From contig NZ_JAMSLR010000012.1 of the NCBI RefSeq assembly GCF_023806485.1, positions 1-64,000 on the forward strand: DNA of 64,000 bases, written 5' to 3'. The translations under genes were made by a program, and so were the position numbers. The notes under the pieces are model-generated. The model saw only the letters and a list, made by a program, of their open reading frames with translations. It made no database searches and was not told the origin of the DNA. This DNA is from Thermalbibacter longus (GTDB taxonomy: Bacteria > Chloroflexota > Chloroflexia > Thermomicrobiales > Thermomicrobiaceae). The stretch's first letter is position 1; each line of letters begins with the position of its first letter. Shown in pieces: positions 1-64,000 of the stretch.

Positions 1-42
1 GCCCGTCGCCGCCTCCACGATCAGCACATCCGCCCGCGACAA
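1..42 (-). CDS. Possible 5' end of a gene running off the left edge
   Basis: Reading leftwards from position 42, a TTG codon opens a frame beginning MSRADVLIVEAATG that continues past the edge of the window. A GGAGGG ribosome-binding sequence lies at 46-51, three bases upstream of the TTG, which is a short spacing. Fourteen codons are too few to name a product. A different upstream start, or no gene at all, cannot be excluded. Confidence 0.25.
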   Translation of the reverse strand, partial: MSRADVLIVEAATG

Positions 43-332
43 GATCCCTCCAGCCCGCCAGAACCCCGTTCCCCAGCGGCCGATCGGCCTATCGTAGCAC
101 CAGCAGGCGCTCTGTAGTGACCCCCTCTCTGCCGGTGCTGGGCGGACTCCGTGCTGCTCGGGCGTCCCGCGCTCCGGCTGCGCTCGATCGAACGGTGCCC
201 GCGCACTGGCCTGTCTCGCGCGATAGCCTCCGGCCGGGATGGGGCCTATACTGAGCCGTGCCCTCGATCCGGAGGGTGCCTCCCTCACTCCCGACCGGGG
301 AAGGTCGAGCGCGAACACAGTCGAGAGGGACA

Positions 333-1916
333 ATGGGACGTCCACCACGCGCACCGGAGATGTCGATCCGCGAGGAACTACCGCGCGAGCTCAGTCGCGG
401 CGGGCAGATCGCTGTCGTCACCGGCGTGCTGTTCGGCACGTTCCTGGCAGCACTGGACACCAGCATCGTCGGCACGGCGATGCCCACGATCGTCGGCCAG
501 CTCGGGGGGCTGCCGCTCTACCCGTGGGTCTTCTCTGGCTACCTGCTGACATCGACCACTACTGTGCCGCTCTACGGCCGCCTGGCCGACCTGTACGGGA
601 GGAAACGGCTGTTCGTCGCCTCAACGCTGCTCTTCCTGCTCGGCTCGATCCTCTGCGGCATCGCCCAGTCGATGCCGCAGCTCGTGCTCTTCCGCATGCT
701 GCAGGGCCTGGGCGCCGGCGGGATCATCCCGGTCACGCTCACCATCCTCGGCGACCTCTTCTCGATCGAGCAGCGAGCTCGCTTGCAGGGTCTGACCAGC
801 GCGGTTTGGGGTACATCGGCAGTGGCCGGGCCGACTGTGGGCGGCTTCATCACCGACACACTGAGCTGGCGCTGGGTATTTTACGTCAATATCCCCTTCG
901 GGATCGCCTCCCTGCTGCTGATCGGCCTGGCCCTGCGCGAGCGTGTGGCGCGGCGGCCGCATCGCATCGACTATGCCGGCGCGGCCGCTCTGACTGCCGG
1001 GCTGACGCTGCTCCTGCTCGGCCTGCTGCGAGCGGGACAGGGGCGTAGCTGGTCGGCGCCCGACGTGGCCGGGAGCCTGGTGGGGGGCGCGCTGCTGCTC
1101 GGGGTCTTCCTGCTCGTCGAATCCCGCGCGGTCGAACCCGTGCTTCCGCTGCGCCTGTTCCGGCGGCGTCTGATCAGCGTGGTATTCGCCGGTGGCGTCC
1201 TGATCGGCGCTGGGATGTTCGGTGTCACCTCGTACTTGCCGCTCTTCGTCCAGGGCGTGCTCGGCGGCACTGCCATCACCGCCGGTACGGTCGTGATGCC
1301 GTTCGCGCTCGGCTGGTCGCTGGCCTCGACAGCCTCGGGCCGGATCATCCTGCGCTTCGGCTTCCGAAGCTCGGTCGTGGCTGGGATGACCGCGATGCTG
1401 GTCGCCGGGCTGATCCTCCAGCTCGTGCCGGGCCGCGCGGAGTTGCTCTGGCCGGTCGTGGCAGCGGCGCTCTTCGGAATCGGGATGGGCTTCAGCTCGA
1501 CGGCGTTCATCATCGCGGTGCAGAACGCGGTCGGCTGGGAGGAGCGCGGCATCGTCACCGCGCTGGTGGGGTTCTCTCGCACGATCGGCGGGGCGGTCGG
1601 GGTAGCCGCGCTGGGAACAGTGCTCAGCGCAATCATGCGCTCGCGTCTCGGTGTGGCTGCCTCGGAAACATCGAGCAACGCGCTGCTCAACCCCGAGCTG
1701 CGGGCGGCGCTCGACCCTGCCCAGCTCGCCGCCCTGCGCGCGGCCCTGGCCGATGCGCTCGGCGCGGTCTATCTCGGCGTCCTGATCGCGGTCGCGCTGG
1801 CGTTCGCGCTGGTCGTGCTGAGCTTCCCCCGCCAGCCGGTTCAGGTCCAGACTCCGCACGTCCCCGCGCCCGAACACAGTGAGAAGTGGCGAGCCGGTGC
1901 TGAAGAGGCGGAGTGA
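333..1916 (+). CDS. MFS drug exporter, DHA2 (EmrB/QacA) family
   Basis: This is a 527-residue polytopic membrane protein of the 14-helix DHA2 branch of the major facilitator superfamily, which exports drugs or lipophilic compounds by proton antiport across the cytoplasmic membrane. The first helix contains LDTSIVGTAMPTI, typical of DHA2 proteins. Motif A (GRLADLYGRKR) lies near residue 80 and an antiporter-type glycine-rich motif (GPTVGGFI) near residue 165. The start at 333 is chosen because GAGAGGGA lies just upstream; an ATG at 360 is in the same frame and is an alternative. The C-terminal tail is hydrophilic and proline-containing. The gene stands alone, convergent with the next gene. The substrate cannot be told from sequence. 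A second DHA2 exporter lies at 59944-61422. Confidence 0.9.
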   Translation: MGRPPRAPEMSIREELPRELSRGGQIAVVTGVLFGTFLAALDTSIVGTAMPTIVGQLGGLPLYPWVFSGYLLTSTTTVPLYGRLADLYGRKRLFVASTLLFLLGSILCGIAQSMPQLVLFRMLQGLGAGGIIPVTLTILGDLFSIEQRARLQGLTSAVWGTSAVAGPTVGGFITDTLSWRWVFYVNIPFGIASLLLIGLALRERVARRPHRIDYAGAAALTAGLTLLLLGLLRAGQGRSWSAPDVAGSLVGGALLLGVFLLVESRAVEPVLPLRLFRRRLISVVFAGGVLIGAGMFGVTSYLPLFVQGVLGGTAITAGTVVMPFALGWSLASTASGRIILRFGFRSSVVAGMTAMLVAGLILQLVPGRAELLWPVVAAALFGIGMGFSSTAFIIAVQNAVGWEERGIVTALVGFSRTIGGAVGVAALGTVLSAIMRSRLGVAASETSSNALLNPELRAALDPAQLAALRAALADALGAVYLGVLIAVALAFALVVLSFPRQPVQVQTPHVPAPEHSEKWRAGAEEAE

Positions 1917-2059
1917 CGACCCGAACGGTACCAGAGGCCGCGCGCTCATCCGGCATCCTGAGAGCCGGAGCGAAGTCAGACAGATGAAGCCCGGAGCGTG
2001 CGCGCCGTCGCTGAGCGCTGGCGGTGGGCGCGACCCGCCGGCGACCGCCCAGCGACGGG

Positions 2060-3319
2060 CTATGGCCGCCAGACCAGGCAGGGGACGAGCTGCTCCTCGG
2101 CTTCCAGACCGGCGTGGGCGCCGAACGACGGGCGCGGGGTGACGCCGGGCGGGTCATAGGGGAAGCTGGCGCCGCCGCGAGCGATCAGGACCAGATCCCC
2201 TACCCGCCAGGCCGCCTCCGGGTGGTGCGGCGGCGGGCCGAGCAGCCCCTCGCTCAGCAGCGCCTCGCCGCTGGCGAGCCAGCCGTCCTCGCCGGCCAGC
2301 TCCAGCAGCTCCTGCCGGAGCGCCTCCCGCTCCTCGGATCGGGCATACCAGTACACCGCTCGCCGCTCGCCACCTGGAGGGACTACGACCCGCTCGAGGA
2401 GCGGCAGCCCGTTCAGCCGGTGCTCGCGCGCGGGGTCGAGCGGCACCATGCCGTGGTCAGCGGTGAGGACAACCAGCACGTCGCGGCGGGGCAAACGGGC
2501 CAGTAACTCCTCGACCAGCAGCCGGTCGAGCTGGCGCAGCTCGGTCAGCGTCGCCGGGTGGTCCGGTCCGGAGAAGTGTCCCAGGTTATCGATCGTGTCC
2601 CAATAGGCGGTGACCAGGCGCCGCCCGGGCTCGGCTAGCGCCCGGTGAACCAGCGCGACGAACTCGCCGGCTGTCCGGTAGCCGAGGTAGCGAGCCGCCG
2701 CGGAGTGCATCCGCGTCAGCGGCGTTTCCCGGAAGGCCTCCGGGGCGACCACGACGCAGTCGATTCCCAGCCCGGCAGCCAGCTCGGCGATGGTGGGCAC
2801 CGGGAGGAAGGCCCGCGGATCGAGGCCCTGGCTGGCGTAGCTGGGGAATCGGCCGAGGGGAGTCCAGAAGAGCAGGTTGCTGAGCATTCCGAACTCGCGC
2901 AGGTAGCAGGTAAAGCCCACCAATCCGTGCCGCGCCGGCGGCTGGCCGGTGGCCAGCGTGGTCAGGCCAGCCGCGGTGGTCGAGGGGAAGATCGAGGTGA
3001 GGGGAAACCAGGCGGCCTGCTCGCGCAGCCGGGCCAGCGACGGGGCAACCCCTTCAGCCATCGCTTGCTGGAGCCGGCGGTAACCCAGCCCGTCGATGAC
3101 CAGTAGCAGGACGGCCTCGACACCCCCGGCGAGCTGTTGCGGCCAGACCTCGGCGGAGACCGTCGGCCCCTCAGGCTCGCCACCGAGCGCGGCGAGGAGC
3201 GACCAGGGGAGGTTGACGATGCCGAAGCCATCGTAGCTCGGCCGGATCCAGGTCGGCTGCTCGTCGCCGAAGCGAACGGCGCGCAGGACGCGCTGCTCGG
3301 CGCTCTCGTGTGGCCGCAC
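2060..3319 (-). CDS. Alkaline-phosphatase-superfamily phosphodiesterase/nucleotide pyrophosphatase
   Basis: A 419-residue protein of the type I phosphodiesterase/nucleotide pyrophosphatase family. These are two-metal enzymes that hydrolyse phosphodiester or phosphoester bonds. The metal-binding and nucleophile motifs are visible: LLLVIDGLG near the N-terminus, FPSTTAAGLTTLATG with the candidate threonine nucleophile, AYWDTIDNLGH, LTADHGM and a final GAHAG histidine. The frame stays open well upstream, but a GTG at 3319 is preceded by a perfect AGGAGG six bases away, so it is the likely start. No signal peptide is evident, suggesting a cytoplasmic enzyme. It is divergent from the alanine racemase gene. 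The natural substrate is unknown. Confidence 0.85.
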   Translation of the reverse strand: MRPHESAEQRVLRAVRFGDEQPTWIRPSYDGFGIVNLPWSLLAALGGEPEGPTVSAEVWPQQLAGGVEAVLLLVIDGLGYRRLQQAMAEGVAPSLARLREQAAWFPLTSIFPSTTAAGLTTLATGQPPARHGLVGFTCYLREFGMLSNLLFWTPLGRFPSYASQGLDPRAFLPVPTIAELAAGLGIDCVVVAPEAFRETPLTRMHSAAARYLGYRTAGEFVALVHRALAEPGRRLVTAYWDTIDNLGHFSGPDHPATLTELRQLDRLLVEELLARLPRRDVLVVLTADHGMVPLDPAREHRLNGLPLLERVVVPPGGERRAVYWYARSEEREALRQELLELAGEDGWLASGEALLSEGLLGPPPHHPEAAWRVGDLVLIARGGASFPYDPPGVTPRPSFGAHAGLEAEEQLVPCLVWRP

Positions 3320-3526
3320 GGTGATCCTCCTATCCAGGCACCGGCTCAGATCGCTCGGCCGGCCAACGCGTCGTGCCGATCCAGGAGCTATAGTCAGGCC
3401 GGCAGCCCAGTATAGCCCGCTCTGCCCCACCCGGTTCGTGATCCACTTGGCACGCGTCTCCGAAGCGCATACTATCGGCGCGCGGCACGCCGGGGAGGAT
3501 CGGGGAGCGAAGGGCGGGAGCGAAGC

Positions 3527-4744
3527 ATGGCGCTGGCGTTCGCGGACCGGCTGGCGGCGGCGCAGGCCGGCACCCACGCGCTGATCGACCTCGACGCGCT
3601 GGCCGGCAACGTCCAGGCCGTGCGGGCGCGGTTACCTGAAGACGTCGTCCTGATGGGCGTGGTGAAGGCGAACGCTTACGGGCATGGGCTGATCCCCTGT
3701 GCCCGGGCGCTGCTCGCCGCCGGGGCACGCTGGCTGGGAGTGGCGCGGATCGAGGAGGGGCTGGCGCTCCGCGGCGCTGGCATCACCGCGCCAGTGCTGG
3801 TGCTCGGCCCGCCGAACTACGCCCTGCTTCAGCCGGCGCTCGACGCCGACCTGACGCTGGCGGTCGGCTCAGCGGCCGACGTCGCGGCTATCGCCCGAGC
3901 TGCCAGCGGGGACTTCGGCCCGGCGCGGCTGCACCTCAAGGTCGATACCGGGATGCGCCGGTTCGGCGTGGAGATGGATGAAGCTTTGGAGCTCGTGCAG
4001 GCGATCGTCGCCGACCCGCGGCTGGAGCTGGAGGGCCTCTTCACCCACTTCGCCACCGCCGACGAGCCCGACCCCGGCTTTCTCCGGGAACAGGCGCGCC
4101 GCTTTCGCCAGGTACGGCACCTCCTGGCCCGGCACGGCATCGCCCCGCGCGTCGTCCACCAGGCGAACAGCGCGGCTGCGCTCCGGGGCGTCGTCGGCGA
4201 CGCCGACCTGCCCGGCGAGCGGCTGGTCCGCGCCGGGATCGTCCTCTACGGGCTGCCGCCCTCGGCCGCGGTGCCAGCCCCGCCGGACGCCCGGCCAGCC
4301 CTGCAGCTGGAGACCCGGCTGGCTCGGGTCTTCACTGTGGCGGCCGGCGAGGGGATCTCCTACGGGCACACCTACGTGGCCGGACGGGAGATCCGCTGCG
4401 GCCTTGCGCCGATCGGCTACGGCGATGGCCTCTCCCGGCTGCTCTCGAACTGCGGCTGGTTCGTCGTCCGGAGCACGCGCTGCCCGATCCGGGGGCGGGT
4501 GTGCATGGACCAGACGGTCATCGAGGTCAGCCGGGTGAGCGGGGTCGAGGCGGGCGAGCCGGCGCTCGTGCTCGGCGACGGGCGGAGCGGGGAGATGACG
4601 GCGGTCGACATCGCCGAGCTGTGCGGGACGATCCCCTACGAGGTCGTGACGGCGCTGGCGGCGCGGGTGCCGCGCATCTTCCTGCGCGGCGGCCAGCCGG
4701 TAGCCGTCAGCGACCTCGCCGGCCTGGTCGAAGAGCGCCCGTAG
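3527..4744 (+). CDS. alr: Alanine racemase
   Basis: A 405-residue PLP-dependent racemase that interconverts L- and D-alanine for peptidoglycan synthesis. The PLP lysine lies in VVKANAYGHG (Lys47), followed by the TIM-barrel domain with LHLKVDTGMRR and FTHFATAD. The second catalytic base, a tyrosine, is in GISYGHTYVAG near residue 278. The C-terminal beta domain carries CMDQTVIEVS and ALVLGDG. The length is slightly above the usual 360-390 because of a short extra N-terminus. The ATG at 3527 follows GGGAGCGAAGC. It stands alone between a divergent phosphodiesterase gene and a small nucleotidyltransferase gene. Confidence 0.95.
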   Translation: MALAFADRLAAAQAGTHALIDLDALAGNVQAVRARLPEDVVLMGVVKANAYGHGLIPCARALLAAGARWLGVARIEEGLALRGAGITAPVLVLGPPNYALLQPALDADLTLAVGSAADVAAIARAASGDFGPARLHLKVDTGMRRFGVEMDEALELVQAIVADPRLELEGLFTHFATADEPDPGFLREQARRFRQVRHLLARHGIAPRVVHQANSAAALRGVVGDADLPGERLVRAGIVLYGLPPSAAVPAPPDARPALQLETRLARVFTVAAGEGISYGHTYVAGREIRCGLAPIGYGDGLSRLLSNCGWFVVRSTRCPIRGRVCMDQTVIEVSRVSGVEAGEPALVLGDGRSGEMTAVDIAELCGTIPYEVVTALAARVPRIFLRGGQPVAVSDLAGLVEERP

Positions 4745-4928
4745 CCAGGACACCGGCGCAGCGAGCCACCGCCGCGGGAGCCAGCCTGCCGCGCTCGCTA
4801 GAATCGAGCGGGTTGACCCAGGAAAGGGCACGAGGCCGAGCATCCGGGCTATGATAGAGTCACATATCGTCTATAGATGTTGTGCACTGCGGTGAGAGCG
4901 AGCCGGAAAAACGAGCAGGGAACCGACG

Positions 4929-5252
4929 ATGTCGCTTGAGCGCACCCTAAAAGAGAAGCGCGAGGAAATTTTGCGGATTGCTGCGAGATACGGCGCGCGG
5001 AACGTGCGGGTCTTCGGCTCTTTGGCGCGGGGTGAGGCGGACGAGCAGAGCGACATCGATCTGCTGGTCGAATTAGAGCCTGGGAGGAGCCTCTTCGATC
5101 TCGGAGGGCTCCAGTTCGAGCTGGAACGCCTGCTGGGCTGCCGCGTCGATGTGGTCACGGAGCGTGGTCTGAAAGCGCGCATCCGGCAACGCGTGCTCCG
5201 AGAGGCCGTGCCGCTGCGAGGATCGGCGCTACTACCGACCACCGAACAGTGA
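4929..5252 (+). CDS. MNT-type minimal nucleotidyltransferase, no HEPN partner
   Basis: A 107-residue minimal nucleotidyltransferase (NTP_transf_2, MntA-like). The fold's signature GSLARGE (30-36) is followed by SDIDLLVE with Asp42 and Asp44, and a third acidic residue lies in VDVVTE (Asp74). The active site therefore looks intact. Family members usually act as the antitoxin of HEPN/MNT pairs by AMPylating the HEPN RNase. No HEPN-like frame follows in the next 460 bases or precedes it, so this copy is an orphan or its partner has been lost. AGGGA lies seven bases before the ATG. It borders the restriction-modification island. Confidence 0.85.
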
Positions 5253-5715
5253 CGTGCTGCCTGCATGTCTGAGCTCTAGTTACCCCAGCTCCCTGATATG
5301 TCCCTCGTGGAGCGCTCCGGGACACAGCCGGTACGATCGGGCCTTGACAAGCATTCCGGGGACAACCTACTCTATGTCTCAGCAAGGGGGAGATCTCAGC
5401 TACATCCCACAGTGGGTCGATGATTGCGTCCGGATATGGACAACGCGGGTTATCCAGTCCCCAGCCTGCCAATAGCTGGGACAGCGGCGCTATCGTCCAC
5501 CGTGCCGCCCATCGACGCGTCATCCTTGCCTGCTCTGTGCGAGGCGTGCATGTGCACATGAGCCGAACCCACCGGCAGGCGGGTCAACGCCGACGCCGGC
5601 CACGTCTCTGTGAAAAGGATCGGACTCGAGTTCCCGAACCCGCCATGCACGGGACGAGAGCCGCGCCCGCACGTTGAGACAGTACAGTGAGAATTCTAGC
5701 GGGGAGGTTCGGCAG
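5253..5715. other. Gene-free stretch upstream of hsdM
   Basis: About 460 bases without a convincing gene. It is less GC-rich than its surroundings. It holds a possible promoter (TTGACA at 5344) and an imperfect inverted repeat, TGGACAAC/GTTATCCA at 5437-5456. No HEPN toxin frame could be read in any of the six frames. Confidence 0.5.
5344..5372 (+). promoter_or_regulatory. Possible sigma-70 promoter upstream of hsdM
   Basis: A perfect TTGACA at 5344-5349 is followed, 18 bases later, by a weak TACTCT at about 5368. It points toward hsdM, about 340 bases downstream. The weak -10 box makes this tentative. Confidence 0.25.
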
Positions 5716-7692
5716 ATGCCTCGCCGGTCGAACCAGGCGGTGCGAGACGCGAGCGGCGCTCTCATTGGGTATGAGGCCCAGCTCTGGCAGGCGGCGAACG
5801 CGCTACGCGGCTCGATGGACGCTGCCGAGTACAAGCACGTCGTCCTGGGGCTGATTTTCCTCAAGTACATCTCCGACGCCTTCGAAGAGCACCGCCGGAA
5901 GCTCGAGGCCGAGCGCGCCCAGGGAGCGGATCCTGACGATCCAGACGAGTACCGCGCCGTGAACGTCTTCTGGGTGCCACCGGAGGCCCGCTGGACTCGC
6001 CTGCAGGAGAACGCTCGCCAGCCGACGATCGGCCAGATCGTGGACGAGGCGATGGAGGCGATCGAGCGCGAGAACGAGTCGCTCCGGGGAGTCCTACCGA
6101 AAGAGTACGCCCGCCCCTCCCTGGACAAGCAGCGCCTCGGCCAGCTCATCGACCTCATCAGCAACATCGAGGTCGGCAACGGCGATGCTAGAGCCAAGGA
6201 CGTGCTGGGGAGGGTCTACGAGTACTTCCTGGGCCAGTTCGCCAGCGCCGAGGGCAAGAAGGGCGGGGAGTTCTACACGCCCCGGTGCGTAGTTCGCCTG
6301 CTAGTCGAGATGCTCGAACCCTTCAAGGGCCGCGTCTACGACCCGTGCTGCGGCTCGTCGGGCATGTTTGTCCAATCAGTGGAGTTCATCGAGGCGCACG
6401 CGACCGGCAACGGGAACGGGGGCCGGGCCCGCTCCCAGATCAGCATCTATGGCCAGGAGCTGAACTACACCACCTGGCGGCTGGCCAGGATGAACCTCGC
6501 CATCCGGGGTATCGAGGGCAGGATCGAGCAAGGCGACACGTTCCACAACGACCGCTTCCCCGACCTCAAAGCCGACTACATCCTGGCCAATCCCCCCTTC
6601 AACATGCGGGAGTGGGGCGGTGAGCGCCTGCGGCACGACAAGCGGTGGAAGTTCGGCGCTCCGCCGGTGCGCAACGCCAACTTCGCCTGGGTGCAGCACA
6701 TCATCTACCATCTCGCGCCCACCGGCTACGCCGGCTTCGTGCTGGCCAACGGCTCGATGTCGTCCAACCAGTCCGGGGAGGGCGAGATCCGCAGGAACAT
6801 CATCGAGGCCGATCTGGTGGACTGCATGGTGGCCCTACCGGACAAGCTCTTCTATTCCACCCAGATTCCGGCCTGCCTCTGGTTCATCACACGCGACAAG
6901 AGCGGCCGCCCTCCGACCGGACAAACGAAGCCTCTGCGCGACCGCCGCGGCGAGGTGCTCTTCATCGACGCTCGGAAGATGGGGCGGATGGTAGACCGCA
7001 CGCACCGGGAGCTGACAGACGAAGAGATCCAGCAGATCACCCGGACCTACCATGCCTGGCGCGGGGAGGCCGACGCCGGCGAGTACCAGGACATCCCTGG
7101 GTTCTGCAAGGGCGCCACGCTGGAGGAGATCCGCCAGCACGGCTATGTGCTCACGCCCGGCCGCTACGTGGGGACTGAGGAGTCGGTGGAGGAAGAGGAG
7201 GCGTTCGAGCAGAAGATGCACGCCCTCACAACCGAACTCCGCGAGCAGATGGCCGAAGCACGTCGTCTTGACGAGGCGATCTGGAGCAATCTACGCGAAC
7301 TCGGGTTTGACAAGGCCAGAGAGATACACGGCGGGGAAGAACAGACATTACTGGATGTTGCCGTCACCGACCTGCTACGCCGGTTGCGAATCGCCGATCT
7401 TCGATCACAGGCATCGCCAGATATCCTGGAGCTCTTAATCGAACGCATTAAGGAGGTGCGTATCGAAATTTATCCAAAGGATCACAATCCGCCGCATTTC
7501 CATGCTCGACTGAACGATGGCGATAAGAGCGCAAGCTACCGTATCGATACGCTCCAACGTCTGGCGGGCAAGTTACCAGACTACCTAGAAACGGTAGTTA
7601 TCCAGTGGGCGAGAGAACACCAGTCACTGCTATGGCAGTGCTGGTATGAGACGAGACCGACCATTGCAGCCGCAAGAGGAAACGTGAGCTAG
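5716..7692 (+). CDS. hsdM: Type I restriction-modification DNA methyltransferase subunit with DUF4160-like C-terminal fusion
   Basis: The methylation subunit of a type I restriction-modification system; it transfers a methyl group from AdoMet to adenine N6 as part of HsdM2S. The N-terminal helical HsdM_N domain (about 15-150) precedes the N6-MTase domain, with FYTPRCVV, the AdoMet loop [10 protein letters not shown] near 208 and the catalytic NPPF near 292. The ordinary family end is near residue 528 ([14 protein letters not shown]). About 130 more residues follow, containing [16 protein letters not shown], which resembles DUF4160. That tail is visibly less GC-rich than the methylase part. 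The ATG at 5716 has GGGGAGG eight bases upstream; an in-frame TTG at 5674 is less likely. hsdS begins about 160 bases downstream. Confidence 0.92.
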
Positions 7693-7728
7693 GCCACAGT
7701 TGATCTGGAGACCTGAATCAATCTGGTA

Positions 7729-7758
7729 TTGGCAGCCCAGTTATCAACGTCGTATAGC
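7729..7758 (+). promoter_or_regulatory. Possible promoter between hsdM and hsdS
   Basis: TTGGCA at 7729-7734 and TATAGC at 7753-7758 are separated by 18 bases, about 100 bases before the hsdS start. This could let hsdS and the genes after it be transcribed separately from hsdM. Confidence 0.3.
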
Positions 7759-7854
7759 AAGTAGGCCTACGAGCTGTTGCTTACAAGGGACAATGAATCA
7801 AGCACAGTCCGTGAGCCTCGTACCGTGCTCATCACGTAAGCAAGGAGGGGTGGC

Positions 7855-9170
<1,316 letters not shown>

Positions 9171-9174
<4 letters not shown>

Positions 9175-9884
9175 CCTTTGATCCAGAACGTCACCATCGC
9201 CGATCGATCCGCCTGAAAGGACACGATTACGCGCAGGCAGGGGCCTACTTCATCACTATCTCCACGCACGATCGCGCATGTCTCTTCGGGCAGGTGGTCG
9301 ATGACACGATGGAGATGAGCGACTACGGGCGCATCGTCGAGGAGGAATGGCTGCGGTCGTCCGAGGTGCGCCGGGAGATCCTGCTGCATGCCGGCGAATT
9401 CGTCGTCATGCCGAATCATGTCCACGGCATCGTCTGGATCGTCGATACCGGTAGGGGCGACCGGCCGGTCGCCCCTACCGAATTCATTACCCAAACCAGG
9501 CCGGGCACCGCTGCGCGCGCCAACGGGCCTGCGCCCCGTTCGCTCGGCGCGTTCGTTGCCGGGTTCAAGGCCGCCACCACGAAACGGATCAACCAGCGGC
9601 GCAACACGCCCGGCGTGCGGGTGTGGCAGCGCAACTACTACGAGCATGTCATCTGCGATGAAGCATCGCTCGACCGTATCCGTCGCTACATCGCCGAAAA
9701 CCCGATGCGCTGGGCGTGCGACCCGGAAGACCCGCAGGCTATCGAGACCGAGCTAGAGGAGCTCTGGAATCCCTCATGCGGCATGAACCACCGCGTGAGT
9801 GTGCCTGGTCAGGCAGCACGCGGCCGCTCGGGATCATCCATAGGCAGAGCTCTGCGAGACGAGTTTCAGGAGCGCGGACCATGA
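9171..9884 (+). CDS. REP-associated tyrosine transposase (RAYT, Y1/TnpA_REP)
   Basis: A 237-residue single-stranded-DNA transposase of the Y1 HUH family, of the type linked to REP palindromes. The metal-binding HxH motif is in MPNHVHGI (His83, His85). The likely catalytic tyrosine is Tyr157 in WQRNYYEHV, and both appear intact. Between them a linker at residues about 93-103 is encoded by a perfect 32-base palindrome matching a REP copy elsewhere in the window. The gene begins inside the hsdS stop (ATGA) and its own stop overlaps the next start (ATGA at 9881-9884). It is therefore co-translated in the restriction operon rather than lying in its own transposon. No flanking target duplication was noticed. 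Confidence 0.9.
9449..9480. repeat. REP-type palindrome inside the RAYT gene
   Basis: A perfect 32-base palindrome with its centre between 9464 and 9465; the left half is CGGTAGGGGCGACCGG. It is in frame and encodes the linker residues around GRGDRPVAPT of the transposase. A near-identical 28-base copy, GTAGGGGCGACC-AG-CCGGTCGCCCCTAC in structure, lies at 58877-58904. Confidence 0.9.
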
Positions 9885-10777
9885 TCTCTAGCGACGTGAC
9901 CCATGTTGGCTTCAGCGATGAGTCTAGCTGGAATACAGGTAGATTCGGGAGCGTTGCCCTCATTACTGGGTCAATCGCGCCGATTACACAGGTAGAGCAA
10001 AAGTTAGCAGAATCCCTTCAGCAATTACGTGCGCGGGAACTTAAGTGGAGCGAGCTGCGCAGAACACACGAGAGAAGCATTGCGGAGGAGGTTTGCAAAC
10101 TAGTTATTGATATGATCTGCTGCGACCAACTGCGAGTAGACGTTCTTGTTTTTGATAAGACAGATAGCCGCCATAACGTCCCCGGTAGAGACGATTCCGC
10201 AAATCTTGAGCGTCTGTATTATCACCTGTTTCATAATGTACTGAGATTACGATGGCCCAGTGGCGCTATCTGGACGCTATATGCAGATGAACAGTCAACC
10301 ATTGCTTGGGACAAGCTTGAGGAGATCCTTCAGACCGTCTCTCGTCGCCAGTCCCCCCAGGGTCAGCTGCTCGCGGAAAGCCACAGCTCGCAACAGCGCG
10401 ACGTGGCATTTCAGGTTGCGGAGATCCACCCCAGTTCATCAAGAGAGCACCCCCTTCTGCAGATGGCAGACCTATTCGCAGGCATGGCGGTATTCGCGGC
10501 GGAGCACTGCACCGAGTTTTGCAACTGGAAGAGGAAAGAAACAGGTCAGATCTCCTTTTGGGATGAGTTAAGTACAGGTAAATCCCTTCCAAAGGCATCG
10601 CTGCAGAGATTTCACTTTCTGCATTACTTCTGCCGTCTATGCAGTGAGCACAGGCTGGGAATCACTTTAGAGTCGCCACGCGGCCTTCGAACGCGTGACC
10701 CGCGCAACCCTCTCAACTTCTGGTGGTACGAGCCGCAGCACCCGGCAGATAAAGCACCGACGAAGAAGCAGGGGTGA
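9881..10777 (+). CDS. DUF3800 domain protein in the restriction operon
   Basis: A 298-residue protein with the marks of DUF3800, a family predicted to have an RNase H-like fold. An early FSDES motif supplies Asp13/Glu14, and a late [11 protein letters not shown] motif (Asp near 196) is typical. DUF3800 genes are often found near restriction and other defence genes, but their reaction is not established. The frame is open further upstream, but the ATG at 9881 overlaps the transposase stop and is the natural coupled start. Its stop at 10777 overlaps or abuts the hsdR start. The gene is less GC-rich than hsdM and hsdR, suggesting a separate origin. Confidence 0.8.
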
Positions 10778-10779
10778 GT

Positions 10780-13700
10780 ATGCAATTCACTGAATCACTT
10801 GTCGAATCGGCAGCCCTTGCCTGGCTCGAGGCGCTGAGATGGGAGATCAAGCACGGCCCGGAGATCGCCCCGGGAGAGCCGTTCGCCGAGCGCGACGACT
10901 ACCGCGAGGTCGTTCTCAAGCAGCGCCTGCAGGATGCCCTGATCCGGCTCAACCCGGACCTTCCCCTCGAGGCTGTGGAGGTCGCCCTGCGAACGCTCAC
11001 TAATCCTCAGGGCTCGACGCTCGAGGCGAGGAACCGGGCCTTCCACCGTATGCTCGTCGATGGTGTCACCGTCGAATACCGGACGTCATCTGGCCAGATG
11101 CGGGGCATCCAGGCCCGCGTGCTCGACTTCGATACCCCGGAGAACAACGACTGGCTCGCGGTCAACCAATTCACCGTCACGGAGCGGAGCGGGCGAGGGC
11201 TTGCGCCTACCCGCCGGCCCGATATCGTGCTCTTCGTCAACGGCCTGCCGCTGGCCATCATCGAGCTGAAGAATCCAGCCGACGAGGAAGCAACCATCTG
11301 GACCGCCTTCCAGCAGCTCCAGACCTACAAGGCGGATTTGCCCACCCTCTTCACATTCAACGAGCTGCTCGTCATCTCCGATGGGCTAGAGGCGCGCCTG
11401 GGCACGCTCACGGCCGGGCGTGAGTGGTTCAAGCCCTGGCGAACGATCTCGGGGGAGCAGGTCGAAGACATGGGCGCACCGCAGCTCGAGGTGCTGCTGA
11501 AGGGCGTATTCGATCACGCGCGCTTCCTCGAACTGATTCGGGATTTCATCGTCTTCGACGACGACGGGAGCGGCAGGCTGGAGAAGAAAGTCGCGGGCTA
11601 TCACCAGTTCCACGCCGTGCGGACTGCGGTGAGAGAGACGCTGCGCGCTGCCGAAATCCACGCGGCCGCGGTCGCTGAAGGGCGGGGCCACTACGAGGCG
11701 GGCATCAAGCGCGGCGGCGAGCCGGGCGACCGGAGGATCGGGGTCGTCTGGCACACGCAAGGCTCGGGGAAGAGCCTGACCATGGTGTTCTATGCCGGGC
11801 GGATCATCCGCGAGCCCGCGATGGCGAACCCGACCGTCGTCGTGCTCACCGACCGCAACGACCTCGACGACCAGCTCTTCAGCGTCTTCGCTCGCTGCCA
11901 GGACCTGTTGCGCCAGCCGCCGGTGCAGGTGGAGAGCCGCGCCGACCTGCGGCGAAATCTCGCGGTGCAGTCCGGCGGCATCGTCTTCACCACTATCCAG
12001 AAGTTCTTCCCCGAGGAGCAGGGCGACCGCATGCCGGTCCTCTCCGAGCGGCGCAATATCGTCGTTATCGCCGACGAAGCGCATCGCAGCCAGTACGACT
12101 TCATCGACGGCTTCGCCCGGCACATGCGCGATGCGCTGCCGAATGCCTCTTTCATCGCCTTCACCGGTACTCCGCTGGAGCTGGCAGATCGCAACACGCG
12201 CAACGTCTTCGGCGAGTACATCTCGATCTACGACATCCAGCGCGCTGTCGAGGATGGCGCCACCGTGCCGATCTACTACGAGAGCCGGCTGGCCAAGCTC
12301 GATCTGCCCGACACGCTTAAGCCGAAACTGGACGAGGAGTTCGAAGAGGTCACCGAGGGCGAGGAAGCCGAGCGCAAGGAGCGGCTGAAGTCGAAGTGGG
12401 CCCAGCTCGAGGCGATCGTCGGCGCGGAGCAGCGGCTCAAGCTCATTGCCCGCGACATCGTGGAGCATTTCGAGCGCCGGCTGGAGGCACTCGACGGGAA
12501 GGCGATGATCGTGTGTATGAGCCGGCGCATCTGCGTGGACCTCTACAACGAGATCATCCGGCTCCGCCCAGACTGGCACCACGACGACGATGACAAAGGC
12601 CAGATCAAAGTCGTCATGACCGGTTCGGCCTCGGATCCTCCAGAGTGGCAGCCTCACATCCGCAGCAAGCAGCGGCGGGAACTCCTGGCCCGGCGCTTCC
12701 GTGACCCGGACGACCCCCTCAAGATTGTGATCGTCCGCGACATGTGGCTCACCGGGTTCGACTGCCCGAGCCTCCACACTATGTATCTCGACAAGCCGAT
12801 GCGGGCGCACGGGCTGATGCAGGCGATCGCGCGCGTCAACCGGGTTTTCCGCGACAAGCCGGGCGGTCTCGTGGTCGACTACCTGGGGCTAGCCCACGAG
12901 CTGAAAGCCGCCCTCGAGGCCTACACCGAGAGCGGTGGGAAAGGGCGAGCGACGATCTCGCAAGATGAGGCCGTCAAGGTGATGCTGGAGAAGTACGAGG
13001 TATGTCGCGACCTCTTCTATGGATTCGACTGGTCAAGCTGGTATACCGCAACGCCGCAGGAGCGATTGCGCCTCGTACCCGCTGCCCAGGAGCACATCCT
13101 AGCACTCGAAGACGGGAAGAACCGGTTCCTCGCAGCAATGCAGGAACTGGCCAAGGCATTTGCGCTGGCGGTCCCGCACGAGGAGGCCCTCCGTATCCGC
13201 GACGACGTGCACTTCTTCCAGGTAGTGCGGGCGGCGCTGGTGAAACGATCACCTGGAGAATCGAGAACCGAAGAAGAACTCGATTACGCCATTCGCCAGC
13301 TCGTCTCTCGCGCGGTCGTTCCGGAGGGTGTCGTAGACCTCTTCGCGGCCGCTGGGTTGAAGAAGCCGGATATCTCAGTGCTGTCAGAGGAATTCCTGGC
13401 CGAAGTGCGCGGGATGCAGCACAAAAACCTTGCTGCGGAACTCCTCCGCAAGCTGCTCGAGAACGAGATCCGCACCAGGCGGAGCAAGAACGTGGTACAG
13501 GCCCGCTCCTTCGCCGAGATGCTCGAGCGGGCAATCCGCCGCTACCAGAACCGCGCCATCGAAGCCGCACAAGTCATCGAGGAGTTAATCGAGCTCGCGA
13601 AGGAGATCCGAGAGGCCGATCGCCGCAGCGAGACGCTGGGGCTCAGCGACGAGGAGATCGCCTTCTACGACGCCCTGGCGGCGAGCAAGGACGCGGTGAC

Positions 13701-13926
13701 AGTGCTCGGCGAGCCGACCCTGCGCCAGATTGCCCAGGAGGTCCTGCGGATCGTGCGCGAGAATGTCACCATAGACTGGACGGTGCGGGAGAACGTGCGG
13801 GCCCAGCTCCGCGTGCTGGTGAAGCGGGTTTTGCGACGCTACGGCTATCCTCCCGACCAGCAGGAGCGAGCAGCGCAGACGGTGCTGGAGCAGGCGGAAG
13901 TCTGGTCGGAGCGCTGGGCTGCCTGA
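10780..13926 (+). CDS. hsdR: Type I restriction-modification endonuclease/translocase subunit
   Basis: The restriction subunit, a DNA translocase with a nuclease domain that cleaves unmodified DNA away from the recognition site. The N-terminal nuclease carries the PD-ExK motif in RPDIVLF and AIIELKN (about 146-163). The superfamily 2 motor has the Walker A motif HTQGSGKS near 325 and the DEAH box near 431. FTGTPLE and the later [19 protein letters not shown] are further helicase motifs. The C-terminal half is the helical HsdM-binding region. The ATG at 10780 has AGGGG five bases upstream. A GTG at 10774, overlapping the preceding stop as GTGA, is an in-frame alternative. At about 1,048 residues it is of normal length. 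Confidence 0.94.
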
Positions 13927-14141
13927 GCGAGCCGCCTTATCGAAACTTGAGGATATCCACGCTGCGAGGCAGATAGTCTCGGTGTCGCAGGGAACACCGG
14001 GTATTGCAGCGAGCCTCCAAGCCGGCGAGCATGTCTCCAGGCGAGGCATGCCGGCACGGTATTATCACTTCTGGCCATTTGCTGAAATAGCGCTGGGCGT
14101 TGTTTTGTTGTTTTCACGAACGTGAATAGGCGAGCGGGACA

Positions 14142-14318
14142 ATGAAGCGCGGCGTCACCGGCCGATACCTGATCGAGGATGTAGGTGGCGAGCTCGTGCG
14201 TTCGTTCCGTTTCCCCCGCCTCCGGATCCGCCGCTCGAGTTCTCTGCGGAGCGACAGCGAAAGTTGGAGCACGCTCTCGTCGCCCTCGGCCGGTTAGCCG
14301 GCGTCACCGCGTGTTCCC
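14142..14318 (+). pseudogene. Frameshifted N-terminal fragment of a Fic-family protein
   Basis: From the ATG at 14142 one frame reads MKRGVTGRYLIEDVGGELVR. A second frame then continues AFVPFPPPPDPPLEF and later HALVALGRLAGVT. Together these match the usual start of Fic/DOC proteins of the AMPylase type, which read roughly as GRY, GE-VRAFVP-PLPP-PPL and ALGRLDG. The two pieces lie in different frames, joined near 14200. The Fic catalytic domain (HPFxxGNGR) is absent. It is a remnant of a larger gene. Confidence 0.6.
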
Positions 14319-14462
14319 CTACGTGGCCTACTGAGCCATCCTCAATGAAGGCGCGGAACCGCTCTGACAGCGAGCCTTTCAACGGGCCCAGGCTGTGGGC
14401 GGTGCGTGGCCCCTGCCACATCTCCTCACTCTCCTCACCGCGACAGCGGGGCTGCGCGAGCG

Positions 14463-14558
14463 TCAGCGGAAATAGGCCTGAACCAGCTCGTTGAACTCCT
14501 CCGGCGACAGCCCCGCCTCCGCTTGCTCATCGCCGTACATCAAGAGCATGTAGCGCAT
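14463..14558 (-). pseudogene. Truncated YCII/DGPF-domain protein remnant
   Basis: On the minus strand an ATG at 14558, with a GGGGGCAGGAG sequence just upstream, starts MRYMLLMYGDEQAEAGLSPE and stops after 31 codons. This is the characteristic opening of small YCII-related (DGPF) proteins, which normally run to about 110-120 residues. The rest of the domain is not found downstream, so the gene is truncated. Confidence 0.5.
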
Positions 14559-14818
14559 CTCCTGCCCCCTTTCGCTTCTCCTGGTACGCGCCGCGCGCCC
14601 GCTCGCCGTCTTCATCGAGATGACGAACGAGGAGCGGGAATTTCGACACCGAACTCGAGCCCGCAGGTGCGTGGCTTCTCTCACTGGTCCATTTCCCCTA
14701 CCAGGAGCACCGGTGAGGGTGAGAGAATTAGAGCGCACCGCCGTGCTTGGGATGATGGCACGCGTCCGAGCCACGAGCGGCCGAAGCCGCGGCACGATGC
14801 CGGAAAGGCTGTGACACG

Positions 14819-17341
14819 GTGCTGCCAGGTGGGGATGGGGCAGAAGCCGCCAGGGACAGCGACCAGCGTATCCGCGTCCTGATCGTGGACGACCACGACC
14901 TGTTCCGCGAGGGGCTGCGGCAGCTCATCGAGACCGACGACGCTATCGAGGTGGTCGGCGAGGCGGCTACCGGCGAGGAGGCGATCGAGCGCGTCCGGGA
15001 TCTCCACCCCGATGTGGTCCTGATGGACATCAGCATGCCCGGGCTAGACGGGATCCGTGCCACCGAGCATATCGTTCGCCACTTCCCGAACACCCACGTG
15101 GTCATGCTGACGATGTACCAGAACGATGAGTACCGGCACCACGCCGCCCGTGCCGGAGCCAGGGGATACCTCGTCAAGAGCATCCGGCCGGAAGACCTGT
15201 TCCAGGCGATCCGCCTAGCTGCCGAGAACGGCGCGAAGGACGAGCCAGCGCCGCCGGTCACGCTCGTGGACGAGAACCACCAGGTGACGGCGCTCGACCT
15301 CGAGCCTCCGCCACCGCCGCTCAGTCCACCTCTGCCACCGGAGCCGGAGCACCCGCCGGAGCCAGCAGCAGGCCAGCCCGTCGAGCCGGATCTGCCACGG
15401 CTCACCGATCAGGAACGCCTGGCTCTGCTGGAGGAGCGGCTGCGCCTCCTCGAGACCCAGCTCCAGCAGCTCCTCACGAGCGGCGCCACAGCGGCGCCTC
15501 CGGCTGAGCAGGTCACGACACCGCCGGCACCCGCGCCAGCACCGCCACCCCCGCCACCCGAGCCCGGTGAAGCTGAAGAGCCTCGGTCCGAAGAGCCCGA
15601 GCCATGGCAGGAAGTGATCACCTGGGAAGAACCCCCGACCTGGGAAGCGACTGAGGCCGAGCACTCGGCCACGGCAAAGCCAGCAGCCGGCCGCGCATTC
15701 GTCCGGGTCGGGGCAGTGGCGCTCGCGCTCGGCGCAGTCGCGCTGGTCGCGCTCGCGCTCATCCAGGGCTGGGTCGGCCCTGTGGCCCAGCTCATCGTTG
15801 GGCTCGCCGCCAGCGCGCTGTTGCTGGCTGGCAGTCTCCGGCTCCTCGAGCGGCAGGGGTGGCTGCTCGGGCAGATCGTCCTGGCCGCTGGGTTGCTCAC
15901 CGGCGGCTTGTGGCTGCTCGCCGGTGTGCGACTCTACGAGCTGATCCCGACCGAAGCCGGGCTGGCAGCGACCCTGATCCTGGCGACGACTGCTGGGATG
16001 ATCGCTGTCCGGGCCGGCTCGCAGGCGGGGGCCGCCCTGGCGCTCGTCCTGGCGCTGGGAATGCCAGCGCTGCTCGGACTGTCATTCACGCCGGCCACGG
16101 CCGCGTTCCTGGCAGGCACATTGATCCTGGCAACCGCGGTCACGTTGCGGCAGGGCTGGCCCTGGCTACCAGTGCTGGTCTTCGTCCTGCTCGCCCCCCA
16201 GCTCGGCCGCTGGGTCGCGCAGGGCATCTCGCTGTGGCTCGGCCTGCTCGCGCTGGCCGGCCTCTGGGCCTCGATCGCTCTGGCGGCCACCGCCGGGGCG
16301 CTCCAGAGGACTTCGCGTCGCCCGGCCCGCTGGCCGGCGCTGCTCCTGCTGGCGAGCACAGCATTCCTCATCTGGGCTGGCCTCTCGCTCCTCGATGGCA
16401 CGGCAGCGCGTTACCAGGGGCTGTTCCTCCTGGCGACCGCGCTGGCCACCGGCCTGCTCGGCGGCTACATCCTCAGTACCCGGGACGATCGTCACCCACT
16501 CGGCCTGGCCGGCCTGGCCGCCGCGCTTGCAGCACTGGCGCTGCTCTTCCCGCTCAGGCTCGATGGACCACTGGTCGCGATCGGCTGGGCGACGCTGGTG
16601 CCCATACTCGCCTGGGTCTACGACGAGCGGCGGCACGGATACGCCGGGCTCGCCGCGCTGGCACTGGGCGCGCTCGCCTTCGGCCACCTGGTGGCCGTCG
16701 AGTACCCTCCAGAGCAGCTCATGGCTGGCCTGGAACGCGATACCCCCTTCACCGGCCCTGAGAGCGGCGCTTTCGCCGCCATGCTCGGCGCGCTCGCGGT
16801 GGCGGGATGCTTCGTGCGCTCGCTGCCGGTGCGCTCATGCCTGGCGACGGCCGGCCTGCTGCTCGCGATCTACGTGCTGCCCTTCGAGACCTCGGGACTG
16901 GCGCTGACCGCCGGCTGGGCGCTGGTGTTCGTGCTGGCAGTCGCCCTCGAGCGCCGAACGAAGCTCGGTGCCACCGGCTGGCAGGGACGGCTGGGGGTTC
17001 CGCCCTTCGCCAGCCCCCTCTATCTGCCGATACTGGCTGCCGGCAGCCTCGCGCTCCTCCACGCGCTCAGCTCGCCGCTTTCTCCCGACCGGCTGGGCCT
17101 CTTCCTATTCCCGAGCGCCCCCCCGACCGGCGAGCCGGCGCTGGCAGCCGGGATCCTCATCGCCGCGGCGCTGGCAGCCGGGCGGCTCTCAGGCAGCGTG
17201 CGGGTTCGCCAGCTCGCGATCACCGCAGCGATCCTCATCACGGCCTACCTGCTGCCATCCGAGCTACCCGATGCTCCGCTCGTGCTCTCCTGGGTCGCGC
17301 TGGCCGTGGCGCTCTTCTGCGTGCTGCGGCGCTGCTCCTGA
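14819..17341 (+). CDS. Receiver domain fused to a DUF2339-like polytopic membrane protein
   Basis: An 840-residue protein. Residues about 17-135 form a NarL-type receiver with all key residues: Asp24/Asp25, phosphoacceptor Asp70 in VVLMDISMPG, Thr98 and Lys120. A linker rich in proline and glutamate follows (about 140-300), with a short coiled coil (LLEERLRLLETQLQQLL). The rest is a long run of roughly 20 hydrophobic helices resembling DUF2339 membrane proteins, which often have just such a coiled-coil N-terminus. There is no DNA-binding domain, so phosphorylation would act on a membrane protein, not on transcription. The start is a GTG at 14819 with GGAAAGG about ten bases upstream. No histidine kinase is adjacent. 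The function is unknown. Confidence 0.8.
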   Translation: MLPGGDGAEAARDSDQRIRVLIVDDHDLFREGLRQLIETDDAIEVVGEAATGEEAIERVRDLHPDVVLMDISMPGLDGIRATEHIVRHFPNTHVVMLTMYQNDEYRHHAARAGARGYLVKSIRPEDLFQAIRLAAENGAKDEPAPPVTLVDENHQVTALDLEPPPPPLSPPLPPEPEHPPEPAAGQPVEPDLPRLTDQERLALLEERLRLLETQLQQLLTSGATAAPPAEQVTTPPAPAPAPPPPPPEPGEAEEPRSEEPEPWQEVITWEEPPTWEATEAEHSATAKPAAGRAFVRVGAVALALGAVALVALALIQGWVGPVAQLIVGLAASALLLAGSLRLLERQGWLLGQIVLAAGLLTGGLWLLAGVRLYELIPTEAGLAATLILATTAGMIAVRAGSQAGAALALVLALGMPALLGLSFTPATAAFLAGTLILATAVTLRQGWPWLPVLVFVLLAPQLGRWVAQGISLWLGLLALAGLWASIALAATAGALQRTSRRPARWPALLLLASTAFLIWAGLSLLDGTAARYQGLFLLATALATGLLGGYILSTRDDRHPLGLAGLAAALAALALLFPLRLDGPLVAIGWATLVPILAWVYDERRHGYAGLAALALGALAFGHLVAVEYPPEQLMAGLERDTPFTGPESGAFAAMLGALAVAGCFVRSLPVRSCLATAGLLLAIYVLPFETSGLALTAGWALVFVLAVALERRTKLGATGWQGRLGVPPFASPLYLPILAAGSLALLHALSSPLSPDRLGLFLFPSAPPTGEPALAAGILIAAALAAGRLSGSVRVRQLAITAAILITAYLLPSELPDAPLVLSWVALAVALFCVLRRCS

Positions 17342-17353
17342 GCCGCCCGGCAC

Positions 17354-18565
17354 TCACCGAGCGAGCTCCTGGCGCCTGACCATCGCGTCGCGCCGCTCGA
17401 ATACCTCTGGCCGCAAGCGCGTACCGAGCCCGGGGCCGTGCAACGGCGCGATAAAGCCGCCCTCGAGCGGCGGGAGATCGGTCACCAGCTCCCGATACCA
17501 GCCCCAGTAGTGAGCGCGCACGATCTCCTGGATCAGGGCATTAGGGGCGTTGACCGAGAGGTGAACCGAGGCGGTCAGCAGGACCGGCCCGGTGCAGTCG
17601 TGCGGGGCGATCGGCAGGTGGTAGGCCTCGGCCATCGCGGCGATCTTCTTCGCCTCCCCCAGGCCGCCGACCCAGCCGATATCCAGCATCACCACGCCGA
17701 CGCAGTCTCCCTCCAGCAGCTCGCGGAAAGCGAAGCGACTCCCGAGCGTCTCGCTGGCACAGACCGGCACGCGGGTGCTGCGGGCAAAGTGGGCGAGGTC
17801 GGCCAGGCTCTCCATCTTGATCGGGTCCTCGAACCAGAACGGCTCGAAGGGCTCCAGCGCCCGCGCGATGCGGATGGCGGCCGGCAAGCTCCAGAGCGAG
17901 TGCAGCTCGACCATGATATCCATCCGGTTGCCGACCGCGTCCCGGATCTTCCGGAAGGGTTCGAGCCCCCGCTCCAGCCCTTCCGGGGAGATGAAGAGCC
18001 CGCCAGTCTCCTCGGCATAGGGATCGAAGGGCCAGATCTTCATCGCCGTGATCCCCTGCGCGAGCAGGCTCTGAGCTAGCTCATCGGCACGATGGATGAA
18101 GGCATCGAGATCCTCGTACGGGCCCTCCGGTTCCCCATCAGGAAGCCCCCAGCCGGCGGTCAGCCGCTCGCTGGGCCGGGCGCGCACGTAGCGGTAGCCG
18201 GCGCAGGTGTTGTACACCCGGATCCGCTCACGGCTAAGCCCGCCGAGGAGCTGGTAGAGCGGCCGGTCGACCGCCTGGCCGAAGAGATCCCAGAGTGCGA
18301 GCTCAACCGCCGAGTTTCCCCGCGTCTCGACCCCGCTGCTGCGAAAGCCGAGGTAACCGATCATGGCCCGGGCGTGGCGATCGATCTGGAGCGGGTCCTT
18401 CCCCAGCAGGTACGGCGCGACGGTCTCGTGAACGTAAGCCTCGACCGCCTGAGCGCCATAGAACGTTTCCCCGAGCCCGACGAGCCCTTCGTCGGTATGA
18501 ATCCGTACCCAGAGGAGATTGGGGAACTCGCCAAGCCGGACAGTCTCGATCGCCGTGACTTTCAC
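17354..18565 (-). CDS. Enolase-superfamily sugar-acid dehydratase
   Basis: A 403-residue member of the mandelate racemase/muconate lactonizing group. These enzymes abstract an alpha-proton from carboxylate sugars, typically dehydrating aldonic acids to 2-keto-3-deoxy acids. The capping domain begins VKVTAIETV. Barrel motifs include AMKIWPFD, the first metal ligand region DIMVELHSLW, the second FWFEDPIK and the third ASETLG; HDCTGP supplies a candidate catalytic histidine. The His in VELHS resembles galactonate/gluconate-type dehydratases, but the substrate is not certain. The GTG start at 18565 has GGAGTGAGG upstream. A promoter and palindromic operator precede it, and the divergent FadR-type gene is the probable regulator. 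Confidence 0.85.
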   Translation of the reverse strand: MKVTAIETVRLGEFPNLLWVRIHTDEGLVGLGETFYGAQAVEAYVHETVAPYLLGKDPLQIDRHARAMIGYLGFRSSGVETRGNSAVELALWDLFGQAVDRPLYQLLGGLSRERIRVYNTCAGYRYVRARPSERLTAGWGLPDGEPEGPYEDLDAFIHRADELAQSLLAQGITAMKIWPFDPYAEETGGLFISPEGLERGLEPFRKIRDAVGNRMDIMVELHSLWSLPAAIRIARALEPFEPFWFEDPIKMESLADLAHFARSTRVPVCASETLGSRFAFRELLEGDCVGVVMLDIGWVGGLGEAKKIAAMAEAYHLPIAPHDCTGPVLLTASVHLSVNAPNALIQEIVRAHYWGWYRELVTDLPPLEGGFIAPLHGPGLGTRLRPEVFERRDAMVRRQELAR

Positions 18566-18602
18566 CCCGCACCTCACTCCAGCCGACCAGCACCTTCTCG
18601 AC

Positions 18603-18635
18603 GCCGTACTCATCGTGTCATACGATGAGTACGGC
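18603..18635. promoter_or_regulatory. Palindromic operator between dehydratase and FadR-type gene
   Basis: Two perfect 13-base arms, GCCGTACTCATCG and CGATGAGTACGGC, flank a 7-base spacer (TGTCATA). The site lies directly downstream of the -10 box of the dehydratase promoter, where a bound protein would block transcription. The divergent FadR-family regulator is the obvious candidate ligand. Confidence 0.75.
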
Positions 18636-18637
18636 CC

Positions 18638-18666
18638 AGGATAGCGGCCGAGACCACCCGTGTCAA
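18638..18666 (-). promoter_or_regulatory. Sigma-70 promoter of the dehydratase gene
   Basis: On the minus strand TTGACA (18666-18661) and TATCCT (18643-18638) are separated by exactly 17 bases. The start point would fall within the palindrome at 18603-18635. Confidence 0.7.
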
Positions 18667-18849
18667 GCGCGGAGAAGACCGGCAAACGGGGTATTTTCAG
18701 CGAGAAATCGAGAAGATGTGCGATACTTCAGACAGTGGGGAGAGGGAACCCCGGGCCTGCGGCGGCGCGGCCGGTTCGTGCCCACGATCACCGAATCTGA
18801 CCGCGCTCGGGCCCAGCCTCGGAGCGCATCGCAGAAAGCGGGGTCACTC

Positions 18850-19626
18850 TTGAACGATTCCCAATCCGGGACGTACCGTCCGGTCAACCAGGCACGCCTG
18901 CACGAAGGCGTCGTCCAGCAGATCACCCAGCAAATCGTCAGCGGTGCGCTGCAGCCTGGGATGGCGCTGCCCACTGAACCGGAGCTTGCGCGGCAGTTCG
19001 GCGTCAGCCGAACCGTCATCCGCGAAGCGGTTCGGGTGCTTGCCTCGAAGGGGCTGATCACCGTGCGGCACGGGAGCGGCATGTGGGTTCAGCCGCCCGA
19101 CGCTTGGGATCACCTCGACCCGCTCATCCTCTTCGAGCGCGTCCGCTCGGGCCAGGATGTCGACTGGCTGGACGAGGTGCTCGAGCTCCGCAAGGTGCTG
19201 GAGCTGGCCGCCGCTGAGCTGGCCGCGAAGCGGCGCACGCCGGCCGATCTGGAAGCGATGGAGGCCGAGCTGCGGGCGATGCGCGGCCTCGTCCACGATC
19301 CCGCAGTCTTCGCTCAGCATGACGTGGCATTCCACGAGGCGATCATGGCCGCGGCACGCAACCGGCTGCTGCGCGAGGCGCGTCGCCCACTGTCGCAGGT
19401 GCTCTTCAGCGGCTGGCGGCTGACCGGTCGGACACCCGAGCGCGTGCGGCGCTCGCTGGAAGGGCACGAAGCGATCTATGCCGCGATCGCGCAAGGGGAT
19501 CCCGATCAGGCGCGCGAGGCGATGCGCCGCCACCTGGAGCAGTTCGAGAAGAATATCCGCGAAGACCTTCTCCCCCGGTACCTGACTGCCCGCGAAGGGG
19601 CGAGCAGCGAGCTGCGCGAAGCGTGA
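18850..19626 (+). CDS. FadR-family (GntR/FCD) transcriptional regulator
   Basis: A regulator with an N-terminal GntR winged helix and a C-terminal FCD ligand-binding domain, the type that usually senses carboxylic or sugar acids. The DNA-binding part reads LPTEPELARQFGVSRTVIRE followed by GLITVRHGSG. The FCD part includes ELRKVLELAAAELAA, the metal-ligand region HDVAFHEAIMAA and GHEAIYAAI. The start is uncertain: TTG at 18850 gives the usual 258 residues, while an in-frame GTG at 18778 would lengthen it. It is transcribed away from the dehydratase gene and shares the operator region with it, so it probably controls that gene and itself. It is convergent with the FGGY kinase gene. Confidence 0.88.
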   Translation: MNDSQSGTYRPVNQARLHEGVVQQITQQIVSGALQPGMALPTEPELARQFGVSRTVIREAVRVLASKGLITVRHGSGMWVQPPDAWDHLDPLILFERVRSGQDVDWLDEVLELRKVLELAAAELAAKRRTPADLEAMEAELRAMRGLVHDPAVFAQHDVAFHEAIMAAARNRLLREARRPLSQVLFSGWRLTGRTPERVRRSLEGHEAIYAAIAQGDPDQAREAMRRHLEQFEKNIREDLLPRYLTAREGASSELREA

Positions 19627-19636
19627 CCAGTGGCGA

Positions 19637-21118
19637 CTACTCGGCCCACTCGCGGGCACGCTCGACAGCTCGTCGCCACCGGGCATAGCGGCGCTCGCGC
19701 TCGTCTTCGCCCATCGCTGGCTCGTAGCGTACCGCCGGCCGCCAGTTCGCGACGACGTCGGCGGTCGTCCACCAGCCCAGACCCAGGCCGGCCAGCAGCG
19801 CCGCGCCGCGCGCCGTCGCCTCCGTCGTCTCGGCGACCTCGACCGGCACTCCTAGCACATCGGCCTGGAACTGCATGAGGAAGGAGTTGCGGGTCGGCCC
19901 TCCATCTACTCGCAGGACTTGCAACGGCGCTCCAGCGTCAGCTTCCATCGCCTCGACTACATCCCGCACCCGGTAGGCGATTCCTTCCAGGGTGGCGCGT
20001 ACCACGTGCGCCCAGCTCGTGCCGCGGGTCAGGCCGATGATCAGCCCGCGGGCCCGCGGATCCCAGTAGGGCGCGGCCAGGCCGGAGAAGGCCGGGACGA
20101 CGTAGACATCACCGCTGTCGGCCACCGAGCGCGCGATCTCGTCGCTCTGCTCCGGTCGGTCCAGGATGCGCAATCCCTCGACGAGCCACTGCACCGCCGC
20201 GCCGGTCGTGTAGATGCCGCCGTCGAGGGCGTAGCTCGCCTGACCGCCGATCGTCCAGGCGACGGTCGTCACCAGGCCGTGCTGGGAGAGACGCGGCACC
20301 GGCCCGATCTGCATCAGCACGAAGGTGCCGGTTCCGTAGGTTGCCTTGACCATCCCCGGTTCCAGGCACGCGTGGCTGAAGAGCGCCGCCTGCTGATCCA
20401 CGGCCAGTCCGGCCACCGGCACAGGCTCCGGCCAGCCGGGCAATTCCACCGTGCCGACGACGCCGGTACTCGCCACGACGTCGGGCAACATCGAGCGCGG
20501 GATCTCGAAGAGGTCGAGTAGCTCGGCGTCCCAGTCCAGAGTACGCAGGTCGAGGAGCGAGGTACGGGAGGCGGTGGTCGTATCGGTCAGGAAGAGGCGG
20601 CGAGCGGAGAGGTTCCAGAGGATCCAGGTATCGGTGGTACCCACGAGCAGCCGGCCGGCGCGGGCCAGCCGCTGCGCGTCCGGCACATGGGTGAGGATCC
20701 ACCAGACCTTGGTCGCCGAGAAGTAGGGATCGAGGTAGAGTCCGGTACGCTCGTGCACCAGCCGCTCGTAGCCGGCCGCAGCCAGCTCGGCGCAGCGGCC
20801 GGCCGTGCGCCGGTCTTGCCAGACGATGGCGGGGTAAACCGGCTGCCCGGTCTCGCGATCCCAAGCCAGGACAGTCTCGCCCTGGTTCGCCAGACCGAGC
20901 CCGGCGATCTTCGTCTGCGGGGGCAACGCCGCCAGGCAAGCCGCGATCGCGGCCCGCGTCGTCTCCAGGATGTCCTGCGGGCTCTGCTCGACCCAGCCGG
21001 GCTGGGGATACTGCTGCGGCAGCTCGGCAGCCCCCTCCGCCACGATGCGCATAGCGCGGTCGAGGGCCAGCACCTTGGTACGTGTCGTTCCATGGTCGAT
21101 ACCGAGGATGATCTCCAT
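19637..21118 (-). CDS. FGGY-family kinase, glycerol-kinase type
   Basis: A 493-residue sugar/polyol kinase very like glycerol kinase, which makes sn-glycerol 3-phosphate from glycerol and ATP. It has the ATP loop GIDHGTTRTK, the second phosphate motif ATYGTGTF and the FGGY signature region VDGGPTRNSFLMQFQAD. Glycerol contacts known from the E. coli enzyme are mostly kept: the tryptophan in IVWQDRR, the tyrosine in LDPYFSATK and the aspartate in AVDQQAALF. The usual NQRET motif, however, reads NQGET, so the substrate-binding arginine is Gly80. The preferred substrate may therefore differ. The ATG at 21118 follows AGGAGG. It is the last gene of the GntR-led operon, 71 bases after the phosphoesterase. 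Confidence 0.85.
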   Translation of the reverse strand: MEIILGIDHGTTRTKVLALDRAMRIVAEGAAELPQQYPQPGWVEQSPQDILETTRAAIAACLAALPPQTKIAGLGLANQGETVLAWDRETGQPVYPAIVWQDRRTAGRCAELAAAGYERLVHERTGLYLDPYFSATKVWWILTHVPDAQRLARAGRLLVGTTDTWILWNLSARRLFLTDTTTASRTSLLDLRTLDWDAELLDLFEIPRSMLPDVVASTGVVGTVELPGWPEPVPVAGLAVDQQAALFSHACLEPGMVKATYGTGTFVLMQIGPVPRLSQHGLVTTVAWTIGGQASYALDGGIYTTGAAVQWLVEGLRILDRPEQSDEIARSVADSGDVYVVPAFSGLAAPYWDPRARGLIIGLTRGTSWAHVVRATLEGIAYRVRDVVEAMEADAGAPLQVLRVDGGPTRNSFLMQFQADVLGVPVEVAETTEATARGAALLAGLGLGWWTTADVVANWRPAVRYEPAMGEDERERRYARWRRAVERAREWAE

Positions 21119-21189
21119 GTCCGGCTCCTCCTGACGCTTCGTGGAACGGCCTGGCGAGCTGCCGGCAGCCGGCGCTCCTGGGCCAGTTG

Positions 21190-22146
21190 CTAGCCGGAGA
21201 TCGGGAGATACCCCTTTACCTTGCCGCCCTCCAGGTTGAGGATCGCCGCCCGCAGGATGCCCTCCGCATACTCGCTCCCGACGTTCACGCACAGCGTACG
21301 CCCCAGCTTCCGGAAGCCTGGCGACTCGTGGATGTGGCCGTGCAGCCCCAGCAGCGGCTGGAACTCCTCGATGACCCGCCGCACGGCGCGCGACCCTACC
21401 GGCTCCATCAGCACCTGGCCGCCGGCATAGCGGATACGCAGCTCCTGGTCGAGCGCGGGGGCCGTATCGAGGCCAGAGTCGTAGGGTGGCACGTGCACCA
21501 GCAGGATCGATCGAGCGGGTTCGCGAACTCCGCTGAGGAGGCCACGGAGTTCCCGATCGATCTGCTCCTCTGGCCAGTCGCGCGGGCAGCGCCAAGGCGT
21601 CTCGTTGCTCACCCCGAGGCCCACGAGCGTGTACTCCCCGCCGGCCAGCTCGATCCGGCGTCGATCCACGTTGACGACGCTGCCCGCGCAGCGCTCCAGA
21701 ATCTCGTCGACGAAGAGCGGGTCGTCGTTGCCCGGGATCAGGTAGAGCGGGATGCCGCGAGGTCGCAGGTGCTGCTCGGCCAGCTCGATCCAGCGCGTAA
21801 GCTGCTCCTCGATCCCGCGACGGAAGAGCTGGGCCTGCTCGGCCGGGTGCTCAGCGTAATACTGGGCTTCATCCGCCGTCATCTCCTGGGCGTAATACCC
21901 CACGTTGGCGATCAGGCGGCGGAGCTGCTTCAGCTCGGTCTCGGTCTCCGCCGCCCGGCGAACACCAGCGATGACCGCCTCGTACCTGCCGTCGACCCGA
22001 ATCAACGGCACCAGCGCCTTCCCGGTCAGGTCGCCCCCCACTACCAGCGCCCGAGCCTCGTACATCAACCCGGCGCTCAGGAACTTGCGAAAGACCAGCT
22101 CCGAGGCGTGGAAGTCCGACGAGTACACGATACGGAACAGCTTCAC
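21190..22146 (-). CDS. Metallophosphoesterase
   Basis: A 318-residue calcineurin-like phosphoesterase. The five metal-binding blocks are present: SSDFHAS, GGDLTGK, GNDDP, VHVPP and GHIHES. The DFH instead of the usual DxH is normal for some members. No signal peptide is visible, so it is probably cytoplasmic. The GTG at 22146 has GGAGG eight bases upstream. It sits between the permease and the FGGY kinase gene in the same direction with gaps under 75 bases. A role in releasing phosphate or opening a phosphodiester of the operon's substrate is plausible, but its substrate is unknown. Confidence 0.85.
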   Translation of the reverse strand: MKLFRIVYSSDFHASELVFRKFLSAGLMYEARALVVGGDLTGKALVPLIRVDGRYEAVIAGVRRAAETETELKQLRRLIANVGYYAQEMTADEAQYYAEHPAEQAQLFRRGIEEQLTRWIELAEQHLRPRGIPLYLIPGNDDPLFVDEILERCAGSVVNVDRRRIELAGGEYTLVGLGVSNETPWRCPRDWPEEQIDRELRGLLSGVREPARSILLVHVPPYDSGLDTAPALDQELRIRYAGGQVLMEPVGSRAVRRVIEEFQPLLGLHGHIHESPGFRKLGRTLCVNVGSEYAEGILRAAILNLEGGKVKGYLPISG

Positions 22147-22203
22147 CGGCCACTCCTCCAGCACTGCCGGGTCACGTCGCTCCTCCTCTCGAGGCGTCGC
22201 CCC

Positions 22204-23796
22204 CTACACCGGTGGGATCTCGCGGAACGTCCAGGCGAGATCCACGCCCTCGCGCCGCAGGCGGTAGAGCCGGCTCGCCACGTGGACGGCGATACCGATC
22301 AGGAAGATCAGCAGGAAGGTCAGGACCGTGCCGCGGCCGATGCCGCCACCCACCGCTGGGAAGAGGAAGGAGGCGAGGATCATCCAGCCCAGGTACACCA
22401 GCGTGACCGCTCCGATCAGCGTCACCACCGGGAGCGATCCCAGCTTGGCACGCACGATGCGCGGCGCGGCTTCGAACAGGTCTGGCTTGAGGAACGGCAA
22501 GAGCGTGATCGCCAGTACCGGGACGATCTGGGTGATCACCGCGAAGAAGACGAAGTGGAGCTGGGTCGCCAGGATGCCGCGGGTCGCGGCGTCGAGCACG
22601 CCGATCTCGGCCAGGATCGCGATCAGCGTCACCGCCACGACGGGACTGCCGACCCGCGGGTGGACGTAGGCGATCCCGCTGGGGATGATCCGGTCGAACG
22701 CCCAGGAGAAGATGATCCGGCTGGTGTAGAAGAAGTAGGTCTGGGCCAGGTTGATCAGCGTGTAGATCCAGCCGATGGTGATCAACCCCACCACCAGCAC
22801 GTTCGGCCGCAGGATCGAGGCGTAGAAGGTGATCCAGGGCATCGCGAAGGTGTCGGTGTTGTTGTAGAGATACCCTTCGGCCGCGATCCACTCCAGCGGT
22901 ACCAGCCGCTCCAGCAGCAGGTCGGCCGCCGAGAAGACCAGCCAGGTGATGATCAGCGCCGACCAGGCGCCGATCAACAGGTTGCGGTGGGCCTCCTTCA
23001 CCTCACCGGCGAAGAACGTGGGGATGTAGTAGCCATAGTAGATCCAGAAGCCCATGATCAGCCCGGCGAGCGTCATGATGGCCACGTTGGGCGAGTACTC
23101 CATCCCGGCCTGCACCGCGAGGTCGATTCGGCTGGCGAAGGAGCCAGCACCCATGAACCGGTCCCAGGCGCTCTGGAACGCCTCCGGCCCTGGCGCGGTC
23201 GCTAGCGCAAAGTAGATCACCGCCCAGGCCGCCAGACCTAGGAAGAAGCCGACCTCCAGGATGCGGACGATCGTCTGCGTCGGGAGCAGCATGGTGGCCC
23301 AGGTCAGCAGGACACAGGCGGTGCCGATCACGAGGATCCCGGTCGAGGATGCAGACCAGGTCGCCAGGTCGGTCGCCGTCTGGTTGTTGAACAGGATGCC
23401 GATCGTCCGCAGCAGCGTCGGTAGGGCCGTGCCGGGGATCCAGGCGATCAGCCCGCCGGCGACCACGCCGCTGAAGAGAGCCAGTACCCAGCTCGCCCCG
23501 AAGGCCAGGGTCGGGTTGAGGATCCGGCTGGCCAGGACGTAGTCGGCGCCCGAGCGGGGCATCGCGGCTCCGATCGATGCGTAGGTATACGCGTGGAACA
23601 GGCCGAGGATCATCGCCACAGTCAGCACCCCGATGATCGAGGCGCCCGGCCAGACGGAGGCGACCCAGGAGAACGGGATCAGACCGGACGACGACAGGCT
23701 GATACAGTGGACTCCGAACACCATCGCGCCGAAGGCGCTGATAGTCCGCACCAGGCCGGAGCTCTGGCGGACGAAGAGTCGCTGCGTCGCGCTCAT
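22204..23796 (-). CDS. APC-superfamily permease
   Basis: A 530-residue membrane protein with about 12-14 helices, of the amino acid-polyamine-organocation superfamily. The first helix region FGAMVFGVHCISLSSSG and the AAMPRSGADYVLASRIL segment are typical of APC transporters. The length is somewhat above the usual 450-500. The ATG at 23796 has GGGGAGG seven bases upstream. It lies within an operon for glycerol-phosphate type metabolism, where a glycerol facilitator or a GlpT-type transporter would be expected. Its substrate may therefore be an amino-alcohol or another compound linked to glycerol. This is inference from context only. Confidence 0.85.
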   Translation of the reverse strand: MSATQRLFVRQSSGLVRTISAFGAMVFGVHCISLSSSGLIPFSWVASVWPGASIIGVLTVAMILGLFHAYTYASIGAAMPRSGADYVLASRILNPTLAFGASWVLALFSGVVAGGLIAWIPGTALPTLLRTIGILFNNQTATDLATWSASSTGILVIGTACVLLTWATMLLPTQTIVRILEVGFFLGLAAWAVIYFALATAPGPEAFQSAWDRFMGAGSFASRIDLAVQAGMEYSPNVAIMTLAGLIMGFWIYYGYYIPTFFAGEVKEAHRNLLIGAWSALIITWLVFSAADLLLERLVPLEWIAAEGYLYNNTDTFAMPWITFYASILRPNVLVVGLITIGWIYTLINLAQTYFFYTSRIIFSWAFDRIIPSGIAYVHPRVGSPVVAVTLIAILAEIGVLDAATRGILATQLHFVFFAVITQIVPVLAITLLPFLKPDLFEAAPRIVRAKLGSLPVVTLIGAVTLVYLGWMILASFLFPAVGGGIGRGTVLTFLLIFLIGIAVHVASRLYRLRREGVDLAWTFREIPPV

Positions 23797-23851
23797 CACA
23801 TGACCTCCCCTCACTCTCGCCGCAGCCGTGTGGGCGAACGATCGCCCTCGC

Positions 23852-25132
23852 TCACGCGAACGGCCATCCGCGGGCCTCGACGGTGAGCGGCGCGTCGACC
23901 GGCCCCTCGGGGCGCAGCCTGAGATAGACGCTGCGATGCGGCTTGGCCGCCGGGGCGAACGCCTGCCCCCAGCGCGTTCCCGAGACCACTGCGCGTAGCC
24001 GGACGGCACGCTGCGCCGGCTCGACGCGCACGGCCAGCGTCACCGGGTCGAGCCGCTCGCCGTACCAGCGGAGCCGCTGCGGCACGACGGCACGCACGCC
24101 CGTGCCGGGAAGCACCTGCTGGACTCGCTCGTTGCCGGTCGGTGGCGACGACAGGTAGCGCCAGACGCCCAACGCTGCCCGTTCGCCGTCCGCGAGCGCG
24201 TAGTCGGCCGGATCGGCGGCATGCACGAGGTTGCCGCAGGCGAAGATGCCGGGCAGCTCGGTCTGGAAGTCCTGGTCGACCAGCGGTCCCCCACCCGTCC
24301 GCGGATCGGACGGGATCCTCGCCTGGGCCACCAACGTCGCCTCCGGGACGAACTCGCCCGAGAAGATGACCGTGTCACACGGGATCTCGTACGACTCCGC
24401 GGTCTGCCTCCCTTCCGCGTCACATGGCACCACCTCCACTCCACGTACCCGCCAGTCTCCCAGGACGCGCGACACCCGGTGTCCCAGCCGCAGTGGGATA
24501 CGCAGGCTACGCAGCGACCACCATTCGTTGGCCAGATAGCCCTGCCGGTAGGGTCGCTCCTCGACCACCGCCGCGATGCGGCAGCCGGCTCGCGCCAGCG
24601 TCCGCGCAGCTACCAGGCTGATGTCGTCAGACCCGACGATCACCACGTCCCAGCCAGGCAGCAGCCCGAGGAAGGTGTGCAGGCGCTGCACCACGCCGGT
24701 GTTGAAGACCCCCGACGGGCGCGGGCCGGGCACCAGCCGGGTGCTTCGCGGCCGTTCTCGGCAGCCGGTCGCCAGCAGCAGCGCCTGGGCCCGGTAGCGA
24801 ACCAGCCCGCTGGGGCTGACAGCCAGAACCGTCCGCTCAGGCGTGACTTCCAGGACAGTGGTCTCGCTCTCGATGCGTACCCCGGCCCGCCCGGCGCGCT
24901 CCACTAAGCGAGCAGCGAACTCCCGCCCGACCATCAGCCTCCGGAAGGCCCAGAGGCCGAAGCCGGGATGCTCGCACTGCGCTGGGAGCCCGCCCGGCAC
25001 CGGCTCGCGGTCGAGCACCAGCGGCGCGACGCCCAACTCGGCTAGCCGGGTCGCCGCGCCCAGCCCGGCCGGCCCGGCGCCGATGACCAGCACGTCCACC
25101 TCCCGCTCAGCGATCACTGGCCCCTCAGCCAT
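23852..25132 (-). CDS. FAD/NAD(P)-dependent oxidoreductase, GlpB-like partner
   Basis: A 426-residue flavoprotein. The N-terminal FAD-binding motif is VIGAGPAGLGAATRL, followed by CEHPGFGLWAFRRLM. A second nucleotide-binding motif, VVIVGSDDISLVAARTLA, lies in the middle, and GIFACGNLVHA marks the end of the pyridine-nucleotide disulfide oxidoreductase-type core. About 90 further residues form a tail with an RLRWYGERL segment. In other bacteria a protein of this type is encoded directly after a BFD-containing glycerol-3-phosphate dehydrogenase. Here its ATG overlaps the end of that gene by eight bases. It probably passes electrons from the dehydrogenase or acts as its second subunit. Confidence 0.8.
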   Translation of the reverse strand: MAEGPVIAEREVDVLVIGAGPAGLGAATRLAELGVAPLVLDREPVPGGLPAQCEHPGFGLWAFRRLMVGREFAARLVERAGRAGVRIESETTVLEVTPERTVLAVSPSGLVRYRAQALLLATGCRERPRSTRLVPGPRPSGVFNTGVVQRLHTFLGLLPGWDVVIVGSDDISLVAARTLARAGCRIAAVVEERPYRQGYLANEWWSLRSLRIPLRLGHRVSRVLGDWRVRGVEVVPCDAEGRQTAESYEIPCDTVIFSGEFVPEATLVAQARIPSDPRTGGGPLVDQDFQTELPGIFACGNLVHAADPADYALADGERAALGVWRYLSSPPTGNERVQQVLPGTGVRAVVPQRLRWYGERLDPVTLAVRVEPAQRAVRLRAVVSGTRWGQAFAPAAKPHRSVYLRLRPEGPVDAPLTVEARGWPFA

Positions 25133-26606
25133 GCCGATGCCTCCCTGGCGGCTCGACCGGCGGCCCGACGACCGGCGAGCCCGGCCCCGACTTCGTCAAG
25201 CCGGTGACCGGTATCCGCAGCTCCCGGCTCATCACCTGGAGGATGGCGGCGGTACAGTAGAACCCCTGGCAGCGGCCGGCCATCGCCCATGTCCGCTTCT
25301 TGACCGCGTCGAGCGTGGTCGCCGGGATCGGCGCCCGCACGGCGTCCCGGATCTCCCCCTCGCTCACCAGCTCGCACAGGCACAGCACGCGGCCGTACGC
25401 GGGATCGGCAGCCACGAGCTCCGGCCGGGAGCACGGACGCGGCAGGCCCGGCACCCAGCGCCGCCGTGGACGCGGCCGCAGCGGCGACTCGCTGCTCGCA
25501 AGCGGCTCGCCGGCCTCGAGCAGCCCGCGCACGACCTCCCGCGCGACGGCCGGCGCCGAGGAGAGACCGGTCGAGCGGATGCCGGCAGCCAAGACGAGCC
25601 GGTGGCGGGGATGGATCTCGATCACGTAGTCACCCGCGGGACTCGCCGGGCGCAGTCCGGCGTAGGTGGCGATCACGGGCTCGTCGGCGAGCGCCGGGGC
25701 CAGCCGCAATGCCCCCTCGCGGGCACGCTGCAAGCCGCTCGCCGTCACGGCGAGATCCCGCTTATCGCTGACGTCCTCGGCCGTCGGGCCGAGCAGGACG
25801 TTCCCGTTGGCCGTCGGCGCGACCAGAATACCCTTCGAGATTGGCGTAGGAACCGGGAGGTGAATCAGTGGCACCTTGGCGCGGGCCGATTTGTCCAGCA
25901 CCAGGAACTCGCCCTTGCGCGGGGCGATCACCAGGCCATCAGCGCCCGCCCAGCGGGCGATCTCGTCCGCCCACAGGCCGGCGGCGTCGATGAGCCAGCG
26001 CGTGGTGATCTGGCCACGATCCGTCAACACCCGGTAGAAGCCGTCCGGGCTGCGGTCAACCCCAGTCACCCGGTGGCCGAAGTGGAAGACCGCACCGTTC
26101 ACGGCTGCCTGCTCGGCCAGCGCGACTGTGGCCGTAAAGGTGCAGGTCACGCTCTCGCGCGGTACCAAGAGCCCACCGACGACGGAGGGGTTGGCGGCCG
26201 GGGCGAGAGCCAGCACCTGGTCGCGCGTGAGCAGCTCGACGTCGGTCACGCCGTTCTCGAAGGCGTTGCGCCGCCAGCGCTCGAGCTCCCGGGCCTGCTC
26301 CTCGTCGAGCGCCAGCATGACCGCACCGGTGCGGAGGATCGGGACATCGAGTTCAGGTGCCTCACGCTGCCAGAGCCGCCAGCCCTCGGTGACCAGCCGG
26401 GCCTCTCTCGTCCCCGGCTTGGCGTCGAAGCCGGTATGGAGGAGGCTGCTGTTCGCCTTGCTCGCTCCCTCGCCGACGTCCCAGGCCTGCTCCACGACCC
26501 CGACGCGCACCGGGGAGCGAACCAGTTCGCGGGCGATGGCACAGCCGATGACGCCAGCCCCGACGACCAGGTAGTCGTAATCGCAGGCTGCAGTGACCAC
26601 GCTCAC
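25125..26606 (-). CDS. Glycerol-3-phosphate dehydrogenase-like FAD oxidoreductase with BFD iron-sulfur domain
   Basis: A 493-residue protein of the DAO family. FAD binding is shown by YLVVGAGVIGCAIAREL, and GEGASKANSSLLHTGFD is the typical GlpA-like continuation. The C-terminal region has a BFD-type [2Fe-2S] domain with cysteines in VLCLCELVSEGEI and AGRCQGFYCTAAIL. Family members oxidise sn-glycerol 3-phosphate to dihydroxyacetone phosphate; 2-hydroxyacid oxidation is an alternative. The GTG at 26606 follows GGGGTGA, which overlaps the end of the regulator gene. Longer starts upstream lie inside that gene and are unlikely. It overlaps the next flavoprotein gene by eight bases. Confidence 0.85.
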   Translation of the reverse strand: MSVVTAACDYDYLVVGAGVIGCAIARELVRSPVRVGVVEQAWDVGEGASKANSSLLHTGFDAKPGTREARLVTEGWRLWQREAPELDVPILRTGAVMLALDEEQARELERWRRNAFENGVTDVELLTRDQVLALAPAANPSVVGGLLVPRESVTCTFTATVALAEQAAVNGAVFHFGHRVTGVDRSPDGFYRVLTDRGQITTRWLIDAAGLWADEIARWAGADGLVIAPRKGEFLVLDKSARAKVPLIHLPVPTPISKGILVAPTANGNVLLGPTAEDVSDKRDLAVTASGLQRAREGALRLAPALADEPVIATYAGLRPASPAGDYVIEIHPRHRLVLAAGIRSTGLSSAPAVAREVVRGLLEAGEPLASSESPLRPRPRRRWVPGLPRPCSRPELVAADPAYGRVLCLCELVSEGEIRDAVRAPIPATTLDAVKKRTWAMAGRCQGFYCTAAILQVMSRELRIPVTGLTKSGPGSPVVGPPVEPPGRHRHG

Positions 26607-26610
26607 CACG

Positions 26611-27333
26611 TCACCCCGGTAGGTGCAGCATGACCCGGAAACGGACACGGTCGCCGCGGTAGAGGTCTTTGGCGTACTCGACCGGCAAACCGGTGGAGGT
26701 GAACGCCAGCCGCTCCCAGAGCATCAGTGGCGCCCCTTCCGGCACGCCGAGCACCTCGGCCTCGAAGCGCCGGGCCAGCGTCGGCTCCAGCGTCTGCTCG
26801 GCGCGGACGAGAGCCAGACCGTACTCCTCGTCCAGGATCCGGTAGATCGAGCGGCCCTGGAGGTCGAAGCGCTCGAGCCCTGGGCAGAGCTTGACCGGGA
26901 AGTGCGAATACTCGAGCGCGACCGGCTGGTTATTGCCAGTGCGCAGCCGGACGATCTGGTAGACCTGGTCACCCAGCGAGAGGTTGAGAAGCTGGCAGAG
27001 CTTGCGGCTCGCCGGGACCGTCTCGACCGAGAGCACCTGGGCGCCGGGCTCGAGCCCGTGGCGGCGCATGGTCTCGGTGAAGCTGAGCAGGAGGTGGGCC
27101 GGCACGTCGACCTTGGGGTCGGCGACGTACGTGCCGCTCCCCTGAACCCGACGGAGGAGCCCCTTGCTCACGAGGTCGTTGATGGCCTGCCGGATCGTGC
27201 CGCGGCTGGCACCGAACTCGGTGACCAGCTCCCGCTCGGCCGGGATGCGCGTCCCCGGTGGCCACTCGCCCGACTGGATACGCTCAGCCAGGGCCTCACG
27301 GATCTGGATATAGAGGGGAACCGTCACAGTCAC
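26611..27333 (-). CDS. GntR-family (HutC/UTRA) transcriptional regulator
   Basis: A 240-residue repressor-type regulator. The N-terminal winged helix reads LYIQIREALAERIQSG, RIPAERELVTEFGASRGTIR and GLLRRVQGSGTYV. The remainder is a UTRA effector-binding domain, with the usual LRTGNNQPVALEYSHFP and MLWERLAF segments. It starts with GTG at 27333 and is the first gene of the six-gene operon. A promoter and a TGGTCTAGA palindrome directly precede it, and this family binds such GTCTAGAC sequences. Autoregulation and substrate-induced control of the operon are therefore likely. Confidence 0.92.
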   Translation of the reverse strand: MTVTVPLYIQIREALAERIQSGEWPPGTRIPAERELVTEFGASRGTIRQAINDLVSKGLLRRVQGSGTYVADPKVDVPAHLLLSFTETMRRHGLEPGAQVLSVETVPASRKLCQLLNLSLGDQVYQIVRLRTGNNQPVALEYSHFPVKLCPGLERFDLQGRSIYRILDEEYGLALVRAEQTLEPTLARRFEAEVLGVPEGAPLMLWERLAFTSTGLPVEYAKDLYRGDRVRFRVMLHLPG

Positions 27334-27350
27334 CGCTCCGCTCGCTGCTT

Positions 27351-27370
27351 TGGTCTAGATGTCTAGACCA
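27351..27370. promoter_or_regulatory. GntR/HutC-type operator
   Basis: TGGTCTAGA and TCTAGACCA form perfect 9-base arms around a TG spacer. HutC-subfamily regulators (DasR, NagR and relatives) bind related TGGTCTAGACCA-like sites. The palindrome covers the expected transcription start and ends 18 bases before the GntR gene. Confidence 0.85.
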
Positions 27371-27398
27371 TTATCGGAGCGACGTCGGCGGCCGTCAA
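27370..27398 (-). promoter_or_regulatory. Sigma-70 promoter of the GntR-led operon
   Basis: On the minus strand TTGACG (27398-27393) and GATAAT (27375-27370) are separated by 17 bases. The -10 box touches the operator at 27351-27370. Confidence 0.8.
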
Positions 27399-27939
27399 GC
27401 CCCAGCAACGTCGATCGACTTCGCTCATTCCAGACCAGCCTCCGGCCTCGCAAGGGAGATGAGCTCCGCGCACCCCACCCACCGGCCACGCGAGCAGGCA
27501 GGCGCCGCGCGCTCGCGTCGCAGCCCTGGCGTCGTCCGCGTACTGGCCCGGGTCGCCGCCTGCTCTTAGGGCGAGAGTGCGCGCGGGCCCAGCCCGTGAT
27601 CCGCCCCGCGCGGCGACCTGCCCCCGAGCGCGCGCCGCACAGGGCCGATCCTCGTCGCCTGCTTATCGTGACAGGAAAACGACAGCATCAGAAAACGAGA
27701 CAGTTACTTGACGAAGGCGTCGCTTCTCGTCGAGTAGCCCGTCTGGCTCAGCGCGACGGTTCGGTAGCCACGGGCTGTCCCTGCGTGGTGGCCCCCGCCT
27801 GGTAGCCACTCCGGCATCCTGCGAGCGCCGCCCGAGGTCAGAGCTGCCGCTGGGCTTCCCAGCGCGGCGGCACGCTGAGTACAGCGCGCGTTGTGCGCGT
27901 CCGCGCGTCCAGGTAGTCCGAGGAGGTGCAGGCGAGCGG
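27399..27939. other. Gene-free stretch
   Basis: About 540 bases between the operon promoter and the small membrane protein gene. Open frames here are arginine-rich and lack ribosome-binding sites or recognisable motifs. A local drop in GC at about 27660-27725 is the only clear compositional signal. Confidence 0.45.
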
Positions 27940-28110
27940 TCAGAAGAGGCCCGCCTTGAGATAGGCGAGGCCGAAGAGGAGCGAGACCAGGAGCAGCGTC
28001 ACCAGCACGCCGAGCAGCGCCGGGAGCCAGGCTGAACCACGAGCGCTTGCCCCCTCCGGCATCTCAGCCGGGTCGTTGACTTGTGGCCGGTCTGGCCCAG
28101 TCTCGACCAT
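27940..28110 (-). CDS. Small single-helix membrane protein
   Basis: A 56-residue protein. The first 27 residues are hydrophilic and acidic/proline-containing (MVETGPDRPQVNDPAEM). They are followed by one strongly hydrophobic helix (WLPALLGVLVTLLLVSLLFG) and the end AYLKAGLF. The ATG at 28110 has GGAGG eight bases upstream, which supports translation. The topology would be N-in with a single membrane span. It lies about 190 bases downstream of the DinB gene on the same strand. No family was recognised. Confidence 0.55.
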   Translation of the reverse strand: MVETGPDRPQVNDPAEMPEGASARGSAWLPALLGVLVTLLLVSLLFGLAYLKAGLF

Positions 28111-28170
28111 GGCGCACGCCTCCGCAGCCTGGCCCCTCGGATCGTCCCGGACGTCCTTCCCGGCCTAGCC

Positions 28171-28190
28171 GGAGACCTTCGTCGGTCTCC
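28171..28190. terminator. Possible terminator hairpin after the DinB gene
   Basis: GGAGACC and GGTCTCC form a perfect 7-base stem with a 6-base loop, about 110 bases beyond the DinB stop and before the small membrane protein gene. There is no T-run after it, so it is only a candidate. Confidence 0.3.
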
Positions 28191-28299
28191 TGTCCCCGTA
28201 CAGCACAGCATGCCGGTCTAGAGCCATAGCGGCGGCCGGAACCCTAAGCGGCACCGGACAGGCCCCGGCCCGGGAAGGAGCCCACCGAGCGCGGCAGCG

Positions 28300-28773
28300 C
28301 TAGCGCGCTCGCTGCTCGTAGAGCTGGCGGGTGAGCATCGCCTGCCCGATATGCTCGCGGTTGTGCCCGATCGCATGCAAGACCCACCACGCGCCTGGGA
28401 AGCGCCGGTTCAGCCGGTCGCCGGCGGGCGCGCGCACGGTGGCCAGATCTTCTTCGGTCAGGCGGTCGATCCGGGCCATCGACTCACCCTCGACCGAGTC
28501 GATCAACTGCAGCAGGGATGTAGCGTCCGGCGCCTGGTAGCGGAAGGCCGCCTCGCGGTCACGCTGGAGCGTCTCGCCCAGCGCAGCGGCCAGCAGGTAG
28601 CGCTCGGCGTCGAGCAGGTGCGCGTACAGCACTGCGATCGAGTTCATCTCCGCGCCCGGCGACCAGTTCAGCGCCTCGGCATCCAGCCCCTGGATCAACT
28701 CGCGCATCACCTGGTGCTGGTCGCGCAGCGCCTGCCGGAGGCCATCCCGCAGCGCCTCCATCCCCTGAGCCAT
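28300..28773 (-). CDS. DinB-family (DinB_2) protein
   Basis: A 157-residue four-helix-bundle protein of the DinB/YfiT-like superfamily. The family carries a metal site made of three histidines. Here candidate ligands lie in LYAHLLDAERYLL and HAIGHNREHIGQ. Members include thiol-dependent S-transferases and many proteins of unknown role. The ATG at 28773 has AAGGAGG six bases upstream. It follows the rsgA gene by 21 bases on the same strand and is probably co-transcribed with it. Confidence 0.85.
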   Translation of the reverse strand: MAQGMEALRDGLRQALRDQHQVMRELIQGLDAEALNWSPGAEMNSIAVLYAHLLDAERYLLAAALGETLQRDREAAFRYQAPDATSLLQLIDSVEGESMARIDRLTEEDLATVRAPAGDRLNRRFPGAWWVLHAIGHNREHIGQAMLTRQLYEQRAR

Positions 28774-28794
28774 CCGTGTCCTCCTTCCCACGTC

Positions 28795-29739
28795 TCACCG
28801 GCGCGAGCGACGCCACCCCTCGGCGCGCTCCTCTTCCATGAGCTGCTCCAAAAGTCCCTGGTAGCTCGCATAGCGGCCCGCGTCGATGGCACCCGACTCG
28901 ACCGCCGCCCGCACGGCGCAACCAGGCTCGGCGAGGTGCCGGCAGTCGGCATAGTAGCACGCCCCGAGATAGGGGCGGAATTCAGGGAAGCAGCGATCCA
29001 GTTCGCTGGACTCGACACCCCACAGCCCCAGGGTACCGATGCCCGGAGTATCGGCGATGAAGGTCTGCTCGTCGAGCTGGATCAGCGAGGTCACCGTGGT
29101 GGTGTGGCGACCGCGACCTGTCGCCTCGCTGAGCTCGCCGATCCGGATGTCCAGGTCTGGCCGGAAGGCCTTCACCAGGCTGGACTTGCCGACACCCGAA
29201 GGGCCGGCGAGCGCCGAGAGCTTGCCAGCGAGACAGGACCACAGCTCCTCCAGACCAGCGCCGGTAAGCGCGCTCGTCTCGACGACCCGGTAGCCGGCTC
29301 GGCGATACGGGTCGAAGAGCCGGCGCTTGGCGCCGTCGTCGAGGTCGATCTTGTTGACGCAGACGACCGCTGGGATCTCCTGCGCCTCAGCGATCACCAA
29401 GAAGCGGTCGAGCATCGGCAGGCTCGGCTCGGGTTGGGCGACCGCGAACACCGCCACGAGCTGGTCCAGGTTAGCCACGATGACCTGCTCGGCGTCCTCC
29501 GCGCCACGGGCACGCCGGGAGAGCGCCCGCGTCCGCGGCGCCACCGCCTCGATCACGCCCTCACCCGGCGCGACCCGGCGCACCTCGACTCGATCGCCGA
29601 CCGCGACGAGATCGGTCTTGCGCCGCTCGCGCTTCAGGCTGCCCCGCACGACGCAGCGGAGCACGCCTTCCGGTGTCAGGACGTCGTAGTACTGCCCGTA
29701 GCCCCGAATTACGAGGTTCGGCGGCCAGCCCGATCTCAC
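28795..29739 (-). CDS. rsgA: Ribosome small-subunit biogenesis GTPase RsgA
   Basis: A 314-residue circularly permuted GTPase that checks maturation of the 30S ribosomal subunit. An N-terminal OB-fold region (VLRCVVRGSLKRER, VGDRVEV) is followed by the G motifs in permuted order: NKIDL (G4), then GPSGVGKSSL (G1) and DTPG (G3). The C-terminal zinc-binding segment has Cys and His residues in GACYYADCRHLAEPGC. The start is GTG at 29739 with GGAAGG upstream. Length and motif order are normal. Confidence 0.95.
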   Translation of the reverse strand: MRSGWPPNLVIRGYGQYYDVLTPEGVLRCVVRGSLKRERRKTDLVAVGDRVEVRRVAPGEGVIEAVAPRTRALSRRARGAEDAEQVIVANLDQLVAVFAVAQPEPSLPMLDRFLVIAEAQEIPAVVCVNKIDLDDGAKRRLFDPYRRAGYRVVETSALTGAGLEELWSCLAGKLSALAGPSGVGKSSLVKAFRPDLDIRIGELSEATGRGRHTTTVTSLIQLDEQTFIADTPGIGTLGLWGVESSELDRCFPEFRPYLGACYYADCRHLAEPGCAVRAAVESGAIDAGRYASYQGLLEQLMEEERAEGWRRSRR

Positions 29740-29858
29740 CTCACACCTTCCGCCGCGCAGCAGCTCCGGCGCTAGCCCTACTCACGCATCTCTCTGTCGC
29801 ATCGCTGCGAGTCTACCAGGCGGCGAGCGCTGCGGCAGTCAGGACGGCTCGAGACCAG

Positions 29859-30845
29859 CTAGCGCTCAGGCCCACCGGCGGCAACCGGCACGGTCGCCTC
29901 GGTGGCAGCCCGCAACGTCTCGGCTTCGGCCGGCCGCGTTGCCGGTAGCGGCAGGGCATGCAGCACGAGGTAGCAGAGGCTACCGAAGAGCAGCGCCACG
30001 ATGCCCGAGTGCGCCAGAGACGAGGCGAGGCTGAGCCGGCTGAAAACGAGCGCGGCGCCGCTCGCCGATTGTGCCAGCACTAGCCCCAGCGCGATCAGGC
30101 TTCCCCAGAAGAGGTCCGGCCGTTGCCGACGCCAGCGAGCCGCGTAGATCGCCAGGACGGCCAGCAGCAGCGTGCCGGCCAGGGCCGCCAGGCGGTGCAA
30201 GAACACGATGCCCACCGGCCCGGAGAACCCGGGAAGGAGCTGTCCCTGGCAGAGCGGCCAGTCCAGACAGGCCAGGCTGGCATTGGTATGGCGGACGTAA
30301 GCGCCGAGGTAGACGATCAGATACGTGAAGCCGACGGAGCCCCACGCGAGCGCCGCAAAGCCAGGCGGCAGCGGCGATAGGCGGTACCGCTCGCTGCGGC
30401 CCTCCTCTAGGAGCACCACCGCCATCAGCAGCACGCTGGCGAAGGCGGTGAGAGAGACGCCGAAGTGGAGTGCCATCACCAGCGGTGACTGCGGCGCCAG
30501 AACCGCCCAGGCGCCCAGGCCGGACTGCACCAGGAGCGTCAGCACCATCAGCGGCAGGAGCACCTGGATCTCCCGCCGCCGACGCCAGTACAGGAGGACA
30601 CCGACAGCGAGACCGGCCATCAGTATCCCCTCGATGCCGGTGATCAGGCGGTGGCTGTATTCGATCAGCGCCGGCGGTGAAAGCGGCGGGATGAGCCGGC
30701 CATGACAGAGCGGCCAAGAGCGCCCGCAGCCCTCGCCGGAGCCGGTCGTCGTCACGGTCGCTCCGAGCATCACCACCAGGAACATCCCGACCGCCGTCGC
30801 GACGGCTAGCCGCCGCACCAGGCGTCGCCCGCGCCCTTCGACCAT
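29859..30845 (-). CDS. ctaA: Heme A synthase (COX15/CtaA)
   Basis: An eight-helix membrane enzyme of 328 residues that oxidises the methyl group of heme O to give heme A for aa3-type cytochrome oxidase. The protein shows the two-fold repeat of CtaA. Each half has a cysteine pair in an external loop (CGRSWPLC and CLDWPLC). Heme-ligand histidines are in EYSHRLITG, LHFGVSL, FLHRLAALAG and LAHSGI. The ATG at 30845 has GGGAGG upstream. No cytochrome oxidase or ctaB gene is in the window. The gene indicates aerobic respiration. Confidence 0.94.
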   Translation of the reverse strand: MVEGRGRRLVRRLAVATAVGMFLVVMLGATVTTTGSGEGCGRSWPLCHGRLIPPLSPPALIEYSHRLITGIEGILMAGLAVGVLLYWRRRREIQVLLPLMVLTLLVQSGLGAWAVLAPQSPLVMALHFGVSLTAFASVLLMAVVLLEEGRSERYRLSPLPPGFAALAWGSVGFTYLIVYLGAYVRHTNASLACLDWPLCQGQLLPGFSGPVGIVFLHRLAALAGTLLLAVLAIYAARWRRQRPDLFWGSLIALGLVLAQSASGAALVFSRLSLASSLAHSGIVALLFGSLCYLVLHALPLPATRPAEAETLRAATEATVPVAAGGPER

Positions 30846-31092
30846 CGGTTGCCTACCTCCCGCCCGCTCGGCCGGCACGGGCCGGCCCGCGCCGGTTCCG
30901 TCACCGCGCTCAAGGATAGCGCGGGTGGATGGCGACGGCCCGGTGGCGAGAGCAGCCGCGCAAGCGAGAGGGCGAGGACACCAAGCCGGGCCCTAGGAGA
31001 CCGGCCAGCCCGCAGCGAACCGGAGCCTGAACCGGCGGCACGAGCGATGGCCCGCGTATGCTGAAGCCTTATGGGCTGCTCGGCCCTACGGA

Positions 31093-31827
31093 TCAGGCGC
31101 TCCGCCGCTCGCCTGGCAGCAGGCCGATCAGGCGGAGGAAGGACTCGATCTTCTCGAGCTCCCAGAGGCTCATGTCCACCGTCACCGTGAGCGAGATGCC
31201 GGCCTCGCCGGGCAGAGTCCAGCGCTGCGCCTGGGGGTACCCGGGTGACGCTGGCGCGAACTCCGCCGCTGACGCTTCGTCCGGCTGCGCGGCTTCTTCA
31301 GCCCGCAGCGCCTGGACACGCGCGGCCAACTCCGGAGCCAGCACCAACCGCGAGGGCTGCCCCCGAACCCCGCGCCGGAACAGCCCGAGCCCAGCCTCGT
31401 CGGCCAGCCGGAAGAAGAACGTGCGCGCTTCCTCCACGCGGTTCCGGGGCTGGCCTAGGCGCATGTCGACCTGCCACACCCGCTCGACCCAGGGGGCATC
31501 GACCACGCTGAGCCCTTCGGCCAGTGCCCGCTCGAGGACGACCCCGTAGGGCGGATACTGGAGGATCGCTCGAGCGAGCTCGAGCCGCCGCTCGTCGTCG
31601 CTCGTTGCGTAGGCCAGTCGCCGGCCAGCTTCGGTCAGCCGGATCTCCGCCCCGTCGTCCCGGCTGATCAGGCCGAGCTGCTCGAGGGCGTTCAACGTCT
31701 CCCGCAGGGTCTCGCCGCCGCCGAGCCGCGCTTCCAGCGCCGCGCGCTCGATCCCCTTGCCCTTAGCGTACTCCAGCACCTGAAAGAGCAGTCTCGGCTC
31801 GGTACGGTACGGGAGAAGGATATCCAT
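31093..31827 (-). CDS. Winged-helix-like protein of unknown function
   Basis: A 244-residue protein without a recognised family. The N-terminal 70 residues look like a winged helix (LLFQVLEYAKGKGIERAALEARL, LRETLNALEQLGLISRD, IRLTEAGRRLAY). A second helical segment with YPPYGVVLERALAEG follows, and then an acidic, alanine-rich stretch and a short beta-like C-terminus. The ATG at 31827 has GGAGGA four bases upstream, which fixes the start; the frame is open further upstream. It lies alone, divergent from the DnaD/DnaA-N fusion gene across a structured intergenic region. A DNA-binding role is likely but not shown. Confidence 0.6.
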   Translation of the reverse strand: MDILLPYRTEPRLLFQVLEYAKGKGIERAALEARLGGGETLRETLNALEQLGLISRDDGAEIRLTEAGRRLAYATSDDERRLELARAILQYPPYGVVLERALAEGLSVVDAPWVERVWQVDMRLGQPRNRVEEARTFFFRLADEAGLGLFRRGVRGQPSRLVLAPELAARVQALRAEEAAQPDEASAAEFAPASPGYPQAQRWTLPGEAGISLTVTVDMSLWELEKIESFLRLIGLLPGERRSA

Positions 31828-32703
31828 GCATTCCTCCGTTTCGATCACGTCGATGACGCGTGCTGCGTGACCATCGATTACCTCAAGTATCCCAAGCCGA
31901 AGAGTACTCGTCAAGCGATGCTCGATCGTGTGATTCGTCACGCAACTGCAATCGGCACGCATGCGAGACGAATGACGGAGGATAGCGGCCCAGCGATCCG
32001 CTACCGGCCCACCCGGCACGAGCAGCAGCGCGCACTCGTGCTCCCGCCCGGACCCGCGATACCAGGTATCGGCCTGGTCTTGCTCGTGGCGCGGGCCGGC
32101 CCGCCCGATGAAGGAGCAGCGAGCCGCATCCGCAAGGCCCGCAACGCCGCCAGGGTCGCACTCGCCAGCGGAGCCTTCGCTGGCGCACGTAGCACTCTCC
32201 CGAGACCTCGACCGGAGCGCGTCCAGCCCTCGACCTGCCTCGCCACGAAGGCCCGAGGGGCGATCGCCTCGACCGTCCCGATCGATCGGGGCGCAGCCTC
32301 AGCCACTCCCCAGAGACGCATGCCGTATCGACCTCTCGGCCTCCTCGGAGCGCGAGCCGCACGGCCGAAGGGCCGAGGAGATACCCCCCCAGCCAGACAA
32401 TCGCCACCGAACCCCTTCGGCGCACGCAGCGGCTTCGAGCCGCAGCGATGGCCCGCGCAGGCCATCGCTGCTCCGCCCGCGTCACAGCCTGCAGCGTGCC
32501 GCGCGACCATGCCCGCCGCCTAGAGGGCAGCGCGACGGCAGCCTCGCGCCAGCGCTGGCAATCGTCACTCGCGTTGGACAATAACTCCAGTGATACTTGG
32601 TTCAAAGAGAATACCAAAGTACTTGAGATACCACGTGGGAGCATGTTAGACTGTGGCTGGCGGCGATGCGAGCGGAGGCCCATGCCCAGGCGAGGGAGAG
32701 CGG
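31828..32703. other. Gene-free region rich in perfect stem-loops, possible structured RNA
   Basis: Nearly 880 bases without a credible gene. Perfect inverted repeats crowd 32057-32471. They include CGATACC-A-GGTATCG (32057-32071), an 8-base stem at 32163-32185, CCCGATCGATCGGG (32277-32290), CTCCTCGG/CCGAGGAG (32341-32380), GCGGCT-TCG-AGCCGC (32429-32443) and a 12-base stem at 32442-32471. No RNase P, tmRNA, SRP or 6S signature was found. The last 120 bases before the next gene are notably AT-rich. Confidence 0.4.
32442..32471. repeat. Perfect 12-base inverted repeat
   Basis: GCAGCGATGGCC (32442-32453) pairs with GGCCATCGCTGC (32460-32471) around a CGCGCA loop. It is the strongest stem in the structured intergenic stretch. 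Confidence 0.8.
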
Positions 32704-34770
32704 GTGGCCAGAACGGAGGACCAACCCAGCGGCGCGCCGGCGCCACCGCGGCCCCGCGCTAGCTCCGGTCGCGCGCGGGCTCAGGACGCCCAGCCGGAGC
32801 GGTCGGGCGAGGATGCCCGCCGCCGCGGCTGGTTCTGGCACTGGAACACCATCATCACCCAGTTCGCGCCGCTGATCGGCCTGAAGGGGGTCGGGCTCCT
32901 CAACTCCTACACCGTCTGGACTGACCGCCGCGACGATTCGCCCTACCACGGCTATGCCTTCCCCAGCCAACAGGCTGAGGCCACCTTCTACGGAGAGGAG
33001 CGCGCTGAACTGATCACCATCAACAAGATCCTGGTCGCCCTCGACCTGATCGAGATCCGCAAGGAGATGGTCACCCGCGCCGACGAGGCCGGCCGCCGCT
33101 GGAAAGTGCCCCACAACTTCTACCGGGTGAAGGATCGACCGGACGGCTTCGCGCTCACGCCCGAGGCCGTCCTCCGCGTCGTCGAGCTGGCCGCCCGCGA
33201 CCAGGCGGTCTACCGCTACATCCGCCACATCTTCTCCACTCGCTTCGCGCCGATCGACCGCGACAACGTCTGGCACCAGATCCTGCCGCTCGTGCGGCAG
33301 CACCCCACCTGGCAGCGGCTGGCTGCGCGCGCCGCCGACGAGGAGGCTCGCGCCTCCGCTCGTACCCGCGCCGGCCACGCCCGGCGCCGCCAGCTCCAGT
33401 CACCTGAGGCAGTGACTGATAGTCATGACCGGCCAGCAGAGAGCGAGGCACCTCTCAGCTCTGTTGGTGGGAGCAACCATGGTTCACAGCCCGCTGTTGC
33501 ACCGAGCAACAACGGTCCGCCGGCGGGTGTTGCCCGGAGCAACAGTGGTTCGGCCGCTCTCGAGGAAGGCAGTGTTGATGGGCGCAACGAAGATCGGAGG
33601 AGCAGCGTTGCACAGTCCAACACGACGTATAACCAAGAGCAAGTCACTACTACCACGACTGAGCGTATCGATCACGAGGGCGATCCTCGCGAGGCTGTGC
33701 CACCCGCTCCGGCCACCGTTAGCCGATTGCTGCCCCCAGCCGAGCTCGCGTCCGGCCCACTGCCCGAGCCTTCGCCCGAGGTGGTCACCTGCTACGAGGC
33801 CGCCAACGGCCGCCCGGCGACACCGCTCGAGCGCCAGCTCCTCGGTGAGCTCGAACGGGAGTTCAGCGAGGCGGTTCGGTCGCGAGGCGCCGAGCCCTCG
33901 GACTGGCTGGTGGCAGCCATCCGCGAGGCGGTCAGCAGCGGGTCGAGCTTCGTCGCGCCGAAGCGGATCCGCGAGATCCTGGCCCGCTGGGTCGCGGAGG
34001 GCGTTCCCGGCTCGTCCGGGCCGATTGGGGTCTTCCCCGAGCAAGGGGATGATCCGGTTCGGCCGGGCTCGCCGGCAGACGGACGCGAGGTGAACACGAG
34101 CGATGGGCCGTCCCTGGTGCGGATGCTGGATTCGACTTCCGTGCCGCCCCGTGGATCGCGGCTCCGTCGTGGCCAGCAGATCGATGCTCGTCGCGCGATG
34201 CAACGCCCGATAAGTGGCTCGTCCCTCGAGGCGCAGGGGGCGATCGACCCGGGATCGCCAGCGAGCGGGCCGGAGTTCGCCTCGCTCCCGCCGGAGGTCG
34301 TCCAGCGGCTGGCTACCGCGCTGACCGCCGCCCTCGGTATCCCGATCCAGTTCGTGACCCCTGCATCGCAAGAGACTGCTCCTCTACACCCGCCGCCGGC
34401 CACGGCCGCCCTCCCTGATATGCCCACCGTGCCGCCTGTCCACCTGCCGGGCGGGCTCACCAACCACCAGCTCTGGGCGATGGCCCAGGAGTTGCTGCAG
34501 GCGCGGCTTTCGGCCGCGAGCTTCGAGAGCTGGATCCGGCCCGCCGTGCTCCTGGGTGTGTCGGAGAGCGGCGACTTCCTCGTCGGCGCGCCGAGCCAGG
34601 CAGCCTGCCGACGGCTAGAGGGACGCCTCCGGCCTGCCGTCGAAGTGGCGCTCTCGGAACTGCTCGGCCGGCCGGTCGCTATCCGAGCGGTCGTCCTCCA
34701 GGAGTGGTTCCGCCGCGCGGGCGTCGATCGCTCGCCTGAGCAGGACGAGTCACCCGCTTCACCGGGCTAG
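32704..34770 (+). CDS. Replication-initiation-like protein: winged helix, DnaD-like and DnaA N-terminal domains
   Basis: A 688-residue protein built of replication-type modules. Residues about 42-145 look like a winged-helix DNA-binding domain (FPSQQAEATFYGEERAELI, KILVALDLIEIR). Residues about 250-310 are a low-complexity stretch with five spaced V-x-x-[SR]-N units. Residues about 362-434 resemble the DnaD C-terminal domain (CYEAANGRPATPLERQLL, RIREILARWVAEG). Residues about 586-668 closely resemble DnaA domain I (LWAMAQELLQARLSAASFESW and LLGRPVAIR). There is no AAA+ ATPase. The GTG at 32704 has GGGAG upstream; a GTG at 32653 is in frame. A role in helicase loading or replication restart is likely from the domains, but the protein appears undescribed. 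Confidence 0.75.
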   Translation: MARTEDQPSGAPAPPRPRASSGRARAQDAQPERSGEDARRRGWFWHWNTIITQFAPLIGLKGVGLLNSYTVWTDRRDDSPYHGYAFPSQQAEATFYGEERAELITINKILVALDLIEIRKEMVTRADEAGRRWKVPHNFYRVKDRPDGFALTPEAVLRVVELAARDQAVYRYIRHIFSTRFAPIDRDNVWHQILPLVRQHPTWQRLAARAADEEARASARTRAGHARRRQLQSPEAVTDSHDRPAESEAPLSSVGGSNHGSQPAVAPSNNGPPAGVARSNSGSAALEEGSVDGRNEDRRSSVAQSNTTYNQEQVTTTTTERIDHEGDPREAVPPAPATVSRLLPPAELASGPLPEPSPEVVTCYEAANGRPATPLERQLLGELEREFSEAVRSRGAEPSDWLVAAIREAVSSGSSFVAPKRIREILARWVAEGVPGSSGPIGVFPEQGDDPVRPGSPADGREVNTSDGPSLVRMLDSTSVPPRGSRLRRGQQIDARRAMQRPISGSSLEAQGAIDPGSPASGPEFASLPPEVVQRLATALTAALGIPIQFVTPASQETAPLHPPPATAALPDMPTVPPVHLPGGLTNHQLWAMAQELLQARLSAASFESWIRPAVLLGVSESGDFLVGAPSQAACRRLEGRLRPAVEVALSELLGRPVAIRAVVLQEWFRRAGVDRSPEQDESPASPG
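33463..33621. repeat. Five GTTG-N7-CAAC dyads inside the replication-type gene
   Basis: Fifteen-base dyads occur at 33463-33477, 33496-33510, 33529-33543, 33574-33588 and 33607-33621. Their centres are spaced 33, 33, 45 and 33 bases. The best copies read GTTGCACCGAGCAAC and GTTGCCCGGAGCAAC. They are in frame and encode the V-x-x-[SR]-N units of the protein. A less GC-rich stretch (about 33620-33680) follows. Confidence 0.75.
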
Positions 34771-35210
34771 CTGACTCGCGCGCCGCGCCTGGTCGGCCGC
34801 ACGAACAATGCCAGCGTTCCCGCTCGGCAGCGGCCCGTGCCCGGTGCTCCCCACCGTCGAGGTCGGGGTGTGAGGGCAGGCGCGGAGGATGGCATGAGCC
34901 AGCTACGATGGCCGGGGACCAATCTCCGGGCACCGGTCCCTGGAGTGGGAGGCCCTGGTAACCACTGGGGAGGCGTGGCGATGAAGGCACACGCTCGCTT
35001 TGTGCGCCGTGCCCATTGTCCATAGCGGAACACTCGGCTGCTCTAGAACGGATGATCGTATATCTGGCGGGGCAGCTCGCCAGTGCTGGGAAGGAGGGAG
35101 ACGAGGCGGATCTGAGAGAGCGCCGACCTGCCAGGAGCGTTGGGTAGCGACGTGCCGGCTCGCTGCGAGGCCTGCCGCGCAACGTTCAGGCCTGAAGAGA
35201 GGAAGCCGTC
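34771..35210. other. Gene-free stretch
   Basis: About 440 bases between the replication-type gene and the VOC gene. Short frames lack motifs and ribosome-binding sites. An imperfect stem, CCGGGGACC with GGTCCCTGG, lies at about 34913-34946. Nothing else is recognised. Confidence 0.45.
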
Positions 35211-35591
35211 ATGAGCCTCGGTGTCAGAAGTGTCGGCATCTACATGGGCGACCAGGATCGGGCCAAGGAGTTCTGGACGCAGGTGATGGGTTTCGACTTG
35301 CTCCAGGACACCCCGATGGGAAGCGGGCCGGATGCTCCTCGCTGGATCGAGGTCGCGCCGCCCGATCGGCGCGTGATCCTGGTGCTGTATACGCCGGAGG
35401 ACCAGCGAGATCGGATCGGCACATTCTCCAACGTGCTCTTCGAGTGCGACGACATCCAGTGGGCCTACCAGGAGCTGGTGGCAAGGGGAGTTGAGTTCCC
35501 GGACCCGCCGCGCCAGGAATTCTGGGGCTGGTGGGCGATGTTCCGCGATCCCGACGGGAACACCTACGGCCTCGGCCAGCGCGGTGAGTGA
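35211..35591 (+). CDS. VOC-superfamily (glyoxalase-like) protein
   Basis: A 126-residue single-domain protein of the vicinal oxygen chelate fold, made of two beta-alpha-beta3 modules. The first module begins SVGIYMGDQDRAKEFWTQVMGF and the second includes FECDDIQWAYQELVARG, ending AMFRDPDGNTYGL. The family includes glyoxalases, dioxygenases and antibiotic-resistance proteins, so the substrate is open. The N-terminal metal-ligand histidine typical of glyoxalase I is absent. The ATG at 35211 follows AGAGAGGAAG. It is convergent with the MFS gene, with one base between the stops. Confidence 0.85.
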   Translation: MSLGVRSVGIYMGDQDRAKEFWTQVMGFDLLQDTPMGSGPDAPRWIEVAPPDRRVILVLYTPEDQRDRIGTFSNVLFECDDIQWAYQELVARGVEFPDPPRQEFWGWWAMFRDPDGNTYGLGQRGE

Positions 35592-35592
35592 G

Positions 35593-36849
35593 CTAGTCTC
35601 CGGCGCGCGTCCGCTCGGACGGCGCTGGCCGGCGTTCGCTCTCCGCTCTCGGCTCGCCGGCTGGAAGCGTCTGCCAGAGCCAGATGGCGGCAGCCAGCAG
35701 CGTTCCTCCCAGCACGACGAAGGCCACACGGATGCTGAAGGCTGCCGCCAGCGCGGTGCCGCCTAATGGACCGACGAAGCCACCTATGGCAGTCGCGGTA
35801 GTGGTGAAACCATAGACAGCACCTCGCCGCTCCGGCGGCGTCAGATGGGCGATCAGCGCGTTGGCGGTCGGCAGCATCCCTCCGGAGGCGACACCGAAGG
35901 CGGCCTGCAGCAGGACTAGGTGCGGAACCGACTGCGCCACGGCCAGCGGCAGGTAGGTCAACCCGGCGAGCAGGCTGGTGGCGATCAGCAGCCCGCGAAC
36001 GCCGAACCGGTCGCCGGCCCGGCCGATGACGACGGCCGCCACCGCGCTGGTGAGCCCGGCGATGCCGATCGAGAGGCCGGCCAGCGAGTTGACCCCGCCA
36101 GATCCCCGGGCGAGCTGCTCGACCATCAGCGGGATGATCGGCTGGAGCGCGCCGCTCGCGCTCCGCAGGGCCAGCAGGCCGATGATCACCGCCAGCAGCG
36201 CCGGCTGCCAGAGCAGATGCAGTGTGGAGAGTCCCGCGTCCCGGCTACTGGGCCCTGTAGCCGGCCGCTCGAACTCCTCCTTGACCAGCAGAAGCACGAT
36301 CCAGCCACCGAGAAAGAGCATCGAGCCGGCTAGCAGGAAGGTGGCGCGGTAGCCGAGGGTATCGGCCAGCACGCCGCCGAGTAGCGGGCCGACGGCCGAG
36401 CCGGAGAAGACGGCCATCTGCATCAGCCCCAACCCGTACCCGAGCCGCTCCTTCGGCACGGTGCTGGCGGCGAGGGTCGTCGAGGCGGCGACCGTGCCGG
36501 TGAACGCTCCCTCCACGAAGCGGAGTGCCAGGAGTTGCCAGGGGCTGGTGGCCAGCGCCATCAGCGAGATCGTCAGCGACCCGGCGAACATGGCACGGAG
36601 AACCATGAGCTTGCGCCCATAGCGATCGGCGAGCGTGCCCCAGATCGGGGCCGTGATCGCCATGATCGCTGCTCCGCCGGCATTGATGGCACCGGCCCAG
36701 AGCGCCTGCTGCTCGAACGTCGTCGCGCCGAGTTCGGCGACATAGAAAGGAAGGAAGGGGGTTCGAAGGCTAAACCCGATGATCGTCAGCGTCTGGGCGA
36801 CCCACAGCGCGTAGAGCGTTCTTCGCCAGGAACTCGGAGCCTCATTCAC
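35593..36849 (-). CDS. MFS transporter (DHA1-like)
   Basis: A 418-residue membrane protein with 12 predicted helices. Motif A is seen in the first cytoplasmic loop (GTLADRYGRKLMVL), and a degenerate copy is in the second half (GRAGDRFGVRGLLI). A glycine-rich helix 5 (GSAVGPLLGGVLAD) indicates a drug:proton antiporter-type protein. The C-terminal tail is hydrophilic and charged. The start is GTG at 36849, with GGGGGAGA about 11 bases upstream, which is a long spacing. The transported compound is unknown. Confidence 0.88.
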   Translation of the reverse strand: MNEAPSSWRRTLYALWVAQTLTIIGFSLRTPFLPFYVAELGATTFEQQALWAGAINAGGAAIMAITAPIWGTLADRYGRKLMVLRAMFAGSLTISLMALATSPWQLLALRFVEGAFTGTVAASTTLAASTVPKERLGYGLGLMQMAVFSGSAVGPLLGGVLADTLGYRATFLLAGSMLFLGGWIVLLLVKEEFERPATGPSSRDAGLSTLHLLWQPALLAVIIGLLALRSASGALQPIIPLMVEQLARGSGGVNSLAGLSIGIAGLTSAVAAVVIGRAGDRFGVRGLLIATSLLAGLTYLPLAVAQSVPHLVLLQAAFGVASGGMLPTANALIAHLTPPERRGAVYGFTTTATAIGGFVGPLGGTALAAAFSIRVAFVVLGGTLLAAAIWLWQTLPAGEPRAESERRPAPSERTRAGD

Positions 36850-37368
36850 GAATGGCCATGTCTCCCCCGCCCGGGTCCGATCCCGTTGTCCCGTCGAGCG
36901 CGCCGATCGGACCGTCGTTCCCCCGCAGTCGGAGACCCGCGAGCCAGTCTACGCCGCGCGCGCCCGCCTCGCAACCGTTCAGTCACCCGAGGGGCTAGCG
37001 CTCCTGTCCTCTCGCTTGCCGTAGCGCCCTCCCGGTACTGTCGCGCCAAAGCCGGCTCTATGCGCGAGAGGATGACCTCCTTGAGGGGGCTTGGGGGCTG
37101 GAGCCCGGTGCTCGAGCGCCAGGCCAGTCCAGCGCGCATGTCCCGTGCCCCGGCATCGAGACGAAGGTTCGACTACAAATTATGTCACCATACCCTCCGG
37201 CAGCCTCTCGCCTCGTGGCGTTGACACCACGTCTGGTGGCTGCCAGACTGCTGCTATCCCGGTGAGTGCTCGCGCCGGCGCTGACCTAGGAGCTGGACGA
37301 GAGAATCCCTGATCTGGTCGAGCGCTGCCGGTATCCCCGACCTTGCCACGCCACCGAAGGAGGCTGCC
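36850..37368. other. Divergent intergenic region before the amidase gene
   Basis: About 520 bases without a gene. It contains TTGACA at 37221-37226 and, just after it, a hairpin GTCTGG-TGGCTG-CCAGAC at 37231-37248. This could be an operator or attenuator for the amidase gene. No convincing -10 box was found at the right distance. Confidence 0.4.
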
Positions 37369-38883
37369 ATGTCCGCCCAGCCGTTCCACCTCGAGGAAGC
37401 AACGATCGAACGGATCCGCGCTGCCCTGCGCTCGCGCGAGCTCACCTGCCGCGAGCTGGTCGAGCGCTACCTCGCGCGGATCGACGCCTACGATAAGAAG
37501 GGGCCGGAGATCAACGCGATCATCACAGTGAACCCGCGCGCGCTGGACGAGGCCGACGCGCTGGATCGCGCTTTCCAGCAGACCGGCGAGCTCTCTGGCC
37601 CGCTCCATGGCATCCCCGTCCTGCTCAAGGATCAGGCCGAGACGAAGGACATCCCGACGACGTTCGGCTCGATCGCCTTCAAGGAGTACCTGCCGGCGGA
37701 TGACTCGACCATCGTCAAGAAGCTGCGTGCGGCGGGTGCGATTATCCTCGCCAAGACCAGCCTGCCCGACTTCGCCACCTCCTGGTTCGCCTTCTCCTCG
37801 GCCGGCGGCGAGACCAAGAACCCCTACGCGCTGGATCGCGACCCCGGTGGCTCGAGCAGCGGCACCGGGGCCGGCGTCGCCGCCAACCTCGGCGCAGTCG
37901 GCATCGGCGAGGACACCGGCGGCTCGATCCGCGTGCCTGCCTCCTTCAACAACCTCGTCGGCCTGCGGGTCTCGACTGGCCTGATCAGCCGGGCTGGCCT
38001 TTCACCGCTGGTCGTCTTCCAGGACACGGCTGGCCCGATGACCCGCACCGTGCGCGACACCGCGATCGTGCTGGACGTGCTGGTGGGCTACGACCCGGCA
38101 GACCCCTACACCGTCGCGGCACTCTGCGCGCACATCCCCGAGACCTATATGAGCTCCCTGATCGAGGACGGGCTACGCGGCGCGCGCATCGGCGTCGTGC
38201 GGCAGGCCTTCGGCTCGGACAGCGACGCCGATTCGCGGAAGGTCAACGAGGTGGTCAACCGCGCGCTCACGACGCTGAGCGAAGCTGGCGCCGAGCTGGT
38301 CGACCCGGTGGAGATCCCCGACCTGCTGGACTTCATCGTGACGACCTCGCTCTACCTGGCGCAGTCGCGCCACGACATCAACGCATTCCTGGCTGACCGG
38401 CCGGGGGCCCCGGCGCGCACGATCGAGGAGCTGTACAGCACCAACCGGTTCCACCCGCTCCTCGACCTCTTCGCCGACATCGCCCGCGGGCCAGCCGACC
38501 CGGAGGAAGAGCCCGACTACTACAAGCGGCTGGCGGCTCGGGAGCGATTCCAGCGGACGATCCTGAACGTCATGGGCGCACACCGGCTGGATGCCCTGCT
38601 CTACCCAGACGTGCAGGTGCTGCCGCCGCTGCGCAGCGACCTCTACGCCGGGCGCTGGACGACCCTCACTTTCCCCACCAACACGCTCATCGCCTCCCAG
38701 GCCGGCCTGCCGGCTATCTCCGTGCCGGCGGGCTTCACCGCGGAGGGGATACCGGTCGGGATCGAGCTGGTGGGGAAGCTCTACGACGAGCCGACTTTGC
38801 TGCGGCTGGCCTACGCGTACGAGCAGGCCAGCGCCGCTCGCCGGCCGCCGGCCAGCGCGCCGCCGCTCCCTGGCGAGCCGTGA
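37369..38883 (+). CDS. Amidase signature family hydrolase
   Basis: A 504-residue amidase of the GatA type, which hydrolyses carboxamides through a Ser-cisSer-Lys triad. The lysine lies in GIPVLLKDQ, the cis-serine in DPGGSSSGTGAGVAA and the nucleophilic serine in GEDTGGSIRVPA, so the active site is complete. The C-terminal part ends with AGLPAISVPAGF and GIPVGIELVG, typical of the family. No gatB or gatC neighbour is present, so it is a catabolic or detoxifying amidase and not the tRNA amidotransferase. The ATG at 37369 has AAGGAGG upstream. Confidence 0.92.
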   Translation: MSAQPFHLEEATIERIRAALRSRELTCRELVERYLARIDAYDKKGPEINAIITVNPRALDEADALDRAFQQTGELSGPLHGIPVLLKDQAETKDIPTTFGSIAFKEYLPADDSTIVKKLRAAGAIILAKTSLPDFATSWFAFSSAGGETKNPYALDRDPGGSSSGTGAGVAANLGAVGIGEDTGGSIRVPASFNNLVGLRVSTGLISRAGLSPLVVFQDTAGPMTRTVRDTAIVLDVLVGYDPADPYTVAALCAHIPETYMSSLIEDGLRGARIGVVRQAFGSDSDADSRKVNEVVNRALTTLSEAGAELVDPVEIPDLLDFIVTTSLYLAQSRHDINAFLADRPGAPARTIEELYSTNRFHPLLDLFADIARGPADPEEEPDYYKRLAARERFQRTILNVMGAHRLDALLYPDVQVLPPLRSDLYAGRWTTLTFPTNTLIASQAGLPAISVPAGFTAEGIPVGIELVGKLYDEPTLLRLAYAYEQASAARRPPASAPPLPGEP

Positions 38884-38939
38884 TCGCCGCCGGCTGGCGG
38901 TCGAGCTCGTGGAGATCGTGCAGGCTGAATCGGGGCGGG

Positions 38940-39959
38940 CTAAGCGGGCGCGGCCGCGACCAGGTCGTCCAGGTTCGACCACTCCATCGCTCGCCGGCCC
39001 GCCTCGATCTCGTGGATCACCCGTACCGTCGCCGCGTTCACCGGCGTTGGGACACCCAGCTGCTCCCCGTGAGCGACGACGACACCGCACTGCATATCGA
39101 CCTCCGTCTTGCGTCGCTTGACCCGGAGGTCCATCCAGATCCCCATGTGCGGCTTGAGCGAATCGCGCATCTCCTCGGCGAGCCGGTCGAGGACTGCCTC
39201 GGCCCGTGCCTCCCAGCCCGGACTCTCCGCGAAGGCTGTCGGGTCGAACGCTCCGATCTGCTCCAGCCGGATCCCGCGCGCCTGCGCAACTCGGACGACC
39301 TCGGCACCGGCCAGCCGGGCAGCCAGCCTGGCGCGTGGGTCACCCAGCACCTCGGCCACCGGCGCATCCACGGTCGAGACCACGAAGGCGACTGCTCCAT
39401 ATACGAGCTTGCCCCAGAGGTAGCCCCAGATGTTGGTGGTCAGCTCGGTCGGCATCGCGTGGCTCAGCATCGAGCGCAACTCGTGCAGCCGCGGCGTGAT
39501 CGTGCCGTCCAGCTCGCCCAGCACGATCGGCCGCTCGGTCGCCAGCCGGATCAGCCCTGGCTCCAGATAGTCGGCCCCGAAATGGACGAACGCGCCCACA
39601 GTCCGCTCGGGGCCGACGAAGCGGGCGATGATCTCCTCGTTGAGACCGTTCTGCAGCGACACGATATATCCATCAGGCACCAGCAGCGGGGCGTACTGCT
39701 CCATGGCCGCTTCGGTGAAGTGCCCCTTGACGCAGAGCAGGACGATCTCCAGCGGGCCGCGCACCTCCTCCGGCAGGGCCGCCCGTACCGGGTAGCACCG
39801 ATCGCCGCGGATACCGGTGATCCGCAGGCCCTCGCTGGTCATGATCCGAACGTGCTCGGGCACCACGTCGACCAGCAGGACGTCGTAGCCGGCCTGGGTC
39901 AGGAAGGCGCCGACTGTCCCACCGATCGCCCCGGCACCGATGACGGCGATGCGTGCCAT
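38940..39959 (-). CDS. Ketopantoate reductase-like (ApbA/PanE) NADPH dehydrogenase
   Basis: A 339-residue protein of the ApbA/PanE family. The N-terminal Rossmann motif is GAGAIGGTVGAFL, with VLLCVKGHFTEAAM and VSLQNGLNEE following. The C-terminal helical domain has a conserved lysine in LWGKLVYGAV and an acidic/His cluster in KTEVDMQCG. PanE reduces 2-dehydropantoate to pantoate for CoA synthesis. The protein is longer than typical PanE, and other 2-oxoacid reductases share the fold, so the exact reaction is open. The ATG at 39959 has GAAGGGAG upstream. It is divergent from the subtilase gene. Confidence 0.85.
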   Translation of the reverse strand: MARIAVIGAGAIGGTVGAFLTQAGYDVLLVDVVPEHVRIMTSEGLRITGIRGDRCYPVRAALPEEVRGPLEIVLLCVKGHFTEAAMEQYAPLLVPDGYIVSLQNGLNEEIIARFVGPERTVGAFVHFGADYLEPGLIRLATERPIVLGELDGTITPRLHELRSMLSHAMPTELTTNIWGYLWGKLVYGAVAFVVSTVDAPVAEVLGDPRARLAARLAGAEVVRVAQARGIRLEQIGAFDPTAFAESPGWEARAEAVLDRLAEEMRDSLKPHMGIWMDLRVKRRKTEVDMQCGVVVAHGEQLGVPTPVNAATVRVIHEIEAGRRAMEWSNLDDLVAAAPA

Positions 39960-40257
39960 CTCTGTGCTCCCTTCGCGTCGCCCGGTCTCCGGCCATCTCT
40001 GGGCTGCCTCACTGGCTGATGCTGTCGGTCTCCGGCTCTCGTCCCGCTCGGGGGGTGCCTCGCCAGGGCCGGTGAGGGCATACTATCCCACCGGCCGGGG
40101 TGACGCAGCCCGGCGATGCCCCGCTCCCGGCTCGAACATGGCGATGAGGGCGGCCGGGTTGTGGCCGCATGCCCGGCAGCGGGCCGGAGCGGGTGGTATC
40201 CTGCTGGCCGCGAACCGGGTACAGGCGGGATCCGAACCCGCCCCTGCGGAGGTGACT

Positions 40258-42288
40258 GTGGGGACGCTGACGGTGCGATGGTGTTCTCGGATGACGCTGC
40301 TCCTCGCGCTCCTGCTCTTCGGCTCGCTGCTGCCCGCTCCTCGAGCGAGCGCCGGCGACCCGGGCACTGGCACGGGGACAATGGCGACCGGCTGGATCGT
40401 CTGGGTCGAGCCCGGGACGTTGGGCGATCCAGGGCTGCAGCAGGCGCTGGCTGGCCTCCAGGCACGCTCCATCGCCCCGGGCGGTGACCAGCTCGTGATC
40501 GAGTTCCATGACGCGCGGCAGGCGGCCGATCGGGTGGCCCGGCTGCTCGCGCGCGCTGGGATCCGCTACCTGGAGCCCGAGGTTCGCTATTTCTTCCAGT
40601 ACGAGCCGAACGACGAGCTGTTCGCCCAGCAGAGCTGGGCAGCCACCACTCGCCTCCCCGAGGCCTGGGATCTGACGACCGGCCGCGACGACCTGGTGGT
40701 GGCGGTCATCGACTCCGGGATCTATGCCGATCACCCTGACCTGGCCGGCAAAGTCCTGCCGGGGTACGACTACCTGCGTCGCGACCCGGATCCTGACGAT
40801 GAGGTCGGCCATGGGACGGCGGTGGCCGGGATCATCGCGGCGCACGCGGACGATGCTCAGGGGATCGCGGGCGCGGCCGGGTCGGTGAAGCTCCTGCCGC
40901 TCAAGGTGGGCGATGCCAGCGGCGCCTCATCGGCCACCATCGCCGAGGCGATCTACGCCGCCATCGAGCAGGGCGCCGACGTGATCAACCTGAGCCTGGG
41001 AGCAGACACGCCGAGTGCCACGCTGGAGCGGGCCATCGACTACGCCTACGAGCAGCGGGTCGTCGTCGTGGCTGCCGCTGGGAACAAGCCGGATGCCGTC
41101 ACCTTCCCGGCCAGCTACGCCAGGACGATCTCGGTCGGCGGCGCGGTCGCTGACGGCACTGCCCTGGCAGAGTTCTCCTCGCGGATCACCCGGGTGGACC
41201 TCGTCGCCCCGGCGGTGAACAACCTCACCACCACCTGGAGCGACGCGGGTCCCGGCTGGGGAACCGTCTCCGGCACCTCGTTCTCAGCGCCGATCGTCTC
41301 CGGAACCGTCGCGCTGATGCGCTCGGTCCAGCCGGAGCTGACTGTCGAGCAGACCCGGAGCCTGCTCACGAGGACGGCACAGCCGCTGCAGCCGGCAGGG
41401 CAGCCTGGCACTGGTGCTGGGCTGCTCGATGCCGGGGCGGCGGTTCGACAGGCACTGCTGCCCAGCCTGGCGCGGACATGGCAGGTTGCCGACCGGCCGG
41501 TCAGTGAAGGGGTCGTCCAGCGCACCTGGCTCTGGGGCCCCTACGCCTTTGCGGTCCGGACCGAGCCGTACAACGAGTCACCCCAGGGGACCAGGCTGGT
41601 CGCCTACTACGATAAGGCGCGCATGGAGGTAACCGAACCGGAGGCGCCGCAGGACACGCCCTGGTATGTGACCAACGGGCTGCTCGTGCGCGAGCTGATC
41701 ACCGGACAGGTCCAGGTTGGGGATACGACCTTCCTGCCGGCGTCCCCGGCCCAGATTCCGGTTGCCGGCGACCCGAACGATACGCTCGGCCCCACCTATG
41801 CCTCGTTTGCTCGCCTGCTCGTGGTACCGCCGCTGGAAGCGGAGGCCGTGATCGACCAGACGATCGATCGGGGTGGTCAGGTCGGCGCCGACGAGCGCCT
41901 CGCCGGCTATGGCGTGCTCGCCGGCCCGCTGATCCCGGAGACGAACCATCGCGTGGCCAGTGTCTTCTGGGAGTACCTCAACAGCCAGGGGGTACTCTAT
42001 CAGGGCGGGGAGTACTTGACCGGTGCGCTCTTCGACCCGGCCTTCTACGCCACCGGCTTCCCGATCACCGAGGCCTACTGGACCAGGGCGACCGTGGCTG
42101 GAGTGGTGCGGGACGTGCTGGTGCAGTGCTTCGAGCGGCGCTGTCTCACCTATACGCCGGATAACCCGGAAGGCTGGCAGGTCGAGATGGGCAACGTGGG
42201 CCAGCACTACTATCGCTGGCGCTACGGCGAGCCGCCGTACGAGCCGTCACCTGAAGACCCTATGGCCGTGACGTTGCGGCTCAGCTAG
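40258..42288 (+). CDS. Secreted subtilisin-like (S8) protease with shared C-terminal extracellular domain
   Basis: A 676-residue exported serine protease. The signal peptide has a short basic start, the hydrophobic core MTLLLALLLFGSLLP and a cleavage site near PRASA-G. A propeptide follows, and then the S8 domain with Asp152 (VAVIDSGI), His185 (GHGTAVAG) and Ser341 (GTSFSAP); AAAGN is the oxyanion region. Residues about 405-665 form a second domain, with EPYNESPQGTRLVAYYD and HYYRWRYG, that recurs in the protein at 52248-54098. The start at GTG 40258 is chosen because GGAGG lies five bases upstream and it opens the signal peptide. It is followed by a probable bidirectional terminator. Confidence 0.9.
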   Translation: MGTLTVRWCSRMTLLLALLLFGSLLPAPRASAGDPGTGTGTMATGWIVWVEPGTLGDPGLQQALAGLQARSIAPGGDQLVIEFHDARQAADRVARLLARAGIRYLEPEVRYFFQYEPNDELFAQQSWAATTRLPEAWDLTTGRDDLVVAVIDSGIYADHPDLAGKVLPGYDYLRRDPDPDDEVGHGTAVAGIIAAHADDAQGIAGAAGSVKLLPLKVGDASGASSATIAEAIYAAIEQGADVINLSLGADTPSATLERAIDYAYEQRVVVVAAAGNKPDAVTFPASYARTISVGGAVADGTALAEFSSRITRVDLVAPAVNNLTTTWSDAGPGWGTVSGTSFSAPIVSGTVALMRSVQPELTVEQTRSLLTRTAQPLQPAGQPGTGAGLLDAGAAVRQALLPSLARTWQVADRPVSEGVVQRTWLWGPYAFAVRTEPYNESPQGTRLVAYYDKARMEVTEPEAPQDTPWYVTNGLLVRELITGQVQVGDTTFLPASPAQIPVAGDPNDTLGPTYASFARLLVVPPLEAEAVIDQTIDRGGQVGADERLAGYGVLAGPLIPETNHRVASVFWEYLNSQGVLYQGGEYLTGALFDPAFYATGFPITEAYWTRATVAGVVRDVLVQCFERRCLTYTPDNPEGWQVEMGNVGQHYYRWRYGEPPYEPSPEDPMAVTLRLS

Positions 42289-42291
42289 CAT

Positions 42292-42337
42292 CCTGTCAAG
42301 GGAGCGACGTCGCTCGCGATCTCCCCGCGACAGGTTT
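42292..42337. terminator. Possible bidirectional terminator
   Basis: A perfect palindrome GAGCGACGTCGCTC (42302-42315) lies inside an outer stem CCTGTC/GACAGG (42292-42334) followed by TTT. It sits between the convergent subtilase and PfkB kinase genes. Confidence 0.4.
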
Positions 42338-42373
42338 CGGGTGACCGGCGCGCCACTGCGCCATTGTCCCCGC

Positions 42374-43354
42374 TCAGCGGACGATCGCGCGCGGGATGCC
42401 CGCGACGATGGCCTCCAGCTCGGCGAGGGTTACCAGCGCCAGGTCGCCGTGCAGCGTCAGCTTCAGCGCCGCGAGCGCGACCCCGTACCGGAGCGCGCGG
42501 GCTACATCTCCGTCGTCCAGGTAGCCGTGCAGAAACCCGGCGGCGAAGGCATCCCCGGCACCGACCCGATCTACTACTGTGGCCTGCACCGGTGGGGCCT
42601 GGAAGCGCTGCCCATCGCCCGTCTGGGCGAGCGCGCCCTCATCGCCCAGCGTCAGGACCGTCACCGGCGCGTGGAACAGCTCGACCAGACCCGCCAGCAC
42701 CTGGTCCGGAGAGCCATCGAGGCCCCAGATGGTCGACGCGTCGCCACGCCCGCAGATGAGCACACTCGCGGCGCGGCAGAAGGGCGCCAGCGCCTCGGCC
42801 GCCTCGGCCGGCGTCCAGAGCAGGCTGCGGTAGTTCACGTCGAAACACAGCGGCACGCCGAGCTGCCCGGCCCGCTCGACCAGCCGTCGCGCGATCTCGC
42901 GGCAGGCGGGGCTCAAAGCCGGAGTGATGCCGGTGAGGTGCAGCAGGCGTGCCCGGGCTACCATCGAGAGGTCGATCGAGTCCGGGTCGGCTGTCGCGAT
43001 CGCCGATCCGGCCCGATCGTAGAGGACCTGCGTCGGGCGGGGTGCCGCGCCGGTGTCGAGGAAATAGATGCCAACGCGCCCGCGCTCGACCCAGTGGACC
43101 GGTGAGATGTCCACTCCGTGCCAGCGCAGCTCGCCGGCGATCCGCCGCCCGAGCGGGTTCTGCGGCAGTACCGAGCACCACGCGGCGCGACGACCCAGCC
43201 GTGCCAGCGCCACCGCCACGTTCGACTCTGCCCCGCCGATCCGGACCTCGAGGCTGCTGGTCATCTCCAGCCGCTCCCCAACCGGTACCGAGAGCCGGAT
43301 CATCGTCTCTCCGAAGCTCAGCACATCCCACTGCACCGGTATGTCTCCGTTCAC
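42374..43354 (-). CDS. PfkB-family sugar kinase, 2-keto-3-deoxygluconate kinase type
   Basis: A 326-residue ribokinase-fold enzyme. The N-terminal glycine-rich signature is GGAESNVAVALARLG, and the C-terminal ATP/catalytic motif is DRVGAGDAFAAGF with the base Asp. The closest recognisable group is KdgK, which phosphorylates 2-keto-3-deoxygluconate. This would fit with the sugar-acid dehydratase at 17354-18565. Fructokinase is an alternative. The GTG at 43354 overlaps the stop of the upstream HAD gene as GTGA, so the two are translationally coupled. Confidence 0.85.
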   Translation of the reverse strand: MNGDIPVQWDVLSFGETMIRLSVPVGERLEMTSSLEVRIGGAESNVAVALARLGRRAAWCSVLPQNPLGRRIAGELRWHGVDISPVHWVERGRVGIYFLDTGAAPRPTQVLYDRAGSAIATADPDSIDLSMVARARLLHLTGITPALSPACREIARRLVERAGQLGVPLCFDVNYRSLLWTPAEAAEALAPFCRAASVLICGRGDASTIWGLDGSPDQVLAGLVELFHAPVTVLTLGDEGALAQTGDGQRFQAPPVQATVVDRVGAGDAFAAGFLHGYLDDGDVARALRYGVALAALKLTLHGDLALVTLAELEAIVAGIPRAIVR

Positions 43355-44022
43355 GCGCCAATAGTGGCCAGTTCCTCCATCGAGGAGACCTCGAGTACCG
43401 GCTGCCGGCCGAGCGCGTCGATCGGGCGCCCAGAACGGTTAACCCAGCAGACGCTGAGCCCGAAGCTGGCTGCCCCCGCCACGTCGAACCCGTTCGCCGA
43501 GCAGAAGAGGATGCGTTCCGGGGGGACGACCAGCGCGGCCGGTGCCAGCGCGTAGACCGCAGGGTCCGGCTTGTAGCGCCGGACCGCGTCCGCGCTCAGA
43601 ATCGCCTGGAAGTATCTCCGCAGGCCGGCGTGGCTGAGGCCGGTCTCGAGCATTGCCGGGCTCCCGTTCGAGAGCACTGCGAGTGCCCACCGGCCTGCCA
43701 GTTGCTCCAGCGCCCCGGGCACCTCCGGGAACGGGGTAAGCTCGAGCCAGCCCTGAAGCAGGGCGTCACGCTCTCCGGCAGTCGGAACGATCCCCATCTC
43801 GGCGCAGGCGGCGTCGAGCGCCTCGACCGTCACCTGCCAGAAATCGACGTAGTCCTCCAGGATGGTGCGCAGGAACGCGTGCTCGAGCTGCTTGGCCCGC
43901 CAGCGATCGAGCAATGGGGCATCTCCGGCGACCTGCCGGCAGCGCTGGGCCAGTGCGCCGATATCGGCCAGCGTGCCGTAGAGATCGAAGACGACGGCGT
44001 CGAAGTCGAGCGCCCGCCTCAT
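43351..44022 (-). CDS. HAD-superfamily hydrolase, type II haloacid dehalogenase-like
   Basis: A 223-residue HAD hydrolase. The nucleophile motif is FDAVVFDLYGTL, motif II is VLSNGSPAM, the lysine of motif III lies in YKPDPAVY, and SANGFDVAGA resembles the end motif of L-2-haloacid dehalogenases. Dehalogenation of 2-haloacids is possible, but phosphatase activity on a sugar phosphate would fit the coupled sugar kinase better. The ATG at 44022 follows GGAGAGGATGGAAGA; longer starts lack a site. Its stop overlaps the kinase start. Confidence 0.85.
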   Translation of the reverse strand: MRRALDFDAVVFDLYGTLADIGALAQRCRQVAGDAPLLDRWRAKQLEHAFLRTILEDYVDFWQVTVEALDAACAEMGIVPTAGERDALLQGWLELTPFPEVPGALEQLAGRWALAVLSNGSPAMLETGLSHAGLRRYFQAILSADAVRRYKPDPAVYALAPAALVVPPERILFCSANGFDVAGAASFGLSVCWVNRSGRPIDALGRQPVLEVSSMEELATIGA

Positions 44023-44298
44023 TCTTCCATCCTCTCCTGGCACGAGCTGTTGTCCTCTCGCGTTCGCGACGCTCGATTCCCACTGCTTCACGCATCGATG
44101 CCAGTATCGCGAATCGCCGGTTCGTGGCCAACTGCCAGCCGCGCACTCGCCGTATCGCTTGTCGGCAATGGGCATCACCTGGCTAAACGATGGCCAGCAG
44201 TTGAACACGAAATGATCGCCAGGGAGTCTGGTCGTGCATCCGGTAGCTGAGTAGATTACGCACCAGGTTTACTCTTCATAACAGGCCAGGAGCGATCG

Positions 44299-45096
44299 AT
44301 GCAGCTTCCGATCCGCGCGCTGCTGGTTACGACCCAATCTTCCATGGTTGATTCTGTCAAACGCGCCCTCGATCCTGGCGCCTTCCTGGTGCGAACCACG
44401 CCTTTGCTGGAGGAGGCCCTAACCCTCTGCTGGGATTGGCGGCCTCATCTGGTCATCGTCGATACGAGCCTGGCTGGGGGCAAAGCCCTGGCTCGTCTCG
44501 GCTACTCGCTTCAGAGTGTCAATATTCCCCCGGCCATGGCTGTCACCTGGCGGGATGATCCGTCCCTCAAGCTGGCGGCCCTGGAGCAGGGAGCGGATGA
44601 TGTCATCTCGGTCCCCTTCTCTCCCGAAGAGTTCCTTGCCCGCGCACTGGTAATCGTGCGGCGGACCTACCGGGAGGCAGCCACCCTCACTCCGATACTC
44701 CGGATCGGCGACCTCGAGATCGATACCTTTGACCGGCGGGTACGGGTGAATGGGGTTGAACTTCGGCTGACCGCGCTGGAGCAGAGCTTGCTCTACCTGC
44801 TCGCCTCCAACGCAGGGCGGGTGCTTACCCGCGACGAGATCCTCGACACTATCTGGGGTGCCGATTACGTTGCTGAGAGCAACGTGGTCGACCGGCACGT
44901 CCACAACCTGCGCGCGAAGCTCGAGTTAGGCCGGTGTCGCTCTCATTACATCGCGACGGCGCACGGCCGGGGCTATTGCTTCACTCCCGCTGCGATGGGA
45001 GCTACCCGTCCCTCTTCGCCCTCTACCGCTCCGCTGGCCCGGCGTCGACGAGGCGAGATCCGCCAGCCTGGATTGGCAGTCCAGGAGAGCCACTAG
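44299..45096 (+). CDS. OmpR-type response regulator with degenerate receiver
   Basis: A 265-residue regulator. The C-terminal winged helix of the OmpR/PhoB type is clear (LRLTALEQSLLYLLASNAGRV, VDRHVHNLRAKL). The receiver keeps Asp55 in HLVIVDTS and Thr83. It lacks the usual N-terminal acidic pair (TTQ at 11-13), and the conserved Lys-Pro reads Val-Pro near 105. Such receivers often work without phosphorylation. No sensor kinase is nearby. The ATG at 44299 has AGGAG seven bases upstream. A strong terminator follows. The RND-led operon begins about 410 bases downstream, with tandem repeats in between, and may be its target. Confidence 0.88.
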   Translation: MQLPIRALLVTTQSSMVDSVKRALDPGAFLVRTTPLLEEALTLCWDWRPHLVIVDTSLAGGKALARLGYSLQSVNIPPAMAVTWRDDPSLKLAALEQGADDVISVPFSPEEFLARALVIVRRTYREAATLTPILRIGDLEIDTFDRRVRVNGVELRLTALEQSLLYLLASNAGRVLTRDEILDTIWGADYVAESNVVDRHVHNLRAKLELGRCRSHYIATAHGRGYCFTPAAMGATRPSSPSTAPLARRRRGEIRQPGLAVQESH

Positions 45097-45146
45097 CGCC
45101 TCGCGACCGTCCCCCTGGCGCCTTCCAACGCCTGGCCCAGTGGAGT

Positions 45147-45176
45147 CCTGAGCCGCCCCATGCAGGGCGGCTCAGG
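45147..45176 (+). terminator. Rho-independent-type terminator after the response regulator
   Basis: CCTGAGCCGCCC (45147-45158) and GGGCGGCTCAGG (45165-45176) form a perfect 12-base stem with a CATGCA loop, followed by TTGT. It lies about 50 bases after the regulator stop. Confidence 0.75.
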
Positions 45177-45251
45177 TTGTCGTCGATAAACCATGCCTGG
45201 CAGGTTCTCCTCAACCTTCACTGATCAGGTAAAGGGTGAGAAATGACGAAA

Positions 45252-45272
45252 CTTCATGAAGTCTCTTCATGA
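45252..45272. promoter_or_regulatory. Direct repeats CTTCATGA, possible response-regulator site
   Basis: CTTCATGA occurs at 45252-45259 and 45265-45272, 13 bases apart. Tandem half-sites on one face of the helix are typical of OmpR/PhoB-family binding. The orphan regulator encoded just upstream is the candidate ligand. The first copy also lies in a palindrome, ACTTCATGAAGT. Confidence 0.45.
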
Positions 45273-45507
45273 CTTCGCTCCACCGTTTCGATCACACTGT
45301 CTTCAACGCCTGGAGAAGTGGTCAATCGATGGCTCTACAGCCATTCTGCGATGACGGCCCTGTGGAAAGGCATCCCTGATAGAGCGAAAGGAGACCCCTC
45401 GAGCTTCCCCGAGAGTCACCGCCTGGCAACACGACATCCGTGCTGGCTGGCAAGTGCGGCCACGCAGTCGTGACCGGGCATCAACCGAGCAGGGAGGGAA
45501 TCCGCCC

Positions 45508-48500
45508 ATGATACGGTCGATCGTGTCAACGAGCCTCAGCTATCGGCTCCTAGTCCTCGTTGTCGCCGCGTTGCTGGTCTTTCTCGGCGTGCGCCAGATG
45601 CAGGGCGTTGCCCTCGATGTCCTGCCCGAGTTCAAGCCGCCGACCGTAGAGGTTCGAACGGAAGCCCTCGGCCTCTCCGCGGCGGAGGTGGAAGAGATCA
45701 TCACTACCCCGATCGAGAAGGACTTGCTCCCGGGAATGCCGTGGCTCGACACCTACTACTCCGAATCGCTCCCCGGCTTATCGCGGATCGTCCTCGTCTT
45801 CGAGCCCGGCACCGACCCGATGCACGCGCGCCAGCTAGTGCAGGAGCGCCTGACTGCGGCGTTTGGGTTGCCGAACGCCGCTGACCGTCCACCAGAGATG
45901 CTCCAGCCGCTTTCGTCAACGAACCGGGTCTTGATGGTGCGCCTGAGCTCGCAGGAGCTGTCACCGATCGAGATGTCCGTGCTCGCCCGCTGGACGATCC
46001 GGCCCCGCCTGCTGGCCGTGCCCGGTGTCGCTAACGTCTCGATCTGGGGCCAGCGAGAACGCCAGCTCCAGGTACGCGTCGATCCCGAGACCCTGCACGA
46101 GCACGGCGTCACGCTCCAGCAGGTCATCGAGACGACCGGGAATGCGCTGTGGGTCTCGCCGCTGACGTTCGTCGAGGCGTCGACGCCCGGATCCGGCGGG
46201 TTTATCGATACGCCCCAGCAGCGACTCGGGATCTACCATCGCTCGCCCATCAGGACGGCCGAGGACCTCGCTCAGGTAATCCTAGAGGGCGAGCAGGGGC
46301 AGATCCCGGCGGCTGACGGCCAGCCATTGCGCCTGGGTGACATAGCCCAGGTCGTCGAGGACCACCAATTGCTGATCGGCGACGCGGTTGCCGAGGAGGG
46401 CCCCGCCGGCTTGATCCTGATGATCGAGAAGTTGCCAGAGGCCAACACGCTGGAGGTAACGCGGGGGGTGGAGCAGGCGCTGGCCGAGCTGCAGCCGGGG
46501 CTGCCGGGCATCGAGATCGACCCCACCATCTTTCGTCCGGCCTCCTACATCGAGCTCTCGCTGGACAACCTGAACCGCTCGCTGCTGCTGAGCCTGCTGC
46601 TGGTGGCGCTGATTCTGGCGTTCTTCCTGTTCGAGTGGCGCTCGGCGCTGATCTCGATCGTGGCGATTCCGCTATCGCTGGTGGCGGCGGGGCTGGTGCT
46701 GGCGGTGCGTGGGGCGACGGTGAACACGATGGTGCTGGCGGGGTTCATCATCGCGATTGGGGTGGTGGTGGACGATGCGATCATCGACATTGAGAACATC
46801 GTGCGGCGGCTGCGGGAGCGGCGGCGGGCGGGGGCGACGCAATCGACCCAGGCCATCATCCTCGATGCCTCCCTCGAGGTCCGCAGCGCCATCATCTACG
46901 CCACGCTGATCGACGCCGCGGCGGTGATCCCGGTCTTCTTCCTTGGAGGGCTGACGGGGGCGTTTTTCAAGCCGCTGGCGTTGTCGTATGCGCTGGCGGT
47001 GCTGGCGTCGATGCTGGTGGCGATGACGGTGACGCCGGCGCTGGCGCTGCTGCTGCTGCGTGGGGCGCCGTTGGAGAAGCGGGAGCCGCCGGTGGTGCGG
47101 TGGCTGCAGCGGGGGTATGGGTGGGTGCTGGAGCGGATCATCCGCCGCCCCCTCTGGGCCTACGTCACCGTGGCCATCATCGCCGCGGTCGGCCTGTACT
47201 CCGCCTCGCATCTCGGGCAATCCCTGCTGCCGGAATTCAAGGAGCGCGACTTCCTGATGCACTGGCTGACCAAGCCCGGCACTTCCCAGCCGGAGATGGT
47301 GCGCATCACCACACGCGCCAGCCGGGAGCTGCGCGCCATCCCCGGCGTGCGCAACTTCGGAGCGCACATCGGCCAGGCGTTGCAAGGCGACGAGGTGGTC
47401 GGTATCGACTTCGGGGAGAACTGGATCAGTGTCGACCCCAACGTCGACTACGACAAGACGCGCGCTGCCATCCAGGAGGTCGTCGACGGCTATCCCGGTC
47501 TCTACCGCGATGTCCAGACCTATCTGAAAGAGCGGATACGGGAGGTGCTGACCGGATCGGGCGAGGCTGTCGTCGTGCGCATCTACGGGCAGGATCTCGA
47601 GGTCCTGCGCGAGAAGGCACACGAGATCGAGCAGCGGATCGCGACGGTCGAGGGGATCGTCGAGGAGCACGTTGAGCATCAGGTCGAAATCCCGCAGATC
47701 GAGGTCCAGGTCGACCTCGCCGCTGCCCAGCGCCACGGCCTCAAGCCGGGCGATGTCCGCCGCGCCGCCGCAACCTTCATGGCGGGTGAAGAAGTCGGCG
47801 ATATCTTCTGGGAGGGCAAGACCTACGACGTGTGGGTCTGGTCGGCGCCGGAGAAGCGCGCGAGCGTGACTGACCTGGAAAACCTCCTCATCGACACCCC
47901 TTCCGGTGACCAGGTCCGCCTTGCCGACATCGCGGATGTCCGTCTCGCGCCCACCCCGAACGTGATCAAGCACGAGAACGTACGCCGGTACATCGATGTA
48001 ACCGCCAACGTGCGCGGGCGCGATCTCGGCTCAGTGGTGCACGACGTGCACGAGCAGCTCGAGCAAGTCTCCTTCCCGCTGGAGTACCACGCGACGGTGC
48101 TGGGCGAGTTCGCCGAGCGCCAGGCGGCCCAGCGCACCCTGCTCACCTTCGCCCTGGCCGCGGTCGTGCTGATCTTCCTGCTCTTGCAGGCCTCCTTCGG
48201 GAGCTGGCGGCTGGCGGCGCTGATCTTTCTGACGCTGCCCTCGGCGCTGGTGGGGGGCGTGCTGGCGGTGCTGGTCTCGGACCGGACGATCTCGCTGGGG
48301 TCGCTGGTGGGGTTTCTGACGGTGCTGGGGATAGCGGGGCGGAACGGGATCATGCTGCTGAGTCACTACCAGCACTTGGAGCGGGAGGAGGGGGAGGTCT
48401 TCGGGCCGGGGCTGGTGCTGCGGGGGGCGAGGGAGCGGCTCTCGCCTATCCTGATGACCGCCTCCACGACTGGACTGGCCCTGGTACCGCTCATCGTCGC

Positions 48501-48675
48501 CGGGAGCATCCCGGGCCATGAGATCGAGTACCCGATGGCGGTGGTGATTCTGGGTGGGCTGGTGACTTCCACCTTGCTCAACCTGTTCGTCGTCCCCTCG
48601 CTGTACCTGCACTTCGCGCGGAGATGGAAGCGAGTCGAAGACTCTGGCCCGGCGACAGCCGGCGCTGCGGATTGA
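45508..48675 (+). CDS. RND efflux permease, heavy-metal-efflux (CusA/CzcA)-like
   Basis: A 1,055-residue proton-driven transporter with 12 helices and two large external loops. The start MIRSIVSTSLSYRLLVLVVA and the motif VDVLPEF-like LDVLPEFKPPTVEV are typical. The helix 4 motif GVVVDDAIIDIENI supplies acidic residues for proton relay. No periplasmic adaptor or outer-membrane factor is encoded nearby, which would suit a cell without a classical outer membrane. The ATG at 45508 follows AGGGAGGGAA. Codon use changes abruptly in blocks (about 46545-46845, 46930-47130, 48225-48440), with GGG, GTG and CTG dominating. It is the first gene of a five-gene cluster. Confidence 0.9.
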   Translation: MIRSIVSTSLSYRLLVLVVAALLVFLGVRQMQGVALDVLPEFKPPTVEVRTEALGLSAAEVEEIITTPIEKDLLPGMPWLDTYYSESLPGLSRIVLVFEPGTDPMHARQLVQERLTAAFGLPNAADRPPEMLQPLSSTNRVLMVRLSSQELSPIEMSVLARWTIRPRLLAVPGVANVSIWGQRERQLQVRVDPETLHEHGVTLQQVIETTGNALWVSPLTFVEASTPGSGGFIDTPQQRLGIYHRSPIRTAEDLAQVILEGEQGQIPAADGQPLRLGDIAQVVEDHQLLIGDAVAEEGPAGLILMIEKLPEANTLEVTRGVEQALAELQPGLPGIEIDPTIFRPASYIELSLDNLNRSLLLSLLLVALILAFFLFEWRSALISIVAIPLSLVAAGLVLAVRGATVNTMVLAGFIIAIGVVVDDAIIDIENIVRRLRERRRAGATQSTQAIILDASLEVRSAIIYATLIDAAAVIPVFFLGGLTGAFFKPLALSYALAVLASMLVAMTVTPALALLLLRGAPLEKREPPVVRWLQRGYGWVLERIIRRPLWAYVTVAIIAAVGLYSASHLGQSLLPEFKERDFLMHWLTKPGTSQPEMVRITTRASRELRAIPGVRNFGAHIGQALQGDEVVGIDFGENWISVDPNVDYDKTRAAIQEVVDGYPGLYRDVQTYLKERIREVLTGSGEAVVVRIYGQDLEVLREKAHEIEQRIATVEGIVEEHVEHQVEIPQIEVQVDLAAAQRHGLKPGDVRRAAATFMAGEEVGDIFWEGKTYDVWVWSAPEKRASVTDLENLLIDTPSGDQVRLADIADVRLAPTPNVIKHENVRRYIDVTANVRGRDLGSVVHDVHEQLEQVSFPLEYHATVLGEFAERQAAQRTLLTFALAAVVLIFLLLQASFGSWRLAALIFLTLPSALVGGVLAVLVSDRTISLGSLVGFLTVLGIAGRNGIMLLSHYQHLEREEGEVFGPGLVLRGARERLSPILMTASTTGLALVPLIVAGSIPGHEIEYPMAVVILGGLVTSTLLNLFVVPSLYLHFARRWKRVEDSGPATAGAAD

Positions 48676-48702
48676 GAGATCCACGGAAGGAGAGCCATCG
48701 CC

Positions 48703-49626
48703 ATGCGTCCTGGAAGGCGAACGAGAAGAGCCCTTCGACCAATGCTCGTGCTGGCGATCGCCCTGCTGCTCGGCTCCTGCTCGATAGCCGAATCCGCAAC
48801 CACCGGTTCGACGGAGGCCACCTCGACCGAACCTGTGACTGGGGCCTCCGAGCCTCCTCGACTCGAGAACTTCGACCCGGCGCTCTTCGATGAGAGCTCG
48901 ACGACGATCGATAACCAGTGGTGGCCGCTGACGCCGGGTACCCAGTTCATCTACGAGGGTACCAGCATCGAGAACGAGGAGACGATCGCGCATCGCCTGG
49001 TCGTTACCGTCACCGACCTGACCAAGCAGATCGCCGGGGTCCGTACGCTGGTCATCCTGGAGCAGGATTACCAGGACGACCGGCTGGTGGAGGCCGAGCT
49101 GGCCTTCTTCGCGCAGGACCGGGACGGGAACGTCTGGCACTTCGGCCAGTACCGCGAGACCTACGACGAGAAGGAATTCGTCGGTGGGCGCGTCTTCGTC
49201 CAGGGGATTCCGGAGGGTGCTCGCGCCGGTATCATGGTGCAGGGTGATCCCCGCCCGAACACTCCCGACTACTCGCAGGGTTACGGACCCCCTCCCTACA
49301 ACTGGACCGACCGGGCACGCGTCTCCGAGCTCGGCGCGAAGGTATCGGTTGCTTACGGCAGCTTCGATGACGTGCTCGTGATCGAGGAGTTCAACGCGGA
49401 GGAGCCAGGTGCTTTCCAACTGAAGTACTACGCACGGGGTGTTGGCCTGGTCCAGGTCGGCTGGCGCGGCAACGACCCGAACCAGGAGGAGCTGGAGCTG
49501 GTCGACGTCGTGAAACTGGAGGGCGACGCCCTGACTGAAGCTCGGGACAAGGCGCTCGAGCTCGAGGAGCGGGCGTATTTGTACGCCAGCACGCCACCGG
49601 CCGAGGTGCTCCAGACCGGTAATTAA
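48703..49626 (+). CDS. Lipoprotein of unknown function in the RND/ABC cluster
   Basis: A 307-residue exported lipoprotein. The N-terminus is basic (MRPGRRTRRALRP), followed by a hydrophobic core and the lipobox LLLGSC, with the lipidated cysteine near residue 26. A Ser/Thr/Glu-rich linker leads to a globular domain with WWPLTPGTQFIYEG and YYARGVGLVQVGW, probably beta-rich. The ATG at 48703 has GGAAGGAGAG upstream. It follows the RND gene by 27 bases and precedes the ABC genes by about 90. It may be an external accessory of the transporters. No family was recognised beyond a general resemblance to secreted DUF proteins ending in a VGLV-like strand. Confidence 0.8.
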   Translation: MRPGRRTRRALRPMLVLAIALLLGSCSIAESATTGSTEATSTEPVTGASEPPRLENFDPALFDESSTTIDNQWWPLTPGTQFIYEGTSIENEETIAHRLVVTVTDLTKQIAGVRTLVILEQDYQDDRLVEAELAFFAQDRDGNVWHFGQYRETYDEKEFVGGRVFVQGIPEGARAGIMVQGDPRPNTPDYSQGYGPPPYNWTDRARVSELGAKVSVAYGSFDDVLVIEEFNAEEPGAFQLKYYARGVGLVQVGWRGNDPNQEELELVDVVKLEGDALTEARDKALELEERAYLYASTPPAEVLQTGN

Positions 49627-49717
49627 CGCGCGCTCGCCCGCCGAGCGGCAATCGAGGCCGCATGGCAAGCCGGCGTCACCCCGGATCGAAAGCTGGCAAT
49701 GAAGGGATGGGTTCGTC

Positions 49718-50725
49718 ATGATCTCTGAGAACGACGCAGCCGCAAGACGGGCTTCGGATCCGGTCACCCAGGAGCCGATCCTGGAGGCTGAGCACCTGAA
49801 GAAGTCCTACGGCGGGAGGCCAGCACTCCGCGACCTGTCGTTCACCCTGGCGCCCGGCCGTATCCTGGGTTTCCTCGGCCCGAACGGGGCTGGAAAGACG
49901 ACCTCGATCCGGATCCTGACAACGATCCTGGAGCCCGATGAGGGCCACTTCGCCATCGCCGGGATCAGCTCTCGCTATCCCGAGCGGATCCGCGCCAGGA
50001 TCGGGGTTCTGCCGGAAAGCCAGGGGTACCCCAAGGAGATGACAGGGATCGACTACCTGGTCTACTTCGGCCAGCACTACGGGTGGACGTCCAGCGAGGC
50101 CAGGCAGATCGGCTGGGCGCTCCTGGAGGTCGTTGGACTACAGCACCGGGCGAGGTCGCTGATCGGCAGCTACAGCCGCGGGATGCGACAGCGGCTGGGG
50201 ATCGCGCGCGCCCTCGTGAACGATCCTGCTGTCGTCTTTCTCGACGAGCCGACGCTCGGCCTGGATCCACGAGGCCAGCAGGAGCTCCTGGCGCTGATCC
50301 GGCGGATCGCGCGTGAGCGTGGTGCCGCGGTTATCCTCTGCAGCCATCTCCTCTCGGAGATCGAGAGCGTGTGCGACGACGTGGTGATCTTGAGCGTAGG
50401 CCAGGTGGTCGCCAGAGGTTCGGTAACCGAGGTCATCGGGCAGGCCCGCGGGAACGGCGTGCGCATTCAGGTTCCGCTCTCGGCCGTGGCAGAGGCTGAA
50501 CAGGTACTGGAAGCGTTGCCGGACGTCATCCGGGTCGTGCCGAAGGGGCAGGGGTCCGGCTGGATCCAGGTCGAGCTTCTGGACGGTGCGCCCGAAGACA
50601 ACACCGCGAACAACGCTGTCCTGGAGGCGCTTATCCAGGCGAAGATCCCCATCCTGACGTTCGAGGCCGAAGGCAGCCGACTGCAGGAGGTGTTCCTCCA
50701 GCTTACCGAGGAGGCGATCCGATGA
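49718..50725 (+). CDS. ABC transporter ATP-binding protein
   Basis: A 335-residue ATPase of the ABC-2 export type. Walker A is GPNGAGKTTS, the Q-loop region follows PESQGYP, the signature is YSRGMRQRLG and Walker B is VVFLDEPTLGLDP, with the switch histidine in CSHLLSE. About 100 further residues after the ATPase core include a DALP-like regulatory tail (VLEALPDVIRVVPKG). The start is ATG at 49718. The stop overlaps the permease start by four bases (ATGA), so the two subunits are coupled. It would power export or membrane extrusion with the following permease. Confidence 0.93.
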   Translation: MISENDAAARRASDPVTQEPILEAEHLKKSYGGRPALRDLSFTLAPGRILGFLGPNGAGKTTSIRILTTILEPDEGHFAIAGISSRYPERIRARIGVLPESQGYPKEMTGIDYLVYFGQHYGWTSSEARQIGWALLEVVGLQHRARSLIGSYSRGMRQRLGIARALVNDPAVVFLDEPTLGLDPRGQQELLALIRRIARERGAAVILCSHLLSEIESVCDDVVILSVGQVVARGSVTEVIGQARGNGVRIQVPLSAVAEAEQVLEALPDVIRVVPKGQGSGWIQVELLDGAPEDNTANNAVLEALIQAKIPILTFEAEGSRLQEVFLQLTEEAIR

Positions 50726-52131
50726 GCGAGGCAGCGATTGCGCACCGTGGCAGGATCGATCGCGCAGGTTCCTGGCGGCTGGTCCTGGCGAGAGAGCTGG
50801 CCGATCTCTGGCTCGGGGGGAAGGCACTGGTCCTCCTGACGCTCTTCAGCATCCTTCTGGGTGTCACGGCGTACCTGATGGCGACCAACAACGAGCTGCG
50901 GCTCATTCCCATCAAGGAGATCGCCTATCTGATGCTCAAGCTCACCGTCGCGTTCGGCATTTTCATGAGCCTCATCATCGGCGCGGACAGCATCAGCGGT
51001 GAGCGGGAGCGTGGCACGCTGGAAGGGCTCCTTTTGACGCCAACGAGTCGCCGCCAGATCGTGATCGGCAAGTTCCTCGCAGCCCTCTCCCCGTGGCCGC
51101 CCGCCTTCGTCATTGCTATCCCCCTGATCGCCGTGCTCTGCCGGGACAGCCAGGTGGTGAGCTGGGCGCTGCTATGGGGCGGTATCCTGGGGACCATCCT
51201 GGTGGTCGGCGTCACCGGCCTGGCCATGCTCGTGAGCTTCTGGTCGAGTTCGAACCGGACCAGCATCGCGGTGAGCCTGATCATCTATCTCGTCTTCTTG
51301 CTCCCCACCCAATTCCCCGGGCAGGCCCAGACCGGAGCGTTCGGAGACCTGCTCCAGAAATGGAATCCGCTGGAGGCCTCCAATGTGTTTCTCGCCAAGG
51401 TCATCGTGAACAACCGGAGCGTCGAGGAGATGGCCTCCTGGTTGCTAGCGCCGATCCTGTTCGCTGTCCTCACCCTCGGTCTGCTCTTCCTGTATGCCAG
51501 CCCGGGTCTCCGCCTGGAGCCCGGCAGGGCGCGGACGCGGGCGAACTGGGGCCGGGCGGCCAGCTTCGCTGCGATCGCCTGGCTCCCAATCACGCTTGCG
51601 CTCTCGTTCGCGATGACCCTCCCGACCGCGGCAGCGACCAGCTCCGAATCGCCCGTGCAGATCGCTGTCGACCGCGAGTGGGCAACGGCCAGGACCGGCG
51701 ACGAGGTCGAGTTCACGACGCTGGTGACGAATGCTGGTTCGGAGACTTCCCCGCCGCTGATCGTAGCCATGAACATCATCAATCTCCAGGGAGAGGTGGT
51801 CGACCCTGAGGACTGGTCCCCACAGCGGACACAGTCCATCGAGCCGCTAGCGGCGGGCGCGTCGATCGAGCACACCTGGACCATCGACGCGATCCTGAAG
51901 GGCGACTATATGGTGTACATGGTTGTCGTCCCCCAGCCTGCCGGTCCGGAGTCCACCAGCGTGCCTGTCGCGAGTTCGGGTATTCACCTCACTGTAACGC
52001 CGTTTACCCGGATCAACCCCCGAGGGGTTCTGCCGCTCGCGGTCGGCATCCCGCTCGGGCTGACGGCGAGCACGGCGCTGCTTCGCTGGCGCCGGCGGCG
52101 AGCGATCGCTGCTGGGGAAGGAGAGGCGTAG
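50722..52131 (+). CDS. ABC-2 type permease with external Ig-like domain
   Basis: A 469-residue permease. The first part has about six helices with the ABC-2 pattern (GERERGTLEGLLLTPTSRR between helices 2 and 3). After helix 6 or 7, residues about 310-430 form an extracytoplasmic beta domain (VQIAVDREWATARTGDEVEF, TLVTNAGSE) resembling CARDB or other Ig-like modules. A last helix (GVLPLAVGIPLGLTASTALL) and a basic tail follow. A folded external domain inside an ABC-2 permease is uncommon. It is coupled to the ATPase gene by the ATGA overlap. Confidence 0.87.
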   Translation: MSEAAIAHRGRIDRAGSWRLVLARELADLWLGGKALVLLTLFSILLGVTAYLMATNNELRLIPIKEIAYLMLKLTVAFGIFMSLIIGADSISGERERGTLEGLLLTPTSRRQIVIGKFLAALSPWPPAFVIAIPLIAVLCRDSQVVSWALLWGGILGTILVVGVTGLAMLVSFWSSSNRTSIAVSLIIYLVFLLPTQFPGQAQTGAFGDLLQKWNPLEASNVFLAKVIVNNRSVEEMASWLLAPILFAVLTLGLLFLYASPGLRLEPGRARTRANWGRAASFAAIAWLPITLALSFAMTLPTAAATSSESPVQIAVDREWATARTGDEVEFTTLVTNAGSETSPPLIVAMNIINLQGEVVDPEDWSPQRTQSIEPLAAGASIEHTWTIDAILKGDYMVYMVVVPQPAGPESTSVPVASSGIHLTVTPFTRINPRGVLPLAVGIPLGLTASTALLRWRRRRAIAAGEGEA

Positions 52132-52247
52132 CCTGGCAGCCGGCGTTGCCGTCTGATCGTTAGGGGCCGAAGAGAAGCGAACGAGTCGAACGATCGGGAG
52201 ATTGTGCAATCGTGAGCAACCCGGAGCTGTTGCGGCCGTTGTACTAG

Positions 52248-54098
52248 ATGAGAGGCAGCGCGCTTCGTGCGGGTGAGGGCGGCTCGTCCTCCTGGGCGAG
52301 CGGTGACCGCCGGCGCCGCTCCCCGAGATCGCGTTTGGTGAATACCGTGTGGAAATGGTCCCTGTTCCTGCTGGTCGCGGTTCTCGTTACGGTCAGTCTT
52401 CTCCCCGTCCAGCAGGCAGCGAGTGCCCCGTTCGCCAGCCCCGCGTTCGAACAGCTCTGGTCTGCCCAGAAGGGAGCGCGCATCGACCCCTGGGGTAGCA
52501 CTCCGCTCGCCTGGAGGGTCGAGCCCTACGCGAACGCCCCCGGGGGCCGGCGGCTGGTCCAGTACTTCGACCGCGGGCGGATGGAGCTTCAGAGTCGCGG
52601 CGGCGCGGGGAACCAGGACGTCACCCAGGGATTGCTGGCGTGGGAGATGACGACGGGTCAGGTCGCGCTCGGCGATGCCCTGACCCGCCCGCTGGCGCCG
52701 CCGGTCATGTCGATCGATGGCGGTGACCCTGATCCCGGTGTTCCCACGTATGCTGGCCTGTCTCGCGTCGTGCAGCAGCCGGAGGCGGACCGGAGCAGCA
52801 GCCCTGAGCCGATCAGCGAGTGGATCGATGCCGACGGCCAGGTCTCGGACGCGCCGCCGCCGGTCCCGATCCGAATTGGCCAGTATGTGTCTGCTACCGG
52901 CCACAACCTTCCCCAGGTGACGGTCGATCTCCTCAACAGCCGGCCGTTCGGTGATGTCTCCTGGATGGATGTCCTGGGGTATCCGATCAGCGAGCCGTAC
53001 TGGGCCCTCTACCGGCACGACGGGGCTGCCTCGCCATCGTTGATCCAGGTGTTCCAGCGCCGGATCCTGGTCTATACGCCCGGACTGGAGCCGGATCGGC
53101 AGTTTACGGTACCGAACACCGGGCGCCACTACTACCGCTGGCGCTACGGGGCAGAGGCCACCCAGTTGTGGCCGGACGTTCGTCCAGGGCGTCCAGTCCA
53201 GCACATCGTTGTGTCCCCCGGCCTCCAGGCCGGCATCTACGCCGAGGGCATCGAAAGCCCGATCGGCCTTGCGCTGTCGCCCGACGGCCAGCTCCTGATC
53301 CTGACGGCCGCTGGTACGCTGTTGAAGGTCAACGGCGAGGACGCGAGCGGTGCCGCGAGCAGCTTCACGACCTTCGCGAGCGGCCTGGTGAACCCGCGCG
53401 GCTTGGCTGTCTACGATGGGTGGGTCTACGCCAGCGACGATCGGGGGTTGATCCGCTTCATGGATGCCGACGGCGACGGCGTCGCCGAGCGTTCGGACCG
53501 GCTCTCGGCCGAGATCTCCCCGTTGCCGGGTCCGGCTGGAGCGCCGGTCATCGACGAGCAGGGCCGCATCTTCGTCGCTGGGGTGCCGCGTGGCGCCCTC
53601 TTGCTGAGCGCCGAGGCCCAGCAGCCACGCGTCTACCAGGTGACTCCACCGACCGTCAGCCCGGTCGGTGGCGAATTCCGGCAGCCAGGGCCGCTGATGG
53701 CCTGGGGTCGCCTCCTCCTGGCCATGGAGCATGCGGACGCGGCTCCGGCCCGGCTCGTGCGCGTGAGCACGGGCGACGGCACCGCTGCGCTGGCGGACGA
53801 GCCGGTGTTGACCTTGCCTGAGGGGTTCGTTGCCAGCGCGGCGCTGGTCTATTCCAGCCAGCTCTGGCCCGAGTTGATCCCGGGGACCATCTTCATCGCC
53901 GCCCGCGGCAGTGACCAGGGTGTGGTGTTCCAGGGACTCCCCACCACTGGCGATGCCGCTCCCGAGGTGTCCGAGTTTGCCACCGGGTTCATCGACCCGT
54001 CGGCGCTGGCCGTGGGGCTGGATGGAACGGTCTACGTGGCCGACGCGGCGGCGAGCCAGGTGATCAAGATCACGCCACGAACTATCGACACGCGCTAG
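52248..54098 (+). CDS. Secreted protein: shared extracellular domain plus beta-propeller
   Basis: A 616-residue exported protein. The N-terminus has a long basic region followed by the hydrophobic core WSLFLLVAVLVTVSLLP and a likely cleavage after AASA. An in-frame GTG at 52338 would give a shorter, more usual signal peptide. Residues about 60-305 match the C-terminal domain of the subtilase at 40258 (EPYANAPGGRRLVQYFDR, HYYRWRYG). The rest is a six-bladed propeller of the sorbosone-dehydrogenase/PQQ sugar dehydrogenase type (GIESPIGLALSPDG, GLVNPRGLAVYDG). It is the last gene of the RND/ABC cluster. Its stop codon overlaps that of proC on the other strand. Confidence 0.8.
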   Translation: MRGSALRAGEGGSSSWASGDRRRRSPRSRLVNTVWKWSLFLLVAVLVTVSLLPVQQAASAPFASPAFEQLWSAQKGARIDPWGSTPLAWRVEPYANAPGGRRLVQYFDRGRMELQSRGGAGNQDVTQGLLAWEMTTGQVALGDALTRPLAPPVMSIDGGDPDPGVPTYAGLSRVVQQPEADRSSSPEPISEWIDADGQVSDAPPPVPIRIGQYVSATGHNLPQVTVDLLNSRPFGDVSWMDVLGYPISEPYWALYRHDGAASPSLIQVFQRRILVYTPGLEPDRQFTVPNTGRHYYRWRYGAEATQLWPDVRPGRPVQHIVVSPGLQAGIYAEGIESPIGLALSPDGQLLILTAAGTLLKVNGEDASGAASSFTTFASGLVNPRGLAVYDGWVYASDDRGLIRFMDADGDGVAERSDRLSAEISPLPGPAGAPVIDEQGRIFVAGVPRGALLLSAEAQQPRVYQVTPPTVSPVGGEFRQPGPLMAWGRLLLAMEHADAAPARLVRVSTGDGTAALADEPVLTLPEGFVASAALVYSSQLWPELIPGTIFIAARGSDQGVVFQGLPTTGDAAPEVSEFATGFIDPSALAVGLDGTVYVADAAASQVIKITPRTIDTR

Positions 54099-54958
54099 CC
54101 CTCGGCCGGCCCACCGTTGGTCTTGCCCTCTCCTAGCTCCCGCGCGCGCCGGTAGGCCGCCCAGACGGCGCGCGCGATGACCGTCCGCAGCCCGCCCTTC
54201 TCCATCTCGTACAGCGCCGCGGCCGACGTCCCACCCGGCGTGGTGACCATGTTCCGCAGCTCGGCCGGGTGCCGGCCCGACTCCCGGGCGTAGAGCACCG
54301 AGCCGAGCAGGGTCTGCTGCACGAGCTGCTCGGCGATGGCGCGCGGGAAGCCGAGATGAACGCCAGCATCGATCAGGGCTTCCATGATCAGGAAGACGTA
54401 GGCCGGGCCAGTGCCGCTCAGCGCGGTCGCCATGTCGATCGCGTCCTCGCTGTCGACTCGGATCGCTAGCCCCATCGACTCGAGCACGGCTTCGACTAGT
54501 CCCTGCCCTGCCTCGTCTACCGCCGGAGCGGGATACCAGGTCGTCGCCCCGAAGCCGATCTGCGCTGGCGTGTTCGGCATCGAGCGCACGATGAGCGCAT
54601 GCTGCAGCCCGCGGCTCAGCCGCTCGATCGTGGCCCCGGCGATGATCGAGAGCACCACCTGGCCTGGCGCAAGCTGGCCGGCTAGGTCGCGAATGACCGC
54701 GTCGAGCGACTGGGGCTTAACCGCGAGCACAACCAGGTCGGCTCCCTGAATCGCCTCGCGGTTATCCGCCGTCATCTTCAGGCCGAGCTTTGCCTGGAGC
54801 TCGCTCCGGCGCTTCGGATTCGGCTCGCCGCCGGTGAGCTGGTGGACGCTGACCAGCTCCGCCCGCAGCAGGGCCGACGCCATCGCTTCGCCCATGACGC
54901 CGCAGCCGATAAAGGCGATTCGCTTATCACGCAGCACGGCATGCCGATCGCTTCTCAC
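54095..54958 (-). CDS. proC: Pyrroline-5-carboxylate reductase
   Basis: A 287-residue NAD(P)H-dependent enzyme making proline from pyrroline-5-carboxylate. The Rossmann motif is FIGCGVMGEAMASALL, VLAVKPQ is the second nucleotide-binding segment and RSMPNTPAQIG follows. The C-terminal dimer domain has ALSGTGPAYVFLIMEAL and VTTPGGTSAAALYEME, the family signature. The GTG at 54958 has GGAGAGG upstream. The length is normal. The gene is convergent with the propeller-protein gene, and their TAG stops overlap within CTAG. Confidence 0.95.
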   Translation of the reverse strand: MRSDRHAVLRDKRIAFIGCGVMGEAMASALLRAELVSVHQLTGGEPNPKRRSELQAKLGLKMTADNREAIQGADLVVLAVKPQSLDAVIRDLAGQLAPGQVVLSIIAGATIERLSRGLQHALIVRSMPNTPAQIGFGATTWYPAPAVDEAGQGLVEAVLESMGLAIRVDSEDAIDMATALSGTGPAYVFLIMEALIDAGVHLGFPRAIAEQLVQQTLLGSVLYARESGRHPAELRNMVTTPGGTSAAALYEMEKGGLRTVIARAVWAAYRRARELGEGKTNGGPAEG

Positions 54959-55316
54959 GGCAGTACCTCTCCTTACGATCGCTCGTTGAGAGATGAACGG
55001 GGCTTAGGCGGCGGCCTCCGGGGCTGCCTGCGTCCAGCCGGGGTATTGGGGCTCAGGCGGTCCGGCCGGGTGAGCAGGCAGGTGCCGGAAGCCGCCCATT
55101 AGGGTCAGGGGAAGCGCTCTCGTGCCGGCAGGGCAGCAGGACGTGAATCCTGCCGGCCATGACCGCGTGGGGCACGCGGGATCGATCGAGCGGTACGCTG
55201 TCGCGATCCGTGCGCATAGACGAGCGGACGCCAATCACGAGCGCCACGAGTTCGACGCGTCCATTCTAGCCCAGTCCCCCGAATTTTCCCAAGGGGTACC
55301 GCTGGCCAGCGGCCTG
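54959..55316. other. Gene-free stretch with possible terminator
   Basis: About 360 bases without a supported gene. A perfect palindrome CCGCTGGCCAGCGG (55299-55312), just after the creatininase-family stop, could form a terminator hairpin, although no T-run follows. A 31-codon frame (MGGFRHLPAHPAGPPEPQ) lacks a ribosome-binding site. Confidence 0.4.
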
Positions 55317-56123
55317 TCAGATGCGCTCGTCTCCTTCGAGCTCGAAGTCCTCGTAGTACTCGCCCTCCTCGACGAAGGCTTCGATGAACTCGACCAGCCG
55401 ATCCAGCGCCGTCTCGATGATTCGCTCGCCGAATTCGACGGAGGCCGCCCGCGCGTCTCCGAGCGCGCCGTTCGCGGTGATCTCGTCGAAGGTATAGGGC
55501 ACGTGGACCGGTCCCGACCAGCGGGCGTGCGGGTACTCCTGTTGCAGGAGTTCCCCTGGGCTCAGCGCCTCGGTGCGCACAGCCCAGGGAGCCAGGTAGA
55601 GGAGTTGGCTCGTCTCGCTCTCGCAGGCATGACCGATCACCGCGGCCTTCTTGCCGGCCTGCACCACATCGCTCGCCAGCTCGCTGATAGAGACCCAGGC
55701 CGCCAGCACGTCCAGCTCGCGTCGCAAGCGCGCCACTAGCAGATCGAGCGCTGGCCGGTTGCCGCCATGCCCATTGATGAACAGGAACCGGTCGAACCCG
55801 TGCTCGGAGAGGCTCTCGACCACCTCGTAGAGCACCTGGGTGAACGTCTCCGGCGCGAGCGTGATCGTCCCCGGGAAGCTCATGTGATGCGGCGACACGC
55901 CGTAGGGCATGACCGGCGCCACCAGTACTTCGGGGTAGAGTCGCTCGGCCAGGCGAAGCGCGAACTCGTGCGCCCGAATACTGTCGGTCCCGAACGTGGT
56001 GTTCGGCCCGTGCTGCTCGGTCGACCCGACGGGGATGACCACCAGGCTGATCTCGGAGCTGGCTGCCTCCAGCTCCGGCCAGGTCAGCTCCCAGAGCACG
56101 TAGCGGTTGCGCCCCTCCTCCAT
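55317..56123 (-). CDS. Creatininase-family amidohydrolase
   Basis: A 268-residue metal-dependent hydrolase of the creatininase family, which includes creatinine amidohydrolase, FAPy deformylase and MftE. Metal ligands are seen in VGSTEQHGPN (Glu, His), FGTDS (Asp) and NGHGGN (His), with a further acidic residue in CESETSQ. The ATG at 56123 follows GAAGGGTGGGG, and upstream starts lack a site. No mycofactocin genes are near, so the MftE role is unlikely. The C-terminus is strongly acidic. It is divergent from the GH15 gene. Confidence 0.88.
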   Translation of the reverse strand: MEEGRNRYVLWELTWPELEAASSEISLVVIPVGSTEQHGPNTTFGTDSIRAHEFALRLAERLYPEVLVAPVMPYGVSPHHMSFPGTITLAPETFTQVLYEVVESLSEHGFDRFLFINGHGGNRPALDLLVARLRRELDVLAAWVSISELASDVVQAGKKAAVIGHACESETSQLLYLAPWAVRTEALSPGELLQQEYPHARWSGPVHVPYTFDEITANGALGDARAASVEFGERIIETALDRLVEFIEAFVEEGEYYEDFELEGDERI

Positions 56124-56230
56124 GACGGCCCCACCCTTCAGTAGCAGTGTACCGACCAGCAACCGGTAGCCCCGCATAGTACCATGCATGCCGGGATCGT
56201 GAAAGCCAGCGCGAGGGAGTGTCGCTGCCG

Positions 56231-58102
56231 ATGTCAACATCCCCGACCAGGCAGACGAAGGAGACAGCCGCGCCCGACACGCGCTACCCGCCGATCAGCG
56301 ACTACGGCGCGATCGGCGATGGACGCAGCATCGCGCTGGTATCCCGGCGCGGCTCGGTCGACTGGTGGTGCCTGCCCCGCTTCGACAGTGACCCCGTCTT
56401 TGCCCGGCTGCTGGATGCTGACCTGGGTGGCTACTTTGCCATCGAGCCGCTGGAGCCGGCCGAGACGCGGCGCCGCTACCGCCCCGACACCAATATCCTG
56501 GAGACCGAATTCCACACCGCCTCCGGCCGCGTGCTGATCGTCGACTTCATGCCGGCGCTCACCGAGCGACAGAAGAAGATTTTCCCCGTGCCGTACCGGA
56601 TGCTGGTCCGCCGGTTACGCTGCCATGCCGGCCGGGTAACGCTGCGCATCACCGTCCGCCTGCGCCCGAGCTTCGGGCGGCGCACTCCGGATGTCCAGCG
56701 GCTCCAGCCGGCCTGGTACTCGATCGGCTGGGCTGACCAGCTCTGCATCCTGTACAGCCAGGTGCCGCTCGAGATCCGTGGCGGCACCCTGACCGGGTCG
56801 ATCACGCTCGAGCAGGGCCAGCGGCTCGACCTGGCCTTGGCCTACTCGCCGGAAGCCCCGGCCGAGCTGCCGATCCCCCAGCATTTCGACCTCCTCGAGC
56901 GGCTGACCGAAGACTTCTGGTGCACCTGGGTCGGGCACTGCTGGTACCGCGGGCCGTATCGCGACGCGGTGATCCGTAGCGCCCTGGCGCTCAAGTTGAT
57001 GATCTACGCTCCATCAGGGGCCATCATCGCCGCGCCGACCACCTCCTTGCCCGAATACATCGGCGGCGTGCGCAACTGGGATTACCGCTACTGCTGGCTA
57101 CGCGACGCGGCGTTCACCGTGCGCGTGCTCCTGAACCTGGGTTTCCACCGCGAGGCTGACGCCTTCGTCGACTGGCTGCTCCATGCTACCCGGCTCACCC
57201 ATCCGGAGCTGCAGGTGGTCTACTCCATCTACGGCGAGACGCACCTGCCCGAGCGACTGCTGACCGACCTCGAGGGCTACCGGGGCTCGCGCCCAGTGCG
57301 CGTCGGCAACGACGCGTCCAGGCAGTTCCAGCTCGACGTCTACGGCGAGGTGCTGGACGCGCTCGCGATCTACCGGCGTACCGGCAGGCCGCTCGAGCGC
57401 GATGACCACACCCTTATCCGCGGCCTGGCGAGCGTGATTATGCGGCGCTGGCAAGAGCCCGACGATGGCATCTGGGAAGTCCGCTCTGGCCGCGCGCACC
57501 ACGTGCACTCTAAGGCGATGTGCGCCGTCGGCCTGCGGCGGGTGCGCGAGCTGGCCCGCCTCGACGGCTTCTCGATCCCCGAGGGGGAGATCGCCCGTAC
57601 CGAGGCGGCCATCGAAGACTGGATACTGCGGCACGGCTACGACCCGGAGCTGGGCGCGTTCGTCAGTGTGCCAGGGCGAGGGCTCGACGCCGCGCTCCTG
57701 GTGCTCGCGCTCATTGACTGCTTCCTCTCCCCGCGTGACCCCCGCGTCGTCGGCACCGTGGAGGCGATCGCCCGCTACCTGGCGCGGGGCGAGCTGGTCT
57801 ATCGCTATCTCCGCGAGGACGGGTTGCCTGGCCCGGAAGGCGCCTTCGTGATCTGCTCCTTCTGGCTGGCTGCGGCGCTGGCCCGCATCGGCCAGCTCGA
57901 GCGGGCGTTCGAGCACTTCGAGCGGCTGCTGCAGCGCGCGAACGACCTGGGGCTGCTGGCCGAGGAGATCGATCCGGCGAGCGGCGAGCAGCTCGGGAAC
58001 TTTCCCCAGGCGTTCAGCCATATCGGTCTGATCGATACGGCGCTGGCGCTGGAGGAGCTGAGCGGCCGGGAGCGCCTGCCAGTATCGGTCGCCGCCTCCT
58101 GA
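56231..58102 (+). CDS. Glycoside hydrolase family 15 (glucoamylase/trehalase type)
   Basis: A 623-residue GH15 enzyme that inverts alpha-glucosidic bonds. The N-terminal beta-sandwich starts ISDYGAIGDGRSIALVSRRG and SVDWWCLPRFDS. The (alpha/alpha)6 barrel follows with RNWDYRYCWLRDAAF, which forms the sugar-binding site. The C-terminal catalytic glutamate lies in AEEIDPASGEQLGNFPQAFSH. There is no signal peptide, so it acts inside the cell on trehalose, maltodextrin or a similar substrate. The ATG at 56231 is preferred; a GTG at 56219 sits directly on the AGGGA site. No trehalose synthesis genes are nearby. It is convergent with the next gene, with eight bases between the stops. Confidence 0.92.
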   Translation: MSTSPTRQTKETAAPDTRYPPISDYGAIGDGRSIALVSRRGSVDWWCLPRFDSDPVFARLLDADLGGYFAIEPLEPAETRRRYRPDTNILETEFHTASGRVLIVDFMPALTERQKKIFPVPYRMLVRRLRCHAGRVTLRITVRLRPSFGRRTPDVQRLQPAWYSIGWADQLCILYSQVPLEIRGGTLTGSITLEQGQRLDLALAYSPEAPAELPIPQHFDLLERLTEDFWCTWVGHCWYRGPYRDAVIRSALALKLMIYAPSGAIIAAPTTSLPEYIGGVRNWDYRYCWLRDAAFTVRVLLNLGFHREADAFVDWLLHATRLTHPELQVVYSIYGETHLPERLLTDLEGYRGSRPVRVGNDASRQFQLDVYGEVLDALAIYRRTGRPLERDDHTLIRGLASVIMRRWQEPDDGIWEVRSGRAHHVHSKAMCAVGLRRVRELARLDGFSIPEGEIARTEAAIEDWILRHGYDPELGAFVSVPGRGLDAALLVLALIDCFLSPRDPRVVGTVEAIARYLARGELVYRYLREDGLPGPEGAFVICSFWLAAALARIGQLERAFEHFERLLQRANDLGLLAEEIDPASGEQLGNFPQAFSHIGLIDTALALEELSGRERLPVSVAAS

Positions 58103-58110
58103 GAGGGGGA

Positions 58111-58602
58111 CTACGGCTGCCAGCCGAGCGTCAGGCCGAGCAGGAGGCCGTAGATCACGTGCGCGAGCAGCGTCACGATCGCGGTCTGCCGTCCGTAGTT
58201 CAGCCCGAGGAAGCCAGGCGGCTGGAGGTTGCGCGTCGGCTCGGGGCCGGTCGCGTCGCTGGCCATTCGCGGGTGGATGCCGGGCAAGACCGGGAGGACG
58301 ACCATCAGGACGACCAGCCCGTGGAGCAACCCGAGCAGCGCGCCCGATTCCCAGCTCGGCTGGCCCAGGAGCCGGAAGTAGGCGGCGTACAGGAAGGCGA
58401 TAAGCCAACCGTTGATGATGTGCACCAGTACGCCGAGCGTCTTGGCGCGCTCGCGGTCGGGGGTCAGGATCAGCCCGAGGATGAGAGGGAGATCCATCCG
58501 CGTCAGCCCAGCCGCCTGGCTGCCGCGCAGGATCAACGTCAGGATGAGGGTGGCAGCCAAGCCCCAGAGCACCACCTGGCTGAACCCGAGCCAGACCTGC
58601 AT
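58111..58602 (-). CDS. Four-helix membrane protein of unknown function
   Basis: A 163-residue protein with about four membrane helices (VVLWGLAATLILTLILRG, LGVLVHIINGWLIAFLY, LHGLVVLMVVLPVLPG, LLAHVIYGLLLGLTLG). A loop with HPRMAS, PPGFLGLNYG and paired small residues is conserved-looking. A histidine lies in each of the helical segments 2-4. The ATG at 58602 has GGGAGG upstream. Proteins of this size and shape in related bacteria are annotated as hypothetical. No operon partner is present. Confidence 0.75.
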   Translation of the reverse strand: MQVWLGFSQVVLWGLAATLILTLILRGSQAAGLTRMDLPLILGLILTPDRERAKTLGVLVHIINGWLIAFLYAAYFRLLGQPSWESGALLGLLHGLVVLMVVLPVLPGIHPRMASDATGPEPTRNLQPPGFLGLNYGRQTAIVTLLAHVIYGLLLGLTLGWQP

Positions 58603-59022
58603 GACCGAAGACCTCCCGCGAGACTCTGGCTACATTCAAGCGTAGCGGCGCGAGGAGAGGCCGGCAACGATAGCGATTGCCGAGCGCCTCTCACTCTTGC
58701 ACGCCGTGTCAGCCGCGATCCTGTGGCATCGCCTGGCGCAGGTCTGGGGCCCCGCGCTCACCCGTCAACGCCGGCGGAAGGGGCACTCTATGGCATCGCT
58801 GTAAACTGTGGGGAAACCCGCTGAAGCCGGCTCGCTGGTGTGCCAGCTCCCTGCCAGGAGACTTAAGGGACGATATGTAGGGGCGACCAGCCGGTCGCCC
58901 CTACTTCAGCTACGGCGCCGGTCGCGCCTGGCGTGCTCGCCGATCGCCACCGGCGCCGGCTCCTACTTGGAGTCCTGCATGGTCTATCTTACAACGGCGC
59001 ATGAAGTCAGGAGATGACACTT
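58603..59022. other. Intergenic region with REP palindrome upstream of vapBC
   Basis: About 420 bases without a gene. The only clear element is the REP palindrome at 58877-58904. A short repeated string (GTGGCATCGC and ATGGCATCGC) occurs near 58723 and 58790. The promoter of the toxin-antitoxin pair must be here but is not obvious. Confidence 0.5.
58877..58904. repeat. REP-type palindrome
   Basis: GTAGGGGCGACC and CCGGTCGCCCCTAC sequences form an almost perfect 28-base palindrome. It differs by one base at the centre from the copy inside the RAYT gene (9449-9480) and is the kind of element RAYT enzymes recognise. Confidence 0.85.
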
Positions 59023-59277
59023 ATGATCAGAACAACGCTGACGAGTAAGGGGCAACTCACGATTCCGAAACCTGTGCGGCAGCAACTTGCCCTGGGCAAG
59101 GGGGATCAGTTCGAGGTCAGTGTGGTCGACGACGAGATCCGGCTGCGCCCGCTCCGCCGCTACCGCGCGGCCCAGCTCCGGGATCTGCTGCGAGGCAGCC
59201 GGATACCCTTCGCCGGTTTCGAGCAGGAGAAGGCAGCGCTCGCGCAGGCGTTGTCCGAGCGGGAGCAGCGAGGCTAG
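59023..59277 (+). CDS. AbrB/MazE-type antitoxin (VapB-like)
   Basis: An 84-residue protein with an N-terminal swapped-hairpin AbrB domain (TTLTSKGQLTIPKPVRQQL, GDQFEVSVVDDEIRLRP). A helical C-terminal tail would wrap the toxin. It is the antitoxin and autorepressor of the following PIN gene. The ATG at 59023 has AGGAG nine bases upstream. An ATG at 59014 abuts that site and is less likely. Three bases separate it from the toxin gene. Confidence 0.9.
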   Translation: MIRTTLTSKGQLTIPKPVRQQLALGKGDQFEVSVVDDEIRLRPLRRYRAAQLRDLLRGSRIPFAGFEQEKAALAQALSEREQRG

Positions 59278-59280
59278 CCT

Positions 59281-59679
59281 GTGCGCTATTGGCTCGACAC
59301 CAACGTGCTGCTCCGGCTCGTCACGAAGACTCCCCCTGACCTGTTCGAGCGCGCGCTGGCGCTGGTCGCGCAAGCCGAGTTCGGAGCGCTCTCCCTCGCG
59401 GTTCATCCGCTCCACGTCGCAGGGGCGACCTACTTGCTGCGCCGCCTGTATACGTATACACACGAGGAAATCAGGCGAGAGTTGGGCATCGTCCTCCGTT
59501 TGGAGGCGCTCGCTGTCCACGACGAGGAACACGTGCTCGCCGCGCTCGATCTGATGGCGGAGCGCAACGTCGACTTCGACGATGCCTACCTTGCCCTCTG
59601 GGCCGCCACCTGTGGCGACGGGGTGGCTTCGTTCGACGACGATCAAAAGAAGCTGCCGGTTACCCTCCTCAGCGCGTAG
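59281..59679 (+). CDS. PIN-domain toxin (VapC-like) with altered active site
   Basis: A 132-residue PIN-domain protein, the RNase toxin partner of the AbrB-type gene just upstream. Asp6 in WLDTNVLLR and the later acidic residues in DFDDAYLALWA and SFDDDQKK are present. The conserved glutamate of PIN helix 3 (usually in a LAE-like motif) appears as Gly48 in LHVAGATYLLRR, encoded by GGG, one transition from GAG. If the alignment is right, the metal site lacks one ligand and activity may be reduced. The start is GTG at 59281. A 14-base palindrome lies inside the gene. Confidence 0.88.
   Translation: MRYWLDTNVLLRLVTKTPPDLFERALALVAQAEFGALSLAVHPLHVAGATYLLRRLYTYTHEEIRRELGIVLRLEALAVHDEEHVLAALDLMAERNVDFDDAYLALWAATCGDGVASFDDDQKKLPVTLLSA
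59447..59460. repeat. AT-rich palindrome inside the toxin gene
   Basis: TGTATACGTATACA is a perfect 14-base palindrome within the PIN-domain gene. It stands out in a GC-rich genome. Whether it binds a regulator is unknown. Confidence 0.6.
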
Positions 59680-59943
59680 GCTACCGAGGAGCTCGAGAAG
59701 ACCGGGGTATCGCTCGAAGCCAGCCTGCCCTGGAGCGCGCTTTGGGAGGGGCTGAGAGCGTGCTGCCATGCACAGGGCGTGAACCCGAGGTGACGCGAGC
59801 GACACGCGTCTGTGCTAACCCTGCGCGACAGCACGGGCGGGAAGCGCTCACTCCGCCGTTCGGTTACAGTTAGCAGACCGTGCCGCCGTGGCGCCGCTGG
59901 TCTCATGCAGCGGTGACGCGCCCGACGGCACGATACTGATCGA

Positions 59944-61422
59944 ATGCGAGCGGCGATGGCCGGGGGAGCGACCCAAATAGAGATGCCGGCGCAGGTGCAT
60001 GTTCGGGAGCGTGCGGTCGTCGCGCTCCTGAGCGTCTGCGTGTTCTTCTCGGTGCTGAACACGTCGATGTTCAATGTCTCTCTACCCGAGATCGGGCGCG
60101 AGTTCGCTGTCAGCCCGGCTAGGCTGGGCTGGATCGTGACCGCCTATTCCCTCCTCTTCGGCGTCTCCACCCCGTTCTACGGCCGCCTGGGAGATCGCTA
60201 CGGTCTCCGTCGCATGCTCATCACCGGTCTTTCCCTGTTCTCGGTCGCCTCGCTGCTGGCCGCCATCGCTCCCACGTATCCCCTGCTGGTCATCTGCAGG
60301 GCACTCCAGGCAATCGGAACCGGCGCTATCCCTTCGTTGGGGACGGCCCTGATCATTCGCCACGTGCCGGAGGCCCGGCGCGGGGCTGCGCTCGGCATCA
60401 CCGCTGCCACCGTCGGCGCCGGGGCCGCGCTGGGGCCGACGCTCGGTGGCCTGATCACACAGTTCCTGAGCTGGCGGGCGCTCTTCGGCGTCAGCGCGCT
60501 TTTGGGTCTCGCAGTCCCCTTCGCCCGGCGCCTGCTCCCACCGTCCCGGCCGGCCGATTCCCGGCTCGACCTGCCCGGTGGTCTCCTGCTCACGGGCGTG
60601 GTCGCTGGCCTGCTCATCGGCATCACCAACATCGAGCGGCACGGGCTGGATTCAGGGCTCGTCCTCGGGCCCTGGATGGCCAGCCTGCTCAGCCTGCTCC
60701 TCCTCGGCTGGCGGATCCGGACTGTTCCTGATCCGTTCGTCCCGCCGTCGCTGCTCGGGAACCGCGCCTATCTGCTCGCCGGCGCAATCGCCTTTCTGCA
60801 GTCGGGCGCGCACTTCGGTATGCTGGTGCTGGTGCCTCTCCTGCTGGATCGGGTCAACCGCCTACCGGCGTTCGAGATCGGCTTGGCGATGTTGCCGTCC
60901 GCGGCGGTGATGAGTCTGCTGAGCCCGCTGGCAGGTCGTCTTGCTGACCGGCTGGGAGGACTGCTCCCGATGCGAGCTGGGCTCGCTCTCTGGGCTGCCG
61001 GTATGGTCTTGCTCTCCAGCGTCGGCGCTGGTCGCTCGGCCGTGCTGGTCGCCGGGCTCTTGATCCTCTGCGGAGCCGGCATGGGTCTCGTCAACAGCGC
61101 CAGCACCGTCGTGGTCTCGGCCCTCCTGCCATCCGAGCGCGTGGGGCTCGGCATCGGCCTGTACAATATGCAGTTCTTCCTCGGTAGCGCCTTCGGCGCG
61201 GCGCTCACCACAACAGTACTGGAGGCGCGGGAGCCAGCGGTCGATGGCTGGAACCCGCTCCACAGCGGCGCTGGAGCCGGGTTCAGCGACGCGTTCCTGA
61301 TTACGCTGGCTGCCTCGCTGGTGGCCTCGCTGCTCGCCGCATTGATCCGGGCCGAGCGGCCCCGCGCGGAGCAGGCATGGTCAGCGGAGCTGCCGCAAGG
61401 AGGAGAGCGATGCCCTTCGTGA
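59944..61422 (+). CDS. MFS drug exporter, DHA2 family
   Basis: A 492-residue membrane protein, probably with 14 helices. The first helix has VLNTSMFNVSLPEIG and motif A is GRLGDRYGLRRMLI. The helix 5 region is GAGAALGPTLGGLI. A second loop has AGRLADRLGGLLPMR. It resembles TetA(K/L)-like or Bmr3-like exporters. The start is uncertain; ATGs at 59944, 59956 and 59982 are all in frame and none has a strong ribosome-binding site. Its end overlaps the start of the next small gene by 13 bases. The substrate is unknown. Confidence 0.88.
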   Translation: MRAAMAGGATQIEMPAQVHVRERAVVALLSVCVFFSVLNTSMFNVSLPEIGREFAVSPARLGWIVTAYSLLFGVSTPFYGRLGDRYGLRRMLITGLSLFSVASLLAAIAPTYPLLVICRALQAIGTGAIPSLGTALIIRHVPEARRGAALGITAATVGAGAALGPTLGGLITQFLSWRALFGVSALLGLAVPFARRLLPPSRPADSRLDLPGGLLLTGVVAGLLIGITNIERHGLDSGLVLGPWMASLLSLLLLGWRIRTVPDPFVPPSLLGNRAYLLAGAIAFLQSGAHFGMLVLVPLLLDRVNRLPAFEIGLAMLPSAAVMSLLSPLAGRLADRLGGLLPMRAGLALWAAGMVLLSSVGAGRSAVLVAGLLILCGAGMGLVNSASTVVVSALLPSERVGLGIGLYNMQFFLGSAFGAALTTTVLEAREPAVDGWNPLHSGAGAGFSDAFLITLAASLVASLLAALIRAERPRAEQAWSAELPQGGERCPS

Positions 61423-61745
61423 TGGCTCGTCGCGACGACGCGTTCGTCCCCGACGTGCAGTGCGACAACTGTGGCCAGGCGGCGCCTGCCCAGACAGGCC
61501 TGGTTCTCTGGCCGCTGCGCTCGGGCAAGCGAGGAAAGGCTGCTCAGCCGGTACTCGTTGCCTGCAGCGAGCCCTGTGCCGACGCCCTGGCTAGTCGCCA
61601 GGCATCGGACGAGCTGGCCGGCGTCTCGCTCGATGCCTACCTGGCCAGCCTAATCCACTACCTGGAGATCGACCCGGCGGCCGTGCTGGAGCGCGAGGAG
61701 ACCGCCCGGGCGCTGGAGCAGACGCGCGACCAGGCACCCGAGTAG
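61410..61745 (+). CDS. Small protein with zinc-ribbon-like cysteines
   Basis: A 111-residue soluble protein. It has a CxxC pair in VQCDNCGQAAP and a second Cys pair in VACSEPCADALASRQ, which together could bind zinc. The C-terminal half is acidic and helical (YLASLIHYLEIDPAAVLERE). The ATG at 61410 has AAGGAGGAG a few bases upstream and overlaps the end of the exporter gene by 13 bases, suggesting coupling. No family was recognised. It could be an accessory of the exporter or an independent regulator. Confidence 0.75.
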   Translation: MPFVMARRDDAFVPDVQCDNCGQAAPAQTGLVLWPLRSGKRGKAAQPVLVACSEPCADALASRQASDELAGVSLDAYLASLIHYLEIDPAAVLEREETARALEQTRDQAPE

Positions 61746-61880
61746 TGGCCGGCAGCCTCGAGCGCGACGTGCTACGCTCTAGCCATCGCTCGAACGGAGC
61801 ATAGCCTCGGTCACCTCGACCGCGCGAGAGACCGGGTGTCCCACACCAGGGCGTGGTGACGACGCAACGAGGAGGACTCG

Positions 61881-62831
61881 ATGTCTGGCCCGATTAACGG
61901 TATCCACCACATGACCGCCATCGCTGGCGATCCCCAGCGGAACCTGGATTTCTACGCGGGCGTGCTCGGCCTGCGGCTGGTCAAGTTGACGGTGAACTTC
62001 GATGTGCCCAACACCTACCACCTCTACTACGGGGACGAGGTTGGCCGGCCCGGCACGATCATCACCTTCTTCCCCTGGCCGCACATGCGGCGCGGCCGGG
62101 TCGGTGCTGGCCAGTTCACCGCTACCGCGCTCTCGATCCCGCCCGGCGCGCTCGACTACTGGCGAGCGCGCCTCGATGCGCACGGGGTACAGTGTGCTGC
62201 CCCCGTCGAGCGGTTCGAGGAGACCGTGCTCGCGTTCGAAGACCCTGATGGGTTACCGCTCGAGCTGGTCGCCCACCCGGGGGCCGAGGAGCGGCCGGGC
62301 TGGCCGCAGGGGCCGGTGCCGGCTGAGATGGCGATCCGCGGCATCTACGGGATAAGTGCCGTCTCGCTGGCGCCCGAGCGCACGGCCCGGGTGCTGGAGG
62401 AGCTGCTCGGCCTGCGCGAGCAGGCGCAAGAGGGCGGGCGCGCGCGCTACATCGCCGGCCAGGGCGGCAGCGGGGCGATCATCGACCTGATCGAGCCCCA
62501 GGAGGCGACGCCGGGGATCGAGGGGACAGGTACGGTACACCACCTGGCGCTCCGCGTGCCCGACGACGACGCTCAGCGACAGGTCCATCACGAGGTCGCC
62601 GAGCGCGGCTTCCGCGTCACGCCGGTGCTCGACCGCCAGTACTTCCGGTCGATCTACTTCCGCGAGCTGGGCGGGCTGCTGTTCGAGATCGCGACCGACC
62701 CGCCCGGGTTCACGGTCGATGAGCCGGCCGAGCGCCTGGGCAGCGAGCTGCGGTTGCCGCCTTGGCTGGAGCCCCGCCGCGAGGAGTTGATCCGCCAGCT
62801 CCCGCCGCTCCGCCTGCCGGCGACCCGGTAG
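61881..62831 (+). CDS. Ring-cleaving dioxygenase-like VOC protein (MhqO type)
   Basis: A 316-residue protein with two VOC modules. Metal-ligand residues appear in GIHHMTAIAGD, PLELVAH, VHHLALRV and LLFEIATDPPGF. These match the MhqO/YdfO-type group, which protects against quinones and hydroquinones. The ATG at 61881 has GGAGG upstream. The gene is separated from the exporter pair by about 135 bases on the same strand. Function in aromatic or electrophile detoxification is inferred. Confidence 0.9.
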   Translation: MSGPINGIHHMTAIAGDPQRNLDFYAGVLGLRLVKLTVNFDVPNTYHLYYGDEVGRPGTIITFFPWPHMRRGRVGAGQFTATALSIPPGALDYWRARLDAHGVQCAAPVERFEETVLAFEDPDGLPLELVAHPGAEERPGWPQGPVPAEMAIRGIYGISAVSLAPERTARVLEELLGLREQAQEGGRARYIAGQGGSGAIIDLIEPQEATPGIEGTGTVHHLALRVPDDDAQRQVHHEVAERGFRVTPVLDRQYFRSIYFRELGGLLFEIATDPPGFTVDEPAERLGSELRLPPWLEPRREELIRQLPPLRLPATR

Positions 62832-63023
62832 CACGGCCAGGCCCGCGGTTCCAAGAGCAGGCATTCTGACGAGTTGAGGAGATCAGCCACTAGCCGGCCG
62901 CTCTGCCGTTCGATAGACCGCAAGCGATTGCGCGTTAGAATAGCGGTGAGCGCCGCGAGCGGGAGCGTGCCCCGGCGCGGTGGGCTTCGGCGCGTGCCGG
63001 CCCGGGCAAGCGAGGAGGAGGCG

Positions 63024-63931
63024 ATGGCGGCTGAGGAGCTCTTGCGGGCGATCGAGCGGGTGCGTGATCGCGCCGCGCGGTACCCGCAGGAGCTGGAGAC
63101 CAGCGAGGCACTGGCGCGCTACGCGCTGATCGACCCGATCCTGCGAGCGCTCGGCTGGCCGCTCGACGACCCGTCCGTGGTCCGGCCGGAGTACGCCGCC
63201 GGGCAGGGCAAGGCCGACTACTGCCTCTTCGGCGCCGACGGCAAGCCCGCCGTGCTCATCGAGGCGAAGACGCTCGGCCCGAAGCTGCCGCCGATCGCCC
63301 AAGCCGCGGTGGTCGGCTACGCCTGGCGGCTGATCCAGCAGGGCATCCAGATCGAATACGTCGCTATTACCAACGGGCTGCTCTGGCAGATCTACCGGCC
63401 CTACGACCTGAAGCAGCCAGTTCATACCGTCGACCTCGGCAAGGGCACGCCGGCGGAAGCGGCCGTCGCGATCCTGAGGGCGCTCTGGCGCCCGCTGCTG
63501 GCCGGCGGACCGGTCCCGCCACCACCTCCTCCGCCACCGCCGCCTATGCCTGAGATCCCGCTGAGCGAGTTCCGTCCGGTGCCCAGTACTCGGCCACCGG
63601 CGGCGCTCGTCCTGCCGGACGGCACGGAGGTGCCGCTCCGCGTTTGGAAGGATCTCCTGGTCGAGGTGGCGCGGGGGCCGGCACGCTGAGCCCGCATCGG
63701 TGCCCAGTGCGCTTGCTGGGCGCGCAGAGGCGGTACCTGGTGCACACCGAGCCGGTGCACCCGAGTGGACAACGATTCCGTGCCTCCGAGCGTGTAGACG
63801 ACAGGCTGTGGATCGAGACGCATGCGAGCGCTGAGCTGCTCCTGAAGCAAACGCGGTGGCTGCTCGAGCAGTTCGGCGAAGACCCGGCCCGGTACCGGGT
63901 GCGGCTCGCCCAGCACGGGCAGCAGCCCTGA
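63024..63931 (+). pseudogene. HsdR-N-like nuclease gene broken by a frameshift
   Basis: The ATG at 63024, preceded by GAGGAGGAGG, opens a frame with the HsdR N-terminal (PD-ExK) domain: ILRALGW, QGKADYCLF and AVLIEAKT. A polyproline run (about 63520-63547) and LPDGTEVPLRVWKDLLVEVA follow, and the frame stops at 63689. A second frame (from about 63668 to 63931) continues with GTLSPHRCPVRLL, RRYLVHTEPVHPSG and IETHASAELL, the usual C-terminal end of this family. One frameshift or small deletion near 63665-63690 separates them. This may be real decay or a sequencing error. Confidence 0.65.
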
Positions 63932-63966
63932 AGGGACAGCCCTCGCCCCTCGCTCTGAGGCCGCTT

Positions 63967-64000
63967 ATGACCATCATGGTGGACGGCTCTATGGCCAGTC
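63967..64000 (+). CDS. Possible start of a gene running off the right edge
   Basis: An ATG at 63967 opens MTIMVDGSMAS and continues out of the window. GAGG lies about seven bases upstream. Eleven codons are too few for a name, and it may not be a gene. Confidence 0.2.
   Translation, partial: MTIMVDGSMAS

Follow-up and report, generated by a model that had tools for sequence, protein, structure and literature searches.

A gene in the window, the 64,000-nucleotide stretch of Thermalbibacter longus DNA analysed here, encodes a 688-amino-acid protein which is probably (with a probability of about 0.8) the replication initiator of a large secondary replicon, i.e., a megaplasmid or chromid, of the heat-loving Thermomicrobiales, with the origin in its own gene and a tethered DnaA domain I. 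The papers that we found do not describe how the second chromosomes of Thermomicrobia are replicated. For replicons of about 1 Mb, the gene is a concrete candidate for both initiator and origin, with predicted binding sites that are defined base by base, and would transfer the in-gene origin, a design of Gram-positive resistance plasmids, to the size of a chromid. It also suggests that proteins can borrow DnaA domain I to serve as a recruitment tag.

Domain architecture of the window protein

The sequence-only reading had described the protein as a fusion of a winged helix, a DnaD-like domain and a DnaA domain I. Profile and structure evidence shows that this fusion is real, with the modules following each other in this order from the N- to the C-terminus. 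The proposed start at GTG 32704 is reasonable as well, considering that a GAGGGAG ribosome site is located directly 5' of this codon and a promoter-like site further upstream (Table 1). The open frame that contains the gene extends from 32653 to 34770, with the coding sequence at 32704-34767 (+).

The winged helix is predicted at about residues 89-142 of the window protein. Using hmmscan on the window protein and 30 N-terminal domains, we detected no match of the N-terminal domain to any Pfam family, HTH families included, and sequence comparison with solved structures revealed nothing meaningful. By structure, the model of this domain represents one among many winged helices, with TFIIE winged helices (Z 9.4-9.5) scoring above the RepA_N-type structures 4pql_B (Z 8.9) and 4pt7_B (Z 8.8). 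Across the family, the N-terminal domains are about 80% identical on average.

Taken alone, the DnaD domain of the window protein stays below the Pfam and NCBIfam cut-offs (TIGR01446, E 0.017), and the DnaD profile had no match among PDB sequences. Despite this weakness, its assignment to the DnaD type holds, as shown by profile-profile comparison with the canonical DnaD of the same order (hhalign 94.7%, E 6e-8) and by structural comparison of the model with 2i5u (Z 9.2).

The presence of a DnaA N-terminal domain was confirmed by three approaches. Pfam DnaA_N narrowly passes its cut-off in the window protein (E 1.7e-5; 24.8 bits against 24.6) and is found at E≤0.1 in 23 of 32 family members, the best match reaching 1.8e-12; a search with the family profile of this domain leads to solved structures of DnaA domain I (best E 6e-9); and its AlphaFold2 model overlays 4tps_B with Z 13.8 and 1.5 Å over 82 residues. 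Many relatives, including those of the Sphaerobacter type, carry a tandem DnaA-domain-I-like copy in front of the last one (hhalign 97.4%), which is degenerate in the window protein. Neither AAA+ (domain III) nor the DnaA DNA-binding domain IV gave a profile match in the window protein, in agreement with their absence as originally described.

In E. coli DnaA, Trp6 belongs to the pairing surface of domain I (PMC5448010). The equivalent Trp is invariant in the last DnaA-I copy across the aligned set, whereas the residues corresponding to the E. coli DnaB contacts Glu21 and Phe46 are not retained in the window protein. Judged from these residues, the domain would favour pairing with DnaA over direct binding of the helicase. 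A DnaA_N match (E 8e-11) is also present in a 295-aa 'hypothetical' protein encoded by the Leptolinea plasmid AP024711 (L054:7941-8828, +), a plasmid without dnaA.

Table 1. Positions of the window gene, its parts and neighbour, and of the dnaB-dnaD-dnaI row on another contig
Feature	Position	Strand	Remark
Divergent neighbour	31093..32019	-	conserved across family-level relatives; weak AAA_assoc_C match
Promoter-like TTGAGA-N18-TAGACT	32623..32652	+	TG precedes second hexamer; similar sequence 5' of several relatives
Initiator-like protein gene	32704..34770	+	688 aa, GTG start, stop included
Conserved N-terminal domain	32818..33393	+	long helix, winged helix (core about 32968-33129), helical extension; predicted iteron-binding
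Iteron 1	33457..33483		dyad core GTTG-N7-CAAC 33463-33477; 14/16 consensus positions
Iteron 2	33490..33516		core 33496-33510; 15/16
Iteron 3	33523..33549		core 33529-33543; 14/16
Iteron 4	33568..33594		core 33574-33588; 12/16
Iteron 5	33601..33627		core 33607-33621; 11/16; conserved ACGTAT follows the iteron
DnaD-like domain, residues 361-434	33784..34005	+	profile-profile comparison, structure
Degenerate remnant of first DnaA-domain-I-like copy	34285..34365	+	intact in Sphaerobacter-type and other relatives
C-terminal DnaA domain I, residues 589-666	34468..34701	+	retains Trp equivalent to E. coli Trp6; Pfam, family profile, structure
Firmicutes-like dnaB-dnaD-dnaI row	L045: 2931-3551, 2168-2899, 1486-2265 (G000:C1 about 13.5-17.1 kb)	all -	

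An iteron array within the coding sequence

Across the family, three to six in-frame palindromic iterons encode the linker that connects the winged helix to the DnaD domain. Their consensus is ACC-N2-TGTTG-N7-CAACA-N2-GGT, and their spacing is mostly 33 or 45 bp. The linker peptide accordingly shows V-A-x-S-N-x-G repeats spaced 11 and 15 residues, a shadow of the DNA dyads. The array of the window gene, which had been missed when the sequence was first read, spans 33457-33627 and lies inside the coding sequence.

To compare codon usage, the repeats were picked on the protein sequence and set against the rest of the same genes. Val is encoded by GTT in 120 of 128 iteron codons (94%) but in 102 of 991 codons outside (10%; p 7e-88), Gly by GGT in 60 of 66 versus 128 of 957, and Thr by ACC in 63 of 63 versus 317 of 610, counts to be read with the caveat that these are also the genes in which we initially noticed the array. 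The conservation of the iteron codons extends over many genera. Such fixation of the third base in GC-rich genomes cannot be explained by selection on the peptide and thus points to selection on the DNA. Within the 64-kb window, full dyads with at least 14 of 16 consensus positions occur in three places, all of them in the window gene, where two weaker copies lie in phase with them. When about 800 kb of the secondary replicon G004:C2 were scanned, dyad sites scoring at least 13 appeared in the gene and nowhere else.

Distant homologs carry other arms at the same position, GTCC in G327 and CTCC in G251, with the same 4-N7-4 geometry and a spacing of 27-45 bp. That place and geometry are kept while the arms have changed is expected if replicon-specific sites co-evolve with the binding domain. 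A remote HTH_36 group, the fourth group, which was found in one genus, has GGTG-N9-CACC dyads at the same place. HTH_36 proteins from three genomes (L268, L269, and L270 in G623, G675, and G606, respectively) have a different middle domain and, within the linker, five to eight such GGTG-N9-CACC dyads, and possibly represent another type of in-gene-origin initiator; a DnaA domain I in L269 was not significant.

We also searched for other origin signals near the gene. Canonical DnaA boxes are unclustered and their counts are at background, a search for iterons or other repeats in the intergenic regions on either side of the window gene and the T. roseum gene yielded only chance-like repeats, and no GTTG dyads are present at the promoter. 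With respect to an AT-rich unwinding element, there is no extreme AT island within the gene, and AT content peaks locally at 32574, close to the promoter. An Rfam search of the T. roseum region gave no match and a terminator scan detected none.

Replicon location, GC skew and distribution

In closed genomes, the gene is found on the second replicon. The Thermomicrobium roseum homolog TRD_RS09915, annotated as 'hypothetical protein', is encoded on the 918-kb megaplasmid NC_011961, and the homolog of G004 on the 1.25-Mb contig (G004:C2) of a two-contig genome. Both secondary replicons lack dnaA and have one parB of their own, and the main chromosome of G004 carries DnaA, DnaD, and DnaI. Using DNA matches over whole genomes to assign the flanks of the window gene, we found strong matches on the G004 secondary replicon, whereas the main chromosome gave weak matches, most of which fell on a shared region of the query. 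Genes located along the window's contig also form local clusters of matches to the sampled T. roseum megaplasmid and to G011:C6. Based on this synteny, the window appears to derive from a secondary replicon.

GC skew was calculated on sampled stretches. On G004:C2, the change from negative to positive skew occurs at about 757.6 kb, with the gene at 755.9-757.9 kb, and on G005:C1 it turns at about 600 kb, with the gene at 599.8-601.8 kb. The gene is thus located within about 2 kb of the GC-skew origin in two replicons from two genera. On G022:C28, the skew turn lies 20-25 kb from the gene. In the Thermomicrobium replicons (T. roseum NC_011961, G008:C2, and G011:C6), about 180-250 kb separate the gene from the skew minimum. 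The gene is located at an inner shoulder of the curve, at the junction of the strong positive arm and a region of weak skew that is roughly 180-250 kb long; this region possibly reflects a past origin shift or a rearrangement. For the T. roseum megaplasmid, GC skew was the sole basis on which the published bp 1 was chosen, and this position lies about 134 kb from the gene. No clear skew turn is seen on the window's own contig (92 kb).

The gene is single-copy in 61 relatives. A profile of the N-terminal domain detected it in 39 Thermomicrobiales genomes, including 26 of the 28 with ≥90% completeness and ≤5% contamination. It had no match in the 98 genomes that belong to other orders of the class, showing that the suggested lineage restriction was right. 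The gene is missing from the good-quality genomes G023 and G029. Outside the class, two genomes (G251 and G327) among 400 drawn over the phylum contain a homolog; that of G327 is on a 5115-bp contig (L244, G327:C14) for which we found no terminal overlap that would indicate a small plasmid. A prophage origin, which the sequence-only reading had raised against itself, is unsupported, with no sequence-level match in 50,697 phage records or in an IMG/VR scan.

The window's genome has a separate canonical dnaB-dnaD-dnaI operon on another contig, and the DnaD encoded between dnaB and dnaI matches DnaB_2 with E 4e-10. We therefore rejected the window protein as the housekeeping DnaD of this genome. 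The true DnaA is encoded at 633 kb of G000:C1, and a search of the genome for a DciA-type loader gave nothing over the cut-off. DnaB_2 proteins are present in 53 of 61 relatives. The divergent neighbour of the window gene is possibly an accessory gene, which the initiator model does not require.

Proposed mechanism and alternative explanations

In pSK41 RepA, a RepA_N initiator, the Rep boxes are central in rep, the N-terminal domain is a winged helix, the linker is dispensable, and the C-terminal domain is DnaD-like and binds DnaG (PMC5703833). The window protein resembles it in having a winged-helix N-terminus, in-gene boxes that encode a variable linker, and a DnaD-like domain thereafter (hhalign 94.7%, 2i5u Z 9.2); the boxes between the N- and C-terminal domains are predicted sites, present as a dyad array with codon constraint at the DNA level. 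It differs by the additional C-terminal DnaA domain I, tandem in relatives, and by serving replicons of ~0.9-1.25 Mb in Chloroflexota, with the dyads in a GC-rich genome. By analogy, the window protein most likely works like a RepA_N initiator, binding the array in its gene and nucleating the assembly of the replisome. Since the RepA_N Pfam profile found no match in the window protein or the 30 N-terminal domains (hmmscan), we do not file it as RepA_N.

Other known systems share single features with the window protein. The primosomal proteins DnaD and DnaB of Firmicutes have the winged helix and the DnaD (DnaB_2) domain in common with it but differ from the window gene, which has the iteron array, the DnaA domain I and a location on another replicon. 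With DnaA, the protein shares the fold of domain I and the conserved Trp of the pairing surface, but not domains III and IV or the E. coli residues Glu21 and Phe46. In hybrid HTH_36 (pfam13730) initiators such as pPR9 Rep, the DNA-binding half is swapped together with the in-gene origin (PMC5703833). This modular swap is similar to what we see here, and L269 and L270 bear HTH_36 together with in-gene dyads, whereas the N-terminal domain of the window protein matches no Pfam HTH.

We propose that the N-terminal winged helix, probably in dimeric form, recognises and binds the palindromic iterons inside its own gene, and that the array between the winged-helix and the DnaD codons would constitute the origin or its core. 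The DnaD domain would bring in the primosome (DnaI-DnaB). With its pairing residue kept, the C-terminal DnaA domain I may tether host DnaA or self-associate, and would let an origin without DnaA boxes use DnaA. It is reasonably likely that the family represents an unrecognised Chloroflexota class of secondary-chromosome initiators, in which an in-gene iteron origin lacking DnaA boxes is combined with one or two own copies of DnaA domain I that draw host DnaA to it, and in which the DNA-binding half and the in-gene sites diverge together with fixed geometry.

In the sequence-only reading, the protein was a chromosomal helicase-loading or oriC-remodelling factor, i.e., a second DnaD-like protein working with DnaA at the main origin. 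The DnaD and DnaA domain I modules fit this role, as does the near-universal presence of the gene in the order, which is like that of a housekeeping gene, and origin remodelling or helicase recruitment is still likely. However, action as a general factor of the main chromosome is improbable, given that canonical DnaD and DnaI are encoded beside DnaB, that the gene is on the other replicon and in two cases at its GC-skew origin, that it contains specific iterons of its own, and that G023 and G029 do without it. Therefore, the window protein is probably better read as a replicon-specific initiator than as a general main-chromosome helicase loader.

Phased dyads also resemble operator or centromere arrays, and the skew of the Thermomicrobium replicons would allow a true origin elsewhere. 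The protein could then be a DNA-binding protein of the partition/centromere or autoregulatory type, which would use the in-gene sites for segregation or self-repression and leave initiation to another factor. We consider this improbable, because these replicons already have ParB, the DnaD and DnaA-I domains indicate replication, the promoter is free of GTTG dyads, and the skew turns at the gene in two genera. Least probable is that the gene is a relic of a captured plasmid or phage initiator and no longer the active origin of the replicon. Its plasmid-type architecture would agree with such a past, and the Thermomicrobium skew suggests that the active origin may have moved; the average identity of about 80% in the N-terminal domain, iteron codons conserved over many genera and the lack of viral relatives argue against it.

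Elsewhere in the window, the HsdM methylase encoded at 5614-7689 (+) has a DUF4160 match at its C-terminal end and is located in a lower-GC stretch (4-12 kb, 60-64% GC). At 14756-17338 (+), a response-regulator receiver domain and a DUF2339 membrane domain are encoded in one open frame.
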